Assembly (NCBI RefSeq): GCF_027912495.1
Contig: NZ_CP115463.1
Location: forward strand, 1,077,501-1,141,500
Direction of reading: 5' to 3'
DNA: 64,000 nt
DNA from: Caulobacter sp. NIBR1757
GTDB taxonomy: Bacteria > Pseudomonadota > Alphaproteobacteria > Caulobacterales > Caulobacteraceae
The notes beneath the pieces were generated by a model. The model saw nothing but the letters and a program-made list of their open reading frames with translations, ran no database searches and was not told the origin of the DNA. How positions within the stretch are numbered: the first letter of the stretch is position 1; the number at the start of each line of letters is the position of its first letter. Both the position numbers and the translations under genes were made by a program. Shown here in pieces: positions 1 to 64,000 of the stretch.

Positions 1-1011
1 TGGCGCACCGGCTCCAAGGGCACGGACCTGCGTCCGGCGCTCGCGGTCCTGGGTGAAGACGGCTCCTACCAGCGGCTCGCCGCCGGTGGCGAGTCCCGCT
101 ACCTGCTGTCGGTCGGCGCCATTCTGTCGGTGGCCGACGGCGACACGGTGAAGCCGGGTGAGATCATCGCCCGTATCCCCACGGAAGGCGCCAAGACGCG
201 CGACATCACCGGCGGTCTGCCGCGGGTTGCCGAGCTGTTCGAAGCCCGCCGTCCGAAGGATTGCGCGGTCATCGCCGAGATGGACGGCCGGGTCGAGTTC
301 GGGCGCGACTACAAGAACAAGCGCCGGATCAAGATCACCCCGGAGGACGGTGGCGAACCCGTCGAGTTCCTGATCCCCAAGGGCAAGCACATCGCGGTGC
401 ACGACGGCGATATCGTCCGCAAGGGCGAGTACATCATCGACGGCAACCCGGATCCGCACGACATCCTGCGCATCCTGGGCATCGAGGAGCTGGCCAACTT
501 CCTGGTCAACGAAATCCAGGAAGTCTACCGCCTGCAAGGCGTGCCGATTAACGACAAGCACATCGAGGTGATCGTTCGCCAGATGCTGCAGAAGGTGGAA
601 ATCCTCGAGCCCGGCGACACCGGCCTCATCAAGGGCGACCACCTCGACAAGTCGGAATTCGACATCGAGAACGCCAAGACCGAAGCCCGCGGCGGCCGCC
701 CGGCGATCACCCAGCCGGTTCTGCTGGGCATCACCAAGGCCTCGCTGCAGACCCGTTCTTTCATCTCGGCCGCCTCCTTCCAGGAAACGACCCGGGTGCT
801 CACGGACGCCTCGGTCCACGGCAAGGTCGACACCCTCGAAGGCCTCAAGGAAAACGTCATCGTCGGCCGTCTCATCCCGGCGGGTACGGGCTCCTACCTG
901 CGGAACCTCCAGAAGATCGCCACCAAGCGTGACGAACAGCTGGCCGCCTCGCGCGAAGCGGCGATGGAGCCGCTGCCCGTCGAGATCGCCGACGAAGTCC
1001 TCGCCGACTAG
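1..1011 (+). CDS. rpoC: RNA polymerase beta' subunit, C-terminal part (5' truncated by window edge)
   Basis: This is the last 336 codons of the beta' subunit of RNA polymerase. The reading frame is open from base 1, so the gene starts outside the window. Recognisable family segments are the [19 protein letters not shown] stretch at about residues 65-83 of the visible part, the [17 protein letters not shown] bridge region, and the C-terminal [17 protein letters not shown] and [16 protein letters not shown] blocks. These belong to the trigger-loop-proximal and C-terminal clamp regions found in all bacterial RpoC proteins. It ends with TAG, and a strong intrinsic terminator follows 23 bases later, so this is the end of the rpoBC transcript. 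Confidence 0.98.
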
Positions 1012-1034
1012 TCGGACGGACCAGACCTATCGAG

Positions 1035-1064
1035 ACGGCCCGGGAGTGATCCCGGGCCGTTTTC
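1035..1064 (+). terminator. Intrinsic terminator of the rpoBC transcript
   Basis: A perfect 11-bp stem (1035-1045 with 1050-1060) closes a GTGA tetraloop and runs into a T tract. It lies just after rpoC and before an unrelated gene. Confidence 0.9.
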
Positions 1065-1101
1065 GTTTGGGTCCTGCGAAAGGCGCCCTATCTCTTGCGC
1101 C

Positions 1102-1569
1102 ATGGGACCGGGGGTAACCAGATCACTGACGGCCAGCGAGCGCGCCGCGCTCTCCGACGGCCTGTGGGACGCGCTGATGGCCGCCGGGGCCTTTCCGCGC
1201 ATCGTCGCCGCCTCCTCGCCGCTCGCCCGCCTGTCCCACCTCTGGCGCGGCCACACGCCCGTCCTGACCCTCGGCGACCGCATCTTCTGGGGCCGCGCCC
1301 CCGACGACTGCTCGGCCCAGCCCGTCGCCATGGCCCTGCTGCAGCACGAACTGCAGCATGTGCTGGACTTCGCCAGCGGCCGGATGAGCTGGCTCTCCTA
1401 CGCCCTGCGTCCCGGCGACTGGAGCTACAGCGTGCCGAACGCCGGCTGGGACTGGAACCGGCTCGGCGCCGAGCAACGCGCCGTTCTCGCGGAACGCCTC
1501 TGGCGGGCCGAGCGCAACGGCGCCGCCGGAGAGGCCGCCCGCCTGCGCGCCGTCCTGCCTTGGGGCTAG
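1102..1569 (+). CDS. Small HExxH protein, putative zincin-like hypothetical
   Basis: A 155-residue protein with no signal peptide or membrane segment. The centre carries LLQHELQHVLDFASG, an HExxH motif at about residues 76-80 that in many families binds catalytic zinc. Its overall look (GDRIFWGRAP before the motif, WDWNRLGAEQRA after it) resembles short proteins annotated in sphingomonads and caulobacters as Vgr-related, a name that says nothing about function. The third zinc ligand cannot be assigned by eye, so peptidase activity is unproven. The gene stops immediately before the convergent gene's stop codon, with no spacer. Confidence 0.75.
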   Translation: MGPGVTRSLTASERAALSDGLWDALMAAGAFPRIVAASSPLARLSHLWRGHTPVLTLGDRIFWGRAPDDCSAQPVAMALLQHELQHVLDFASGRMSWLSYALRPGDWSYSVPNAGWDWNRLGAEQRAVLAERLWRAERNGAAGEAARLRAVLPWG

Positions 1570-2283
1570 CTAGAACGGCGTCTTGATCGGGGCGTGGCTC
1601 GGCGAGCCAGGCCCGACTCCGGCCGGATACCCCGGTCCCTGCTCCTCGCTGGTCCCGGTCGGAATGGTCGGGTTCTCGCGCCATTCGCGGTCCCGTTGCT
1701 GCTTGGCGGCGACCTGGTCCCAGGCCTTGCGCTTGGCGCCGGGGATTGGCGCGGCGATCGGCGACACCTGGCGGACCGGCCGATCCGAGCAAGCCTCCCG
1801 CTCGCGCCGGTTCAACCCCGTCGCGTCCGGATAGGCGCAGCCGTAGGTGCCGCGCAGCGCCTTGCGGGTATCCTCGCCGGGCGACGGAAAGATCGTCGGC
1901 CCTCGTCCGGAGCCGCCCTTCTTCTCGCCCCCCGCACTGGCCCCGGCCGGGGCCGGGGCGGGCAGGGGGGACGGCGCCACCTGCGACGGCGGCTCGACGG
2001 CCGGCACATGCAGCATTGGGGCGGTCGTATCGCGCCGGGGAATGCCGTTGGCCGGGTTGCCGCCCGCCTCGGCCGGCGCGGGCTGGGCCGGCTGCACCCG
2101 GGGCGGGAACAGGCTGATGTCGATGACCTCCTCGGGCAGAGGCGGCCGCTCCCGCACCCCCGGCGTATTGAGGCCGATCAGGGTGAAGAGGCCGACGTGG
2201 AACAGCAGCGACAGGCCGGTGACGACAGCCATCCGCCGCCGGTCCCGCCGCTGATTGCGTGTCTGCGCCACGCCGCCTCCCAT
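1570..2283 (-). CDS. Single-pass membrane protein with TonB-like N-terminal anchor
   Basis: A 237-residue protein with a basic N-terminus (RNQRRDRRR) followed by one hydrophobic segment at about residues 18-38, then PEEVIDISLFPPRVQPAQ and a long Pro/Ala/Gly-rich stretch. This is the topology of the TonB N-terminal half: a cytoplasmic stub, one membrane helix and a proline-rich periplasmic spacer. The C-terminal part is short, has two cysteines (YGCAYPDATG and EREACSDRP), and does not look like a TonB C-terminal domain. It may be a TonB-derived envelope protein rather than a working energy transducer. Convergent with the HExxH gene. Confidence 0.7.
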   Translation of the reverse strand: MGGGVAQTRNQRRDRRRMAVVTGLSLLFHVGLFTLIGLNTPGVRERPPLPEEVIDISLFPPRVQPAQPAPAEAGGNPANGIPRRDTTAPMLHVPAVEPPSQVAPSPLPAPAPAGASAGGEKKGGSGRGPTIFPSPGEDTRKALRGTYGCAYPDATGLNRREREACSDRPVRQVSPIAAPIPGAKRKAWDQVAAKQQRDREWRENPTIPTGTSEEQGPGYPAGVGPGSPSHAPIKTPF

Positions 2284-2430
2284 CCTGTCCAGCCTGAACG
2301 CTGATCGCCGGGCGCGGCCAAAACGTGTCCCCGCCGGGACCCTTTCCGGGCCCCCGGGTTTCAGGACGGGTTGCGACGTCCCGCCGCATGCCTATCTGCA
2401 GGGGGACCCCATGGCCGTGAGGAACAGACC

Positions 2431-2763
2431 GTGCCCCTGCTGATGTGCCCCAACGACAACAGTTCCATGCAGAAGCTCGTCCGAGACGGCGTCGAGATCG
2501 ACATGTGCCCGACCTGCCGGGGCGTTTGGCTGGATCGCGGCGAGCTGGAGAAGATCCTCAGCGGCGGCCGCGAACAGCAGCAGGATCTCAGCCAGGATCG
2601 CGAACGCTTCACGCGGGAAGTGGATACCTTCCACCGCGACCCGGAAGCCTGGCGCCGCAGCCACCCCTACGACGACCGCGAGAAACGCCACCGCTACGAC
2701 GACGACTACAACTACCGCAAAAAGAAGAAGGGCGGCTTCGACCTGTTCGACATCTTCGACTGA
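2431..2763 (+). CDS. TFIIB-type zinc-finger domain protein
   Basis: A 110-residue protein of the bacterial zf-TFIIB family. The N-terminal finger uses C6 and, in CPTCRGVWLDRGEL, C26 and C29; the usual first CxxC is here CPND, so one ligand differs. A charged linker follows, then Tyr/Asp/Lys-rich repeats and a hydrophobic GGFDLFDIFD tail. The GTG start at 2431 was chosen because a GAGGA ribosome-binding site ends 7 bases upstream and the family begins right at the finger; an in-frame ATG lies at 2443. The function of the family is unknown; nucleic-acid or protein binding is likely. Confidence 0.85.
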   Translation: MPLLMCPNDNSSMQKLVRDGVEIDMCPTCRGVWLDRGELEKILSGGREQQQDLSQDRERFTREVDTFHRDPEAWRRSHPYDDREKRHRYDDDYNYRKKKKGGFDLFDIFD

Positions 2764-2777
2764 GCCCCCTAGATTGC

Positions 2778-2810
2778 AACAGGCGCGGTCGTGACCGCGC
2801 CTGTTCGCGT
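2778..2810 (+). terminator. GC-rich inverted repeat, possible weak terminator
   Basis: The arms at 2778-2788 and 2795-2805 pair perfectly just after the zinc-finger gene, but no good T run follows. It may act as a partial terminator or protect the 3' end. Confidence 0.4.
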
Positions 2811-2828
2811 CTTCGGGGGGATTTTCAG

Positions 2829-4829
2829 ATGTTTCGCGCCGTCCTGGGCTTTTGCGCCCTGACTCTGGCTGCCGTGTCGCCGCTGGTCGCCGCGGCCCAG
2901 CAGGCCAAGCCGCCCGTGCTGGCCTACGCCCGCCTGCCGGCCATCCAGATGGCGGAAATCTCGCCCGATGGCGCGCGCCTGGCCTACATCGGCGGTACGG
3001 CCGACGACCGGGTGATCTTCATCACCCCCATCGACGGCGGCGCGCCGGTGACCATCCGGCCTGGCACGGTCAACGTCAAAAGCGTCCGCTGGGCGGGCAG
3101 CAGGCACGTCCTCATCGGCATTGCGATGTACGACAATGATGCCGACTACGCCGCCGGCCTGAAGACCGCCTACACCTTCCGCCGCGACCTGCTGGTCGAC
3201 GCGGCGACCGGCGACGTCAGGGGTCAGGTGCTGGCCGAGGCCAACTGGACCCGACTGGCGCTCGACATCCCGGTGCTGGCCACCATCGATGGCGACAAGC
3301 CCTACATCATCGTCCAGGGCCTCGACCTGGCCTCCGACCTCAGCTCGGGCAACAGCCTGACCGTCCTCAAGAAGAAGGGCGACGACATCGTCCCCGCCCT
3401 CTGGAAGGTCGACCTGACCACCGGCAAGGGCCGCATGCTGGAACGCGCCGGCCGCCTGACCCGCTCCTTCGAGACCGACCTCACCGGCGAGTCCCGTGTC
3501 CGCTGGGACTATGACGATACCCGCAAGGCCGAAACCATGCTGGCCCGGGGGAAGGGCGCGGCCGCCTGGAAGGCGGTCGATCGCGGAGACGGCTCGAATT
3601 TCGACTACCAGGGCTATTCCGATCCCGACGACGCCCTGATTGTCCGGATCACCGACAAGGCCGGCTCGCGCCTGGTCAAGCGGTCTCTGAGCGGCGGGCC
3701 CGATGTCGAACTCGTGCCGGGTCTCGACGCCGCCCATGCGCGGGTCCTCTGGGATCTGGACCGCTCCGTGCCAGTCGCCGTGTCGGTCGGCGGTGACGAG
3801 CGCTCGAAGGTCCAGTGGCTGGATCCCGCTCTCGCCGCCGTGCACGCCCGTCTCGGCAAGGCCCTGGCCGGCAAGTCGGTGTCGCTGGCCAGCTGGAGCC
3901 GCGACCGCACCCGCCTGGTGGTCATGGCCGAGGCCGACGACAGCCCGCCGGTCTGGTACCTCTATGATACCAGGACCAAACAGGCCTCGCTGATCGCCGA
4001 GTCCTATCCGGAACTGGCCGGCGCCGCCTTCGCCAAGACCCGCTGGATCACCTACCCGGCCAAGGATGGTCTGACGATCCCCGCCTACCTGACCTTGCCG
4101 CCGGCCAGGGCCGATGGGAAAAAGCCGCCGCTGATCGTGCTGCCGCATGGCGGCCCGGCCTCGCGCGACACCTGGGGTTTCGACTGGATGGTGCAGTTCC
4201 TGGCCTCGCGCGGCTATGCGGTGCTGCAGCCGCAGTTCCGTGGCTCCGCCGGCTTCGGCGACGCCTTCGAGCGGGCCGGCTACGGCGAATGGGGCGGCAA
4301 GATGCAGACCGATCTGCTCGACGGGGTGGCCGCCACCGCCGCCCACGGGGTCGATTCCGCCCGGACCTGCATCGTCGGCCTTAGCTATGGCGGCTACGCG
4401 GCCATGTCCGGCGCGGTTTTCCATCCCGAGGTCTACCGCTGCGCCGTCTCGGTCAGCGGCGTTTCCGACCTGCCGCTGTGGATCGGTGCTACCCGCCGCG
4501 CCTATGGCGAGGATTCCTACGCCCTGGCCTACTGGCGCGCCGCCATCGGTGATCCACGCGTCTCCAGCTCGGCGATGATCGAGGCCTCGCCGGTCCGTCG
4601 CCTTGGGGCGGGGTCCAGTCCGATTCTCCTGATGCACGGCGATCTCGACACCACCGTGCCGCTGGAGCAGTCGCGGACCATGGAGCGGCGTCTCAAGGAG
4701 CTGGGCCAGTCCACGCCCCTGATCATCCTCGAAGGCGATGACCACGACCTGTCGAAGTCCAGGAGCCGCATCAAATTCCTAAGCGAGACCGAGGCCTTCC
4801 TCGGCAAGCACCTGCCCGTCGCGCCGTGA
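2829..4829 (+). CDS. Secreted S9 family peptidase (prolyl oligopeptidase-like)
   Basis: A 666-residue serine peptidase. Residues 1-23 form a signal peptide ending in AAAQQ, so it is exported to the periplasm or beyond. The first two thirds should form the beta-propeller gate that admits only short peptides; the alpha/beta-hydrolase domain starts near LPHGGPASRDTWGFD. The catalytic triad is visible: Ser in GLSYGGYAAM, Asp in LLMHGDLDTTVP, His in EGDDHDLS. S9C-like enzymes of this kind cleave dipeptides or acylated residues from short peptides. It is transcribed alone. The ATG at 2829 was preferred over longer upstream reading because it alone gives a signal peptide. Confidence 0.93.
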   Translation: MFRAVLGFCALTLAAVSPLVAAAQQAKPPVLAYARLPAIQMAEISPDGARLAYIGGTADDRVIFITPIDGGAPVTIRPGTVNVKSVRWAGSRHVLIGIAMYDNDADYAAGLKTAYTFRRDLLVDAATGDVRGQVLAEANWTRLALDIPVLATIDGDKPYIIVQGLDLASDLSSGNSLTVLKKKGDDIVPALWKVDLTTGKGRMLERAGRLTRSFETDLTGESRVRWDYDDTRKAETMLARGKGAAAWKAVDRGDGSNFDYQGYSDPDDALIVRITDKAGSRLVKRSLSGGPDVELVPGLDAAHARVLWDLDRSVPVAVSVGGDERSKVQWLDPALAAVHARLGKALAGKSVSLASWSRDRTRLVVMAEADDSPPVWYLYDTRTKQASLIAESYPELAGAAFAKTRWITYPAKDGLTIPAYLTLPPARADGKKPPLIVLPHGGPASRDTWGFDWMVQFLASRGYAVLQPQFRGSAGFGDAFERAGYGEWGGKMQTDLLDGVAATAAHGVDSARTCIVGLSYGGYAAMSGAVFHPEVYRCAVSVSGVSDLPLWIGATRRAYGEDSYALAYWRAAIGDPRVSSSAMIEASPVRRLGAGSSPILLMHGDLDTTVPLEQSRTMERRLKELGQSTPLIILEGDDHDLSKSRSRIKFLSETEAFLGKHLPVAP

Positions 4830-4873
4830 ATCGGGGTGGGGTCTTCCAGCCCCGCCTAAGAGTCCGGAAACCC

Positions 4874-4902
4874 TTGACCTTTGGGGGTCTCGCGAGTATC
4901 TA
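4874..4902 (+). promoter_or_regulatory. Sigma-70-type promoter of the str operon
   Basis: TTGACC at 4874-4879 and TATCTA at 4897-4902 are separated by 17 bases, giving an approximately 180-base leader before rpsL. The spacing and the downstream ribosomal genes make this the probable main promoter. Confidence 0.65.
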
Positions 4903-5080
4903 GCCCGCTCTTTCGAGGCAGGGTCTTAACGGATCCTCACCCGAGGAACTTCAAGGACCCGCCGGCCGCCACGACGCAGCCGGTGAGTTTGCGCGTTCAA
5001 CGGCCTCGGATTGACGAACCCTATAGGACCCTGAAGCGCCTCGGCCGAAAGGCACACGCTTCCACGAGCACAGAGATTAG

Positions 5081-5452
5081 ATGCCTACAGTCAACCAGCT
5101 GATCCGTAAGCCGCGGCAACCCAAGCCCGTGCGCAACAAGGTTCCCGCCCTCAAGGGCTGCCCCCAGCGCCGTGGTGTTTGCACCCGCGTCTACACCACC
5201 ACCCCCAAGAAGCCGAACTCGGCTCTGCGGAAGGTGGCCAAGGTCCGCCTGACCACCGGCGTCGAAGCCGTGTGCTACATCCCCGGTGAAGGTCACAACC
5301 TTCAGGAGCACAGCGTTGTGCTCATCCGCGGCGGCCGCGTGAAGGACCTTCCCGGCGTTCGCTACCACATCCTGCGTGGCGTCCTCGATACCCAAGGGGT
5401 CAAGGACCGTAAGCAGCGCCGTTCGCACTACGGCGCCAAGCGCCCGAAGTAA
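5081..5452 (+). CDS. rpsL: 30S ribosomal protein S12
   Basis: The 123-residue S12 protein sits at the decoding centre of the small subunit and controls translational accuracy. The conserved [19 protein letters not shown] and [13 protein letters not shown] loops are intact. K43 and K88, the positions at which substitutions usually give streptomycin resistance, are lysine, so the allele looks wild type. First gene of the str operon; rpsG follows after 12 bases. Confidence 0.99.
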
Positions 5453-5938
<486 letters not shown>

Positions 5939-5966
5939 CCACCCAGCGCCGTCAGGTCTTACAGGG

Positions 5967-5996
5967 ACGGGCGGTTTGAAACCTCAAACCGCCCGT
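5967..5996 (+). terminator. rpsG-fusA intercistronic hairpin (attenuator or processing site)
   Basis: A perfect 13-bp stem (5967-5979 with 5984-5996) and AACC loop. No T run follows, so complete termination is unlikely; partial attenuation or stabilisation of the rpsL-rpsG mRNA is more plausible, setting a different ratio of ribosomal protein to elongation factor. Confidence 0.6.
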
Positions 5997-6025
5997 TCCG
6001 CTCATTCTAACACCAGGCATATCCC

Positions 6026-8104
6026 ATGGCCCGCGCCAGCAAGATTGAAGACTACCGCAACTTCGGAATCATGGCCCACATCGATGCGGGCAAGACGACG
6101 ACGACCGAGCGGATTCTGTACTACACCGGTAAGAACCACAAGATCGGTGAAGTCCACGATGGCGCGGCCACCATGGACTGGATGGACCAGGAGCAGGAGC
6201 GTGGCATCACGATCACCTCCGCCGCGACCACCGCGTTCTGGAACGACAAGCGCCTGAACATCATCGACACCCCCGGGCACGTCGACTTCACCATCGAGGT
6301 GGAGCGTTCCTTGCGCGTCCTCGACGGCGCGGTCACCGTTCTCGACGGCAACGCCGGTGTCGAGCCGCAGACCGAAACCGTCTGGCGCCAGGCCGACAAG
6401 TACCGCGTGCCGCGCATCGTGTTCGTCAACAAAATGGACAAGATGGGCGCCGACTTCAACAAGTCGGTCGAGAGCATCCGCGACCGCCTGGGCGCCAAGG
6501 CCGTGCCGATCCAGCTGCCGATCGGTTCGGAGTCGTCGCTGCGTGGCCTGGTCGACCTGGTCCGCATGAAGGCCGTCGTCTGGGATGCCGACACCATCGG
6601 CGCCACCTTCCACGACGAGGAAATCCCGGCCGACATGAAGGACGAGGCTGAAGCCGCCCGTCACTACATGATCGAGAACGCCGTCGAGCTCGACGACGAA
6701 GCCATGGAAGCCTACCTCGGCGGCGAAGAGCCCTCGATCGACATCATCAAGAAGTGCATCCGCAAGGCCGTGCTGACCGGCGCCTTCTACCCGATCCTCT
6801 GCGGCTCGGCCTTCAAGAACAAGGGCGTCCAGCCCCTGCTCGACGCGGTCGTCGACTACCTGCCCTCGCCGGTGGACATCCCGCCGACCAAGGGCATCGA
6901 CTTCCGCACCGAGGAAGAAATCGTCCGCAAGGCTTCGGACGATGAGCCCCTCGCCGTGCTCGCCTTCAAGATCATGGACGACCCCTTCGTCGGGTCGCTG
7001 ACCTTCTGCCGCATCTACTCGGGCAAGCTGGAAACCGGCATGGGCCTGCTGAACTCGACCCGCGACCGCAAGGAACGCGTCGGGCGCATGCTGCTCATGC
7101 ACTCCAACAACCGCGAGGACATCAAGGAAGCCTACGCCGGCGACATCGTCGCCCTGGCCGGCCTGAAGGACACCCGCACCGGCGACACCCTGTGCGATCC
7201 GAACAAGTCGCCGGTCATCCTCGAGCGCATGGAATTCCCGGCCCCGGTCATCGAGATCGCGGTTGAGCCGAAGTCCAAGGCCGACCAGGAAAAGCTGGGC
7301 GTCGCCCTGGCCAAGCTGGCGTCGGAAGATCCGTCCTTCACCGTCTCGACCGACCACGAGTCGGGCCAGACGATCCTGAAGGGCATGGGCGAGCTGCACC
7401 TCGACATCAAGATCGACATCCTGAAGCGGACCTACAAGGTCGAAGCCAACATCGGCGCGCCGCAGGTTGCCTATCGTGAAAGCCTGGGTCGCAAGGCCGA
7501 GATCGACTACACCCACAAGAAGCAGACCGGCGGTACGGGCCAGTTCGCCCGCATCAAGCTGACCTTCGAACCGGGTGAACCCGGCTCGGGCTTCGTCTTC
7601 GAAAGCGCCATCGTCGGCGGTAACGTGCCGAAGGAATACATCCCCGGCGTCCAGAAGGGCCTCGAGTCCTCCAAGGAAAACGGCCTGCTGGCCGGCTTCC
7701 CGCTGATCGACTTCAAGGCCACCCTGACCGACGGCGCCTACCACGACGTCGACTCCTCGGTCCTGGCCTTCGAAATCGCCGCCCGCGCCGCCTTCAAGGA
7801 GCTCCGTGAAAAGGGCGCCCCGAAGCTGCTCGAGCCGATCATGGCCGTCGAAGTCGTGACCCCGGAAGACTACCTGGGCTCGGTCATCGGCGATCTGAAC
7901 AGCCGTCGTGGCATGATCCAGGGCCAGGACACGCGCGGCAACGCGATCGTCGTCAACGCCTTCGTGCCGCTGGCCAACATGTTCGGCTATGTGAACACCC
8001 TCCGCGGGATGTCGCAGGGCCGCGCCGCCTTCACCATGCAGTACGACCACTACGATCCGGTGCCGCAACACGTCGCCGACGAAGTGATCAAGAAGTACGC
8101 CTAA
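6026..8104 (+). CDS. fusA: Translation elongation factor G
   Basis: EF-G, 692 residues, drives GTP-dependent translocation of tRNA and mRNA on the ribosome and helps ribosome recycling with RRF. Motifs are complete: P-loop AHIDAGKT (17-24), switch [10 protein letters not shown] (81-88), NKMD (135-138), and the domain IV segment [17 protein letters not shown]. Full family length. Third gene of the str operon, 50 bases before tuf. Confidence 0.99.
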
Positions 8105-8154
8105 CCCTTCCAACCCTAGTTTAGAGGACAGGCCCAATAGGGCTGGAGCTTGAA

Positions 8155-9345
<1,191 letters not shown>

Positions 9346-9373
9346 GCTTTCAGCTTCACCGCTGAGACAAGCG

Positions 9374-9401
9374 AAGGGCCCGGAGCAATCCGGGCCCTTT
9401 T
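9374..9401 (+). terminator. Intrinsic terminator of the str operon
   Basis: An 11-bp perfect stem (9374-9384 with 9389-9399), GCAA loop and short T tract, 28 bases after tuf. Confidence 0.92.
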
Positions 9402-9454
9402 GCTATGCACGGCGCTGCGTCCTCTCCTCGGCGCCGTCCCTGACGGCCCGCCGC

Positions 9455-10864
9455 TCAGGCCGTTCCGCCAAGCCAGGCGCTGCTGTCCCTCAATCGCCGT
9501 TTGTAGTCGGGCTCCGCCAGGCTTCGGCGCAATTCGCCGGCCCGCTGCACGACCCGATCCCGATTGAATCCGACCAGCTTCTCCCGGGCCAGGACGTCCA
9601 TCCGCTCCGCATAGCCGCCGATCAGCGCCAGCCTTTCGGCGTCATCGCACCCCAGGGACACCTCTCCCAGCGCCCGGAGGAATCCGAGCGCCGCCACCAT
9701 GTCGCCCGAACAGTATTGCGCCAGGGCTCCGAAGCCTCGCTCCATGAAACTGTCAAAGGTGACAGGATGGGTGATGACGCGAAGGGCCCCCTCATCGTCC
9801 GCCCGCAAATGCGAAGGCAGCTCACGGGCCGCCAGATCCGAGAAAGCCGCCGCCAGCCAGTCCAGGCAGGTGACCGCCGTGAACGGATCGTTGACCCCCG
9901 GGGACAGGGCTCGGCCGGCGATCTCGACCAGTTCGTCGATAAGAAACCGGATGTCTTGCAATGAGGTGCGTCGGGACCCTACGGCGAATGCGCCGCTGAT
10001 GGATGCCGCTGCCTCTTCGTCACATCGATGGGGCGGCCAGACCTCTACGAGAACCCGGCCCACATGGACGAAATCGCCTGGCTGGTACTGCAGCCGCAGG
10101 ACCAGGTCGCGTTCGCTGGCGAGTCTCAGCAACGTCTCATCGTCTATCACCTGCAGATAGCCGGTGCCTGTTGAGGCAACGAGCGTGCGGTTGGCGCCGT
10201 CGGCGGCGGTCGCGCCCTGCCGGAAGGTGGCGGGTACGGCGGCCTCCTCGGCGCTGGCGTCATCCTGCGGGGGCGGCGCGCCGATGAAGCGGGGAAATCT
10301 CGCATCGAGTTCGCCCAGCAGCATCGACCCGACCCCCTCGACGACACTGTTGATGTGCAGTTGGCGTGGCACGTGGTGAATGAAGAAGATCAGCACGCCG
10401 ATCGAACAGAGGGCGAGGACGACGCCGACAAGGAGGGCGAGGTTCGGCACGAAGCCGGCGCCGGCTTCGGCCGCCGACCGTATGGTTCTGAGGATCAGCA
10501 GGCAGTAGACGAACGTCGCGATGAAGGTGCCCAGGGTGACCTGGTTGCCGCGGTCGCTCATGAAGTTGCTGAGAAGGCGCGGACCGTACTGCCCGGACGC
10601 GTAGACGACGGCGGCGATGGTCACGGAAAACACCGTGCCCGCGACAGTGATCATCGAGCCGCTGATGACGGAAAGCACCTGGCGCGCGCCGTCTGGCCGC
10701 GCCGCATATAACCAGGGCAGGCCGTCCATCCAGGCGGAACCCGCGTGAGTGTCGACGAAGATCATGCCGCCGGCCAGGCAGACGGCGGTCAGCGCCATGA
10801 TCGATGGCAGGAACCAGTAGCTGACCTTGAGATCGTCGGCCAACTGCAGAAAAATCGACTTCAT
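9455..10864 (-). CDS. DUF2254 family membrane protein
   Basis: A 469-residue predicted inner-membrane protein. The N-terminal third has four hydrophobic segments, including SVISGSMITVAGTVFSVTIAAVVYASGQYGPR, which is typical of DUF2254; the rest is a soluble domain containing SPGVNDPFTAVTCLDWL. The start at 10864 is preferred because GGGAG lies 7 bases upstream and the protein then begins directly before the first membrane helix; a longer reading would add 50 low-complexity residues. The biochemical role of the family is unknown. Single-gene unit, oriented away from the str operon. Confidence 0.85.
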   Translation of the reverse strand: MKSIFLQLADDLKVSYWFLPSIMALTAVCLAGGMIFVDTHAGSAWMDGLPWLYAARPDGARQVLSVISGSMITVAGTVFSVTIAAVVYASGQYGPRLLSNFMSDRGNQVTLGTFIATFVYCLLILRTIRSAAEAGAGFVPNLALLVGVVLALCSIGVLIFFIHHVPRQLHINSVVEGVGSMLLGELDARFPRFIGAPPPQDDASAEEAAVPATFRQGATAADGANRTLVASTGTGYLQVIDDETLLRLASERDLVLRLQYQPGDFVHVGRVLVEVWPPHRCDEEAAASISGAFAVGSRRTSLQDIRFLIDELVEIAGRALSPGVNDPFTAVTCLDWLAAAFSDLAARELPSHLRADDEGALRVITHPVTFDSFMERGFGALAQYCSGDMVAALGFLRALGEVSLGCDDAERLALIGGYAERMDVLAREKLVGFNRDRVVQRAGELRRSLAEPDYKRRLRDSSAWLGGTA

Positions 10865-11395
10865 CCGCGAACTCCCAGGGCCGCCACCGGGCAGGGGTCC
10901 GAACGGGCGACCCGGAGGTAACGCGCGGACGGGCGAGACGCTTCCCACCTCGCCGCCAAAGATATCGAGGCTGTCCCCAACGGGCGGCGGGTGATCCACG
11001 TCCTTATGTATCACCCAACCTCGACGTTCGCCGCAGGGGCCAAGCCTCGAACAGGTCCGCCCCCGATGAGGGCGATGGCCGCCAACGGTTGCCGCGCGCG
11101 TCTCGTCTTTGGTGTGCGCTCTCGCGAGGCCCCGGCTCGCGCCTGTCGGGTTCGGGAACAGATCATCAGCTTTATCAATATAGATGGAGCATAAATCACC
11201 GATAGTCGATCAAAAGCAAATCTAGCCGCCGCGTTTATATTGAATACTGCGTAGGATTTTCATGTGCTGCGGAATCTGGCGCCAATTTGATGGTGTAATC
11301 TTCGGAGCTGCGGGCCGGCGCTCTCGATATCCTGAATGGCGATCGAAACCATTCGCGGGCGCTGGCGTTCCCTCTCTGGAGAGAGGGCTACCAAC
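10865..11395. other. Divergent intergenic region with an AT-rich core
   Basis: These 531 bases separate the divergent DUF2254 and sugar dehydrogenase genes. Most is GC-rich without a convincing gene. Bases 11155-11290 are clearly AT-richer than the surroundings and probably hold the promoters, but no box could be assigned with confidence. Confidence 0.5.
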
Positions 11396-13861
11396 ATGAC
11401 TGACACACAACTCGAAACCGGCGGAACAGGCCTGTGGGTAGCGAGAGCTATTGGCGGCCTGTTCGGCCTTATCGGTTTGGTGCTGTCGGTGGGCGGCCTC
11501 TGGCTGCTGATCGTTGGCGGGTCCGCCTACTACGCCCTCGCGGGCGTGGCGCTGGTCGCGGCGGGCATATTCATCGCCAGGCGGAGCCCCCTGGGGCTCT
11601 GGATCTACACCGCGACCTATGTGGCGACGGTGCTCTGGGCGTTGTGGGAGGTGGGGCTGAATGGCTGGGCGCTCGTTCCGCGGCTTGTCGGTCCGACCGT
11701 CCTCATGGCTCTGGCGCTGGCGATCTCGCCCTTCCTGCTGCGGGGCAGGATGCGATCGCTGGCGCCGCTCGGCGGGCTGGCGTCGCTCGTGGTTCTCTGC
11801 CTGGTGCTGGGCATCGCCGTTGGCGTCAACGCGGGCTTCGATGTTCGTCCGCTGCCCCAGACCGGTGCGCAGGCCGCGCAACTGTCCCCGATGGAGACAG
11901 GAGACGACTGGCCGGCCTATGGCGGCGGCCAAAGCGCGCGGCGCTATTCGCCGCTGGCTCAGATCACCCCGGACAATGTCGGCAAGCTGAAGCGGTTCTG
12001 GGTCGCCCATACCCGCGACCTGCCCAAGGACCTGGGCGACAACAAGTACGGGGCGGAGACGACGCCGATCAAGGTCGGCGACTCGATCTACCTGTGCTCG
12101 GCCAAGAACATCCTGATCTCGCTCGACGCGGCGACCGGTCGCGAAAAATGGCGCTTCGATCCCAAGGTGCCCGACGCCTGGATTCCCTACACCGCCGCCT
12201 GCAGGGGCGTGACCTATTTCGACAGTCGCGCCGCGGCGCCTCCGGCTGACAGCATCAAGGCCTCGGCCGGCCAGGCGACCGCAGCCCAAACCGGCGCGAA
12301 GGCCTGCACGACCCGGATCATCGAGGGAACGCTGGACGGCAGGCTGATCGCCGTCGATGCCGTCGATGGTCGGCCCTGCGCGGATTTCGGCCGCAACGGC
12401 CAGGTCGATATCAAGCAGGGCATGGGCCCTGTCGTGCCCGGCATGGTGGCCATCACCTCGCCCCCGGTGCTGGTTCGCGGTGTGCTGGTCACCGGCCAGC
12501 AGGTCCTCGATGGCCAGAAGAACGACGCGCCGTCGGGTGTGATCCAGGGGTTTGACGCCGTTACCGGCAAGCTGCGCTGGGCCTGGGACCTGGGCCGGCC
12601 GGACCGCACCGGCGCCCCCGCCCCCGATGAAACCTATACGCGCGGCACGCCCAACATGTGGACCACGGCGGCCGCCGATGAGGCCCTGGGCTACGTCTAC
12701 CTGCCGATGGGCAACTCCGCCGTCGACTACTGGAGCAGTGATCGCTCCCCGGCGGAGAACGACTACGCCAGCGCCCTGGTGGCGGTCGATGTCACGACCG
12801 GGAAGGCCGTCTGGCGCTTTCAGACTGTCCGCAAGGACGTCTGGGACTACGATCTCGGCTCCCAGCCGTCCCTCGTCGATTTCCCGACCCCGGCCGGGCC
12901 GGTCCCTGCCCTGGTGCTGACCAGCAAGGTCGGGGACATCTACATCCTGGACCGTCGCACGGGGGCTCCGCTCAGCAAGGTGGCGGAGATGCGCGCGCCG
13001 CAGGGCGGCGTCGAACCTGCCCAGCGTTCGCCGACCCAGCCGGTGTCGGCTTTCAATACGCTTCGCATGCCCGACCTGCGGGAGCGCGACATGTGGGGCA
13101 TGTCGCCGATCGACCAGATGATCTGCCGCATCCAGTTCCGGATGGCGTCCTACAAGGGGGTCTACACGCCCCCGACCTCCGACCGCCGCTGGGTGGAATA
13201 CCCGGGCTACAACGGCGGTTCGGACTGGGGCAGCCTGGCGGTCGATCCGCGGCGTGGAGTGATCGTCGCCAACTACAATGACATGCCCAACTACAACCGG
13301 CTGGTCCCGCGCGCGGTCGCGGACAAGAAGGGCTGGACGCCTCGTGGCCAGGCGCGCGGCGGCGATCTGAAGGGCGGTGCGGAAGGGGCCGGCGATCCGC
13401 AGGCCGGAACGCCCTACGCCATCGACGTCAATGCCGGCTGGCGCATGCCGTTTACCCAGATGCTGTGCAAGCAGCCCCCTTACGGCGGGATCCGCGCCAT
13501 CGATCTGGCCACTGGCCAGACCCTTTGGGACCGGCCCCTGGGCGATGCCCGCCGCAACGGTCCGTTCGGGATCCCCTCGATGATGCCCATCACCATCGGC
13601 ACGCCGAACAACGGGGGCCCCCTGGTCACCGCGGGCGGACTGATCTTCGTCGCGGCGACGACGGACAATGTCTTCCGCGCCATCGACATTCGGACCGGCA
13701 AGACCGTCTGGGAGGATACGCTGCCGGCGGGCGGGCAGGCCACGCCGATGACCTACACGGCCAATGGCCGCCAGTACGTCGTCCTCATGGCGGGCGGGCA
13801 CCATTTCATGCAGACGCCCGTCGGTGACCAGCTCATCGCCTACGCCCTGCCGGGGTCATGA
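11396..13861 (+). CDS. gcd: Membrane-bound PQQ-dependent dehydrogenase (glucose/quinate/shikimate type)
   Basis: An 821-residue quinoprotein. About 150 N-terminal residues form five membrane segments that in this family bind ubiquinone. After DDWPAYGGGQSARRYSPL comes an eight-bladed PQQ propeller facing the periplasm, with typical blade motifs such as AATGREKWRFDP, TTGKAVWRFQTVRKDVWDYDLG and GNSAVDYWS. It oxidises a sugar or cyclitol in the periplasm, for example glucose to gluconolactone, and passes electrons to the quinone pool. Glucose is the likely substrate by length and by the nearby Entner-Doudoroff genes, but quinate or shikimate cannot be excluded. The ATG at 11396 has GAGAGAGGG upstream. 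PQQ synthesis genes are not in the window. Confidence 0.88.
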   Translation: MTDTQLETGGTGLWVARAIGGLFGLIGLVLSVGGLWLLIVGGSAYYALAGVALVAAGIFIARRSPLGLWIYTATYVATVLWALWEVGLNGWALVPRLVGPTVLMALALAISPFLLRGRMRSLAPLGGLASLVVLCLVLGIAVGVNAGFDVRPLPQTGAQAAQLSPMETGDDWPAYGGGQSARRYSPLAQITPDNVGKLKRFWVAHTRDLPKDLGDNKYGAETTPIKVGDSIYLCSAKNILISLDAATGREKWRFDPKVPDAWIPYTAACRGVTYFDSRAAAPPADSIKASAGQATAAQTGAKACTTRIIEGTLDGRLIAVDAVDGRPCADFGRNGQVDIKQGMGPVVPGMVAITSPPVLVRGVLVTGQQVLDGQKNDAPSGVIQGFDAVTGKLRWAWDLGRPDRTGAPAPDETYTRGTPNMWTTAAADEALGYVYLPMGNSAVDYWSSDRSPAENDYASALVAVDVTTGKAVWRFQTVRKDVWDYDLGSQPSLVDFPTPAGPVPALVLTSKVGDIYILDRRTGAPLSKVAEMRAPQGGVEPAQRSPTQPVSAFNTLRMPDLRERDMWGMSPIDQMICRIQFRMASYKGVYTPPTSDRRWVEYPGYNGGSDWGSLAVDPRRGVIVANYNDMPNYNRLVPRAVADKKGWTPRGQARGGDLKGGAEGAGDPQAGTPYAIDVNAGWRMPFTQMLCKQPPYGGIRAIDLATGQTLWDRPLGDARRNGPFGIPSMMPITIGTPNNGGPLVTAGGLIFVAATTDNVFRAIDIRTGKTVWEDTLPAGGQATPMTYTANGRQYVVLMAGGHHFMQTPVGDQLIAYALPGS

Positions 13862-14008
13862 CGCGGATCGCCGGCGCGCATCCGGCCGGTGCGCGCGGCC
13901 ACGCCCGTCTGAACCCCACGCGCACCGGGCGGCGCACGCAGACGTCAAATGCACCGGGCCCGCCGGTGCTATACTCCTGATCCAGTGTCGAAAGCCGCCT
14001 GCTCAGAG

Positions 14009-14500
14009 ATGATATCCCTCACCCTGCGTCGCCTTGTCCCGCTGCTGGTCCTCGCGCCCGCCCCGGCCTTCGCGCAGGACGATTTCCAGAGCCGCGTGCT
14101 GGCCGCCCACAACGCCGTGCGGGCGCAGGTCGGGACGCCGCCGCTCCAGTGGAACAGCCGTCTCGCCGCCGACGCCCGGGCCTGGGCCGACACCCTCGCC
14201 CGCAAGGGCCGGCTGCAGCATGACGACCAGCGGTCGCAGGGCGAGAACCTGTGGATGGGCACGGCCAACTTCTTTTCGATCGAGGAAATGGTCGGGGCCT
14301 GGGCCGAGGAACGGGCCGACTATCGGCATGGGAAATTCCCCGATGTCGCCAAAAAGGGCAGGCCGGTGGGGCACTACACCCAGATGGTCTGGCGCACGAC
14401 CCGGGAGGTCGGCTGCGCCACCGCCCGCACCGCCGACGAGGAGGTTCTCGTCTGCCGCTACAGCCCGCCAGGCAACTGGATCGGCCAGACCGCGTACTAG
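14009..14500 (+). CDS. Secreted CAP/SCP-domain protein
   Basis: A 163-residue protein with a signal peptide (residues 1-20, ending in APAFAQ), so it is exported. The mature part is a single CAP domain: HNAVRAQVGTPPLQWN, GENLWMG, VGHYTQMVWRTTREVGC and VCRYSPPGNWIGQ are all family signatures, with the two His of the CAP cavity present. Bacterial CAP proteins are widespread but few have known roles. The start at 14009 is the one that yields a normal signal peptide. Transcribed alone between the dehydrogenase and zwf. Confidence 0.9.
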   Translation: MISLTLRRLVPLLVLAPAPAFAQDDFQSRVLAAHNAVRAQVGTPPLQWNSRLAADARAWADTLARKGRLQHDDQRSQGENLWMGTANFFSIEEMVGAWAEERADYRHGKFPDVAKKGRPVGHYTQMVWRTTREVGCATARTADEEVLVCRYSPPGNWIGQTAY

Positions 14501-14598
14501 GGTCAGGCGGAGAAATTTGAATCCCGGGTACGGCCAGCCGATCGGCCGCCCGACACACCATCCCAGGCCGCCGCGCGCGGTCGCACGAAGGAGAGTCC

Positions 14599-16050
14599 AT
14601 GGCTGATCCTGCTCCGGTTCTGGTCCTGCTTGGCGGGGCGGGGGATCTGTCGATGCGCATGCTGCTGCCCTCCCTGCTGCACCTGGAGATGGACAGCCTG
14701 CTGCCCGAGGGCCTGCGCATCATCGCCGTCGGCCGGGCCGAGGGCGACGCCGCCAGCTACCGCAAGGACGTCCGCGCCCATCTGGAGGGGCATGAGGGCC
14801 TGGGCGCCGCCTGGAAGACCCTGTCGGGCCGCCTCGACTACCTGTCCACCGACGCCGGCAAGCCGGAGGGGGCCAGGGCCCTCAAGGCGCGCATCGGCGA
14901 GGCGGGCCTGACCGTCTTCTATTACGCCCTGTCGCCCAGCCTGTTCGCCCCGGTCACCAAGGCGCTCAGCGACGCCGGCCTGATCGGCGAGACCACCCGC
15001 CTGGTGCTGGAAAAGCCGATCGGCCGCGACCTCGAGTCCAGCCGCGCCACCAACGCCGTCATCGCCGAGGCCGCCGACGAGTCCCAGGTCTTCCGCATCG
15101 ACCACTACCTCGGCAAGGAGACGGTCCAGAACCTGATCGCCCTGCGCTTCGCCAACGCCCTGTTCGAGCCCCTGTGGAACAACCTGGCCATCGACCATGT
15201 GCAGATCACCGTGGCCGAGACGCAGGAGGTCGGCGACCGCTGGCGCTACTACGATGAGTACGGCGCCATCCGCGACATGCTGCAGAACCACATGCTGCAG
15301 CTCCTCTGCCTCGTCGCCATGGAGCCGCCCTCCGACCTCGAGGCCGACGCGGTTCGCAACGAGAAGGTCAAGGTCCTGCGCTCCCTGCGCCGCTTCACCC
15401 CGGAGGCCGCCGAGAAGGACAGCGTGCGCGGCCAGTACGTCGCCGGCATGGCTGACGGCCACCCGGCCGCCTCCTACGAGGCCGAGGTCGGCCGGCCCTC
15501 GACGACCGAGACCTTCGTCGCCCTGACCGCCTGGATCGACAACTGGCGCTGGAAGGGCGTGCCCTTCTACCTGCGCACCGGCAAGCGGATGGCGGAGCGC
15601 CGCACCGAGATCGTCATCCAGTTCAAGGCCGTGCCCCACTCCATCTTCGGCCCCTACGGCGACCGCGATATCCAGGCCAACCGCCTCGTGATTGAACTCC
15701 AGCCGCACGAGGACATTTCCCTTACCATCATGAACAAGCGTCCGGGCCTCAACGGCGAGCATATGCGCCTGCAACCCCTGCCGCTGTCCCTGAGCCTGGC
15801 CAAGGCGCTGGGCGAGGAGGGCGGCCGGCGGCGCATCGCCTATGAGCGGCTGCTGCTCGACGTCATCCGGGGCGATCCGACCCTGTTCGTGCGCCGCGAC
15901 GAGGTCGAGGAAGCCTGGCGTTTCGTCGATGGCGTGGCCGAGGCCTGGGTGGCCGCCGGCGTGCAGCCCAAGCCCTATCCGGCCGGCAGCTGGGGCCCGG
16001 CCGGGGCCTCGGGTCTGATCGAGCGGTCGGGCCGCGCCTGGAATGACTGA
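14599..16050 (+). CDS. zwf: Glucose-6-phosphate 1-dehydrogenase
   Basis: A 483-residue enzyme that oxidises glucose-6-phosphate to 6-phosphogluconolactone, the first step of the Entner-Doudoroff and oxidative pentose phosphate routes. The coenzyme fold GGAGDLSMRM (12-21) and the catalytic RIDHYLGKE (166-174, with His169 and Lys173) are intact. Length is normal. GGAG-type ribosome-binding site upstream of the ATG. Its stop overlaps the pgl start by 8 bases, so the two are translationally coupled. Confidence 0.98.
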   Translation: MADPAPVLVLLGGAGDLSMRMLLPSLLHLEMDSLLPEGLRIIAVGRAEGDAASYRKDVRAHLEGHEGLGAAWKTLSGRLDYLSTDAGKPEGARALKARIGEAGLTVFYYALSPSLFAPVTKALSDAGLIGETTRLVLEKPIGRDLESSRATNAVIAEAADESQVFRIDHYLGKETVQNLIALRFANALFEPLWNNLAIDHVQITVAETQEVGDRWRYYDEYGAIRDMLQNHMLQLLCLVAMEPPSDLEADAVRNEKVKVLRSLRRFTPEAAEKDSVRGQYVAGMADGHPAASYEAEVGRPSTTETFVALTAWIDNWRWKGVPFYLRTGKRMAERRTEIVIQFKAVPHSIFGPYGDRDIQANRLVIELQPHEDISLTIMNKRPGLNGEHMRLQPLPLSLSLAKALGEEGGRRRIAYERLLLDVIRGDPTLFVRRDEVEEAWRFVDGVAEAWVAAGVQPKPYPAGSWGPAGASGLIERSGRAWND

Positions 16051-16735
16051 GCTCCCGGCCGTGGAGGTGTTCGACAGCGCCCAGGCGGCGGCGGCCGCGG
16101 CCAGCGCCGCCATCGCCGATCGTCTGGAGGCGGCCATCATCGCGCGCGGCGTCGCCCAACTCTGCGTCACCGGCGGCTCGACCCCCGGCCCGGTCTATGA
16201 CCAGCTGCAGGACGCCGATCTCGACTGGGCCCGGGTGTCCGTCACCCTGTCGGACGAGCGCTGGGTCGATCCCTCATCGCCGGACTCCAACGCCCGCCTC
16301 GTCCGCGAGCGCCTGCTGCGGGGCCGCGCCGCCGCCGCTCGGTTCGTCTGCCTCCGGGGCGAGGAGGCGGACCCGGTCCACGGCGCCTGGCTCGCCGACC
16401 TCAAGGTCGCGCCGCTGGAGCCCTTCGACGCCGTCCTGCTCGGCATGGGCGCCGACGGCCACATCTGCTCCCTGTTCCCCGGCAACCCGGTCCTGGCGCA
16501 AGGCCTCGACCCGGCCGGCGCCCGCCTGGTGCTGCACGCCCCGGCCGGCGATCCGGCCCCGCCCCAGGACCGCGTCACCCTGACCCTGCCGGCCCTGATC
16601 TATGCGGGGCTGATTCTGGTGCTGACGTCCGGCCAGGCCAAACGGGAAATTCTCGAACGAGACGGTGACGAGCCCGTTCATCACCTGATCAGGGCGGCGG
16701 CACGCGGCGAGTTGCGCTTGCTGTGGTCGGCATGA
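16043..16735 (+). CDS. pgl: 6-phosphogluconolactonase
   Basis: A 230-residue DevB-type lactonase that hydrolyses 6-phosphogluconolactone to 6-phosphogluconate. LCVTGGSTPGPVYDQL, LSDERWVDPSSPDSNARLVRE and LGMGADGHICSLFPG are the family's active-site blocks. It overlaps zwf by 8 bases and precedes edd, with only a repeat element between, so the three genes form one pathway unit. Confidence 0.97.
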   Translation: MTELPAVEVFDSAQAAAAAASAAIADRLEAAIIARGVAQLCVTGGSTPGPVYDQLQDADLDWARVSVTLSDERWVDPSSPDSNARLVRERLLRGRAAAARFVCLRGEEADPVHGAWLADLKVAPLEPFDAVLLGMGADGHICSLFPGNPVLAQGLDPAGARLVLHAPAGDPAPPQDRVTLTLPALIYAGLILVLTSGQAKREILERDGDEPVHHLIRAAARGELRLLWSA

Positions 16736-16766
16736 GCATGCCGCACAGGCTGATGGGCCGGATCAC

Positions 16767-16947
16767 ATCCTCACCCGTTTACGGGGGAGGGGGACCGCGA
16801 AGCGGTGGAGGGGGCGAGGGCCGTGCGCCGATGTCTCAGGACTTCATCGAAATCCCTTTAGGCCCCACTCCGTCACTCGCCCCCTCCACCACCCGCTTCG
16901 CGGGCGGTCCCCCTCCCCCGTACGCGCTTCGCGCTACGGGGGAGGAT
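16767..16947. repeat. Long imperfect inverted repeat between pgl and edd
   Basis: A left arm (about 16767-16817) and a right arm (about 16876-16947) are near reverse complements. Both hold a CCTCACCCG/CGGGGGAGG core and smaller internal dyads such as GCGCTTCGCGC. It codes for nothing convincing and looks like a REP- or MITE-like intergenic element that would form a strong RNA hairpin between pgl and edd. Confidence 0.75.
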
Positions 16948-16990
16948 GTGGGGCGTCTGCATCCGTTCAACCCGCACCGGGCGTCCCAAC

Positions 16991-18817
16991 ATGTCTGATC
17001 AAACGCCCCTCCACCCCGTCGTCGCCGAAGTCACAGCGACCATCATCGAGCGCAGCCGCGAGTCCCGCGCCCGCTACCTGGCCCGCATCGAGGCCATGCG
17101 CGCCGAGGGGCCCGGCCGGGGCAAGTTGTCCTGCGCCAACTGGGCCCACGCCTTCGCCGCCTCGCCGGGCGAGGACCGCCTGCGCGCCCTCGACCCCCAG
17201 GCCCCCAACATCGGCATCGTCTCGGCCTACAACGACATGCTCTCGGCCCACCAGCCGCTGGAGGACTACCCCCGCATCATCAAGGCCGCCGCCCGCAAGG
17301 CCGGGGCCACGGCCCAGTTCGCCGGCGGCGTGCCGGCCATGTGTGACGGCGTCACCCAGGGCCGGCCCGGCATGGAGCTCAGCCTCTTCTCGCGCGACGT
17401 CATCGCCCTGGCCACCGGCGTCGCCCTCAGCCACGACGCCTTCGACGCCGTCATCATGCTCGGCGTCTGCGACAAGATCGTCCCCGGCCTGGTCATCGGC
17501 GGCCTCGCCTACGGCTGGCTGCCGACCATCCTGATGCCGGCCGGGCCGATGACCAGCGGCCTGCCCAACAGCGAAAAGGCCCGCATCCGTGGCCTCTACG
17601 CCGAGGGCAGGATCGGCCGCGACGAGCTGCTGGCCGCCGAGCAGGCCAGCTACCACGGCCCCGGCACCTGCACCTTCTATGGCACCGCCAACTCCAACCA
17701 GATGCTGATGGAGCTGATGGGCCTGCACCTGCCGGGCTCGGCCTTCGTCACTCCCGGCACGCCGCTGCGCGAGGCCCTCGTCGCCCATTCCGCCATCCGC
17801 GCCGCCCAGATCGGGGTGAAGTCCGACGACTGGACCGCCATGGGCCACGTCATCGACGAGAAGGCGATCGTCAACGGCGTCGTCGGCCTGATGGCCACCG
17901 GCGGCTCGACCAACCACTGCCTGCATCTGCCGGCCATGGCGGCGGCGGCGGGAATCAGACTGACCCTGGAAGACATGGACGCGCTCAGCCGCGTCACCCC
18001 GCTGATGGCCCGGGTCTATCCCAACGGTCAGGCCGACGTGAACCACTTCCAGGCGGCGGGCGGCCTGGCCTTCGTCACCCGCGAGCTGCTGGCCGCCGGC
18101 CTGCTGCACGAGGATGTCCGCACCGTCGTCGGCCCCGGCCTCTCGCGCTACACCCAGGAACCTGTGCTCGACGGCGACACGCTGGTCTGGCGAGACGGCG
18201 CCCGCGAGAGCGGCGATTTCGCGGTCCTGCGCCCGGCCTCCGATCCCTTTGAGCGGGAAGGGGGCCTGCGCCTGCTCCGTGGCCCCCTCGGTCGCGCCGT
18301 CATCAAGGTGAGCGCGGTCAAACCGGATCATCGAATCGTCACCGCCCCGGCCGTGGTCTTCGACAATCAGGACGACTACCTGGCCGCCTTCAAGCGCGGT
18401 GAGCTCGACCGGGACTGCGTCGCCGTCGTCCGCTTCCAGGGCCCCCGCGCCAACGGCATGCCGGAACTCCACAGCCTGACCCCGCCGCTGTCGGTGTTGC
18501 AGGACCGCGGCTGCAAGGTGGCGCTGGTCACCGACGGCCGGATGTCCGGCGCCTCGGGAAAGGTGCCGGCCGCCATCCACGTCACGCCCGAGGCCCTGAA
18601 CGGCGGGGCCCTGGCCCGGGTGCGCGACGGCGACGTCATCACCCTCGACGCCGAGGCCGGGACCCTGACCATCGCCGTCGATCCGGCCGAGTTCGCCGCC
18701 CGCACGCCCGCCGCTCCGCCTCCGGACGGTATCGGCCATGGCCGCGAGCTGTTCGCCAGCCTCCGCTCCCTGGCCGGCGCGGCCGACGCCGGAGCATCCG
18801 TCCTTTTCGAAAACTGA
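16991..18817 (+). CDS. edd: Phosphogluconate dehydratase (Entner-Doudoroff)
   Basis: A 608-residue iron-sulfur dehydratase that converts 6-phosphogluconate to 2-keto-3-deoxy-6-phosphogluconate. The family's [33 protein letters not shown] and [17 protein letters not shown] segments are present, including the cluster-ligand cysteines. Length fits Edd rather than the shorter IlvD. The start at 16991 matches the usual MSDQ...HPVVAEVT N-terminus. The aldolase eda and a glucokinase, often neighbours in Caulobacter, do not follow; a TonB receptor does. Confidence 0.97.
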
Positions 18818-19270
18818 CAGAACGCCGTTACGCACATAGTGCGCAGTTACCTTCCTTTAACGTCAAGGGAAGCTGCGTCACCCTGCCACAGGCCATAATG
18901 GCCACAGCTGTTTCAAAGTTGAAACGCAACGGCGTTACGCCGGTTGACGCGGCGTGAGAACATACCGCATCATCGAACAGTTGTTCGTCGGACCTTTCCG
19001 ACGAACGGGTGGCAAGTCCTAGGGGGCGCGTTGGCGAGATCGCCAAACCTGTCTGGCCTGATCGAAACCCGGACCCGCGTCCGGGCCGCGGGCGCCTTTG
19101 CCACTCCATCCCGACACTTCGAGATCGGCCGGACAAGCCCGTCCGCGCCCAACGGCCTGCTTGTTCGGGGAGGCAATCCCGACAGCGGATAATCGCACTT
19201 TGAACCCGGCCACCGACGCTCGACCACAAGAAGCGCGGGGCCACCAGGAAACAACAGGGAGGGAGTTATT
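18818..19270 (+). promoter_or_regulatory. Upstream region of the TonB receptor with dyad symmetries
   Basis: This 453-base gap contains the perfect dyad GTTTCAA-AG-TTGAAAC at 18910-18925, a second dyad CGCAC-ATA-GTGCG near 18829, and an imperfect CAACGGCG-TTA-CGCCGGTTG around 18927-18947. Such clustered palindromes suggest operators for control of the receptor gene. The cognate regulator is not known; the TetR-type gene downstream of the receptor is one candidate. Confidence 0.5.
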
Positions 19271-22258
19271 ATGCGTAGGACTGCGTATCTTGCCGGCGGA
19301 TCGGCGCTGGCCATGGCTGCGGCCATCGGGTTTGGCGGCATCGCCTTCGCCCAGGACGAGCCGGCCCAGGTCGAGGAAGTCGTCATCACCGGCTCGCTGC
19401 TGGCGGGCACTCCGGAAGACGCGGCGCTGCCGGTCGACGTGATCGGCGCCGAAGAGCTGGCCAAGCAGGGCTCGCCCTCGACGGTCGAACTGCTCAAGGG
19501 CCTGTCGGTCTCCAACGGCGTGCTCGGCGACACCAACCAGTTCGACGCCCGCGCCCAGGGGTCGGAAGGCTCCGGCTCGGTCAACCTGCGCGGTCTCGGT
19601 CCGACGCGGACCCTGGTCCTGCTCAACGGCCGCCGCATGCCGATCAACCCCTTCGCCCTCGCCGGCGCCGGCGCGGTCGACACCAACATCATCCCCTCGG
19701 CCGCCATCGGCCGGGTCGAAGTGCTGAAGGACGGCGCCGCCGCCACCTATGGCTCGGACGCCATCGCCGGCGTGGTCAACTTCATCACCAAGAAGGGCCA
19801 GGAAGGCGGCGAGCTGGGCGCCAGCTACAAGCTGGTCGACGGCTCCGACGGCGATTGGACGGCCAACGCCTCCTGGGGCTGGTCGAGCGACGCCTCCGAC
19901 GCCTTCGTGGCCTTCGGCTACCAGCACCGCTCCGAACTGAGCGTCACCGAGCGTGACTTCGCCAACCGCGGCTACCTCGAAAACCCCGAAGGCGGCTGGA
20001 CGGCGGCGGGCTCGCCCTCGACCTTCGTGCCGCTGGCGGCCAACACCACCGGCTTCCGCGACAGCAACTGTTCGGCCCTGGGCGGCTTCGCCGGCTTCAG
20101 CGGCGCGACCCCGGTCTGCTACGCCCACTACATCGAGTTCGACAACCTGGTCGAACGCGAAGAGCGCTTCCAGCTCTACGGCGAGTTCAATCACGAGTTC
20201 AACGACACCACCAAGCTGCACATCGAAGGCCTCTACGCCTCGACCGACGTGCCGGAATGGAAGACCTCGCCGTCCTACGCCCTGCTGGCCACGCCGACCG
20301 CGACCACCTCGCCGGTCCCCGGGCGCTACTACATTCCCGGCACCAACCCCGGTCTGCAGCGCTACATCATCGATAACCCGACCTTGGGCAACTACAGCCT
20401 CGGCACCGGTCTCTGCTCCACCGGCGCGGCCCAGAATCCCTGTGTCGGCGCCAACTCCGCCATCCTGGCGGCCGGCGTGCTGAACGTCGCCAACCGTCCT
20501 CACCTGCTGGGCGGCAACCCGATGTTCGACTACGGCGCCTCGCGCGGTAGCCGCAACTTCGAGGCCTATCGCCTGTCGGCCGAACTGTCGGGCCAGTTCA
20601 CCGACGACCTCAACTGGCAGATCAGCGCCACCTACGGTGAAGAGCGCGGCAACCGGACCGGCTACGACACCATCGTCGGCCGCTACCAGCTCGCCCTGCG
20701 CGGCCTCGGCGGCGCCAACTGCAACGGCATCGTTGCCGGCGGCGTCGGTTCGACCTGCCAGTACTTCAACCCCTTCTCCAGCGCCATCCCGGGGGCGCCC
20801 GACTACGACCCGGCCCTGGCCAACGATCCTGACCTGACCCGCTGGTTCTTCCAGAAACTGGAAACCGAGCAGAAGACCGGCATGTTCGTCGCCGAAGCGC
20901 TGATCAGCGGCAAGATGTTCACCCTCGGCGGCGGCGACGCGGCCTGGGCGGTGGGCGGTCAGTACCGTCGGTCGACCTTCGATGTCTGGTACAACGACAT
21001 CTCCAACCGGGCCATCAACCCCTGCCTCGACACCCCGATCAACGGCAGCAAGACCTGCGCCGCCCCGTCGGGACCGTTCGCCTTCCTCGGCGTCGGCAGC
21101 AACGCCTATGTCGAACAGAGCACCTGGTCCGGCTTCGGCGAACTCTCCCTGCCGTTCACCGACAACTTCAACGTCAGCCTCGCTGCCCGCTACGAAAGCA
21201 TCGAGGACGTCGGTGAGACCTTCAACCCGAAGATCTCCGCCAAGTGGCAGATCATCGAACCGCTGGCGGTCCGCGCCTCGCTCGGCACCACCTTCCGCGC
21301 GCCGGTGCCCAGCCAGCTGACCACCGACTTTGTCACCTCGCTGCAGTCGATCAACGGCACCTTCCGCGCCGTCGACATCTACGGCGACCCGGACCTCGAG
21401 CCCGAAACCGCCACCACCTACAACATCGGGGTCATCCTCGAGCTTGGCGGGTTCAAGGCCTCGCTCGACTACTTCAACTTCGACTTCCAGGACCCGATCA
21501 CCACCGAGCCGGTCTCCGGCCTGGTGGCCCAGGTGTTCCCGAACGGCATCGGCGCCGGACAGATGGCCAATTGCGCCAGCCCGTTCGCGTCGCGGTTCAG
21601 CTTCTCGGGCGGCGCCACCTGCGCCTCCTTCGCCTCGGCGTCGGCGGCCTCGACGGCCATTACCCGGGTGTCGACCAACACCATCAACGGGGCCGGGGTG
21701 CAGACCTCGGGTATCGACCTGATGGCCGACTACACCTTCGACGACGTCGGCGGCGGCAGCCTGACCATCGGCGGCAACGCGACCTACGTGCTGGAGTACG
21801 TCACCGACGATCTGAAGATCGCCGGCGTGGTTCTCAGCAAGTCCTTCGACGCCGTCGGCCTGCTGAACTACCAGACCACGGCCTACCCGCTGCCGCAGTG
21901 GAAGGGCAGCCTGTACCTCGAGTACAACAACGGGCCTCACAACGCCCGGGTCACCGTCCGTCACATCGACGGCTACACCGACCAGCGGGTCTCGCCGTTC
22001 GCGGCCGGCACCTACTTCACCGACAGCGGCATCCGCACCGCCGCGCCGGCCAACAAGAACGGCAAGAACATCGACAGCTTCACCACCTTCGATGTCACCT
22101 ACCGGGCCTTCCTGCCCTGGGACTCGACGCTGGCTCTCAGCGTCGACAACATCATGGATGAAGATCCGCCCTTCGCCCGACTGGACCTCAGCTACGACCC
22201 CTTCACGGCGAGTGGCCTGGGCCGGACCTTCAAGTTCAGCCTGTCCAAGAAGTTCTAG
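19271..22258 (+). CDS. TonB-dependent outer-membrane receptor
   Basis: A 995-residue outer-membrane transporter. Residues 1-27 are a signal peptide; a TonB box-like VEEVVITGS follows at about 36-44, then the plug domain with SVNLRGLGPTRTLVLLNGRRMP and VEVLKDGAAATYGSDAIAGVVNF. The rest is the 22-strand barrel, ending in the aromatic FKFSLSKKF that targets assembly by BAM. It resembles the large Caulobacter receptors used for carbohydrates and other polymers, but the substrate cannot be read from sequence. GGAGGG ribosome-binding site before the ATG. Followed by a terminator. Confidence 0.96.
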   Translation: MRRTAYLAGGSALAMAAAIGFGGIAFAQDEPAQVEEVVITGSLLAGTPEDAALPVDVIGAEELAKQGSPSTVELLKGLSVSNGVLGDTNQFDARAQGSEGSGSVNLRGLGPTRTLVLLNGRRMPINPFALAGAGAVDTNIIPSAAIGRVEVLKDGAAATYGSDAIAGVVNFITKKGQEGGELGASYKLVDGSDGDWTANASWGWSSDASDAFVAFGYQHRSELSVTERDFANRGYLENPEGGWTAAGSPSTFVPLAANTTGFRDSNCSALGGFAGFSGATPVCYAHYIEFDNLVEREERFQLYGEFNHEFNDTTKLHIEGLYASTDVPEWKTSPSYALLATPTATTSPVPGRYYIPGTNPGLQRYIIDNPTLGNYSLGTGLCSTGAAQNPCVGANSAILAAGVLNVANRPHLLGGNPMFDYGASRGSRNFEAYRLSAELSGQFTDDLNWQISATYGEERGNRTGYDTIVGRYQLALRGLGGANCNGIVAGGVGSTCQYFNPFSSAIPGAPDYDPALANDPDLTRWFFQKLETEQKTGMFVAEALISGKMFTLGGGDAAWAVGGQYRRSTFDVWYNDISNRAINPCLDTPINGSKTCAAPSGPFAFLGVGSNAYVEQSTWSGFGELSLPFTDNFNVSLAARYESIEDVGETFNPKISAKWQIIEPLAVRASLGTTFRAPVPSQLTTDFVTSLQSINGTFRAVDIYGDPDLEPETATTYNIGVILELGGFKASLDYFNFDFQDPITTEPVSGLVAQVFPNGIGAGQMANCASPFASRFSFSGGATCASFASASAASTAITRVSTNTINGAGVQTSGIDLMADYTFDDVGGGSLTIGGNATYVLEYVTDDLKIAGVVLSKSFDAVGLLNYQTTAYPLPQWKGSLYLEYNNGPHNARVTVRHIDGYTDQRVSPFAAGTYFTDSGIRTAAPANKNGKNIDSFTTFDVTYRAFLPWDSTLALSVDNIMDEDPPFARLDLSYDPFTASGLGRTFKFSLSKKF

Positions 22259-22282
22259 TCGGAGTGATCCGGACTGGACGGG

Positions 22283-22310
22283 AAGGGGCGGCCTCAGGGC
22301 CGCCCCTTTT
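22283..22310 (+). terminator. Intrinsic terminator of the TonB receptor gene
   Basis: An 11-bp perfect stem (22283-22293 with 22298-22308), TCAG loop and T tract, 25 bases after the stop codon. Confidence 0.9.
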
Positions 22311-22314
22311 CGTT

Positions 22315-22351
22315 GGGGACAGGTAGCGCGCTTGCACGCGCAACCGTCCCC
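22315..22351. repeat. REP-like palindrome, GGGGACAGGTA...AACCGTCCCC type
   Basis: A 37-base imperfect palindrome with GGGGAC and GTCCCC ends and a GCGCG/CGCGC core. The same ends recur in two units at 37109-37269, so it belongs to a dispersed family. Confidence 0.65.
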
Positions 22352-22354
22352 CGA

Positions 22355-23599
22355 CTACCGCGTGAACAGACCCAGCAGCAGCGGCCGCACGAACAGGCTC
22401 GCCGCTTCGTCCTTCTCCAGCCCCGTCACCCACGCCCCCATCGACGCCGCCGCGTTGAGCAGGGCGTTGAGCATGTGAGCCGCGACCAGCGGATCGACCG
22501 GCCGGATCGAGCCCTCGGCGATGCCGTCGCTGATCATGCCGGCGAAGCGGTCGGAGATGCGGGCGTAGCGGTCGGAGATGTCCTGGCGGATCTCGATCGG
22601 CAGGGCGGTCATCGACGAGCCGCGCAGCAGCGGCCCCTCGTCCGACAGCTGGAACTCGGTCAGGGCCGAGGCCGCCGCCGCCAGCCGCGTCCACTGGTCG
22701 GCCTTGAGCTCGCGGGAGGCCAGCTGGGCGGCGCGCAGGACCGTGAAGGTACGGTCGAAGCAGGCCAGCACCAGTTCATCCTTGTCCTCGTTGTGATGGT
22801 AGAAGCTGCCCTTGGTGACGTTCAGCGCCGCCGAGATGTCCTCCACCGAGGCGCCGCGATAGCCGCGCTGGTTGATCAGCCGGGTGGCGGCGGTCAGGAA
22901 GGTGGTGCGCGAGACTTCGGCCCCCGGCTCGGCCGGCGCATCCTCGGTCAGCCGGGGCAGGGCGGGCGGCGCCCAGCTGCGGCTCTTGCTGGCCAGGCCG
23001 CCGGTCAGGATGTCGCTCATCCGCTCGCGCAGGCGCGGATAGTCCTCGACGTCGTAGCGGCGCAGCCAGGAGAAGGTCCAGAAGGCCTGCTCCAGCAGCA
23101 GATGGGTGCGGGCGTTGGCCTCGGCGCGGCTCAGGCCCGCGAACTCCGGCGCGTCGAAGAAGCCGCGCACCCGGCGGAACATGTCGCTGAAGGCCCCGGT
23201 GACCTCGCCATGGTGCGGCTCCTTCAGCGAGCGCATCTCGCTGAAGCTGACCAGGGGGGGCGCTTGCTTCAGGCGGATGCGGCGCGACAGATCGAAGAAC
23301 AGCTCCAGGAACCGGTCCAGCCGGCCCCGGGCGTCGGGCGCCTCGGCGGAGCGGGTGACCAGGTCCTCGAAGGCCTCGATGCCGCGCATGAAGCAGGCCG
23401 CCGCCAGATCTTCCTTGCGCCGGAAATAGTAGGTCACCGAGGTGGTGATCAGCCCGACCTCGGCCGCCACCCCGGCCAGGGTCATGCCCTTGACCCCCTG
23501 GCGATTGAGGATGCCGGTGGCGGCCGTCAGAATGGCCTTGCGCCGCGCCGCGTAGCGGGCGGTGGAGGCGGGAACCTCAGGGGCGGCAGGCTCGGTCAT
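22355..23599 (-). CDS. Double TetR-type transcriptional regulator (two TetR units in one chain)
   Basis: A 414-residue protein containing two complete TetR-like units. The first DNA-binding domain covers about residues 20-68 (ILNRQGVKGMTLAGVAAEVGL then SVTYYFRRKEDL); the second covers about 231-279 (INQRGYRGASVEDISAALNV then GSFYHHNEDKDEL). Each is followed by a helical ligand/dimer region. Ordinary TetR proteins are about 200 residues and act as dimers; this one could act as a pseudo-dimer. The ATG at 23599 was preferred to an upstream TTG at 23614; neither has a strong ribosome-binding site. Convergent with the TonB receptor gene, which it may regulate. Confidence 0.85.
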   Translation of the reverse strand: MTEPAAPEVPASTARYAARRKAILTAATGILNRQGVKGMTLAGVAAEVGLITTSVTYYFRRKEDLAAACFMRGIEAFEDLVTRSAEAPDARGRLDRFLELFFDLSRRIRLKQAPPLVSFSEMRSLKEPHHGEVTGAFSDMFRRVRGFFDAPEFAGLSRAEANARTHLLLEQAFWTFSWLRRYDVEDYPRLRERMSDILTGGLASKSRSWAPPALPRLTEDAPAEPGAEVSRTTFLTAATRLINQRGYRGASVEDISAALNVTKGSFYHHNEDKDELVLACFDRTFTVLRAAQLASRELKADQWTRLAAAASALTEFQLSDEGPLLRGSSMTALPIEIRQDISDRYARISDRFAGMISDGIAEGSIRPVDPLVAAHMLNALLNAAASMGAWVTGLEKDEAASLFVRPLLLGLFTR

Positions 23600-23683
23600 T
23601 TGAAGCTGTATCAAGCGGCTCAGATTGGGTCCGCACCTTAGAGCTGCCGTCGCGCCGTCCGCTACCGTCTTTTCGAAAAACCT

Positions 23684-25600
23684 CTACCCGCCGGTATCGA
23701 CGACATCGGGCGCCGCCTCGATCCAGTCCTCGGCCAGCACCTCGGCGACCGTGCGGACCAGGGCGGCGGGGGACAGCGGCTTGGCGATCCAGCCGTTCAT
23801 CCCGGCGGCCAGGTAGCTCTCGACCTGGTGGGCCAGGGCGTTGGCGGTCATGGCGATGATCGGCGTCCGGGCGGCGGGACTGTCGAGGGCGCGAATGCCG
23901 GCGGTGGCCGCCAGGCCGTCCATGACCGGCATCTGGATGTCCATGAAGATCAGGTCGAAGACCTGCAGCGCGGCGGCGCGGAGCCCCTGGGCCCCGTCGT
24001 CGGCGGTGGCCACCGAGGCTCCAAGATGCTCCAGCATGCGGGTGGCGATCAGCCGGTTGGTGGCGTTGTCCTCGACGATCAGCACCCGCAGGCCGCCGAG
24101 CATGGCGTCGTCCTCGTCCGCCGGCCCCGCGACCGCGGCGTCGCAGGCCGGGGCGGCGATCTCGACCCGGAAGGTCGAGCCCTGGCCCGGCGCGCTGTCC
24201 AGGCTGATATGGCCCCCCATCTGCTCGGCCAAGCCCCGGGCGATGGCCAGACCCAGGCCTGAACCGCCGTACTGTCTTGTGGCCGAGCCGTCGGCCTGAC
24301 GGAAACGTTCGAACAGCCGCTCCTGGGCCTCGGCGGCGATGCCGATGCCGGTGTCGGCGATCTCGAAGGTCAGGGTGCGAGCCTCGCCCTCGCAGGCGCT
24401 CTTCAGCCGCACGGTGACGCCGCCGTGGGCGGTGAACTTCACGGCGTTGCCGATCAGGTTGAACAGCACCTGGCGCAGCCGCACGGGATCGACCATGGCC
24501 CAGCCGCAGTCCTGCGCCTCGACCTTGAGGTAGAGGTTCTTCTCCCGGGCCTGCGGCGCCAGCAAGGAGGCGACGCTGTCCAGCAGGTCGCCCGGCCGCA
24601 CCGCCTCCGGGCAGAGATCCAGCTTGCCGGCCTCGATGCGCGAGAAGTCGATGACGTCATTGAGCAGTTCGGCCAGCATCGCGCCGCAACCCAGCGCCTC
24701 GTCCAGCAGCCGGGACCCGTCGGCCGACAACGTCTCGTGCTTGAGAAGGTGCAGCACCCCCAGCACCCCGTTCATCGGCGTGCGGATCTCATGGCTCATG
24801 TTGGCCAGGAACTGCGCCTTGACCTCGGCGGCGGCCAGGGCGGCGTCGCGGGCCTCGGCCAGTTCGGTGACGTCCTGGGTCAGGCCGACCACTTCCCAGT
24901 GGCCGCTCTCCTGCCGATAGCCGCCGCGCCAGGCGGCCCTCAGCCGCGCCCAGCCCCCCTCGGCCCGGAAGTGGCGGTACTCCACAACCTTGGACTCGCC
25001 GGTCATGATGGTGTGGATGAAACTCTCAGCCACCCGGCCCTGATCGTCGGGGTGGATCTCGGCGGTCATCTGCTCGGCGGTCAGCTGGCGCCGCCCGCCC
25101 ATCCCCGGCGCCCCCGCCTTGGCCAGGTCGTCATCGACCATGTAGCGGTTCGAGCGCGGGTCGAACCGCCAGGTGTAGATGCCGGCCTCCTCGCGCAGCA
25201 GCTCGTTGGTGCTGACCGCCCTGGCCCCCTGTTCGGCCATGCGCCGCGCCTCGGTGATGTCCTGCAGCACGACCAGGGCCACCCCGTCCTCGCCCAGCTT
25301 GCTGCGGGCCCGAACCCACAGGGCCTGGCCGGACTTCAGCATCATCCGGTGCTCGCACAGGGCCTGGCCCCGCTCGATCAGGGAGCGCACGGTCTCGGCG
25401 ATCAGGTCCTGCTCGTCGCGGTGCACGAAGTCGGTGAAGTGGCGGCCGGTGACTTCCGCCTCGTCCCAGCCGGTCAGCTTGGTCCAGGTCGGATTGACGC
25501 GGTCGATCACGCCATCGCGCAGGACAACGAAGATGTCGTCGCTGCTGGCGAAGAACCACTGCGCGGCCTCCGCTTCGATCCGGCCGTCGTTGCGGCTCAT
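23684..25600 (-). CDS. Hybrid sensor histidine kinase/response regulator, cytoplasmic, two PAS domains
   Basis: A 638-residue signalling protein without membrane segments. Order: PAS (about 12-118), PAS/PAC (about 135-248), HisKA with [12 protein letters not shown] (phospho-acceptor His270), HATPase with [23 protein letters not shown], then a receiver domain with [10 protein letters not shown] and the phospho-acceptor Asp in [15 protein letters not shown]. Input is probably a cytosolic signal or redox/light cofactor, none of which can be named. No DNA-binding partner is adjacent, so output probably passes through a phosphorelay elsewhere. The start at 25600 has GGGGA upstream. Confidence 0.92.
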
Positions 25601-25712
25601 GACGTTACCGTCCCCTATTTGAAACACATGGTCGCGCAATCTCGTAAAGTTTGGGTTGCCCCATACCCGGCCTTCGATAACCATTGCGGCAACGACATTT
25701 AAGGAACGCCCC

Positions 25713-26963
25713 GTGACCAAACCCGAGAAGCTTGGCCTGTCTTCCGAACGCCTCGGCCGCATCGAGAGTTTCCTCGACGAGCGCTATATCCAGACCGGCA
25801 AGCTGCCCTGCGCCCAGGTCCAGGTCTGGCGGCGCGGCAAGCTGGCCTATGAGACGGTGCTCGGCCTCGCCGACCGTGAACGGGAGCGCAAGCTCAAGAG
25901 CGACGACCTGTTCCGCATCTATTCGATGACCAAGCCGATCACCTCGGTGGCCTTCATGATGCTGGTCGAGGAGGGCTTGGCCGCGCTCGACGATCCGGTG
26001 ACCAAATTCATCCCCGAATGGAAGGACCTGGGGGTCTACAACGGCGGCTACATGGAGACCTTCCAGTCGAAGCCGGTCGATCGGCCGATGCTGGTCATCG
26101 ACCTGCTGCGTCACACCTCCGGCCTGACCTACGGCTTCCAGCAGTTCGGCAACATCGACGCCGCCTACCGCAAGCTGAAGCTCGGCGAAGGCTTCCACGG
26201 CGATGGCCTGGCCGAGACCGTCACCGCCCTGGCCGGCGTGCCCCTGCAGTTCTCGCCGGGCGATGCCTGGAACTATTCGGTCTCCACCGACATCGTCGGC
26301 CGGCTGGTCGAGATCATCAGCGGCCAGACCCTCGATGTCTTCTTCGAGGAGCGCATCTTCAAGCCGCTCGGCATGAGCGACACCTTCTTCAGCGTGCCCA
26401 AGGACAAGGCCGACCGCTTCACCGCCTGCTACGCCGTCGGCGCCTTGGGCTCGAAACTGCCGGTCGCCGCCAAGCCCCAGCTGCAGGACGACCCGAAGAA
26501 GAGCCCCTACCTCAAGCACCCCAGCTTCCTGTCCGGCGGCGGCGGCCTGGTCTCGACGGCGGGCGACTACATGAAGTTCGCCCGCATGCTGCTGAACGGC
26601 GGCGAGCTGGACGGGGTGCGGCTGCTGGGTCCCAAGACCATCCAGCTGATGAGCGCCAACCACCTGCCGGGCGGCAAGGACCTCACCCAGATGTCCAAGA
26701 GCCTGTTCAGCGAGGCCAGCTACGCCGGCGTCGGGTTCGGCCTCGGCTTCGGGGTGACCATCGATCCCGCCGCCACCATGATCCCCGGTTCGAAGGGCGA
26801 GTACTTCTGGGGCGGCGCGGCCAGCACCTTCTTCTGGGTCGATCCGGAGGAAGACCTGGCCGTGGTCTTCCTCACCCAGCTCCTGCCGAGCAGCGCCTAT
26901 CCCGTGCGGCGGGAGCTTCGGACCCTGGTCTACAGCGCCATCACCGAGGCGGGGCGGGGTTAG
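25713..26963 (+). CDS. Beta-lactamase-family serine hydrolase (EstB/class C-like)
   Basis: A 416-residue member of the serine beta-lactamase/esterase fold. The nucleophile motif is SMTK at 71-74, and the second motif is Tyr188-Ser-Val in [17 protein letters not shown] and [23 protein letters not shown] are typical of this group. There is no signal peptide, unlike true periplasmic beta-lactamases, so esterase, lactonase or transesterase activity is more likely. Start GTG at 25713 with AAGGAA upstream. It overlaps the convergent transporter gene by 4 bases. Confidence 0.88.
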
Positions 26964-28459
26964 GGCGCAATGTCGGCGGCCTGGGCTTCCTCGGCCGCCA
27001 AACGCCGGCTCGCGAGGGTCTTCAAAGTCTCCTCGTGGCTTTCGCGCGTGATGCGGTAGGCCTGCATGATCGCTAGGCCGATGCCGTAGAACACCGCCAG
27101 CACGGGCATGTAGACCAGCGCCAGCTTGGTGGTCACCACTTCTGGCACGTCGGCCGGATTGGCGCCCTCCGGGAAATCGATCAGCACGATGATAAAGCCG
27201 GCGGCGAACACCCCGACGCCACTGACCGCCTTCTGCACCAGGCTGGTGAAGGCGAAGAACAGGCCCTCAGAGCGGCGACCGGTCTGCAGCTCACTGTTCT
27301 CGACCACATCGGCCAGCATGGCCGTGATCAGGATGGCGGCGGTGATGCCCAGGGTGCCGCGCACCACGCCGTCGAGGAACAGCCAGGGGACGATTTCCGG
27401 AATCTTGGTCCCAGCGATCAGGTCGCCGTTGTCAGGGAACAGGCCAAGCAGGCGCAGGATCATGGGGATGAAGCCGACCAGCACCGACAGCGCCAGCAGC
27501 ACCGTGCCGGCCCGCTTCTTGCCGGTCTTCTTCGACAGATAGGGCGCGGCCATCAGGGCCAACGACGAGGAAATGAAGCTGTCCAGCACCAGGACGCCGG
27601 TCCAGTTCTTGTCGAGCTCCCAGAAGTAGGTGGAGAAGAAGATGGCCAGTGAGAAGCTGACTCCCTGGGCGAAGGCGGTGAACAGCCCGACCATGGTGAT
27701 GATCTTGAAGTCGCGGTTGTTCAGCGTGCCGGCCATCTCCCTGACGGTCTCGCCGAACTTGCGGGTGCGGACCTCGGCCTTCCTGAGCCAGGGAATGAAT
27801 TTGTGGGTGCCGGCCGCCGAGGCGATGATGGAGACGAACATGATGACGGCGGCAACGTAGCCGTAGTGGTGATAGGCGACCGGGTTGAGCTGGCCGACTT
27901 TGCCGTCCGCGGTCTCCTTCATCAGCACGAAGAACATGATGCACATCAGGGTCAGACCGCCCCACCAGCCGAAGAAATACCGCCAGCCGAGCAGCTTGGA
28001 GCGCTCGTTGTAGTCGTCGGTCAGCTCGGAGGTCAGGGAGGAGGATGGGATCTCGTAGAAGGTGATGAACGTCCGGACCAGCACCGCCACCCCGACCAGA
28101 TACCAGAACAGCGCCATCGGCTCCCAGTGGACCGGCGGGTTCCAGAGCAGCAGGAAGGACAGGGAGGCCGGAAGGGCCGAGGCGTACATGAAGGGATGTC
28201 GTCGGCCCCACTTCGACCGCCAGTTGTCGGTCAGTTCACCAATGAAGGGATCGAACACGCAGTCGATCAGCATGGCCACGAGGATGGCCGTCGAGACCAG
28301 GCCGGCGTCCAGCTTGACCACCTGGCTGTAGAACAGCAGCAGGAAGACACGGAAGCCGTTGTCCTTGATCCCGTAGGCGACCGAACCGAAGCCGTAGGCC
28401 AGCCTGGTGAACAGTCCGATGCGCGGCCGGGGGCCCAGCGACGTGACGTCGTCGGTCAT
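26960..28459 (-). CDS. MFS/GPH-type sugar:cation symporter
   Basis: A 499-residue inner-membrane transporter with about 12 helices. The GPH (glycoside-pentoside-hexuronide) signature is visible as DPFIGELTDNWRSKWGRRHPFM after the second helix and RSEGLFFAFTSLVQKAVSGVG near the tenth. These carriers import oligosaccharides or glycosides with protons or sodium. Together with the nearby TonB receptor it could serve carbohydrate uptake, but they are separate transcription units and the substrate is unknown. Confidence 0.88.
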   Translation of the reverse strand: MTDDVTSLGPRPRIGLFTRLAYGFGSVAYGIKDNGFRVFLLLFYSQVVKLDAGLVSTAILVAMLIDCVFDPFIGELTDNWRSKWGRRHPFMYASALPASLSFLLLWNPPVHWEPMALFWYLVGVAVLVRTFITFYEIPSSSLTSELTDDYNERSKLLGWRYFFGWWGGLTLMCIMFFVLMKETADGKVGQLNPVAYHHYGYVAAVIMFVSIIASAAGTHKFIPWLRKAEVRTRKFGETVREMAGTLNNRDFKIITMVGLFTAFAQGVSFSLAIFFSTYFWELDKNWTGVLVLDSFISSSLALMAAPYLSKKTGKKRAGTVLLALSVLVGFIPMILRLLGLFPDNGDLIAGTKIPEIVPWLFLDGVVRGTLGITAAILITAMLADVVENSELQTGRRSEGLFFAFTSLVQKAVSGVGVFAAGFIIVLIDFPEGANPADVPEVVTTKLALVYMPVLAVFYGIGLAIMQAYRITRESHEETLKTLASRRLAAEEAQAADIAP

Positions 28460-28550
28460 GCGATTTCCACCCTGTGACGAACGGCTCTTCGGCCGTCTTC
28501 ATTTTCGAATTTGGGGTATGTTGAGAACCGCTGTCAATCAATCGTTTGAA

Positions 28551-29489
28551 TCATGACGCCGCTTTCATCTCTTGGCGGCGCAGCGCGCAGCTGTCCCAGT
28601 AGGGTTCGCCGCCGAAGCGTTCGACCATGCGGTCGGTCAGGATGCGGACCTTGGCCGGCGGCGATCCCGGCGGGCGGACGATGTAGAGGCCGGCGTCGCC
28701 GCCGATGGGAAAGCCCATGAGAATGGGCTCCAGTTCACCGGTCTCGATGAAGGTCCCGGCCAGGAAGGTCGGCAGCATGGCGACGCCGATGCCGGCTACC
28801 GCCGCCCGGGCCACGGCCTCGGCGTTGTCGGCCCGGAAGCGGGCCTCGGGGCGGACGGTGATGGTCCGCTTGCCGTCCTGGAACCGCCAGGCTTCGCCCT
28901 GGCGCATGCCGGTCTGCACCACGGCGTCATGGTCGGCGAGATCGGCCGGGGTCAGGGGGCGGCCGCGCCGATCGAGGTAGGCGGGGCTGGCGACGACGGC
29001 CCCGAGGATCGGCGCGATCCGCCGGGCCACCAGGGTCGAGTCGGCCAGCACGCCCAGCCGCACCGCCACGTCGAACCGCTCGGCCACAAGATCGACCAGT
29101 CCGTCGCTGTAGGCGGCCTCGATCTTCAGCCGGGGATGCTCCAGGGCCAGCTCCTGCAGCACCGGCTGCACATGGCGCAGGCCGAAGGAGAGGGGCAGGG
29201 CGATGCGCAAGGTGCCGCCCAGCGACTCGCCGCTCTGGGCCACCGCCTCGCGGGCCTCTTCCAGATCGGCGAGGATCCGCTCGGCCCGCAGCTTGAACTC
29301 CAGTCCCGCCTCGGTCGGGCTGATGCCCCGGGTCGTGCGCGACAGAAGGCGGGCCCCGAGGTCGGCCTCCAGGGCCGTCACCCGCCGCGACAGGATGGAC
29401 TTGGAGACGCCAAGCCGGGCGGCTGCGCGGCTGAAGCCGCCGGTTTCCACCACTTCGACGAAGGCGCGGATGGATTCCAGATCGGACAT
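28551..29489 (-). CDS. LysR-type transcriptional regulator
   Basis: A 312-residue LTTR. The N-terminal winged helix spans about residues 1-60 (FVEVVETGGFSRAAARLGVSKSILSRRVTALEADLGARLLSRTTRG); the remainder is the periplasmic-binding-like inducer domain. It belongs to the large CrgA/YhaJ-like group. It is transcribed divergently from the azoreductase gene, with a T-N11-A dyad between them, so azoR is the expected target and quinones or electrophiles the plausible inducers. The start at 29489 is fixed by the conserved MSDLESIRAF beginning. Confidence 0.93.
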   Translation of the reverse strand: MSDLESIRAFVEVVETGGFSRAAARLGVSKSILSRRVTALEADLGARLLSRTTRGISPTEAGLEFKLRAERILADLEEAREAVAQSGESLGGTLRIALPLSFGLRHVQPVLQELALEHPRLKIEAAYSDGLVDLVAERFDVAVRLGVLADSTLVARRIAPILGAVVASPAYLDRRGRPLTPADLADHDAVVQTGMRQGEAWRFQDGKRTITVRPEARFRADNAEAVARAAVAGIGVAMLPTFLAGTFIETGELEPILMGFPIGGDAGLYIVRPPGSPPAKVRILTDRMVERFGGEPYWDSCALRRQEMKAAS

Positions 29490-29530
29490 TTCCGTTTTCC
29501 CAAGGGCGACAATTGCCCTCCATGAGATGG

Positions 29531-29557
29531 TCAGTGTTCCAGTTTCGTCAACACTGA
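29531..29557. promoter_or_regulatory. LysR-type operator between regulator and azoR
   Basis: TCAGTGTT (29531-29538) and AACACTGA (29550-29557) form a perfect 8-bp dyad around an 11-base spacer, exactly the T-N11-A arrangement bound by LysR regulators. It lies 41 bases from the regulator start and 95 bases from azoR. Confidence 0.75.
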
Positions 29558-29652
29558 ACTGCAACTTACGCAGCTACCGATCGCCCCTCCTGATGCGCAT
29601 CTGTTCGTCACGGCCACAGCGCCCCCGAACACCGCTTCAAGGAGATTTCACA

Positions 29653-30276
29653 ATGACCAAGGTCCTCGTCCTCAACAGCAGCCTCAGCGGCGACGCCTCC
29701 GCCAGCCGCGCCCTCGTCCAGACCGCCGTCGACGCCCTCAGCCGCCCCGGCGTGGCGATCATCGAGCGTGACCTGGGCGCCGACCCCATCCCGCACCTGA
29801 CCCCCGAAACGGTCGGGACCATCCGCGGCGCCGATCCGGTCACCCCGGCCCAGATCGAGGCCCGCGCGCTCGCCGACGGCCTGATCGCCGAGCTGAAGGA
29901 CGCCGACGTGCTGGTCATCGGCGCGCCGATGTACAATTTCGCCATCCCCAGCGGCCTGAAGACCTGGTTCGACCACGTCCTGCGGGCCGGCGCGACCTTC
30001 CGCTACAGCGAGGCCGGCCCTGAAGGGCTGGTCACCGGCAAGAAGGCGATCGTCGTCCTCTCGCGCGGCGGGCTCTACAGCGAAGGCCCGGCCATGGCGC
30101 TCGACAGCCAGGAGCCGCACCTGCGGACCCTGCTGGGCTTCATGGGCGTCACCGACGTCACCTTCGTCCGCGCCGAGAAGCTGGGCTTCGGCCCGGCCGC
30201 CGTCGAGGAAGCGATGGGCGCGGCCCGCGACCATATCGGCGCGGTCATCGACACCGACTTCCGCAAGGCGGCCTAA
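29653..30276 (+). CDS. azoR: FMN-dependent NADH-azoreductase
   Basis: A 207-residue flavodoxin-fold enzyme that reduces azo dyes and, physiologically, quinones with NADH and FMN, protecting from electrophile stress. The FMN-binding regions LNSSLSGDASASRALV and APMYNFAIPSGLKTWFDHVLRAGATFRYSEAGPEGLV are highly typical of AzoR. GGAG ribosome-binding site. Divergent from a LysR regulator that probably controls it. Confidence 0.95.
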   Translation: MTKVLVLNSSLSGDASASRALVQTAVDALSRPGVAIIERDLGADPIPHLTPETVGTIRGADPVTPAQIEARALADGLIAELKDADVLVIGAPMYNFAIPSGLKTWFDHVLRAGATFRYSEAGPEGLVTGKKAIVVLSRGGLYSEGPAMALDSQEPHLRTLLGFMGVTDVTFVRAEKLGFGPAAVEEAMGAARDHIGAVIDTDFRKAA

Positions 30277-30320
30277 AGCCGTCTGAGACAACATCGATAT
30301 GGGCTGGTAGGCTCCAGGGT

Positions 30321-30899
30321 ATGGAAACCTGGATCCTGCCGGCCCTGCTCGGCGTCGGCCTGGCCGCCGCCACCGGATTTCGCACCTTTCTGCCGCTGCT
30401 GGGCCTCGGCCTGGCGGCCAAGTTCCAGCTGTTCGGCATGCAGCTGGCCGATGCCATGAGCTGGCTGGACTCGACCCCGGCCCTCATCGCGCTCGGCCTC
30501 GCCACGGTCATCGAACTGGCCGCCGACAAGATTCCGGCCGTCGATCATGCGCTCAGCGCCGTCGGCACGATCATACGCCCGATCGCCGGGGCCGTCGCGG
30601 CCGGGGCCGCCTTTTCCAATTTCGATCCCATGGTCGCCGCCATCGCCGGGCTGATCATCGGCGCCCCCACGGCCCTGGCCTTCCATGCGGCGCAGGCCGG
30701 CACCCGGGTGGTCAGCACCAGCACGACGCTGGGCCTGGCCAACCCCTTCATCTCGGTCGGCGAGGACATCGCGGCCATCTTCACCACCCTGCTGGCCATG
30801 CTGGCCCCGGTGCTGATCCCGCTTCTGCTGGCGGTGATGCTGCTTGCGCTGTGGAGCCTGTGGCGGTTCGTGCGGCGCGGCCGCCAGCCCACGGCGTAG
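30321..30899 (+). CDS. DUF4126 family membrane protein
   Basis: A 192-residue hydrophobic protein with four to five membrane segments. GVGLAAATGFRTFLPLLGLGLA near the N-terminus and the central AADKIPAVDHALSAVGTIIRPIAG match DUF4126, whose function is unknown. It starts 44 bases after azoR and may be cotranscribed with it. Confidence 0.82.
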   Translation: METWILPALLGVGLAAATGFRTFLPLLGLGLAAKFQLFGMQLADAMSWLDSTPALIALGLATVIELAADKIPAVDHALSAVGTIIRPIAGAVAAGAAFSNFDPMVAAIAGLIIGAPTALAFHAAQAGTRVVSTSTTLGLANPFISVGEDIAAIFTTLLAMLAPVLIPLLLAVMLLALWSLWRFVRRGRQPTA

Positions 30900-30905
30900 G
30901 CGGCA

Positions 30906-30936
30906 AAACGCCCCCGCAGCAGGCTGCGAGGGCGCT
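30906..30936 (-). terminator. Terminator of the RcnB-like gene
   Basis: Read on the minus strand, a GC-rich stem of about 12 pairs with two mismatches runs into TTTT. It lies between convergent genes and ends the RcnB-like transcript. Confidence 0.5.
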
Positions 30937-30957
30937 TCGTGGGTCAGGCGGGCCTGG

Positions 30958-31362
30958 CTAGTTGAACAGGTCCAGCACGACGGCGGTGATCAGGCCGGTA
31001 GCCACGGCGGTCAGCACCACATCGTTGCCGACCCGGCGATATTCATAGCCGCGCGGCGGGGCCTGCAGGCCGTAGGTCCGGTGGTTCACCGCATAGGCGC
31101 GGTTGCGATAGGCGGCCGGCAGTTGCTGACCGCGATGAAAGCGGCGCACCTGGTAGCCGCGCGGCGGCTGGTAGCGGCCGGCCTTGAAGCGCTTGGCGGC
31201 GCGGCGTTCGTAGCGGTTGTCCTGACGGGCGTCGCGCAGGTCCTGGCGGGCCTCGCGGACGTCCTGACGGGCCTCGCGCACGTCGCGCGGGGCGGCCGAG
31301 GCGGTGGTGGCGGCGCCGGCCAGCAGCGACAGGGCGACGGCGGAAATCAGCAGCTTCTTCAT
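30958..31362 (-). CDS. RcnB-like periplasmic protein
   Basis: A 134-residue exported protein. Residues 1-24 form a signal peptide. The mature N-terminus has a near-perfect heptad-like repeat, DVREARQ-DVREARQ-DLRDARQ, which should form a charged helix. It then has the PPRGYQVRRFHRGQQLPAAYRNR motif of the RcnB family and a hydrophobic C-terminal helix. E. coli RcnB affects nickel and cobalt homeostasis; most family members are uncharacterised, so metal handling is only a suggestion. The start at 31362 gives the signal peptide, with GGAAG upstream. Confidence 0.82.
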   Translation of the reverse strand: MKKLLISAVALSLLAGAATTASAAPRDVREARQDVREARQDLRDARQDNRYERRAAKRFKAGRYQPPRGYQVRRFHRGQQLPAAYRNRAYAVNHRTYGLQAPPRGYEYRRVGNDVVLTAVATGLITAVVLDLFN

Positions 31363-31642
31363 GACATTACCTTCCTTGTTGTCGGGGCGCTGGGGAGAGC
31401 GCCCCGGTCCTGATGACGAGGCCAACATGCGCCGTCGTGACTGAGCCGGACCTGAACGGGGCTCGTCAGGTTAAGTTCATGATATTTCACACATTTCAGA
31501 ACATTTCCGGGCCGCAACAGGCGGCCGTCCCGGACGGCGCGGCGGCCTGGCCGGCAGGAGGCGGCGAGGGGCCTATGGCGCGGGCTCAAAGAGGTCTAGG
31601 GTTAACAGATCGTTGAGTCCGCCGCGAGGAGGCTGGGGTTCG

Positions 31643-32308
31643 TTGCGCAAACTGGTGCTGCTGTCGCGCAAGGGGGGAACCGGCAAGACCACGCTGTCGG
31701 TCAACCTGGCCGTGGCCGCCGTGCGGGACGGCCTCAACGTCAGCATCGCCGACCTCGACCTGCAGGGATCGGCCACCGCCTGGGCGGCCGGCCGGCGGGA
31801 TGCGGCGCCGGACGTGCGCCCGGCCAACGGCGGCACCCTGTTCCCGGTGGCCAACGCCGCCGAGCGAGCCGGCCGCGACCTGTTGATCATGGATACCCCG
31901 GCCGGCGGCGACGCCATCTCCAGCGCCGCCATCCGCCTTGCCGACCTGGCCATCCTGGTCTGCCGGCCCAGCTATTTCGACCTCGCCGCCCTGGCGCCGG
32001 CCGCCCAGGCCGTGCGCGCGGCCGGCCGGCCGGGCCTTGTCGTTCTCAACCAGGCGCCCAGCCGTCGGGCCGGTGTGGAAAGTCCGGTGATCGCTCGCGC
32101 CGTCGAGGCGGCCCGCCTGCTGGGCTTCCCGATCGCCCATGTGGGCCTGAGGGCCAGGGTCGCGTTTCAGGAAAGCCTGTGGCGCGGCCTCGGCGTGCTC
32201 GAGTTCGAGCCGCGCGGCTCGGCCGCCGCAGAGATCAACCGGCTGTGGAGCGAGGTTGCCGACACCCTGTGGCCCCACCGGGTCGAGCATCGCGGCGCGG
32301 CGGAGTAG
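31643..32308 (+). CDS. ParA/MinD-family P-loop ATPase
   Basis: A 221-residue deviant-Walker ATPase. The Walker A motif is SRKGGTGKTT near the N-terminus, with the signature first lysine; ADLDLQGSATAWAAGR is Walker A' and LLIMDTPAGGDAIS is Walker B. This resembles short orphan ParA proteins that position cell components such as chemoreceptors, carboxysomes or plasmids. No ParB partner or parS-like site is adjacent. The TTG start at 31643 was chosen because GAGGAGG lies 10 bases upstream; an earlier in-frame TTG exists at 31613. Confidence 0.88.
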   Translation: MRKLVLLSRKGGTGKTTLSVNLAVAAVRDGLNVSIADLDLQGSATAWAAGRRDAAPDVRPANGGTLFPVANAAERAGRDLLIMDTPAGGDAISSAAIRLADLAILVCRPSYFDLAALAPAAQAVRAAGRPGLVVLNQAPSRRAGVESPVIARAVEAARLLGFPIAHVGLRARVAFQESLWRGLGVLEFEPRGSAAAEINRLWSEVADTLWPHRVEHRGAAE

Positions 32309-32375
32309 GGCCGCCCCTTGCGGAACCGACCCGGCGGTGTTACCTGCCCGGCCTTCAAACGGAGTGAAGCCGAAG

Positions 32376-32459
32376 ATGTCGTGGTCCCTGGACCAGTTCT
32401 GTGCAGTCGAACCGGCGGCGAAAGCCGACGGCGCCGCCTCGTACGCGCTCGACAACTGA
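32376..32459 (+). CDS. Short ORF 1 upstream of divergent EF-Tu (27 aa)
   Basis: A 27-codon ORF, MSWSLDQFCAVEPAAKADGA at the start and ending in YALDN. It has an ACGGAG ribosome-binding site 11 bases upstream and is followed by a hairpin and a strong terminator. It shares FxAVxP near residues 8-13 with the second short ORF downstream, which argues that both are real and related. No signal peptide or known family was recognised. It could be a leader peptide, a small regulatory protein or a peptide precursor; no modification enzymes are nearby. Confidence 0.5.
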   Translation: MSWSLDQFCAVEPAAKADGAASYALDN

Positions 32460-32472
32460 CGCCTCGCCAATA

Positions 32473-32498
32473 GTCGGCAAGGCGAAACGCCTTCCGAC
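32473..32498 (+). promoter_or_regulatory. Hairpin after short ORF 1, mutually exclusive with an upstream pairing
   Basis: GTCGG-C-AAGGCG (32473-32484) pairs with CGCCTTCCGAC (32488-32498), 11 pairs with one bulge. Bases 32477-32484 can instead pair with CGCCTCGCC at 32460-32468, so two alternative folds are possible. A terminator follows at once. This resembles leader-peptide attenuators, but the switch is an inference. Confidence 0.45.
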
Positions 32499-32508
32499 CC
32501 GTCGAAAG

Positions 32509-32540
32509 ACCCCGGATGGCGCCAGCCTCCGGGGTTTTTT
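32509..32540 (+). terminator. Strong intrinsic terminator 1 (after short ORF 1)
   Basis: ACCCCGGA-T-GGC pairs with GCC-TCCGGGGT (11 pairs, one bulge), followed by five further T residues. One of the best terminators in the window. Confidence 0.92.
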
Positions 32541-32577
32541 CTTGGGCTCTCGAGCCCCTCAACGACGGAGCAGACCC

Positions 32578-32679
32578 ATGGGTCTCAACACGTTCAACGC
32601 TGTCCTGCCCTCGCCGCGCGACGTCTCGCTGCCGGTCGATGGCGGCTGCGCGCTCTCGTCGGAGGGCATCTCGACCTGA
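32578..32679 (+). CDS. Short ORF 2 upstream of divergent EF-Tu (33 aa)
   Basis: A 33-codon ORF beginning [20 protein letters not shown] and ending [11 protein letters not shown], with ACGGAG 7 bases before the ATG. The FNAVLP stretch matches FCAVEP of short ORF 1 and the ribosome-binding sites are the same, suggesting an old duplication. A hairpin abuts its stop codon at 32680-32706 and a strong terminator follows. The C-terminus is rich in Ser/Thr with one Cys. No family was recognised. Confidence 0.5.
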
Positions 32680-32706
32680 GGGGCTGCGGACATCGTCCGG
32701 AGCCCC
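32680..32706 (+). promoter_or_regulatory. Hairpin abutting the stop of short ORF 2
   Basis: GGGGCT-G-CGGAC pairs with GTCCG-G-AGCCCC around an ATC loop: 11 pairs with one G-G mismatch. It begins directly at the stop codon, so a ribosome finishing the ORF would prevent its folding. Confidence 0.5.
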
Positions 32707-32728
32707 GCTGGGGGTTCCGGGCCGCATC

Positions 32729-32761
32729 AGGCTCGCGAGCTCCCGGCTCGCGAGCCTTTTT
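32729..32761 (+). terminator. Strong intrinsic terminator 2 (before divergent EF-Tu)
   Basis: AGGCTCGCGAG (32729-32739) pairs perfectly with CTCGCGAGCCT (32747-32757) and is followed by a T tract. It lies 103 bases upstream of the EF-Tu paralogue start. Confidence 0.92.
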
Positions 32762-32864
32762 CGTTTTGGGCATCCGCCCGAACCCGTTCCCGGGACGCCG
32801 GGATTTCCCAGCCTTCCGGTGTTGGCCGCACCGGGAGGCGAACCACAGGCAGAAAGAAAGACCA

Positions 32865-34052
32865 ATGCCTATCAAGACCCACCTCAACGTCGGCACCATC
32901 GGTCACGTCGACCATGGCAAGACCACCCTGACGGCCGCCCTCACCCAGGTGCAGGCGGCCCGCTTTGGCGGTCAGGCCCTGTCGTTCGATCAGATCGACA
33001 AGGCGCCGGAGGAAAAGGCCCGCGGCATCACCATCAACACCACGCACGTGGAGTATGAGTCCGAGGCCCGCCACTACGCCCACATCGACTGCCCCGGGCA
33101 CGCCGACTATGTGAAGAACATGATCACCGGCGCCTCGCAGATGGACGGCGCCATCCTGCTCGTCGACGCCACCAAGGGCGCCGCCAAGCAGACCATCGAG
33201 CACGTGCTCCTGGCCCGCCAGGTCGGGGTTCGGCACATGGTCGTGTTCGTCAACAAGATGGACATGCTCGCCGAAGACGAGCGGGACGACATGAAGGCGA
33301 TCATCCAGCTGGAGACCGGCGACCTGCTGGCCAGCCAGGGCTACGAGGACGCCGCCTTCGTGTTCGGCAGCGCGCTCAAGGCGCTGGACGCGGTCAAGCG
33401 GGGCGATCTCGACGACCCGGACGTGGCCGCCATCGGCGAACTGGTCGCCGCGCTTGACGCGACGATCCCCGACCCGGTGCGCGACTTCGACGGGCCGTTC
33501 CTGATGCCGATCGAAGGGGTGCACACCATCCCGGGGCGCGGCACGGTCGTTTCCGGCCGGGTCGAGCGCGGGGTGCTGAAGATCGGCGACGCCGTCGAGA
33601 TCATCGGTCTCGACAACGACGGCGCCGAGGTCATCGTCACCGGCACCCAGGCCTTCCGGAAGAACATTCCGGAAGCCCGGGCCGGGATGAACGTCGGCCT
33701 GCTGCTGCGGGGCCTCAAGCGTGACGAGGTGACCCGTGGCCAGGTGCTCAGCGCGCCGGGCGCGGTCACCGCCCACACCAGGGGCCGGGCCCAGGTCTTC
33801 GTCCTGACGCCGGACGAGGGCGGGCGGCACACGCCGTTCGGGGCCGGCTATCGCCCGCAGCTGTTCTTCGGGGTCACCGACGTCACCGGCGTCCTTAACC
33901 CTGAAGACGGTGTGCAGGTGAACCCGGGCGACCGGGCCGAGATCGGCTTCGAACTGATGAAGCCGGTCGGCATCGAGCCGGGCGTGCGCTTCGCCATCCG
34001 TGAGGGTGGCCGCACGGTCGGCGCGGGCATCGTGACCGAGGTGACGGCCTAG
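32865..34052 (+). CDS. Divergent EF-Tu paralogue (translational GTPase)
   Basis: A 395-residue protein of full EF-Tu length with all three domains. GTPase motifs are intact: GHVDHGKT (13-20), DCPGHADY (75-82), NKMD (130-133), and catalytic His in CPGHAD. Compared with the canonical copy at 8155, near-invariant segments differ. PIEDVFSIS is PIEGVHTIP (E217-G218, H220), altering the residue equivalent to E. coli Asp216 in the aminoacyl pocket. YFRTTDV is FFGVTDV, replacing the equivalents of Arg333-Thr334. GPMPQTREH is GAAKQTIEH. It lacks a strong ribosome-binding site and a clear promoter of its own. It is likely a specialised or conditionally used EF-Tu; loss of function is unlikely given the intact motifs. 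Confidence 0.93.
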
Positions 34053-34069
34053 GCGGTCACCGAAGACGG

Positions 34070-34101
34070 ATCCCCGGTTCTCAAGCGAGAGCCGGGGATT
34101 T
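34070..34101 (+). terminator. Terminator of the divergent EF-Tu gene
   Basis: ATCCCCGGTTCTC pairs with GAGAGCCGGGGAT around a short loop, with TTTCG following; 18 bases after the stop codon. Confidence 0.82.
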
Positions 34102-34103
34102 CG

Positions 34104-34910
34104 CTATCCCGGCGCCTTCGGCGGCGCCGGCTCCGCCGCGTCGAGCGCGGGCACGACCCGGCCGATCGTTCCCCAGTCGAAGAACAGCAGCACCTTGCGG
34201 CTGGCCGGGGTCTCCGGGCCGACGGGCGCCCGGAAGGTGGCGGCCACCTTCAGCATCAGGGCGAGCTTGGCGGGGCTCTGTTCGCCCTTCACCTCGCAGT
34301 CGACCAGGCCGCCCCTGGGGTCTGTCGCGCAATCGAGGCGATTGAAACCCTCGAAGCCTTGGGCCGGGCGGACCAGGGCGGCCAGGGCGCGCCAGCCGGG
34401 ACGGGCGGCCCAGGTGAAGGCGGCGACCTTGCAGTCCTTGGCCTCCAGGCAGACCTTGAGGTCGCCGACCGGGGCGCCGTCGGTCCGGAAGACGATCCTG
34501 GCGCTGGCGCCCGGCAGGAAGTGGAAGCTGGTCCGCGGGTAGTCGGCCATCGCGAAGTTGATCGGGACCAGGATCTGGCCGTCGGCCTCGACCATGGACT
34601 CCACCGGGCGCAGATCCGGATGGTCGGCGACCATCCGGAGGGCGAAGTCGGCGAAGGCATAGGCCAGCGGCCATTCGTAGACGGCCCGGCAGTCGGCCAG
34701 GGCGGCCTCACCGACCGCCCGACACCGCAGCAGGACGTCGCCGTTGATCTCCTGCCGCCGGGCGCGGTCAGGATAGTAGCTTGAGCCATCCGGGGCGCGG
34801 TCGGGAACGGCCGGCCTGGCGGGTTCGGATGAGGCGGCCTGTCCCACCAGCGATGCGGCCAGGCCTGCGGCCGCCAGGGCGGTCTTGAAGGGTCGGTTCA
34901 CCGCGATCAT
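34104..34910 (-). CDS. Secreted TonB-C-like domain protein
   Basis: A 268-residue exported protein with a signal peptide (cleavage probably after VGQAAS). The section YYPDRARRQEINGDVLLRCRAVGEA...YAFADFALRMVADHPDLRPV has the beta-alpha pattern of a TonB C-terminal domain; a second copy may lie in GGLVDCEVKGEQSPAKLALMLKVAATFRAP. There is no membrane anchor or proline spacer, so it cannot work like TonB itself. Paired cysteines suggest disulfides. It resembles the next protein downstream in coordinate order. Function unknown. Confidence 0.72.
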   Translation of the reverse strand: MIAVNRPFKTALAAAGLAASLVGQAASSEPARPAVPDRAPDGSSYYPDRARRQEINGDVLLRCRAVGEAALADCRAVYEWPLAYAFADFALRMVADHPDLRPVESMVEADGQILVPINFAMADYPRTSFHFLPGASARIVFRTDGAPVGDLKVCLEAKDCKVAAFTWAARPGWRALAALVRPAQGFEGFNRLDCATDPRGGLVDCEVKGEQSPAKLALMLKVAATFRAPVGPETPASRKVLLFFDWGTIGRVVPALDAAEPAPPKAPG

Positions 34911-34965
34911 TCCGTCAGCCTAGAAGCGGCCATGCGGCCCTGCAATCGGCGGCGCCGGCCGGGGC

Positions 34966-35700
34966 CTAGTTGGCGTTGAAGATCAGCATGAACTCAGCCG
35001 TCTCCCCGGCTTTCGGGGCGTTGTTGTCGGGCGTGCGGACCAGGCGCATGTCCCGCGCCAGGGCGAGGGCGGCGAGGTCGAAGCCCGGGGTGAAGGCCAG
35101 TTCGACCACGGCCCGGCAGGCCGTCAGCCGGTCGTCACGCGTCACCCGGCAGGTCATCGCCACCCGGCCCATACCGGCATTGCTGGCGGCGACCGGCGGG
35201 AAGACCTCGACCAGCCGCTGGTAGGAGGGTTTGGTCAGCCAGTCGGGAAACGCCAGCAGTTCGAGCGGCTGGCCGGGAAAGACGAGCGGGATCCGCACAT
35301 TCGCCCCGGTCACCGGACTGCCGTCCGCCGCCACCGGCTTCATGCGGAAGGAGCGGGCCAGGCCGAGCGCCGCGGTCCCGAAGCCGCGATCCGGCGGGGT
35401 CTCGCTGGCCACGCCGCAGGCCTCCAGGGTTCCTGCCGCCGTCACCCGGCAGCTGAGCACCACCCGGCCCGTCGGCCGGCCTTCGGCATGGGGCAGGGGG
35501 TGGGCGGCCGCGACCTGGGCCGGGGTCGGCTTTCGCACCCAGTCCGGCTTCTGGATTTTCGGCAGGGCGGCCGACGGCGGCGAGGGGGCGACCGGCGGCT
35601 CAGCGGCTGCCGCCGGCGCCTGCGCGGCGGCAAGGCCCGCGCCGGCCAGCAGCAGGCCGCAAACGGCCAGGCCGGCCAGGATTCCTCGCGTCATCCGCAT
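34966..35700 (-). CDS. Secreted protein with two TonB-C-like domains
   Basis: A 244-residue exported protein. After a signal peptide and a Pro/Ala linker come two related modules: GRVVLSCRVTAAGTLEACGVASETPPDRGFGTAALGLARSFRMKP, and GRVAMTCRVTRDDRLTACRAVVELAFTPGFDLAALALARDMRL (both quoted in part). Each is a TonB C-terminal-like fold with a conserved Cys pair. No anchor is present. The start could be 35700 or 35694; an ATG at 35715 is also in frame. It probably arose by duplication of the same module found in the neighbouring gene at 34104. Confidence 0.72.
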   Translation of the reverse strand: MRMTRGILAGLAVCGLLLAGAGLAAAQAPAAAAEPPVAPSPPSAALPKIQKPDWVRKPTPAQVAAAHPLPHAEGRPTGRVVLSCRVTAAGTLEACGVASETPPDRGFGTAALGLARSFRMKPVAADGSPVTGANVRIPLVFPGQPLELLAFPDWLTKPSYQRLVEVFPPVAASNAGMGRVAMTCRVTRDDRLTACRAVVELAFTPGFDLAALALARDMRLVRTPDNNAPKAGETAEFMLIFNAN

Positions 35701-35877
35701 CCCCCGTCCGACCATCATCTCACGCCCCCGACCCGGCCCGCGAGGAGCCGCACGGAGTTTAGCAGTCCTCGTCCGGCTGGATAGGGTCCGGCCCGCTGTT
35801 CCGATCTGCAACCGCGCCTGAGGCTGGAACGATTGCGAGTCTGCGGCCTTTTCCTTCCACCTCTGGGAGTACCAACC

Positions 35878-36213
35878 ATGCTTAAAACCCTCTCCACCGT
35901 GGCCGTCGCCGCGGCCCTTCTGGTCGCCTGCGGTCCGAAGACCGACGACACCGCCGGCCCGGCCGTCTCCACCTCGGAAGCGCCGCGCAACACCGCCGTC
36001 GACACCACCCCGACCACCGGCGATGCGGGCACCACCGCCGGCGCCAATTCCTTCACCGAGGCCCAGGCCAAGGGCGCCATCGAAAGCGCCGGCTACACCG
36101 ACGTCAAAGACCTGAAGCAGGGCGAAGACGGCGTCTGGATGGGCATGGCCATGAAGGACGGCAAGGAAGCCGGCGTCACCGTCGACTACAAGGGCAGCGT
36201 CAAGCCGATGTAG
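35878..36213 (+). CDS. Small lipoprotein
   Basis: A 111-residue protein with a lipoprotein signal, LLVACGPK, whose Cys18 would be lipidated. A Thr/Ala/Pro-rich linker follows. The C-terminal part, TEAQAKGAIESAGYTDVKDLKQGEDGVW in outline, resembles a short PepSY-like domain. It faces the periplasm from a membrane. Function unknown; such lipoproteins occur in many alphaproteobacteria. Start chosen for the signal, with GGGAG upstream. Confidence 0.75.
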   Translation: MLKTLSTVAVAAALLVACGPKTDDTAGPAVSTSEAPRNTAVDTTPTTGDAGTTAGANSFTEAQAKGAIESAGYTDVKDLKQGEDGVWMGMAMKDGKEAGVTVDYKGSVKPM

Positions 36214-36284
36214 GCGCGCCGCCACATCTATCCGCCGTCCCCCGGGGCGGCTTTCCCCAACAGTGCAAGCGTAAGGAGCTCACC

Positions 36285-37037
36285 ATGAGCAAGACCATCA
36301 CCCGTCTGTTCGACACCCACACCCAGGCCATCGCGGCCGTCGACACCCTGGAGCGCAGCGGCGTCGATCACGACCGCATCAGCATCGTCTCCAGCAACAC
36401 CGACAACTGGCACGACGGCCACAAGCATCCCGGCGGTTCCAAGGCCGGCCCGCTCGGCGACGCCAACGGCGACGGCGAGAACGACGTCGCCGACGGCGCT
36501 GGCAAGGGCGCCACGACCGGCGGCCTGATCGGCGGGGCCGGCGGCCTGCTGGCCGGTCTGGGCATGCTGGCCATTCCGGGCCTCGGCCCCGTGGTGGCGG
36601 CCGGCTGGCTGGCCTCGACGGCGGTCGGCGCCGTGGTCGGCGCGGTGGCCGGCGGCGCGACCGGCGGTCTGCTCGGCGCGCTGAAGGAAGCGGGCCACAG
36701 CGACGAGGAAGCCAATGTCTACGCCGAGGGCGTGCGCCGGGGCGGCACCCTGGTCAGCGTCAAGGCCGACGACGCAGACGCCGGCCGCATCGAGCAGCTG
36801 CTCAACGGCGGCGTTGACGCCTCCACCCGCGGCGACGCCTATCGCCAGCAGGGCTGGACCGGCTTTGACGACACGGCGGCGCCCTACAGCGTCGACGACA
36901 TCAGCCGCGAACGCGGGCTGTACGGAACCGGCGAGAGCCGCTCCTTCGGCGCCCAGGACGACCGCGACGCCGACCTCGTCGATCCGGACCGCCCGGGCTC
37001 GACGACCGGTACGCCGCTCGGAACCCCGCGCCCCTAA
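36285..37037 (+). CDS. YflT-like general stress domain protein
   Basis: A 250-residue protein. The N-terminus (ITRLFDTHTQAIAAVDTLERSGVDHDRISIVSS in outline) resembles the heat-induced YflT/GSP17M domain. A Gly/Ala-rich hydrophobic centre with two possible membrane-associated helices follows, then a regulatory-looking GVRRGGTLVSVKADDADAGRIEQLL module and a disordered acidic tail. Homologues in proteobacteria are usually stress induced but lack known activity. AAGGAGC ribosome-binding site precedes the ATG. A terminator follows. Confidence 0.75.
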   Translation: MSKTITRLFDTHTQAIAAVDTLERSGVDHDRISIVSSNTDNWHDGHKHPGGSKAGPLGDANGDGENDVADGAGKGATTGGLIGGAGGLLAGLGMLAIPGLGPVVAAGWLASTAVGAVVGAVAGGATGGLLGALKEAGHSDEEANVYAEGVRRGGTLVSVKADDADAGRIEQLLNGGVDASTRGDAYRQQGWTGFDDTAAPYSVDDISRERGLYGTGESRSFGAQDDRDADLVDPDRPGSTTGTPLGTPRP

Positions 37038-37060
37038 TAGGCGCCGGGCCTGCCAGGACA

Positions 37061-37092
37061 ACGCCCCGGGCCGAAAGGTCCGGGGCGTTTTT
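37061..37092 (+). terminator. Intrinsic terminator of the YflT-like gene
   Basis: ACGCCCCGGGCC pairs with GGTCCGGGGCGT around GAAA and is followed by TTTT. Confidence 0.9.
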
Positions 37093-37108
37093 CGTGGGGT
37101 AGAAGGGG

Positions 37109-37269
37109 GGGGACGGGTTCGCCGCGATCGCGGCGTACCTGTCCCCGGTCAGCGCGGACGTCTGACCGAGGCGCTCGCCAGCCGGTTTGCAACCCGTCTG
37201 GGGCGAGGTTCCGACACCTGCCGGCGCTGACCGGGGACAGGTAGGCCGCAAGGCGGCCAACCCGTCCCC
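37109..37269. repeat. REPIN-like element: two inverted REP units
   Basis: Unit A (37109-37146) and unit B (37233-37269) are each palindromes with GGGGAC/GTCCCC ends, and are inverted copies of each other. The pairing continues inwards through GGTCAGCGC/GCGCTGACC, leaving about 70 bases between the arms. A single related unit occurs at 22315-22351. Confidence 0.8.
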
Positions 37270-37395
37270 TGCTTTGCGGCGGTGAAGATCCGACTGCACG
37301 GGGCAATTTCGATGTGTCCCCGCGCTCGCCGTCCGGACTCCCGTGTTCGCGATTCAGGCATTGACCAGCCCGAACAAAACGGGAACATCAATCGG

Positions 37396-38034
37396 GTGTC
37401 TGATGAACGATCCGATTACAAGGAGCCTCCAGACCCGGGCGGCCTCGTGCCGCCCGGCTGGTTCCTGTCGGAGCACACCCTGCTGCCGGACCCGACCCTG
37501 AAGGGCTACCTCGATCGGGGCCAGTCGGTGTTCGGCCAGTGCGTCGGCAAGGACTGCCAGCGCAAGGCCTCGATGGACCTGCGGGAGCTGCTGCGGATCA
37601 CCGGTCCCAGCCTGCACATCAAGAAGATCGCCGACTACATGCGCTGCTCCCGGCTGGAGGGCTGCCGCTTCCGGTTCACCCGGCTGGAGCCGCGCTGCGA
37701 TGTGCCGCTCGACCGCTTCGCCCGCTTGCCGAACGTGCGGCTGCGGGTGCGCTGCAACCACTGCTTCTGCTTCACCCATCGCAAGGTGGACGCGGTCATC
37801 GCCTGGCTGACGACGACGGGGCAGGGCAGTCCGCGCAGCTGGATCAGCGACGTCGAGCGGCTGCTGACCGCCCGCTGCGGCTGCGGCGGCAGCGACTGGA
37901 AGATCGAGGTGATCATCTTCGACACCGCCAACCCGCGCTGGCGCCAGCAGGGCGACAAGGTGTTCGAGGACCGGCCGTTCAGGGCCAAGGGGAAGGCGGG
38001 GCAGGGCGACTGGACAGCCGCCGGCGTGGGATAA
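37396..38034 (+). CDS. Cys-rich protein of unknown function
   Basis: A 212-residue soluble protein with several close Cys pairs: CVGKDC, CSRLEGC, RCNHCFCF and RCGCGG. These suggest two or more structural zinc sites. Aromatic and basic residues lie near them (FRFTRLEP, ARLPNVRLRVRC), compatible with nucleic-acid binding. I do not recognise the family. The GTG start at 37396 is a best guess; longer readings run into the upstream repeat. It sits 29 bases before a phage terminase small subunit gene in the same direction, so it may be of phage origin. Confidence 0.65.
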   Translation: MSDERSDYKEPPDPGGLVPPGWFLSEHTLLPDPTLKGYLDRGQSVFGQCVGKDCQRKASMDLRELLRITGPSLHIKKIADYMRCSRLEGCRFRFTRLEPRCDVPLDRFARLPNVRLRVRCNHCFCFTHRKVDAVIAWLTTTGQGSPRSWISDVERLLTARCGCGGSDWKIEVIIFDTANPRWRQQGDKVFEDRPFRAKGKAGQGDWTAAGVG

Positions 38035-38063
38035 TGGTCTTGCCGCTTCGATAAGGAGACCCC

Positions 38064-38690
38064 GTGACCGCCAAGCCGACCCCGACCCCGTCCCTGCCCC
38101 CGCCCACCCGTTCGCGCCCGCAGAGCTTTCGGCCGCTGCGGCCGCGCATGCTGCGCTTCGTCGAGGAATACGGGCGTGACGGCAACGCCACCCAGGCCGC
38201 CATCCGGGCCGGCTACAGTCCGGGCTTCGCCCGCTCCAGCGCCTCGCGGTTGCTGAAGGACCGGCGGGTGGCGGACCTGCTCGGCGAGACAACCGATCCC
38301 GATGCGCCGGGCATGGACGACGCCCTGCGCGAATTGAGCTGGCTGGCCTTTTCCAACGTCATGGACCTGGTTCGCGTGGACGCCGACGGCGGCATCGCGC
38401 TCGATCCGAGGCGCCTCACTCGCAAACGGGCGGCCGGGGTGCGCGAACTGGTCATCGACGAGACCATCGACAAGGCGACCGGCAACGTCCGCCGCCAGGT
38501 GCGGCTGCGCATGGCCGACCGCAAGGACGCCCTGGTCAAGCTGATCGCCGGCCTGAAGCTGGACGACAAGGTCTATCGGCAGGGCATGGAGGACGGCCGC
38601 AACGACGTGTTCCTGCGAACCTCGGTGGAGGCGTTCGAGGAGCAGAGGGCGGCCCGCAGGAAGGCGGCGGGCTGGCCCGCGGACTGGTGA
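38064..38690 (+). CDS. Orphan phage terminase small subunit
   Basis: A 208-residue protein whose N-terminal section, FVEEYGRDGNATQAAIRAGY then SSASRLLKDRRVADLL, is the DNA-binding domain of terminase small subunits (terminase_2/XtmA type). These bind phage DNA and direct the large subunit to begin packaging. No large subunit, portal or capsid genes are near, so it is either a prophage remnant or a domesticated DNA-binding protein. Its G+C resembles the host chromosome, suggesting long residence. Confidence 0.82.
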   Translation: MTAKPTPTPSLPPPTRSRPQSFRPLRPRMLRFVEEYGRDGNATQAAIRAGYSPGFARSSASRLLKDRRVADLLGETTDPDAPGMDDALRELSWLAFSNVMDLVRVDADGGIALDPRRLTRKRAAGVRELVIDETIDKATGNVRRQVRLRMADRKDALVKLIAGLKLDDKVYRQGMEDGRNDVFLRTSVEAFEEQRAARRKAAGWPADW

Positions 38691-38767
38691 GGGGGGCGGT
38701 TGGCGGGCCGGGGGCGGGCCGCGGCTTCCGATTCGACGGCTCGCCGCCGTCGCGTTAGCCTCGCCCC

Positions 38768-39424
38768 ATGTGCGGACGTTTCGACACCTCTCACCTGACC
38801 TGGGCCGACATCCACGACCAACTGACGACCTTCGGCGAGCATCTCCCGGTCGTCACCGCCCCGATCAACATGGAGCCCAACGACGACGTGCGGCCGACCA
38901 CGCCGCAGGTTACCGCCCGGCTGCAGGACGGCGCCTGGGTGCTGGAGAAGATGCGCTGGGGGCTGGTGCCCTTCTGGCGGAACGGCAAGCCGCTGAAGGA
39001 CAGCGAGAAGGGCAAGGGCGACGGCTTCAAGCTGACCACCTTCAACTGCCGGGTGGAGACCTGCGAAAGCGCCGCCACCTTCAAGGGCGCCTTTTCGCGC
39101 CGCCGCTGCATCGCGCCGGCCAGCGCCTGGTACGAATGGACGGGGCCGGAGGGGGGCAAGACCAAACACCGGTTCGCGCGGACGGACGGCAAGGCCATCT
39201 GGTTCGCCGGCCTGTGGGACCGCTGCACGACGCCGGACGCCGGCGAGGTGACCAGCTTCACCATCCTGACCGGGCCGTCGGAGGGCTGGCTGGGCGACTA
39301 CCACAGCCGCGCGCCGGTCATCCTGGAGCCGGAGGAGTGGGGGAAGTGGCTGGACCCGACGCAGGACACGGGGCCGCTGATGGCGGCGGTGCGGGCAGAG
39401 CGGTTTGGAGTAGCTCCGACTTAA
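38768..39424 (+). CDS. SRAP domain protein (HMCES/YedK type), possibly 3'-clipped
   Basis: A 218-residue protein of the SRAP family, which forms a thiazolidine crosslink with abasic sites in single-stranded DNA and so shields them. Catalytic residues are present: Cys2 (after Met removal the N-terminal residue), Asn93, Glu123 in WYEWTG and His179 in DYHSRAPVIL. Only 39 residues follow the His, and the usual C-terminal segment with a VN motif is missing. The base composition changes at about 39405, right in the last codons, where the low-GC NACHT insert begins. Confidence 0.9.
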   Translation: MCGRFDTSHLTWADIHDQLTTFGEHLPVVTAPINMEPNDDVRPTTPQVTARLQDGAWVLEKMRWGLVPFWRNGKPLKDSEKGKGDGFKLTTFNCRVETCESAATFKGAFSRRRCIAPASAWYEWTGPEGGKTKHRFARTDGKAIWFAGLWDRCTTPDAGEVTSFTILTGPSEGWLGDYHSRAPVILEPEEWGKWLDPTQDTGPLMAAVRAERFGVAPT

Positions 39425-42400
39425 TCACTCGTCTGGAACAACGAAAAATCATATCGACTCGCCTGGATGCTGCCGCCTACGAAGTCAGCAAGCGCTCTCC
39501 AGTCACAACTTCCTCGATAGACGCTGCCAATCTAGGATTCGATAGCCTCAACGAGTCCACAAGTTCCATTTCCTTGCGAAGCAGCTTGTTACGGACCAAG
39601 TCGCCACGCGAGACGTTTCTTTGGCTTGTTGATCTTGCACGGTGTCGGCCCCCATGCCCTTCAAGCCAAACTTGAAAAGCGAAGATCGCCCCGGCGAATG
39701 CAGTCTGATCATTATCCAGGGATTCAAAGGCAGCTAGCCAAGCGTCCTCTGGAATATAGCCTGCAGGCCGGCGCGAAACGGAAGCCGCTTCAAATGGCGG
39801 CAAGCTGAAGCCTACCGAGCCGAATACGCGCAACGCAGCCACTCTGCGAGAGAGAGGAAATGCCACATTATCCAAGAGATGCTGATACATCTCGCTTGCA
39901 TAAAGCGCCAAACCTGAGAGCGCGCCGATGTCTTCTAAACTTCCAGCAAGCTCCGCCTTCAAGAACAACTCTATTCCGTGAGTTCTAATCAGATCTTCAC
40001 TGATCACTCCATACCACGACCATTGTAGTTCGACAAAGCGGCGTGTTCTTTTGGCTCTGTCCAATATTTCGCTTTTTGTATCTTTTAATACTTCATCTCT
40101 TGTCGCCCGGTGAGCAAATCCGCCCCGATGAATACGTGATCTGTCGTTAACTCCTTGTAGAGCGCGAACTGCAATCCTAGAAAGAGCGTCGTTCTCAGAA
40201 AGCACAGCGTCCTTAAACATTTTAACCGCTTGGCTTTGCAAAAATACCTGTCGATCACGGCTGCTTTCCAAGGCCATAGATATATTTGAAAATGAAACAA
40301 AATTACCCTTTAAAGCAAGCTCGGTGGCCCCAGAAAACAGAGCGCTAAGCGCATCCTTTACTGCTGCTTCGCTCGGGCTCAAATATTCCATCGACTTTGC
40401 GAGAAAGGAAAGTATGGCTTGCTTCTGTAACGAAGACGACGCCGAAGCAGACCATTCAATCAAAATATTGATGGCTTCTTGTTGGCGCCTCGCGTTGCGA
40501 TAAGTTTTCAACTGCAGTGCTAAGTGGGTGACAACATCCCATTCTTTACGCACTATCCGAGGTTTCATATATTTCAGTAGTTGTGCAACCGTGTCGAATT
40601 TGTCGTCTATACTGCGAGAGAAAAAATACTCGAGAAAAGTTTGGTGTGTAAAGGCGAAGACTCGATCGCCGACCTCCGTCATAACCCATGCGCGCCCCAC
40701 TAAAAATTCTAGTAACGATCGCGCCGCAGCAATTGCCTTTGAGCGGTTTTCGTAGAGCGCGCCGAAGTACTGTCTCAACTCGGTTTCAAGCCATTGTCGC
40801 TCGACCCCGGCGGATAGCTTTGGGTCGCCATAAACGCGGGCTGCTATCTCGCTGAAAAGCTGCAATCTGTCGAAATCATCTGGCAGGTCGGGAAGAATTC
40901 CGCGATCAGGATCCCAGCGCTCAAACATAAGAACGGCGCACTCTCTGTAGATCTCCGGTCGATTCGACGGAATGTCTTTCTGAGAGTTGAATAGCCAAGC
41001 CATCAACCCGAGCATAAGGGGATTGCGCCTTAGATCGGCAGCATTACGCTCTGTTTGCTGAAGGAACCGTTGTGATTGGGCGGCCGCTTCGGCCTCAGTA
41101 TGCTCACCGACCACTTTGAAGAACTTCTTCGTGTATTCGGAAACTTCCGCATTGTCGAACTTCTCTAGAACGTACTCCTCATAGTCTCCAGGCATCGGTG
41201 CCGAGTCGTATCCGACGACTCGCGATGTAATTATCGAAGGGCACAGTGGGTAGAGTTCACAAAAAGCTTGAACCAAATCTACAAATTCCCGCCGACGTGA
41301 GGTTTCCAATATTTCGTCAAGCCCGTCAAAGGCAAAAACGGCCCGCCCACAGACAAAGAGATAGCTCAAAGCTTCAGATACGTCCGTAACGTCACCCGGA
41401 ACGTGTTGCCGGGTGTCTCTGACGAGATAATCGAAAAGAGACAGCTGAGGTTCTTTGACGCGAGCCTGTTCGAATTGCCTGAGAATTACCCGAAACGGAA
41501 TCTTTTGCTCGCTTTGCCCTATCTGGGGCCGATCGCCGTACTGTAGTGCGTGGAATGCATTCTTCGCCAAATCATAACATAGCCTTTGACAAAGAGTGCT
41601 CTTACCGCCGCCTGGATCACCCAGAACTACTATGCGTGAAAAGGACGCCTTCAAATCAGCAAAGGCTACTCGAGAAAGTTCGTTTTCTATTTCCTTAGGA
41701 TTCACATGAACCGCTAGACTAGCTGAGATGTTTTGTTGAGAAATGGTTGCGGGCGCGATGCCTTTGATTACACCCTCAAGATGCCGCGCGTTGCGCTGAC
41801 TCTCGCGCAGCCGAATCTTCGGTGGAATATAAATTCTGGTGATATCAACGTTTCGAGCGCCCTTGTTTGTCTCGACCCGCACATTCTTGTAAGAATTCTG
41901 TAGTCCTTTTGCAATCTTCGCCAGGGTTGGATTCAGAGACTCGAATGTGTGCTGAGGGCGATTAGGAAGGCGCAATGAAGACAGCGCAGCGTCGAGGGCG
42001 CTGAGGCGGTTGCTTATTTCCTTATGGTGAGCAGACAGTAAGGCATGGACAGATTTATCTTTAGAGAGCTCGGCAAACGTAGTCGAGAACGATATCATTA
42101 AGCTTTCGAATAGAGTAAAACACTTACCGTCATCTTGAGGGAGAAAGCGATAGTACATCTCGGAGAACGTGGGCTTTAGCGCTTCCCCGTCGGCAGATAG
42201 AAGCGCGTGCTGGATCATTGCATCGGCCAAGCCCGATTTAGCGAGTTCATCAAGAAATGCTGACACGCTCTGAGTTAGCTCGCCTCGGTAGGTACCGAGA
42301 ACAATCTCAAAATCCGAGAAGGCCGTTTTGACAAGAGCACTCTTGGCCGGAATGTTCTTCAGAGCACTATCTATTTTTCGGAGGCGGAGTGCCTTCTGCA

Positions 42401-42560
42401 TTGTGAGTGAGAATGCGCGTTGCATTCCCGCTGACAGGACTTTGGTTAGAATAGCGGACATGGCACCCATTTTCCCAATCTCCGCGCAAGCTTGTGTTTA
42501 AAATAGTGAGTTAGTCAATGTGAACGTGTGGTGACGGTGGAGTTCACGGGGGCGAATATG
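39405..42560. mobile_element. Low-GC genomic islet carrying the NACHT gene
   Basis: Composition falls sharply at about 39405 and recovers at about 42560, just inside the stop of uvrB's neighbour region. No integrase, transposase or convincing terminal repeats were seen, so the mechanism of insertion is unknown. Limits are approximate. Confidence 0.55.
39477..42470 (-). CDS. NACHT-domain NTPase, probable antiphage NLR-like protein
   Basis: A 997-residue protein. The NTPase has Walker A GDPGGGKST (284-292) and Walker B FAFDGLDEIL (380-389), the DGLDE form typical of NACHT. Then come the IITSRVVGYD sensor region and the RRNPLMLGLMAWLF and FTHQTFLEYFFS segments of the winged-helix part. The 280 N-terminal residues are helical and of unknown type; the C-terminal 350 are helical without clear repeats and would be the sensor. 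Bacterial NACHT proteins are known antiphage STAND-type defences. G+C and codon use are far below the neighbours, a sign of transfer. No partner gene is visible. An alternative ATG is at 42461. Confidence 0.88.
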   Translation of the reverse strand: MGAMSAILTKVLSAGMQRAFSLTMQKALRLRKIDSALKNIPAKSALVKTAFSDFEIVLGTYRGELTQSVSAFLDELAKSGLADAMIQHALLSADGEALKPTFSEMYYRFLPQDDGKCFTLFESLMISFSTTFAELSKDKSVHALLSAHHKEISNRLSALDAALSSLRLPNRPQHTFESLNPTLAKIAKGLQNSYKNVRVETNKGARNVDITRIYIPPKIRLRESQRNARHLEGVIKGIAPATISQQNISASLAVHVNPKEIENELSRVAFADLKASFSRIVVLGDPGGGKSTLCQRLCYDLAKNAFHALQYGDRPQIGQSEQKIPFRVILRQFEQARVKEPQLSLFDYLVRDTRQHVPGDVTDVSEALSYLFVCGRAVFAFDGLDEILETSRRREFVDLVQAFCELYPLCPSIITSRVVGYDSAPMPGDYEEYVLEKFDNAEVSEYTKKFFKVVGEHTEAEAAAQSQRFLQQTERNAADLRRNPLMLGLMAWLFNSQKDIPSNRPEIYRECAVLMFERWDPDRGILPDLPDDFDRLQLFSEIAARVYGDPKLSAGVERQWLETELRQYFGALYENRSKAIAAARSLLEFLVGRAWVMTEVGDRVFAFTHQTFLEYFFSRSIDDKFDTVAQLLKYMKPRIVRKEWDVVTHLALQLKTYRNARRQQEAINILIEWSASASSSLQKQAILSFLAKSMEYLSPSEAAVKDALSALFSGATELALKGNFVSFSNISMALESSRDRQVFLQSQAVKMFKDAVLSENDALSRIAVRALQGVNDRSRIHRGGFAHRATRDEVLKDTKSEILDRAKRTRRFVELQWSWYGVISEDLIRTHGIELFLKAELAGSLEDIGALSGLALYASEMYQHLLDNVAFPLSRRVAALRVFGSVGFSLPPFEAASVSRRPAGYIPEDAWLAAFESLDNDQTAFAGAIFAFQVWLEGHGGRHRARSTSQRNVSRGDLVRNKLLRKEMELVDSLRLSNPRLAASIEEVVTGERLLTS

Positions 42561-42567
42561 ACGCTTG

Positions 42568-44811
<2,244 letters not shown>

Positions 44812-44969
44812 GGCTGCAATGTAGGGCTCGGGCGGGCGTGGGGCCAGTGGGGCTGGTGACAGGGGTTGGCAGCAGTGAAGCGGGCGAGGGGGCGCGGTGT
44901 TCCCCCCTTTGTCGGGCATGACGGGCAGGAGCGCCGGGCCGGATGCTTGACGCTTACCGGAGTGACTCC

Positions 44970-45407
44970 ATGACTCTTGCTGCCCGTATTCTTGCCCCCC
45001 TTAGCCTGATGGCCGCCATCCTGGCGACACCGGCGCTCGCCGCCGACGCCCGGTCGATGACCGGGGTCTGGGAGGGTGGTTACGACTGCTGGCATGGCAA
45101 GACCTTCCTGCGCCTGACGCTGACCGGCGAGGCCAACGGCGATCTGAAGGGGACGTGGCGCTTCGGGCGGGTCAGCTATGAGGGTGTCGCCCAGCAGCCG
45201 GTGCCGGACGGCGAGTTCGAGGTCCACGGCTGGCTGGAGGACGACGGCGGGGTGCATCTGTCGGCCGGCGACTGGATCCTGAAGCCGGAGGGGGACTGGG
45301 CCAAGTTCGGGGTGATCGCCGACCTGGTGGAGGGCAAGTCCGACCGCTACATCGGCGGCTACATCCTCTCGCCGACCTGCGGAAAGTTCGCCGTCTTCAA
45401 GAAGTAG
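44970..45407 (+). CDS. Secreted protein of unknown function
   Basis: A 145-residue protein with a signal peptide (cleavage after PALAADA). The mature part, [21 protein letters not shown] to the C-terminal [17 protein letters not shown], reads as a small beta-rich domain with two Cys that may pair. I do not recognise the family. The start at 44970 follows from the signal peptide. Convergent with two small secreted-protein genes. Confidence 0.7.
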
Positions 45408-45413
45408 GGGCGA

Positions 45414-45854
45414 TCAGCCGAACTTGCCGGTGTAGCCTTCGTAGATGTCGAGGCAGGCGCTGCGTTGCAGGTTCCAGGGCCCGGTGCGCTTGTCGCCGCC
45501 GCGGGCCAGCATCTCGTTGCCCATCTCGCGGCCGGTGGCCAGCTGGTCGGAGGCCAGGGCCAGGGCGGCCTTGCGCTCCATCCCCCGGTCACGGACCAGG
45601 CGATCAATGGCGGCGTTGAACATCGCCACGCCGGTGGACTTGTCGGCCTCGTCGCCGCGATAGGCGAAGCCGGCCGAGAAGATGCCGGCGCATTGAGCGT
45701 GCAGCACCCAGTAGGGCTTGCCGACATCGGACTCTGTCAGGGCGCTGGCGGCGCCCTTGCTCATCACCAGGTCGGCGGCGGCGACCGGCGCGGCGGCAAA
45801 CACCATGGGGGAGGCGACGAGCAGGGCCGCCAGGGCTGCGGAGGCGATCTTCAT
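45414..45854 (-). CDS. Secreted small protein, paralogue B of a tandem pair
   Basis: A 146-residue exported protein (signal peptide to about residue 26). The mature chain has SALTESDVGKPYWVLHAQCAGIF and ends with WNLQRSACLDIYEGY. Exactly these landmarks recur in the gene just upstream, so the two are tandem duplicates. Two conserved Cys probably form a disulfide. Function unknown. It starts 1 base after the upstream gene's stop, so translation is coupled. Confidence 0.75.
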   Translation of the reverse strand: MKIASAALAALLVASPMVFAAAPVAAADLVMSKGAASALTESDVGKPYWVLHAQCAGIFSAGFAYRGDEADKSTGVAMFNAAIDRLVRDRGMERKAALALASDQLATGREMGNEMLARGGDKRTGPWNLQRSACLDIYEGYTGKFG

Positions 45855-45855
45855 G

Positions 45856-46302
45856 TCAGTAGCTCACCTGGGTGTAGGCTTCGGCGACATCGAGGCAGGA
45901 GCTGCGGGCGAAGTTCCAGGTCGATTTGGCGCTGGTGTCGCCGCTGGAAACAAGGCCCATGCTGTCGGTGCGGGCCTTCAGCACGGCCGGCTCGATGACC
46001 ACCAGGGCTTCCTTGCGGGTCAGGCCGCGGTCCTTGACCAGGCGCTTGATGGCGTCGTTGGCGAAGGTCACCGCCAGCTTGCTGGAGGCGTCGGCGCCGG
46101 CGGTGTCGCCGCGGTCGGTGAGGTATTGGGCGGCGGCGCCGAACAGGCCGGCGCACTGCGCCTGGGCCGACCAGTAGGGCTGGCCGTTGAGGTTCTCGGT
46201 CAGGCTGTCGGGCGCGGCCTCGTACAGCAGGTCGCCCGCGAGAGCAGGCATGGCGGCGGCGGCGAGGGCCAGGGCGGCGGCGCCGACGATGAGCTTCTTC
46301 AT
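45856..46302 (-). CDS. Secreted small protein, paralogue A of a tandem pair
   Basis: A 148-residue exported protein (MKKLIVGAAALALAAAAMPALAG in outline is the signal peptide). The mature part has DSLTENLNGQPYWSAQAQCAGLF, a helical centre and the terminal WNFARSSCLDVAEAY. It is first in a two-gene operon with its paralogue, with 1 base between. I cannot assign a family. The start at 46302 gives the standard signal. Confidence 0.75.
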   Translation of the reverse strand: MKKLIVGAAALALAAAAMPALAGDLLYEAAPDSLTENLNGQPYWSAQAQCAGLFGAAAQYLTDRGDTAGADASSKLAVTFANDAIKRLVKDRGLTRKEALVVIEPAVLKARTDSMGLVSSGDTSAKSTWNFARSSCLDVAEAYTQVSY

Positions 46303-46700
46303 GGACGTCTCCAATACGTCACGCGTGGACGTAGAACATGGTGACTCGCAACGGGCCGTCGCGCAATGGATACCCGAACCGAGGCGTCAGGTTTCGCACA
46401 GTAGTCTTCGCCTCGAAGGCGAAATTTGCCGCAGTGCGGGCGAACGCCGGAGTCTTGGCGAATCTGCAAGAACTTGAGTGTGTTAACCAGGGCCGGCGCG
46501 AAATCTGGCGGCCTGCTCAATGTTGCGGTGCAGCATGGCCTTGCGAATCGGCCACATTTGGGCCATAAAGTCTGGCATAAGGACCACCTCGGCCTAATCC
46601 TGATCCTGGCCGAATCCGTCGTTCGATCGCCCGCGTACAGTATTTTGGGCTTGTTCGACGCCGATACCGGGGGGCGCATCCTGCCCCTGTCGCACAGGAC
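46303..46700. other. Divergent intergenic region without recognised gene
   Basis: These 398 bases separate the secreted-pair operon from the SleB-type gene. A small hairpin (TTCGCC-TCGAA-GGCGAA) lies at 46407-46423. No credible coding frame or named regulatory box was seen. Confidence 0.5.
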
Positions 46701-47804
46701 TTGAGACCTTTGTTTTTGTTTGAACGGAGCCGCGCTGGCGCGCGAGCCCTGGCCGTTGGCGCATCAACCGGCGCCGCCATGGGCCTCATCGTCGCGGCCG
46801 CCTATGTGGCGGGCACCGCTGACGCGCGCGAGCAGAACGTCCGTATGGCCGACATGGCCCAGGCCGCCGGCGGCGGCTATTCCGAAGTCGCTCTGCGCGA
46901 CCGCGTGCTCGACATGGACCCGGCCGCCCTGGCCCTGGCCCGCCGCTACGATCCCATGCTGACCACCGGCGGCGCCCAGCGCGACCGCCAGACGGCGCTG
47001 GAAGTCGCCCGCATGGATCGCATCGAGCCGCCGGCCAGCGCATCCTTCGTCAACGGGACCAAGCCCGCCGGCGGCGTCGTGCTGCGCGCCAGCTTCGGCG
47101 GGCCGTTCAACCCCGCCGCCGAACCCTTCCGCCTGACCGGCGCCCTCGACACGTCGCGCGATCTCGAGTGCCTGACCCAGGCCGTCTACTACGAAGCCCG
47201 CGGCGAGACTCCGGCCGGCCAGGCGGCCGTCGCCCAGGTGGTTCTGAACCGCGTGCGCCATCCGGCCTTCCCCAAGAGCGTCTGCTCGGTGGTCTTCCAG
47301 CGCGCCTTCGGCGTCTGCCAGTTCAGCTTCGCCTGCGACGGCTCGATGCGCCGGGGCCGTGAGCCGGGCGCCTGGAGCCGGGCCCGCAAGGTCGCCAGCC
47401 GCGCCATCGCCGGCTATGTGATGCCGAGCGTCGGCAACGCCACCCACTTCCATACCATCAACGTCTCGCCGGGCTGGGGCCCGCGCATGGTGCGGGTGGA
47501 GCAGGTCGGCCTGCACATCTTCTACCGCTTCGGCGGCGGACGCGGCGCTCCGGGCGCCTTCGACGGCCGCCCCCGCCTGTCGGGTCCGGACGGCGACTTC
47601 CAGGTGGCGTCGGCGACCGACCTGCCGGAAGGTCCGCTGCCCTACGAGGTGGTGACGCCGTCGGGCGCCAAGGTGATCCTGGCCTCGGCGGTCTCCGAGA
47701 CCCGGGGCGACGCGCCCGGCATCGGCGGTCCCGCCGACAAGCCCAAGGAGCCGGCGACGGCCCCGAAGTCCGAAACGTCCGCGTCTGCCGCGAGCGCGAT
47801 GTAG
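46701..47804 (+). CDS. Cell wall hydrolase, SleB/CwlJ (Hydrolase_2) type
   Basis: A 367-residue envelope protein. A hydrophobic segment at about residues 14-38 anchors or exports it. The hydrolase domain spans about 150-275: LECLTQAVYYEARGETPAGQAAVAQVVLNRV contains the catalytic-type Glu, followed by CSVVFQ, CQFSFACDG and NATHFHT. In this fold the enzyme cleaves glycan strands of peptidoglycan. The C-terminal 90 residues are low-complexity Ala/Pro/Lys. Start codon is probably TTG at 46701 with ACAGGA close upstream; another TTG lies at 46710. Confidence 0.88.
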   Translation: MRPLFLFERSRAGARALAVGASTGAAMGLIVAAAYVAGTADAREQNVRMADMAQAAGGGYSEVALRDRVLDMDPAALALARRYDPMLTTGGAQRDRQTALEVARMDRIEPPASASFVNGTKPAGGVVLRASFGGPFNPAAEPFRLTGALDTSRDLECLTQAVYYEARGETPAGQAAVAQVVLNRVRHPAFPKSVCSVVFQRAFGVCQFSFACDGSMRRGREPGAWSRARKVASRAIAGYVMPSVGNATHFHTINVSPGWGPRMVRVEQVGLHIFYRFGGGRGAPGAFDGRPRLSGPDGDFQVASATDLPEGPLPYEVVTPSGAKVILASAVSETRGDAPGIGGPADKPKEPATAPKSETSASAASAM

Positions 47805-47814
47805 CCACCCCACG

Positions 47815-47859
47815 GCTGTCATCCTTCGGTCGCGCTGCGCGCGACCGAAGGATGACAGC
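47815..47859. repeat. Perfect 20-bp hairpin between convergent genes
   Basis: GCTGTCATCCTTCGGTCGCG (47815-47834) is the exact reverse complement of 47840-47859, around a 5-base loop. No T run, so it may be a dispersed palindrome that also shields both mRNA 3' ends. Confidence 0.75.
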
Positions 47860-47867
47860 GGGTCGGT

Positions 47868-48683
47868 TCAGCTCGCCTCCGCCAGCGCCTTGAACCGCTT
47901 GCGGATCATCCCCGGCATGAACCGGAGCATGAAGGCGATGTCCCGGCCGGCCTTGCCGACGATGTAGTTGAGCTTGCCGCCCTTGCCGGCCGCCGCGTCC
48001 CAGATCACCTGGGCCGCTTCCTCGACCGTGTAGACCGGCGAGCCGCCCTCGCGGATGGCGTCGGTGATCTTCATGTTGGTGCCGCTGGCCCCGGCGTTGA
48101 GGATCGGGGTGTCGACGAACCAGGGCATGATGCAGCGCACCGCCACGCCGAAGCGGGCGAATTCGGCCTCCAGCGATTCCGACAGGCCGCGCACCGCGAA
48201 CTTGGTGGCCGAATAGATGGCCATGCGCGGGGCCCCGAACAGGCCGGCGCAGCTGGCCACGTTGATCAGAGTCGAGCCGGGCGTCGCCTTGAGCAGCGCC
48301 AGGCCCGAGCGGGCGCCGTAGATTACGCCCTTCACATTGATGTCGATCTGCAGGTCGCCTTCCTCGACGCTCTGCTCCTCGAGGTAGCCGTAGCGGGCGA
48401 TGCCGGCGTTGTTGAGCAGGACGTCGAGACGTCCGCCGCTGGCCTTGGCGAAGGCGGCGAGGGCCTTGTCCCATTGCTTGAGGTCGCGGACGTCGAGGTC
48501 GAGGGTGACGCCGTTGCCGGGGCCGATCTCGGCCAGGGCGGCCTTCAGGCCGGCCTTGTCGATATCGGCCAGGCCGACGAACCAGCCTTCCCGGGCGAAG
48601 CGTTTGGCGGCGCCCAGGCCGATGCCGCTGGCGCCGCCGGTGATGAAGATGCTCTTGCGCCCGTTGGCGCTGGCCGTGGCCAT
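47868..48683 (-). CDS. SDR family NAD(P)-dependent oxidoreductase
   Basis: A 271-residue short-chain dehydrogenase. The cofactor loop is TGGASGIGLGAAK near residue 15, the structural NNAGIARYGY is present, and the catalytic YSATKFAVRGL supplies Tyr and Lys with Ser upstream in NVASCAGLFG. Aspartate in LADIDKAGL at the end of beta-2 suggests NAD(H) preference. The substrate is unknown; SDRs of this type act on alcohols, steroids or lipids. Confidence 0.92.
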   Translation of the reverse strand: MATASANGRKSIFITGGASGIGLGAAKRFAREGWFVGLADIDKAGLKAALAEIGPGNGVTLDLDVRDLKQWDKALAAFAKASGGRLDVLLNNAGIARYGYLEEQSVEEGDLQIDINVKGVIYGARSGLALLKATPGSTLINVASCAGLFGAPRMAIYSATKFAVRGLSESLEAEFARFGVAVRCIMPWFVDTPILNAGASGTNMKITDAIREGGSPVYTVEEAAQVIWDAAAGKGGKLNYIVGKAGRDIAFMLRFMPGMIRKRFKALAEAS

Positions 48684-48749
48684 GGCCCGCCTCCCGTTCC
48701 GATGATTGGTTATCTTCGATCAGAAGCGGGAGGGGGCGTCAGGTCAAGC

Positions 48750-48926
48750 TCAGCTGTTGTCTTCCGTCGGGGCGTCCGGGCCATTTTTCTTGATGGAGTC
48801 GATGGCGTTCTGGGCCGAGGCCTTCGAGCTGTAGCCTTCGGTCGAGAAGAGGGTCTCGCTGTTGTACTTGAAGCGCACGCGGTACTCGCCGGCCTTGTCC
48901 TTGTAGATTTCGAACTTGTGGGCCAT
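48750..48926 (-). CDS. YegP/DUF1508 family small protein
   Basis: A 58-residue protein, MAHKFEIYKDKAGEYRVRFK at the start, with ETLFSTEGYSSKASAQNAID and IKKNGPDA further on. This is one copy of the DUF1508 (YegP) repeat: three strands with the KxGEYRxRFK core and a helix carrying SKASAxNAIxSIKxN. E. coli YegP carries two such repeats; single-repeat forms are common in alphaproteobacteria. Function unknown. GGAGACGCC lies upstream of the ATG. Confidence 0.88.
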   Translation of the reverse strand: MAHKFEIYKDKAGEYRVRFKYNSETLFSTEGYSSKASAQNAIDSIKKNGPDAPTEDNS

Positions 48927-49026
48927 GGGGCGTCTCCTTCTGTGGGGAGCCCGACATTGACTCCCGCCAAGGGGCCGCGTCCACCCCTTCAGGCCCGTGA
49001 AAACCCCGAATGGGCGCCCTGGTCGC

Positions 49027-50298
49027 CTAGATCAGGAACATGCCGACGCCGGCCGCCAGCATGACCGCCGTCGCGGTCCAGCCGAGGACTTTCAGCGTCC
49101 GACCGATGGTGAAGGGGCCCATCACCGACCGCCGCGAGGCCAGCAGCATGGCGACGATCATGATCGGCACGGCGACGAGGCCGTTGAGCACGGCGCTCCA
49201 GAACAGGGCCTTGATCGGGTCGATGTCGGAGAAGCTGAGGGCGACGCCGCCAAGGGTGGCGGCGGCGATGATGGCGTAGAAGCCCGGCGCCTGGCCCAGC
49301 TTGCGATCCAGCCCCATCGGCCAGCCGAAGGACTCGGCGATGGCGTAGGCGGCCGAACCGGCCAGAACCGGCACCGCCAGCAGGCCCGTGCCGATGATGC
49401 CGAGGCTGAACAGCACGAAGGCCAGGTCGCCGGCGATCGGGCGCAGGGCCTGGGCGGCCTGGGCGGCGTCCTTGATGTCGGTGACGCCGTTCACATGCAG
49501 GGTGACCGAGGTGGTCAGGACAATGAAGAAGGCGATGACGCTGCAGACCGCCATGCCGGTCCAGGTGTCGAGGCGGATGCGGCGCAGTTCGTTGTCGGCC
49601 AGTTCCGGGTGGTGGATCAGCGATCGGGCCTCCGGGTCGGGACCCAGGTCCTCGACCTCCTGCGAACTCTGCCAGAAGAACATGTAGGGGCTGATGGTGG
49701 TGCCGAACACGGCGACGACCATGGTCAGGAAGACCGGCGTCAGCTGCACATCCGGGACGAAGGACTTGAACGCCACCTCGGCCCAGGGGATCTTCACGGT
49801 GAACACCACCCCGACATAGGCCAGCAGCGACAGGGTCAGCCATTTGAGGACCTGGACGTAGCGCTTGTAGCTCATGAAGATCTCGAGCAGCAGGCAGGCA
49901 AGGCCGAAGCCTCCGGCATAGACGAAGGGGTTGACCCCGGGCAGGACCAGGGCGGCCGCCGCCCCCATGGCGGCGACATCGGCGGCGATGTTGATGGTGT
50001 TGGCGACCAGCAGCGACAGCACCAGCACGGCCAGCAGCCAGCGCGGGAAGACCTTCTTGATGTTGGCGGCCAGGCCGTGGCCGGTGACCCGGCCGATGCG
50101 GGCCACCACCTGCTGGATGCCGGCCAGCAACGGATAGGCCAGCACCACGCTCCACAGCATGTTCAGCCCGAAGGCGGCGCCGGCCTGGCTGTGGGTGGCG
50201 ACGCCGCCCGGATCGTCATCGGCCGCCCCGGTGATCAGCCCGGGGCCCAGGCGGCCAAGGAAGCTCGGCCGGCGATCGCGGGGCGGGGAGGTTTTCAT
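49027..50298 (-). CDS. Nramp-related divalent cation transporter with noncanonical motifs
   Basis: A 423-residue membrane protein with about 11 helices of the Nramp/APC fold. In the first helix the canonical DPGN metal-binding motif is DPGG within GAADDDPGGVATHSQAGAAFG. In the sixth helix the usual MPH is absent, replaced by TTISPYMFFWQSSQE. Such changes occur in Nramp-related proteins that carry other ions such as magnesium or aluminium in different lineages, so manganese or iron import should not be assumed. The start overlaps the end of the upstream regulator gene by 4 bases (ATGA), so the two are an operon. Confidence 0.85.
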   Translation of the reverse strand: MKTSPPRDRRPSFLGRLGPGLITGAADDDPGGVATHSQAGAAFGLNMLWSVVLAYPLLAGIQQVVARIGRVTGHGLAANIKKVFPRWLLAVLVLSLLVANTINIAADVAAMGAAAALVLPGVNPFVYAGGFGLACLLLEIFMSYKRYVQVLKWLTLSLLAYVGVVFTVKIPWAEVAFKSFVPDVQLTPVFLTMVVAVFGTTISPYMFFWQSSQEVEDLGPDPEARSLIHHPELADNELRRIRLDTWTGMAVCSVIAFFIVLTTSVTLHVNGVTDIKDAAQAAQALRPIAGDLAFVLFSLGIIGTGLLAVPVLAGSAAYAIAESFGWPMGLDRKLGQAPGFYAIIAAATLGGVALSFSDIDPIKALFWSAVLNGLVAVPIMIVAMLLASRRSVMGPFTIGRTLKVLGWTATAVMLAAGVGMFLI

Positions 50299-51281
50299 GT
50301 CGGCGCGGGTCCGGCGGAGGGGGCTTGTGCGGTATGGCCGCTCTCAGGGCGGCGGCGGCGCAACGCCTGAGGCGGTTGCCCGAACGCCCGCAGGAAGGCG
50401 CGCCGCATGCGCTCGCTGTCGCCGAAGCCGGTTTCGAGGGCGACGTCCTCGACCTGCAGGGGCTGGCTTTCGAGCAGGGTGCGGGCCGCCTCGAGGCGCA
50501 GGCGTTCGACGGCCTTGGCCGGGGTGACGCCCATCTCGGCGGTGAAGGCGCGCAGGAAGGTGCGTTCGCTCATCATCGCCTGTTCGGCCAGGTCGGGCAC
50601 GGTCAGCGGCCGGCGCAGGTTCTCGCGCATCCAGGCCAGCAAGGGATCGAACCGGCCGCCGGCCTCCAGCTCCAGCAGGGCCGAGAACTGTGACTGGCCG
50701 CCAGGCCGGCGGTGATAGACCACCAGCTGCTGGGCGGTCTTGCGGGCGACGTCCTCGCCCAGGTCCTCGCCGATCAGGGCCAGGGCCAGGTCGATGCCGG
50801 CGGTGATCCCGGCGCTGGTCCACACCGGGCCGTCCCGCACGAAGATGCGGTCGGCCTCCAGCTTCACGTTCGGATAGGCGCGGCGGAAATGGTCAGTGCG
50901 ATTCCAGTGGGTCGTCGCCCGGCGGCCCTCCAGCAGGCCGGCCTCGGCCAGGATGTAGGCCCCTGAACAGACCGAGGCGATGCGGCGGGCGTTGGCGCCG
51001 GCGGTGCGCACGAAGTCGAGGGTGGTCTCGCAGATGGCCGGGCCGCGCGTTCCCTCGCCGCCGCTGAGCAGTAGGGTGTCGAAGCGGTCGTCCATGCCGA
51101 ACGGCCGGCTGTCGATGGCCACCCCGCCGCTGGCGCGCACCAGGCCGCCGTCGCGGCTGATCGGCTCGACCGCGTAGGCGCCGGGCCGGAAGCGGTCAGC
51201 AATCTCGAAGGCCGACATCGGTCCGGCCGCGTCGAGTAGCTGGAAGTCGGGAAAGACGAGAACGCCGATGCGCTTGGTCAT
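50295..51281 (-). CDS. GlxA family regulator (DJ-1/PfpI-like domain + AraC HTH)
   Basis: A 328-residue regulator. The first 180 residues form a DJ-1/PfpI-like fold (IGVLVFPDFQLLDAAGPMSAFEI in outline) with SVCSGAYILAEAGLLEGRRATTHW around the nucleophile elbow. The C-terminal AraC module has two helix-turn-helix units: LTVPDLAEQAMMSERTFLRAF and VEDVALETGFGDSERMRRAF. This is the GlxA/FtrA architecture, activators that sense small metabolites. It is cotranscribed with the Nramp-like transporter and divergent from a DJ-1 family protein. The start at 51281 is fixed by MTKRIGVLVFPDF. Confidence 0.92.
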   Translation of the reverse strand: MTKRIGVLVFPDFQLLDAAGPMSAFEIADRFRPGAYAVEPISRDGGLVRASGGVAIDSRPFGMDDRFDTLLLSGGEGTRGPAICETTLDFVRTAGANARRIASVCSGAYILAEAGLLEGRRATTHWNRTDHFRRAYPNVKLEADRIFVRDGPVWTSAGITAGIDLALALIGEDLGEDVARKTAQQLVVYHRRPGGQSQFSALLELEAGGRFDPLLAWMRENLRRPLTVPDLAEQAMMSERTFLRAFTAEMGVTPAKAVERLRLEAARTLLESQPLQVEDVALETGFGDSERMRRAFLRAFGQPPQALRRRRPESGHTAQAPSAGPAPT

Positions 51282-51286
51282 GAGCC

Positions 51287-51321
51287 TGGCGGAAATTGAG
51301 GGATCAATGTCATTTCGGCCA
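51287..51321. promoter_or_regulatory. Dyad in the GlxA-DJ-1 divergent promoter
   Basis: TGGCGGAAAT (51287-51296) and ATTTCGGCCA (51312-51321) are inverted repeats with one mismatch, 15 bases apart, in the only spacer between the divergent genes. Candidate operator. Confidence 0.45.
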
Positions 51322-51372
51322 GACGCTAGGTCGTCCATGATGCCCTGGTCAAGCCCACAAGGAGACGCCGCC

Positions 51373-52056
51373 ATGGCCGCCGCCCCGCTGCACATCATCT
51401 TCGCCCTTTACCCCGGAGTCACGCATCTCGACTTTACCGGGCCGCATCAGTTCCTCAGCCGCCTGCCGGGCGCGCGGGTGACGGTGGCCTGGAAGGACGG
51501 CGGCGAGCTGGAGGCCGATGGCCTGACCTTCGCGGGCTTGGCGCGGCTCGATGCGATCGAGCACTGCGACATCCTCTGCATCCCGGGCGGCTTCGGGACC
51601 AGCGCGGCCATGCTGGACGCGGACTTTCTGGATGAGATCCGCCGCCTGGCCGGACTGTCGCGCTATGTCACCAGCGTCTGCACCGGCTCGCTGATCCTGG
51701 CGGCGGCCGGACTGCTGGCCGGCAAGCGGGCGGCCTGCCACTGGGCCTGGCGGGACCAGCTGGCCCTGTTCGGGGCTATTCCGGACCCGGCCCGGGTGGT
51801 GCGGGACGGCAATGTCTTCACCGGCGGCGGGGTGACGGCGGGTATCGATTTCGCCCTGACCCTGGCGGCGGAGGTGGCCGGCGACGACTTCGCTCAGGCC
51901 CTGCAGCTGGGCCTGGAATACGCCCCGGCCCCGCCGTTCAACGCCGGCCGGCCGGAGACCGCCCCGCCGGACATCCTCGCCCGGGTGCAGGCGATGTACG
52001 GCGCGGCCATGCCTGAACGGCTGGCGGCCGCCGAGCAGGCCGCCGCCGCCGTCTGA
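51373..52056 (+). CDS. DJ-1/PfpI family protein, isonitrile hydratase-like
   Basis: A 227-residue DJ-1 fold enzyme. FALYPGVTHLDFTGPHQFLSRLPGA, DILCIPGGFGTSAAML, VTSVCTGSLILAAAGLLAGKRAACHW and FTGGGVTAGIDFALTLAAEVAG follow the pattern of Pseudomonas isonitrile hydratase InhA, with the nucleophilic Cys in SVCTGS. True substrate unknown. AAGGAG ribosome-binding site. Transcribed divergently from the GlxA-type regulator, which is probably its activator. Confidence 0.9.
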   Translation: MAAAPLHIIFALYPGVTHLDFTGPHQFLSRLPGARVTVAWKDGGELEADGLTFAGLARLDAIEHCDILCIPGGFGTSAAMLDADFLDEIRRLAGLSRYVTSVCTGSLILAAAGLLAGKRAACHWAWRDQLALFGAIPDPARVVRDGNVFTGGGVTAGIDFALTLAAEVAGDDFAQALQLGLEYAPAPPFNAGRPETAPPDILARVQAMYGAAMPERLAAAEQAAAAV

Positions 52057-52550
52057 TCAGCGAAGCCAGCGCAGCATGTGGGGATAGGGCGGCGGCGGGG
52101 CTCGATGGTCATGCCGAAGCGGTGCAGCCCGGGCGTGCCGACATAGCGTCCGTCGTCGAAGCTCTCGCGCAGGGTGTCGCCGCTGTTCTGGAAGGACGGC
52201 GGATGGAAGACCACGTCGCTCGGCAGGCCCAGGTGGACTCCGGCGGCCCAGGACCAGGCCGTGCCCATCAGCTCCTCGCCGCCGGTGGCGTCGAACGGAT
52301 CGCGCTCGCGATCCTCGGCGGCGATGACGGCCAGGTGTCCCGCCTCGTGCAGCAGGTCGGCCGGCGCGTAAGGCAGGGCCGGGTCATAGAGGATGACGCC
52401 GCGGCGGATGGTCATGCCGGGCAGAACGGTGGGCTCGGTCAGGGGGGCGGTCTCGATCCTCAGGCCGATCGAGCGGATGAAGGCGACGATGACGGTGGTC
52501 GGATCCTCGCCCGCCGCCACCGGTCCGTCGTTGCTCGTTCCCGTCCCCAT
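52057..52550 (-). CDS. HExxH protein, hypothetical, with probable frameshift near its 3' end
   Basis: About 164 residues as inferred. LLHEAGHLAVIAAED holds an HExxH zinc motif near residue 70. GGEELMGTAWSWAAGVHLGL follows, typical of small predicted metalloproteases or toxin-immunity zincins. The uninterrupted frame passes the expected end and runs to 51894, antisense to the DJ-1 gene. Adding one base in the C-rich run near 52090-52100 instead gives a natural ending, RPYPHMLRWLR, with a TGA at 52057-52059 exactly abutting the DJ-1 stop. I therefore infer a one-base deletion, either real or a sequencing error. It lies 9 bases after the dioxygenase gene, in one operon. Confidence 0.65.
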
Positions 52551-52559
52551 GGCGGCAGG

Positions 52560-53339
52560 CTAAAGGCCCGGCGCGCCGAAGGCCACCGAGGTCATCGAGA
52601 TGCCGGCGAAGACCTCGTCGTTGAAGAAGCCGACCGGCTCGTCGGCGTGGCTGGCGCCCAGGATGTAGAGCAGTGGCAGGTAGTGCTCGGCGCTGTTGAT
52701 GGCCAGTTCGGCGTCGGCGCCGAGGCCGCGCCAGTCGATCAGGGAATCGTGGTCGCGCGCCGTGATCAGGGCCTTGGCCGTCTCGTTGAAGCGGGGCGAC
52801 CAGTCGGGCGTGGTCCCGCTGCGAAAATTGACGGCCCGCAGGTTGTGGACGATGTCGCCGCTGCCGACGATCATCACGCCCTCGTCGCGCAGGGACGCCA
52901 GCCGGCGACCGGCCTCGTAGTGCCAGCGGTCGGGGCGGCTGCGATCGATGGACAGCGCCACGATCGGAATGTCGGCCTGCGGATACATCGGGGCCAGCAC
53001 GCTCCAGACGCCATGGTCGAAGCCGCGTTCGGGGTCGAGGGCGACCGGGTCGGGGCCGAGCAGCTCGGCGACCCGCCTGGCCAGGGCGAGGTCGCCCGGC
53101 GCGTTGTAGCGGACGTCAAACAGGGCCTGCGGGAAGCCGAAGAAGTCGTGGATGGTCTGCGGCGCGGCGCCGGCCGTGACGGCCACGCCATGGGTTTCCC
53201 AGTGGGCGGAGATGATGAGGATCGCCTTCGGCCTGGGCAGGCTCTGACCGGCCCGGGCCCAGCCTTGGGTCCAGGCATTGTTCTCGATGGCGTTCATCGG
53301 CGAGCCGTGGCCGAGGAACAGGGCGGGCATACGGGTCAT
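52560..53339 (-). CDS. LigB-type extradiol dioxygenase (4,5-DOPA dioxygenase/YgiD family)
   Basis: A 259-residue enzyme. MTRMPALFLGHGSPMNAI with the first zinc/iron His, AHWETHGVAV with the second, GFDHGVWSVLAPMYP and the C-terminal EHYLPLLYILG are signatures of the DODA/YgiD group, which opens catechol rings such as DOPA next to the hydroxyls. Physiological substrate uncertain. Start could also be 53348. Followed by the HExxH gene in the same operon. Confidence 0.92.
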   Translation of the reverse strand: MTRMPALFLGHGSPMNAIENNAWTQGWARAGQSLPRPKAILIISAHWETHGVAVTAGAAPQTIHDFFGFPQALFDVRYNAPGDLALARRVAELLGPDPVALDPERGFDHGVWSVLAPMYPQADIPIVALSIDRSRPDRWHYEAGRRLASLRDEGVMIVGSGDIVHNLRAVNFRSGTTPDWSPRFNETAKALITARDHDSLIDWRGLGADAELAINSAEHYLPLLYILGASHADEPVGFFNDEVFAGISMTSVAFGAPGL

Positions 53340-53440
53340 GGGTCTCATCCGTAACAGATGGAGATGCAGATGGGGAGCGGCCCGGCAGTTGCAAGTCCGG
53401 CCCCGAAGGGCCCGCCTCGGGTCCCCGGCAGACCCGAACC

Positions 53441-54568
53441 ATGACCACCTTGCGCCAGAATGATACGAACTCCCCGCCGACCGGAAACGGCATTGTCCCG
53501 GGACGGGGCGGCGCGCTCGATCTGCTGCGGTTCCTGGCGGCCATGCTGATCGTGCTCTATCACTTCGGGCAGGACGCGCCGGTGTCGCTGGAGGCGCTGC
53601 ATCCGGTGTTCGGGCGGGGCTACCTGGCCACCGATTTCTTCCTGATCCTGTCGGGCTATGTGCTGGGGCGGGCCTATGGCGGCCAGGTGCTGTCGGGCCG
53701 CATCGGGCCGGCGCGGTTCCTCGGCAAACGGATCCAGCGGCTGTGGCCGGCGCAGCTCATCGTGCTGGCCTGTCTGGCCCTGATCGTCATGGCCTCCGGC
53801 CTGGTCGGCATCAGCCCGCAACATCCGGAGAATTACACGCCGCAGGCCTTCGCCATGCAGCTGGTCTTCGCCCAGGCCTGGGGCCTGCCGGGCGGCGGCG
53901 GCTGGAACCACCAGAGCTGGTCGCTGTCGGCCCTGATCGTCTGTTACGGCGCCTTCCCGCTGTTGTGGAGCTGGATCAGCCGCATGAAGAGTTCGGTCGC
54001 CATGCTGTCGCTGGGCATGCTGGCGGTGGTCGGCGGTGATCTCCTTTGCGTCGCCCTGCTGGGGCGGCCGATCTATGACCTTCCCTTCCAGCTGGGCCTG
54101 TTGCGGGCCATGCCGCTGTTCCTGCTGGGCCTGTGCATCGCCCGGGTAGTCGAGCAGAACAAGCCCAGCCTGATCGTCGCGCCACTGCTGGGTTGGCTGG
54201 CGGCGGCGACCCTGGTGCTGCTGCAGGTGGCCGGGCGCTTCGACCTGGCCAGCATCGTCGCCATCGCCGCGGTGGTGCTGTCCTGCGGCCGCACGCCCGT
54301 GGCCAAACCCTCCAGGCTGATCGAGGAGGGGGCCAAGCTGTCCTTCGCCCTGTTCATCACCCATGCCGTGACCGGCATGCTGTGGTTCGGCGCCCTGCAG
54401 GCGCTGAACGCCCGGGTCGATGTGCCGGTCGGCCTGCAGTGGGCCCTGTGGGCCGGCTCGCTGCCGGCCGCCCTGGTCATGGCCATCGCCTTCCACCATT
54501 GGGTCGATACGCCCGTCCAGGCCTGGCTGGCCCGGCGGTTGAATCCGCGGCAGGCCGCTGTCGCCTAG
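53441..54568 (+). CDS. Acyltransferase 3 family membrane protein
   Basis: A 375-residue integral membrane protein with about ten helices. GGALDLLRFLAAMLIVLYHFGQD and YLATDFFLILSGYVLGRAY are the diagnostic motifs, including the catalytic-type His in YHF and RxxxR-like Arg. OafA-like enzymes move acyl groups from cytoplasmic donors to sugars of surface glycans. No glycan gene cluster is adjacent. It ends in a 4-base overlap with the convergent gene. Confidence 0.9.
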   Translation: MTTLRQNDTNSPPTGNGIVPGRGGALDLLRFLAAMLIVLYHFGQDAPVSLEALHPVFGRGYLATDFFLILSGYVLGRAYGGQVLSGRIGPARFLGKRIQRLWPAQLIVLACLALIVMASGLVGISPQHPENYTPQAFAMQLVFAQAWGLPGGGGWNHQSWSLSALIVCYGAFPLLWSWISRMKSSVAMLSLGMLAVVGGDLLCVALLGRPIYDLPFQLGLLRAMPLFLLGLCIARVVEQNKPSLIVAPLLGWLAAATLVLLQVAGRFDLASIVAIAAVVLSCGRTPVAKPSRLIEEGAKLSFALFITHAVTGMLWFGALQALNARVDVPVGLQWALWAGSLPAALVMAIAFHHWVDTPVQAWLARRLNPRQAAVA

Positions 54569-55821
54569 AGGTTCTTTGAGGCCACGGAATCCCGGACCAG
54601 CAGGATGGCGTCATAGCCGTGGACCACCCGCGCCAGCCGGGCGTCGGCCTTTGCGGTGACCGAGGCCGACATGAAGCGGCGCAGGGGGCGCAGGTCGACC
54701 AGGGTCGAACCCTGCGGCAGGGCCAGCTCGGCCAGCGGCTCCAGCGCCATCTCCTCGATGGTCGAGACCGCGACGTCCTCGTAGGCGAAGTTGGCGGTGG
54801 GGTTCATGGCCGCCTGCCGGCCGCCGTTCAGCGGTATGACCAGCAGGTGGAAGCTCGAACCGCCCTCCAGGGTCGCCGTCTCGGCCAGCAGGTTTCCGAT
54901 GTCGTAGACCTCGGTCATGCTGCGGCCGCGGACCATGTGGCCGCCGCCGAACTTGAACAGGATGCGGGGCTTGGGGCTGGCGGCGCGCCACTGGCGCACG
55001 AAGCTGGCCTTCATGAAGTCGGCGCGGATGGCGTTGGACTGGAAATAGCGCTCCTCGGTGTAGGCGCGGTTGGTGCGCAGGGTCTGGAGCAGGGTCTCCA
55101 GGATGTCGGCGCTGTCGCGGTCGGGGCTTGGCCAGGCGGCGATCAGCGCCTCGATCAAGGCCGGGTCGCCGGCGAAGGTGAAGACCTTGCTGAGGTTTTT
55201 GGTGGTCGCAAAGGTCGCCCAGCCGGCTTGCGAGGCGGCTTCGACGGCCGCCAGCGCGGCCTTGGCCGAGGCCGGGGCCTTGGCCTTGAGGCGGGCGATC
55301 AGCCGGCGGTCCATGATCACCTCGTAGTCGAGGCCCCAGATCAACTGTTTCTTGCCGGGCAGGGCTGAGCGGACGGCGGCCAGCATGCGGGTCTCGTCGG
55401 CCATGGTGTAGAAGGCCGGGCCGGGGGGATTGGCCCGGTAGTAGGCCTTGAGCCCCTCCACGCCGCCTCGGGCGGCCTGGTCGATGTCCTGGGCGATGGG
55501 CGGGGAGATTTCCAGAACCAGGCGGTCGGGCTTCAGGGCGATGGCCAGCTCGCGGACCAGCACCGGGACCTGGGCCATGCCGTGCTCCTCCCCGAAGGCG
55601 AAGAAGCTGGCCTTGGCCCCTTCGGCCAGCAGCCAGTCCCAGCCGGCGCCGCTGACGCCGCCGTTGAGGTCGATGGCGACCGGCAGACGGCCGTCCTTGA
55701 AGCCGGTCTTGAGCCGGTCGAGCCAGGTCGTCTTGGGCGGCTCCTGGGCCATGGCCGGCGTGGCGGCGGCAAGGCCGGCCCCGGCCAGGGTGGCGAACAG
55801 GCTGCGGCGGTCGAGTTTCAT
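54565..55821 (-). CDS. Tat-exported EreA/ChaN-like protein
   Basis: A 418-residue protein. [26 protein letters not shown] is a twin-arginine type signal (in outline), so it is probably exported folded. The mature domain starts with SFFAFGEEHGMAQVPVLVRELA and RLVLEISPP, with the GEEHG motif shared by the erythromycin-esterase/ChaN/Tiki-like superfamily, whose members hydrolyse macrolide lactones, bind haem or cut peptides. No subfamily assignment is safe. FGGGHMVRGRSM and a second histidine near the C-terminal half may complete the site. Start at 55821 fixed by the Tat signal. Confidence 0.7.
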   Translation of the reverse strand: MKLDRRSLFATLAGAGLAAATPAMAQEPPKTTWLDRLKTGFKDGRLPVAIDLNGGVSGAGWDWLLAEGAKASFFAFGEEHGMAQVPVLVRELAIALKPDRLVLEISPPIAQDIDQAARGGVEGLKAYYRANPPGPAFYTMADETRMLAAVRSALPGKKQLIWGLDYEVIMDRRLIARLKAKAPASAKAALAAVEAASQAGWATFATTKNLSKVFTFAGDPALIEALIAAWPSPDRDSADILETLLQTLRTNRAYTEERYFQSNAIRADFMKASFVRQWRAASPKPRILFKFGGGHMVRGRSMTEVYDIGNLLAETATLEGGSSFHLLVIPLNGGRQAAMNPTANFAYEDVAVSTIEEMALEPLAELALPQGSTLVDLRPLRRFMSASVTAKADARLARVVHGYDAILLVRDSVASKNL

Positions 55822-55897
55822 GAGTGGCCCCTCTTTGATCAAACAGAGGCCGTCAGGCCGGCCTCTGGATGCGGATGATGCAAACTTAATGAGGGGG

Positions 55898-56740
55898 CTA
55901 AGCGTCCAGCCCGATGTCCAGAACCGGGGCCGAGTGGGTCAGGGCGCCGACGCTGATGACGTTGACGCCGGTGTCGGCGATGGCGGCGACGGTGTCGAGG
56001 TTGACGCCGCCCGAGGCTTCGAGGACCAGGCGGCCGGCGTTGCGGACGACGGCTTCGCGCAGGTCTTCGAGGCTGAAATTGTCGAGCATGACGACGTCCG
56101 GGCCGGCGGCCAGGGCCTGGTCGAACTGTTCGAGGCTGTCGACCTCGCACTCGACCTTGACCAGATGGCCGGCGAAGGCGCGGGCCCGTTCGATGGCGGG
56201 CTTCACCCCGCCGCAGGCGGCGACGTGGTTGTCCTTGATGAGGATGGCGTCGTCGAGGCCGAAGCGGTGGTTGACCCCGCCGCCGCAGCGCACGGCGTAT
56301 TTCTCCAGGGCGCGCAGGCCAGGCGTGGTCTTGCGGGTGTCGGTGATGCTGGCGCCTGAGCCGACGACCGCGTCGACATAGGCGCTGGTCAGGGTGGCGA
56401 TGCCGCTGAGGCGGCCGAGCAGATTGAGGGCGGTGCGCTCGGCCGAGAGCAGGGCGCGGGCGTTGGCCTCCACGCGGGCGAGGACCGCGCCCGGTTCGAC
56501 GCCGTCGCCGTCGCTGATCAGGGTCTCGAAAGTCGCCGTGGGGTCGAGGGCCAGGATGGCCAGGCGGGCGCAGGCCAGGCCGGCGATGGTCCCGGCCTTG
56601 CGGGCCCCGAAGCTGGCGGTCAGGCGGGCGCCGGCGTCGATGCAGGCCAGGGCGGTGATGTCGCCGGCCCGGCCCAGATCCTCGGCCAGGCTGGCGCGGA
56701 CAATGGGCTCGATCAGCAGGTCGGGCAGGGGGGCGATCAT
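55898..56740 (-). CDS. nadC: Nicotinate-nucleotide pyrophosphorylase (quinolinate phosphoribosyltransferase)
   Basis: A 280-residue enzyme that makes nicotinate mononucleotide from quinolinate and PRPP, the third step of NAD synthesis. Conserved parts include EDLGRAGDITALA, the ISDGDGVEPGAVL stretch, ITDTRKTTPGLRALEKYAVRCGGG, HRFGLDDAILIKDNH and MLDNFSLEDL. It is separated from nadB-nadA by a TetR gene and a membrane protein, and its start overlaps the TetR gene's end by 4 bases. Confidence 0.97.
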   Translation of the reverse strand: MIAPLPDLLIEPIVRASLAEDLGRAGDITALACIDAGARLTASFGARKAGTIAGLACARLAILALDPTATFETLISDGDGVEPGAVLARVEANARALLSAERTALNLLGRLSGIATLTSAYVDAVVGSGASITDTRKTTPGLRALEKYAVRCGGGVNHRFGLDDAILIKDNHVAACGGVKPAIERARAFAGHLVKVECEVDSLEQFDQALAAGPDVVMLDNFSLEDLREAVVRNAGRLVLEASGGVNLDTVAAIADTGVNVISVGALTHSAPVLDIGLDA

Positions 56741-57327
56741 CGGTTCAACAGGCCTTCGGTCAAGGTTCGGGCGGCGCGGCGCACCTCGGCGCTGGTCGTG
56801 GCGGGATCGGCGGAGACGGCGATGCGCAGAGCCCCCTGGACGAAGGCGCCGAAGATCATATTGGCCAGGGCGGGGACGACCGCGGCCTCCATCCGACCAT
56901 CCTCGACCAGATGTCCCAGCGCGTGGGCGACCAGGGCGACGCCGATCGGTTCCTGCAGGGCGGTCCAGGCCTCGACACCGAGCACCGACGGACCGTCGAT
57001 CAGCAGCATGCGGCGAGCCTCGGGCGACTCGTAGGCGTCCAGCCACTTGTCGCCGCCGGTGACGATCTCGTCGATCGCATGCTGGGTGATGCCCATGGTC
57101 GCCTGATCCACATAGCGGCCGACGTCGGCGACGACCGCCTCGCAGGCGGCGCGGAACAGGGCGGTCTTGTCCTTGAACTGATAGTAGACCGCGCCCTTGG
57201 TCAGGCCGGCGGCGGCGGCGACCTCATCGACGGAGACATCGGCGAACCCCTTCTCCGAGAACAGCAGGCGGGCGCTGGCGATCAGGCGGTCGCGATTGGT
57301 CAGGGCTGCGGGCGTGGTTGACAACAT
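56737..57327 (-). CDS. TetR family transcriptional regulator
   Basis: A 196-residue TetR protein. DNA-binding domain: LLFSEKGFADVSVDEVAAAAGLTKGAVYYQFKDKTALF at about residues 22-60 (in outline). The remainder is the ligand/dimer core. The upstream palindromes at 57325-57360 overlap its start, so it almost certainly represses itself and the divergent membrane protein. An in-frame start at 57348 is possible but would lie inside the palindrome. It is cotranscribed with nadC by overlap, which may put nadC under its control. Confidence 0.92.
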   Translation of the reverse strand: MLSTTPAALTNRDRLIASARLLFSEKGFADVSVDEVAAAAGLTKGAVYYQFKDKTALFRAACEAVVADVGRYVDQATMGITQHAIDEIVTGGDKWLDAYESPEARRMLLIDGPSVLGVEAWTALQEPIGVALVAHALGHLVEDGRMEAAVVPALANMIFGAFVQGALRIAVSADPATTSAEVRRAARTLTEGLLNR

Positions 57328-57360
57328 ACTCTCGGTATGATCGATCATACCGACGGTATG
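57325..57360. promoter_or_regulatory. Operator cluster of the TetR regulator
   Basis: TCGGTATGATCGATCATACCGA (57332-57353, perfect; quoted in two halves TCGGTATGATC and GATCATACCGA) and the overlapping CATACCG-A-CGGTATG (57346-57360) share half-site CGGTATG. They cover the divergent start region of the TetR and membrane-protein genes. Confidence 0.8.
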
Positions 57361-57375
57361 ACAAGGGGAAAGATC

Positions 57376-57969
57376 ATGAAGACACCGACCTGGTTCATCG
57401 TTGCGGGGGCCGCGCTGGTGGCGGCGCTGATCGCCGTGGCCGGGGCGGCGGCGTTCGGCGGCTGGACCGGCGAGGGCGTCGGGGCGGCGACACGGTTTAC
57501 CGCCCGTTGGGCCTTCCCCTGGTTCCTCGCGGCCTGGAGCGCGTCGGCGCTGGCGACGCTCTGGCCAGGCGGGTGGCGTACCGTCCTGCTGCGGCGGCGA
57601 CGGGCGGTGGGCCTGGCCTTTGCGGCCAACCATACGGTGCATTTCGTCGCCCTGATGAGCGGCATCCTCGTCTTCGATGCGCCGGCCAAGCTGATCACCG
57701 TGATCGCTGGAGGCACGGTCTATCTGTTCATCGCCCTGATGGCGGCGACCTCCAGTGATGCCGCCGTGCGCTGGCTGGGGCCGAAGCGCTGGCGGTTGCT
57801 GCATGCGGTGGGGGGCTGGGCCATCCTGCTTGTGTTCACCAACAGCTATGTCGGCCGGATCAGCGAGAAGCCGTGGCTGGGCATACCGGCGGTGACCTTG
57901 ATCGCCCTCGCTGTGCTGTTGCGGGCCGGCGCCTGGCTGAAGCGGCATCGGCGGGCTCAGGCCGCCTGA
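57376..57969 (+). CDS. Ferric-reductase-like membrane protein
   Basis: A 197-residue protein with six predicted helices. Histidines within helices, in AANHTVHFVAL and RLLHAVGGW, are spaced as in ferric-reductase-like or cytochrome b561-type proteins, so haem binding is plausible. AAGGGGAAAG is the ribosome-binding site. It is divergent from the TetR gene, whose operators cover its promoter, and is the likely target. It overlaps the end of nadB by 13 bases on the opposite strand. Confidence 0.72.
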   Translation: MKTPTWFIVAGAALVAALIAVAGAAAFGGWTGEGVGAATRFTARWAFPWFLAAWSASALATLWPGGWRTVLLRRRRAVGLAFAANHTVHFVALMSGILVFDAPAKLITVIAGGTVYLFIALMAATSSDAAVRWLGPKRWRLLHAVGGWAILLVFTNSYVGRISEKPWLGIPAVTLIALAVLLRAGAWLKRHRRAQAA

Positions 57970-59474
57970 CGGCGGGCGTCGAGGGCGGCCAGGGTGACGA
58001 AGGTGCGTGATGCCGGGCGCTGGCTGGGGAAGTCGCGGCGGAAGTGGCCGCCCCGGCTTTCGCGGCGCTCAAGGGCGCAACTGGTGACCAGGCGGGCGGC
58101 GGCGAGGACGGGGCCTTCGCCGTAGAGCTCGCGCTGGGTCTCGATGCGGCCGAGCAGGCGGGTCAGGCCCTCGCCGTCACGGACGACGCCGGCGTCCTGG
58201 CTCATGGCTTGACGCAGGCCCACGAGAGCGCCGTCTGGCAGGTCGGGCCAGGGCGTGGCGGGCAGGGGCGGCGTGGCGGGGTCGATGGCGTCGCGCAGGA
58301 CGGCGCCGGCCCGCGTCCCGAACACGGCGGCTTCCAGCAGCGAGTTGCTGGCCAGGCGATTGGCGCCGTGGACGCCGGTGCTGGCGCATTCGCCGGCGGC
58401 CAGCAGGCTCGGCAGGCTGCTGCGGCCGTCCAGATCGGTGGCGATCCCGCCCATATGGTAGTGGCAGGCCGGGGCGACGGGCATGGGCTGGACGCGGGGG
58501 TCGAGGCCGGCCGCCTGCGCCGCGGCGAAGACGGCCGGGAACTCGTGGGGGAAGGCGGCGCCGATGGCGGCGGTGGCGTCGAGGAAGGCGCCGTGGCCGG
58601 CGGCCAGCTCCGACTGGATGGCGCGCGCCACCACGTCCCGGGGCGCCAGTTCGGCGTCCGGGTGGTAGCTCTTCATGAAGGCGCGGCCGTCCGTATTGCG
58701 AAGGATGGCGCCCTCGCCGCGCAGGGCCTCGGTCGCCAGGGGGGCCGGATCGGCGCCGACGTCGAGGGCCGTCGGGTGGAACTGCACGAACTCGGGGTCG
58801 GCGATGACGGCGCCGGCCAGGGCGGCGAGGCCGAGGCCCTCGCCGCGCACTTCGCGGGGCGTGGTGGTGACGGCGTAGAGGCCGCCGAGGCCGCCGGTGG
58901 CCAGCAGGGTGGCGGCGGCGGCGATCTCGATCAGGGCGCCGTCTTCAGCTTCGACCAGGGCGCCGCGCACGCGGCCGGCGGCGTCCTGCAACAGGCTGCG
59001 GGCGCGCAGGCCGGTGCGGACCTCGATGTGCGGCGCGGCCAGGACGGCGGCGATGACCGCGTTGTGGATCGCCCGGCCGGCGCCGTCACCGCCGACCTTG
59101 GCGATGCGGGCGCGGCCGTGGGCGGCTTCCAGACCTTGCGAGAAGCCACCGGTCGGCGTGCGGTCGAAGGGCGCGCCGAGGTCGGCCAGGGCGCGGACGG
59201 CGTCCGGGCCTTCGCGGGTGAGGACGGCGACAGCGTCCGGGTCGCAGAGGCCGGCGCCGGCGACGATGGTGTCCTGGGCGTGCAGGGCCGAGGTGTCGTC
59301 GTCGCCGAGGGCCGCGGCCATGCCGCCCTGGGCCCAGGCGCTCGAGCAGCCGTCGCCGAGCGGCGCCGGGCTGAGCAGCAGCACCTTGCGGGGCGCGGCG
59401 GCGAGGGCGGCGGTGAGGCCGGCCAAGCCGGCGCCGAGGATCAGGACGCCGTCATACTGTTCACGGGTGGTCAT
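57957..59474 (-). CDS. nadB: L-aspartate oxidase
   Basis: A 505-residue flavoprotein that oxidises L-aspartate to iminoaspartate, the first step of de novo NAD synthesis. The FAD-binding start VLILGAGLAGLTAALA, SSAWAQGGMAAALG, the VQFHPTAL loop and GGIATDLDGRSSLPSLLAAGECASTGVHGANRLASNSLLEAAVFG are diagnostic (in outline). The start overlaps the stop of a 66-codon ORF as TGATG, meaning coupled translation. Confidence 0.97.
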   Translation of the reverse strand: MTTREQYDGVLILGAGLAGLTAALAAAPRKVLLLSPAPLGDGCSSAWAQGGMAAALGDDDTSALHAQDTIVAGAGLCDPDAVAVLTREGPDAVRALADLGAPFDRTPTGGFSQGLEAAHGRARIAKVGGDGAGRAIHNAVIAAVLAAPHIEVRTGLRARSLLQDAAGRVRGALVEAEDGALIEIAAAATLLATGGLGGLYAVTTTPREVRGEGLGLAALAGAVIADPEFVQFHPTALDVGADPAPLATEALRGEGAILRNTDGRAFMKSYHPDAELAPRDVVARAIQSELAAGHGAFLDATAAIGAAFPHEFPAVFAAAQAAGLDPRVQPMPVAPACHYHMGGIATDLDGRSSLPSLLAAGECASTGVHGANRLASNSLLEAAVFGTRAGAVLRDAIDPATPPLPATPWPDLPDGALVGLRQAMSQDAGVVRDGEGLTRLLGRIETQRELYGEGPVLAAARLVTSCALERRESRGGHFRRDFPSQRPASRTFVTLAALDARRQAA

Positions 59475-59674
59475 CAGCGCAGCTCCTGGGCCGCCCGCAG
59501 GGGGTCGGCTTCGAACATGGCGTCGTAGGCGTCGTGCAGGTTGGCGCCGTGGCGGATCAGTTCCTCGACGACCTCGCGGGCGCCGAGCGGCATCAGGCTG
59601 GACCAGGGCCTGGGCACCTCAGGCGGGGTGGCCTTGACGCGGTAGACGGGTCCGAACTTGCTGACCTTGATCAT
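59474..59674 (-). CDS. Small ORF between nadA and nadB (66 aa)
   Basis: A 66-residue protein, MIKVSKFGPVYRVKATPPEV at its start and AYDAMFEADPLRAAQELR at the end. It has a perfect AAAGGAGG ribosome-binding site 8 bases before the ATG and its stop overlaps nadB's start by one base. So it is well placed to be translated and coupled with L-aspartate oxidase. The C-terminal half should be helical. No family was recognised; it may be a subunit or regulator of NadAB activity. Confidence 0.72.
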   Translation of the reverse strand: MIKVSKFGPVYRVKATPPEVPRPWSSLMPLGAREVVEELIRHGANLHDAYDAMFEADPLRAAQELR

Positions 59675-59695
59675 GGTGAGCCTCCTTTCGAGCGC

Positions 59696-60775
59696 TCAGA
59701 TCATTTCCACATCGACGTGGTGGCCTCGGGCTTTGACGAGGTCGTAGCGGGCCGGGATGGCGGGCGGCGGCAGGTCGATCATCCGTTGCACCGCCAGGCG
59801 GGCCCGGTCGGCGATAGCCGGGTCGACGGTGACCTCGAACTGCTCCTTCTGCAGGGCGTCGAGGATATTGCGCAGGGTGATCCGCTTCATGTGCGGGCAC
59901 ATGTTGCAGGGGCCGATGAACTTCACGTCCGGCACGTCGCCGGCGACGTTGGCGGCCATGCTGCATTCGGTGATCAGCACCACCTGTTTGGGCCGGCGGG
60001 TCTCGACGTAGTTGCTCATGGCGGCGGTCGAGCCGGCGAAGTCGGCGGCGTTGAGCACGTCTTCCGGGCATTCCGGGTGGGCGAGGATCTCGGCGCCCGG
60101 ATAGGCCAGGCGCATCTCGGCGATGTCTTCCACCGTGAAGCGCTTGTGCACCTCGCAGCTGCCGGCCCAGGCGATGATCTTCACATCGGTCTGGGCGGCG
60201 ACGTTGCGGGCCAGGTACTCGTCGGGGATCAGGATGACCTTGTCGACGCCCCATTCCCTGGCCGCCCATTCGACCACCTGCACGGCGTTGGCGCTGGTGC
60301 AGCAGATGTCGGTCTCGGCCTTCACGTCAGCGGTGGTGTTGACGTAGGTGACGACCGGCAGGCCCGGGTAGCGCTGCTTGATCAGCCGCACATCGGCGCC
60401 GGTGATCGAGCTGGCCAGGCTGCAGCCGGCGCGCAGGTCGGGGATCAGCACGGTCTTGTCGGGGCAGAGGACCTTGCTCGTCTCGGCCATGAAGTGGACG
60501 CCGGCCTGGACGATGATCCTGGCATCCGAGCGGGCGGCCTCGCGGGCCAGGCCCAGGCTGTCGCCGACATAGTCGCCGACCCCGTGGAAGATCTCCGGCG
60601 TCATGTAGTTGTGGGCCAGGATGACCGCGTTCTTCTCCGCCTTGAGGCGGTTGATCTGGGCGATCAGGGGCGCATGGACCCGCCATTCCAGCGGCGTGAC
60701 CTGGTCCTTGACCTTGGCCCACGCGGGGGCGGTCAGGGCTTCCACCTCGGGGGTGAACTCGACGTCATAGGCCAT
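59696..60775 (-). CDS. nadA: Quinolinate synthase A
   Basis: A 359-residue iron-sulfur enzyme that condenses iminoaspartate with dihydroxyacetone phosphate into quinolinate. The cluster-ligand cysteines are visible: LRAGCSLAS, the [19 protein letters not shown] block, and CPHM in [30 protein letters not shown] and [12 protein letters not shown] are further family segments. The start at 60775 has AAAGGAG upstream. First gene of the nadA-ORF-nadB operon. Confidence 0.97.
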
Positions 60776-60789
60776 CCGCGCACTCCTTT

Positions 60790-60880
60790 TGCTCAACATG
60801 AGCATTTCTGGCGCCTGTAAAAGGCCGGGCTGTAGGAGCGCCGGCCATTCCCTTCCGTCACCTTTTGCTGAAAGTGAGCA
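60790..60880. promoter_or_regulatory. Paired operator-like dyads upstream of nadA
   Basis: TGCTCAACATGAGCA at 60790-60804 and TGCTGAAAGTGAGCA at 60866-60880 share the TGCT(C/G)A-N3-TGAGCA form and flank the promoter region. A regulator of NAD genes such as NadQ of alphaproteobacteria is a plausible binder, by inference. Confidence 0.6.
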
Positions 60881-60945
60881 TAAGTGACGGATCACATATA
60901 GGCCTGTCACAAACCCTACACAAGGGGAATCATCGGGGCAGGCGT

Positions 60946-61209
60946 CTAGTCCCGCCGCCGTTCCTCGCGTTCGCGGCGTTTCTCGGCTTCGCGGGCTTTC
61001 TTCTCAGCCTTGCGGCGGGCCTTGTCCTCGCGGTCGAGGCGGGCGAGGCGTTGTTTCTTGCTTTCGCCGGGGATGACCGCGCTGGCCACGGCGCCGGTGG
61101 TCTTCACGGCCGCATTGGTGACGCCGCCGACGACCGAGCCGACGATGCAGCCCGAGAGCAGGAGGCAGGCGGCGATGGCCAGGGGAACAAGCAGCAGAGG
61201 TTTGGTCAT
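60946..61209 (-). CDS. Small lipoprotein with highly charged C-terminus
   Basis: An 87-residue protein. The lipobox LLLSGCIVG places the lipidated Cys at about residue 21. A Gly/Ala/Val stretch follows and the last 35 residues are almost only Lys, Arg, Glu and Asp, probably a long helix. No known domain. The start at 61209 gives the lipoprotein signal; a longer upstream reading has no ribosome-binding site. Confidence 0.7.
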
Positions 61210-61323
61210 CGGGGTCTCCAGCGCGCGGCTAACGAAGCGGCGACCATTATACCTACCGGGGACGGGATAAAGGCGCCCTGTCCGGATGCCTGGCGAAATT
61301 CCGTGGCGCGGCAAGAGGTTGCA

Positions 61324-61424
61324 GGCGGGGCGGGGGTGGCGAGCGGGGGGTGAGGCAGGGGGGTGTCGGTAGGGGGGCGGTGGGGGCGAGCGAGGGCGAA
61401 GGTGGGGCGAAGGGGGCCGGTTTT
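61324..61424 (+). other. G-run cluster, possible G-quadruplex-forming stretch
   Basis: More than ten runs of three to seven G occur within about 100 bases on the plus strand, with no gene. Several windows fit the four-run quadruplex pattern. Confidence 0.5.
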
Positions 61425-61473
61425 GGGCCCCTGTGCGACGGGTTCAGAACGGCGGCGTCGCGGGGGCAGAAAC

Positions 61474-61491
61474 AATATGTCTAGACATATT
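61474..61491. repeat. Perfect 18-bp AT-rich palindrome at the histidine kinase stop
   Basis: AATATGTCTAGACATATT reads the same on both strands and covers the final codons and stop of the kinase gene. It stands out in a very GC-rich region. Confidence 0.6.
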
Positions 61492-63850
61492 CATCTTCCA
61501 CTCCGGCCGGCCGGGCGTGGGCGGCCAGGGTGCGGGCCAGGACGTCGAGGGTGTAGGGCTTGCGCAGCAGGGGCCAGGGGGCCGCCTCGGCGTCGTCGAG
61601 CGCCTCGCCGGTGTAGCCGCTGGTCAGCAGGATGGGCAGACCCGGCCGCAGGGCGGCGGCCTCGCGGGCCAGGTCGACGCCGTTGCGGGGGCCGGGCATG
61701 ACGACGTCGGTCAGCAGCAGGTCGAGGTCGGGGACGGCCCGCAGAGCGGCCAGGGCGGTCTCGACGGTGTCGGCGAAGGTGATGCGGTGGCCAAGCTCGC
61801 GCAGCATGGCCTGGGCGAGGTCGGCCACCTCCGGGTCGTCCTCGACCAGCAGCACGTGCAGCGGACGGGCGTCGGCGGGGCGGGCTTCCGGTTCGACCCG
61901 GGTCTCGGCGTCGTTGGTCAGGGGCAGGAAGATCGACACCGTCGTCCCCTCGCCCGGCCGGCTCTCGATCTCGGCGCCGCCGCCGCTCTGGCTGGCGAAG
62001 CCGTAGACCTGGGAGAGGCCGAGGCCCGTGCCCTTGCCGACCGGCTTGGTGCTGAAGAAGGGTTCGAACACCCGGGCCACGGTGGCCGGGTCCATGCCGA
62101 CGCCGCCGTCGCGGACGCTGATGCACAGGCAGGGGCCGGGCAGGGTCTCGCCGATGCAGCGATCGGCGATATGGCTGGACAGGGTGATCACCCCACCGCC
62201 CTCCATGGCGTCGCGGGCGTTGACCAGCAGGTTCATCAGCGCCGCATCCAGCTGGGCCGGGTCGATCAGCACCCGGGCCTCCGGCGCGGCCAGGTCGAGA
62301 TCGAGCATGTAGCGTTCGCCGAGCGCCCGGCTGTAGAGCTGGGCGCTGTCCTTGATCGTCGCGTCTATGGCCAGCACCTCGTTGCGCAGCGGCTGGCGGC
62401 GGGAAAAGGCGAGGAGCTGGCGGGTCAGGCGTTCGCCACGCTGGGCCGCGTCGAGGGCGGCCTTGGCCAGGCGCTCGGTGCGGGTGGCGTCGGCCGGGTG
62501 GCGCTGGACGATGTCGAGGGCGCCGATGATGACGGTCAGCAGGTTGTTGAAGTCGTGGGCGACGCCGCCGGTCAGCTGGCCGAGGGCTTCGAGCTTCTGG
62601 GACTGGATGAGGGCGGCCTGGGCCTGGTCCCTCTGAGCCATCGCTTCCTCGACCCGCTCGGTCAGCAGGTCGTTGAGCCGCTGCAGATCGGCCTCGACCT
62701 GCTTGGCGTCGGTGACGTCGAAGGCGATGCCGGCGAGACCGGCGACATCCCCGCCCGGCGAAAGGCGCGGCTGAGAGAAGCTGCGCAGCCAGCGCCACTC
62801 GCCGTCGGCGCGGCGATAGCGGGCCTCGAGCTCGAAGGGCTTGAGGCTGGCCTCGCCGGCCGCCTGCTCGCGCAGCACGCGGTTGAGATCCTCGGGATGC
62901 AGCCGGGTGCGCCAGTCAAGGTGGAGGGCGGCCTCATAGCCTTCGCCGGCGAACTCGACGTAGGCGAGGTTGACGAACTCGCGGGCTCCGCCGGGCATCG
63001 ACACCCAGAGCAGGGCCGGGGCGCTGTCGGCGAGGGCCCGGAAGCGGGCCTCGCTCTCGCGGATCTGTTCGGCGGCGCGGTGGCGTTCGGTGACGTCGAG
63101 GTTGTAGCCAACGACCCGGCAAGCCCGGCCGGAGGGGTCACGGTGGACCTGACCGCGCGCATGGATCCAGCGCTCCTGGCCGTCATCGCCGATGGTGCGG
63201 TATTCGATCTGATAGACCTGGGCGCTCTTGAAGGCGGCCCGGTTGGCGGCGGTGACCCGCTCGCGGTCGTCGGGGTGGATGGCGGCCATCAGGTCCGCGT
63301 AGACCCGCGGGCCGTTGCGCGGAGCGATGCCGAGGTTGTGGTAGACACCGCTCGACCAGGTTCCGACGTTGGTCTCCAGGTTCCAGTCCCACAGGCCGAG
63401 GCCGCCAGCCGATTCGGCCAGCTTGAGCCGGCCCTCGGCTTCGGTGCGGGCCTGGGTCTCGGCCCGCATGCGCACCAGGGCGGCGCGGGCGGCGGCGGCG
63501 ACCAGGATGGTCACGGCCCCGGAGAGGCCGAACAGGATCAGGATGCCGTCGGCGGCGCGGGTGGCGCCGAACGGGGCCAGGACCCCCATCGCCAGGGCGA
63601 GCAGCAACACGCCCCAGCCCCAGCGTTGCCCGGCGTAGAGGGTGGCGATGATGAAGACCGGGAAGTAGGAGGAGGAGGCGTTGAAGGCGTTGTGGGCGCC
63701 GGCCAGCACCAGCCGCAGCCCAAAGGCGACCAGAAAGGCAGCCGCCGTGACGGCCGCCGCGCTGGCGATCGACGGCGGCCGTTGCGGGATGACCCGCCAC
63801 AGGATCGGCTCGGCGTCAGGGCCGAAGGGATTGAGGGCGAAACGGCCCAT
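61481..63850 (-). CDS. Hybrid sensor histidine kinase/response regulator, membrane-anchored, two PAS domains
   Basis: A 789-residue signalling protein. About residues 25-125 hold four hydrophobic segments of a DUF4118-like membrane domain, followed by a PAS/PAC pair at about 140-255 and 265-385. Then a HisKA of the [12 protein letters not shown] type with His432, an HATPase with [27 protein letters not shown], and a receiver domain with [15 protein letters not shown] and [16 protein letters not shown]. The order resembles hybrid kinases sensing light or stress in alphaproteobacteria. No cognate regulator is adjacent. ACGGAG precedes the ATG. Confidence 0.93.
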
Positions 63851-63945
63851 GCGGCTCCGTAATCCGTCGCAAAACGCCCGACACGCCGCGACGGCTTGTC
63901 ACAATGATGGACGACCATAACTATGGGGCGCAAGAGAGGTTCACG

Positions 63946-64000
63946 ATGACCGTTCCGTTCGACCCCCGCGCGCGATGCCGGACCGCCGTCCGGCCCGGCC
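63946..64000 (+). CDS. Start of a gene running off the window edge
   Basis: Eighteen codons, beginning MTVPFDPRARCRTAVRP, with AGAGAGG upstream of the ATG. Divergent from the histidine kinase gene. Too short to identify. Confidence 0.4.
   Translation, partial: MTVPFDPRARCRTAVRPG

Follow-up and report, generated by a model that had tools for sequence, protein, structure and literature searches.

A diverged second EF-Tu of Caulobacter sp. NIBR1757, preceded by an attenuator-like leader: a candidate inducible reserve elongation factor

The available sections of a 2015 survey of translational GTPases recognise actEF-Tu2 as the sole bacterial EF-Tu-like subfamily clearly distinct from EF-Tu (PMC4342817). 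Streptomyces tuf3 (EF-Tu3), of this subfamily, is described in the accessible source text as stress-expressed and GE2270A-resistant, and the titles cited there call it inessential, resistant to three classes of EF-Tu inhibitors and subject to stringent control (PMC12309360, PMC4342817). Genes for EF-G, EF-Tu and EF-Ts are reported from huge phages (Al-Shayeb et al. 2020, PMC7162821), and the accessible part of that study treats a role of the phage EF-Tu in sustaining translation during infection as a hypothesis only. The EF-Tu variants EF-Sep (H67R E216N D217G F219Y T229S N274W) and EF-pY (E216V D217G F219G) are defined in the available text of PMC6386890. Leader-peptide attenuators of resistance genes, as outlined for Bacillus vmlR in the available text of PMC9226507, consist of a small ORF, competing hairpins and a terminator, and the gene behind them supports translation when it is inhibited.

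We analysed a 64-kb window (the whole stretch of DNA under study) of the Caulobacter sp. NIBR1757 chromosome, which carries a second EF-Tu gene, tuf2, behind a structured leader (Table 1). Compared by description, its closest known case appears to be tuf3, which is likewise a second, diverged EF-Tu; stress expression and resistance are properties of tuf3. In the sources at hand tuf3 is confined to some Actinomycetales, whereas the tuf2 family covers Proteobacteria, Myxococcota, Acidobacteriota and phages and has an attenuator-like leader in many Proteobacteria. A Streptomyces plasmid EF-Tu (L210) proved to be canonical, with R333, E259 and Y160. A search of the open-licence literature found no paper on the tuf2 lineage or its leader.

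Table 1. Features of the tuf2 locus and the canonical EF-Tu gene in the window (residues in E. coli numbering).
Feature	Position	Strand	Basis
Canonical EF-Tu, for comparison	8155..9345	+	ORF translation, TIGR00485
Leader sORF1, 27 codons (MSWSLDQFCAVEPAAKADGAASYALDN)	32376..32459	+	length conserved among loci
Attenuator 1, hairpin preceding the terminator, holds the B:C pairing	32473..32498	+	folding
Attenuator 1, terminator ACCCCGGATGGC..GCCTCCGGGGTTTTTT	32509..32540	+	conserved pattern
Leader sORF2, 33 codons	32578..32679	+	L074 and L075 have counterparts (34 and 36 codons)
Attenuator 2, A:B hairpin, begins right after the sORF2 stop codon	32680..32706	+	folding
Attenuator 2, segment C, possible partner of the 3' half of A:B	32710..32720	+	masked fold
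Attenuator 2, terminator	32729..32761	+	conserved place; about one such site per shuffle by chance
5'-UTR hairpin, loop TTGGCCG	32812..32838	+	window fold; likely counterpart of a covarying element in related leaders
tuf2, diverged second EF-Tu (P0002, 395 aa)	32865..34052	+	translation, three Pfam EF-Tu domains, TIGR00485
Gln codon at Y160 position (presumed kirromycin-resistance site)	33336..33338	+	69-row site alignment
Gly codon at R333 position (presumed pulvomycin site)	33870..33872	+	120/120 listed homologues, 69/69 rows
Aminoacyl pocket segment, 13 residues (D216G, F218H, S219T, T228S)	33516..33554	+	homologue and site alignments
Gln codon at E259 (R223-E259 salt-bridge partner over GE2270A)	33648..33650	+	66/69 rows; PMC8183687, available text

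The initial annotation described tuf2 as a full-length second EF-Tu with intact GTP-binding motifs in addition to a canonical gene, and both genes are present as described. The tuf2 ORF is unbroken (395 residues plus stop), and its product, EF-Tu2 (P0002), retains all 13 of the GTPase-and-H84 residues inspected (E. coli numbering). Its three EF-Tu domains and a TIGR00485 score barely above the curated cut-off (524.7 vs 522.4 bits) place it in the EF-Tu superfamily. It shares these domains and GTPase residues with the canonical protein, and differs in being only 55% identical to the window's copy (216/393), in falling in a separate clade, in the substitutions R333G, E259Q and Y160Q, in a remodelled pocket and in having its own leader; a second canonical copy lies elsewhere in the genome. 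Across the 69 rows of the lineage in our site alignment, H22, G23, K24, T61, D80, H84, N135, K136 and D138 are invariant, as are K89 and N90, which we take to be tRNA contacts. In its GTPase residues and H84, EF-Tu2 resembles a functional EF-Tu, and aminoacyl-tRNA delivery is predicted for it. All 59 PDB matches at E <= 1e-60 carry EF-Tu names (best match 6i8r), and none of them could be assigned to the tuf2 lineage; engineered, ancestral, fusion and mitochondrial EF-Tu entries are among them. No Rfam family matched the window at gathering scores.

Whether EF-Tu2 belongs to a clade of Caulobacterales had been raised as a question; the tree shows a lineage that spans several phyla. Our protein search scored at least 7,999 candidates, and the 120 that were listed, counting P0002 itself, show 79-100% identity and, where named, come mostly from Alphaproteobacteria (Caulobacter, Phenylobacterium, Asticcacaulis, Sphingomonas, Sphingopyxis, Hyphomonadaceae). 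One MAG among these 120 is labelled Hydrogenophilaceae. A genome scan with a clade-specific fragment as query and one genome per species gave 169 relatives, and the best 80, which were retained, belong to Alpha-, Beta- and Gammaproteobacteria, Myxococcota, Acidobacteriota and others; six full-length rows fall with canonical EF-Tu in the tree, so not every scanned relative is a member of the lineage. From these 80 genome loci and 22 viral loci, seven partial rows were left out of the quick tree described below and of the site alignment, and 16 more were removed by hand (near-duplicates, plus L083, L091 and L156); viral locus L052 was not entered, nor were the canonical loci L179 and L189. In a careful tree of 48 rows, the 13 canonical rows split from the 35 lineage rows at 100/100, with P0002 on the opposite side from the canonical EF-Tu (tufA/tufB) of its own class, and a quick tree of 102 rows gives the same split at SH-aLRT 99. 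Within the lineage, P0002 clusters with Caulobacter ginsengisoli (100/99), and the next to join are Sphingomonas and Reyranella (97/90), not Asticcacaulis, a placement that suggests transfer. The gene is patchily distributed: at E <= 1e-150 it occurs in one of 384 other alphaproteobacterial genomes. A full-length canonical EF-Tu accompanies it in 14 of 16 genomes searched; the two exceptions are drafts, with a partial canonical gene in G447 and none in G451, probably through assembly gaps. Three outcomes had been named in advance as contrary to a distinct, maintained protein, and none is seen: the changes are not scattered (R333 is Gly in 120/120, that is, P0002 and the 119 best homologues listed), dN/dS is far from 1 (0.068-0.192 in seven orthologue pairs, NG86), and the protein does not sit inside canonical tuf. 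In summary, tuf2 is an old EF-Tu lineage under purifying selection, distinct from the canonical clade.

The motif changes reported earlier (EDVFSIS to EGVHTIP, FRTTDV to FGVTDV and GPMPQTREH to GAAKQTIEH) are all found in P0002, and with them altered equivalents of D216, R333 and T334; F218, S219 and T228 are altered too. We counted sites in an alignment on E. coli TufA of 69 lineage rows (55 bacterial and 14 phage) and 22 canonical rows, a set that excludes six bacterial and five phage rows grouping with canonical EF-Tu. R333, presumably a pulvomycin site, as the initial annotation also had it, is Gly in 69/69 lineage rows and Arg in 22/22 canonical ones. The statement that the kirromycin sites are kept holds for L120, Q124 and A375, whereas Y160, which we take to be a kirromycin-resistance site, is Gln in P0002. 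Across the lineage this position reads Q in 42 rows, H in 19, Y in 3, R in 2 and F, N and M in one each, so that Tyr (21/22 in canonical rows) is replaced in 66/69, 65 times by Q, H, R, N or M. Our literature search found no text on R333 or Y160 as resistance sites. The parallel claim for GE2270 is right for G257 and G275 and had overlooked E259, which is Gln in P0002 and in 66/69 lineage rows and Glu in 22/22 canonical ones. According to the available text of PMC8183687, GE2270A contacts D216, R223, T256, G257, E259, F261, R262, N273 and G275, among others, and is locked by the R223-E259 salt bridge of EF-Tu. R262 is His in 35/69 lineage rows and Arg in P0002, which also retains L120, Q124, G316, Q329, A375, V226, G257, G275, R230 and T382. 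On the basis of these sites, we predict that EF-Tu2 is tolerant of compounds that inhibit the main EF-Tu. E259Q is a conservative change, which counts against tolerance.

In trp-type attenuators, a small ORF, competing hairpins and a terminator stand ahead of the gene. In Alpha-, Beta- and some Gammaproteobacteria, the tuf2 leaders follow a conserved order of small ORF, hairpin and terminator, in many loci with a second, differently worded module. We compared 49 leader loci, comprising the window and the 48 full-length loci L074-L122 (L110 and L121 are Myxococcota). The attenuator-1 terminator has the form ACCC(T/C)GGATGGC..GCCTCC(A/G)GGGTTTT, or ACCCGGTAGGCC..GCCACCGGGTTTT in Betaproteobacteria, and this first form is found before tuf2 in 38/49 loci; eight of the 11 loci without it show another terminator-like site. 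The terminator closest to tuf2 mostly ends about 105-145 nt upstream of the gene. A translatable small ORF at a conserved place before the terminator, as expected of a leader-peptide attenuator, is present under a strict rule (25-34 codons, SD-like site, stop 41-62 nt before the terminator) at 26/38 attenuator-1 sites, which are related and not independent (12 come from Variovorax and its kin); the rule fails at the other 12, and 200 mononucleotide shuffles averaged 0.67 of 38 sites and never exceeded 3. At these 26 sites sORF1 has 27 codons (12 sites), 30 (12 sites) or, in the rest, 25 and 26, whereas sORF2 varies from 26 to 36 codons across the leaders examined. Segment B starts 12-24 nt past the sORF stop codon (median 15, 37 sites). 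Thirteen 27-codon leader peptides share a mean identity of 18%, against 8% for shuffled residues, and in 18 hand-picked peptides aromatics are enriched near the end (26/126 vs 20/357 elsewhere), 16 of the 18 having one within the last eight residues. Support for the attenuator-2 terminator comes from its conserved place, because one such site is expected per shuffle by chance. Like the vmlR leader in the available text of PMC9226507, the tuf2 leader combines a small ORF, competing hairpins and a terminator; unlike it, it precedes an elongation factor gene, has tandem modules, and its sORF1 is mostly 27 or 30 codons long with little sequence conservation. Among relatives from phages and from outside the Proteobacteria (Acidobacteriota, Nannocystis), 15 upstream regions were read and no sORF-attenuator leader was visible: those of L157, L160 and L165 lie inside tRNA arrays, and those of L121, L125 and L145 have a plain terminator. 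The leader is thus unfit to define the family.

A strict terminator pattern, written without using G151 or G477, has a single match in the 4.47-Mb genome, and among 385 alphaproteobacterial genomes it occurs in this genome and in G151, exactly those with tuf2 at E <= 1e-150. In 60 genomes of the family it matched three: this genome, G477, in which a tuf2 of 82% identity lies downstream of the match, and G470. The G470 match follows an apparent rplQ (read by eye) beside rpoA, with no EF-Tu within the 3-kb locus, and counts against the attenuator reading. A looser regular expression, itself derived from the leader sequences, matches 37 times in the 32,776 nt compared from upstream of tuf2 and twice in 1.74 Mb of other sequence, where both matches are the reverse strand of the same sites.

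To describe the folding, we divided each leader into segments A-E, with possible pairs A:B, B:C and C:D and the terminator D:E. When a ribosome occupies the stop codon, all 37 nascent A-C transcripts form B:C (L074 was not parsed); without it, 12 of the 37 form A:B and 25 form B:C. In A-D transcripts, D has an upstream partner in 37/38 when the leader is free and in 30/38 when the stop codon is occupied. Masking A likewise permits the B:C helix in attenuator 2 of the window. A:B is stronger than with shuffled A (p <= 0.05) at 20/38 sites, and C:D exceeds its shuffled control at 11/38. RNAalifold on a MAFFT alignment of attenuator 1 returned only five pairs, none with double changes; the segments shift among rows of this alignment, and pairing was therefore examined sequence by sequence. 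Alternative pairings thus exist, but equilibrium folding alone does not fix the direction of the switch, so that an attenuator model requires co-transcriptional kinetics. A further hairpin, lying 3' of the last terminator and ahead of the start codon, covaries strongly in an alignment of 22 related leaders that does not contain the window: 85% of cells are paired vs 32-42% with slid partners, the covariation score is 0.523 vs <=0.148 in controls, and double changes occupy 44 cells vs <=21 in controls, the structure having been written partly from the same 22 sequences.

Drawing on sequence, phylogeny, selection and leader anatomy, we infer that tuf2 encodes a diverged reserve elongation factor whose leader RNA is predicted to switch it on when ribosomes slow, for example when the main EF-Tu is blocked; we rate this reading slightly above even, at a probability of roughly 0.52. 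Transcription would begin near sORF1. During normal growth, a ribosome that keeps pace would reach the sORF stop and mask segment A, allowing B:C and then D:E to form and transcription to terminate. When elongation is slow, the ribosome would lag, A:B and C:D would form, and the blocked terminator would let tuf2 be transcribed. Given its steady length and poorly conserved sequence, sORF1 may serve as a ruler of elongation speed and not as a sensor of one amino acid; the variable length of sORF2 weakens this idea for the second module. The likeness among leader peptides and their aromatic-rich ends make peptide- or codon-specific ribosome stalling in the leader possible as well. EF-Tu2 would then stand in for the canonical protein (EF-Tu1) during inhibition, a step suggested by its altered GE2270A (E259Q and, here, D216G) and presumed pulvomycin (R333G) and kirromycin (Y160Q) sites. 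Of the roles first proposed for this gene, an inhibitor-tolerant EF-Tu and a tuf3-like stress isoform fit best, in view of the family-wide changes at E259, R333 and Y160 and the attenuator-like leader.

Genes of the same lineage also occur on viral contigs of up to 497 kb. Phage and bacterial rows are interleaved in the tree, where starred branches force at least four changes of phage label. ARAGORN found 3-42 tRNA or tmRNA genes in the scanned stretches of lineage phage loci, L039 excluded (L156 has 39, L160 has 40 with a tmRNA among them, L163 has 42, and L164 and L167 have three each). PHROGs families matched 4 of 10 tested phage-locus ORFs, so that the phage identity of several contigs leans on their tRNA arrays and IMG/VR labelling. 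A protein search of phage and plasmid collections gave no record at least 60% identical to P0002; many of its matches are canonical EF-Tu, and those in 'phage' records are probably host DNA. The phage genes found here belong to one R333G lineage with bacterial copies; a shared bacterial lineage and a leader are not described in the available text on huge-phage EF-Tu (PMC7162821), and the copy in our window is chromosomal and has a leader. A broader proposal is more tentative, and we hold it somewhat less probable than not: that this mobile lineage of bacteria and phages may be an alternative elongation system, in which tandem leader ORFs, timing overall elongation like stopwatches, would release an EF-Tu insensitive to all known classes of EF-Tu poison upon EF-Tu failure, and phages would use the same factor beside tRNA arrays for their own translation.

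Other explanations were weighed against the reserve-factor reading. That the upstream terminators are ordinary ends of neighbouring transcripts, with incidental small ORFs and a tuf2 promoter near the start codon, would fit the frequency of intrinsic terminators between genes, the terminator-like site or so expected in the stretch by chance and the same pattern behind the apparent rplQ of G470; the steady position and ORF length across genera, the tandem modules, the success of the sORF rule (26/38 vs 0.67 expected) and the strict pattern lying solely beside tuf2 in 385 genomes make it improbable. A recent decayed copy of canonical tuf is refuted by the 100/100 separation from canonical EF-Tu, the low dN/dS (0.07-0.19) and the intact motifs; what speaks for decay is that only 3/37 sampled genomes of the genus carry tuf2 (own genome included, i.e. 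2/36 others, some of them drafts), which indicates that the gene is dispensable.

Two further proposals concern the function of the protein. It might be a selective carrier whose remodelled pocket (D216G, F218H, S219T, T228S, E272M) suits a subset of aminoacyl-tRNAs, perhaps with bulky or negatively charged residues. The pocket changes are fairly uniform near P0002: among P0002 and the 119 best homologues listed, F218 is His in 116/120 and T228 Ser in 114/120, and the 29 alphaproteobacterial rows have D216G/A in 29, F218H in 26, T228S in 25 and E272M in 29. D216 and F218 are altered across most of the family, beyond the alpha/beta branch, which speaks for the carrier. The pattern is uneven, however, whereas R333G and E259Q are near-universal: D216 is altered in 53/69 rows and retained in 16, F218 altered in 59/69 (47 with His) and retained in 10, T228S is present in 31/69, nearly all alpha and beta, with T228 retained in 38, and at position 272 there are 49 rows with Met and 8 with Leu. 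P0002 overlaps with EF-Sep at three of six positions in precursor numbering (D217G and T229S identical, F219H and not F219Y), sharing D217G and a change at F219 with EF-pY too; in comparison with the available text of PMC6386890, it is a natural protein with H67, E216 and N274 unaltered, and phosphoamino-acid use is without evidence in P0002. In mature numbering, the corresponding H66, E215 and N273 are invariant in 69/69 rows. All-against-all ORF comparison found no aminoacyl-tRNA synthetase or other neighbour gene common to tuf2 loci across lineages; the ORF clusters beside tuf2 were shadow ORFs and generic families such as kinases, most printed clusters lying within Nannocystis. The 64-kb window contains no tRNA genes, and most phage relatives are surrounded by tRNA genes of many specificities (L164 and L167 by only three). 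The uneven pocket, set against near-universal R333G and E259Q, and these mixed tRNA genes disfavour selective carriage as the core role of the family, and we consider it unlikely. We think it slightly less likely still that the lineage is a shield, escaping the inactivation that canonical EF-Tu suffers from a toxin or a phage-defence effector, with bacteria retaining a spare after exchange with phages. The interleaving of phage and bacterial rows agrees with such a role, as does the T4-type single-strand DNA binding protein (gp32 homologue; phrog_224, E 1.3e-63) encoded directly 3' of the EF-Tu gene in L154. In six phage rows (L157-L160, L162 and L167) another sequence (AKGGRD..KTVT) takes the place of switch I across what we take to be the bond cut by the Lit protease. 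P0002, on the other hand, keeps G59-I60 and T382, presumably the Lit and Doc sites of EF-Tu, T382 is retained in all rows, and P0002 has no PADLOC match.

We return to the reading of tuf2 as an inducible reserve EF-Tu. If the leader works as proposed, the bacterium would gauge its own elongation speed by means of leader ORFs and answer with a spare elongation factor. The tuf2 lineage would be a second EF-Tu-like subfamily of this kind, wider than actEF-Tu2, and would link a bacterial reserve EF-Tu to the EF-Tu of phages.

Upstream of the Shine-Dalgarno (SD) site of tuf2, the gene for the diverged EF-Tu P0002, a TTGGCGCGCCAA palindrome is conserved in the 5'-UTR of related leaders, as is a hairpin with a palindromic loop (TGGCCA, TGATCA or TAGCTA). 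The 5'-UTR of the window retains a hairpin with the loop TTGGCCG, and no TTGGCGCGCCAA-type palindrome was seen in it. Shortly upstream of the leader ORF sORF1 lies a TGTTA(T/C)-like motif, which several leaders at related loci also carry in this position and which may be the promoter -10 element. Elsewhere in the window, the product of a 997-codon ORF resembles a NACHT-type NTPase by eye; PADLOC gave no match for this ORF.

Coordinates of the features discussed
Feature	Location	Strand	Detail
TGTTA(T/C)-like motif	window 32337-32348		candidate -10 element
997-codon ORF	window 39477-42470	-	P-loop GDPGGGKST
5'-UTR of a related leader (example)	L080 9260-9389		TTGGCGCGCCAA palindrome and hairpin with palindromic loop

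Several 'phage' records among H1-H15 of the phage collection carry host-species names and encode EF-Tu at 55-58% identity to P0002; they are probably host DNA. A T4-like phage contig encoding EF-Tu (L154, shared with L038) has a gp32 homologue directly 3' of the EF-Tu gene; the contig also carries nine genes for tRNA and one doubtful tmRNA. Around the phage EF-Tu of the second group, 14 (L168) and 15 (L170) tRNA genes lie within 20 kb, with specificities for only Leu, Ser, Tyr and Phe and thus mostly of the long-variable-arm type.

Phage EF-Tu proteins that lie apart in the tree have the same replacement of switch I, reading AKGGRD..KTVT instead of DxAPEEKxRGIT: six loci (L157, L158, L159, L160, L162 and L167) fall on the side of the P0002 lineage, and L168, L170 and L171 form a separate part on the canonical side. 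Either convergence or segment exchange may account for this. The replaced segment spans the bond cut by the Lit protease.
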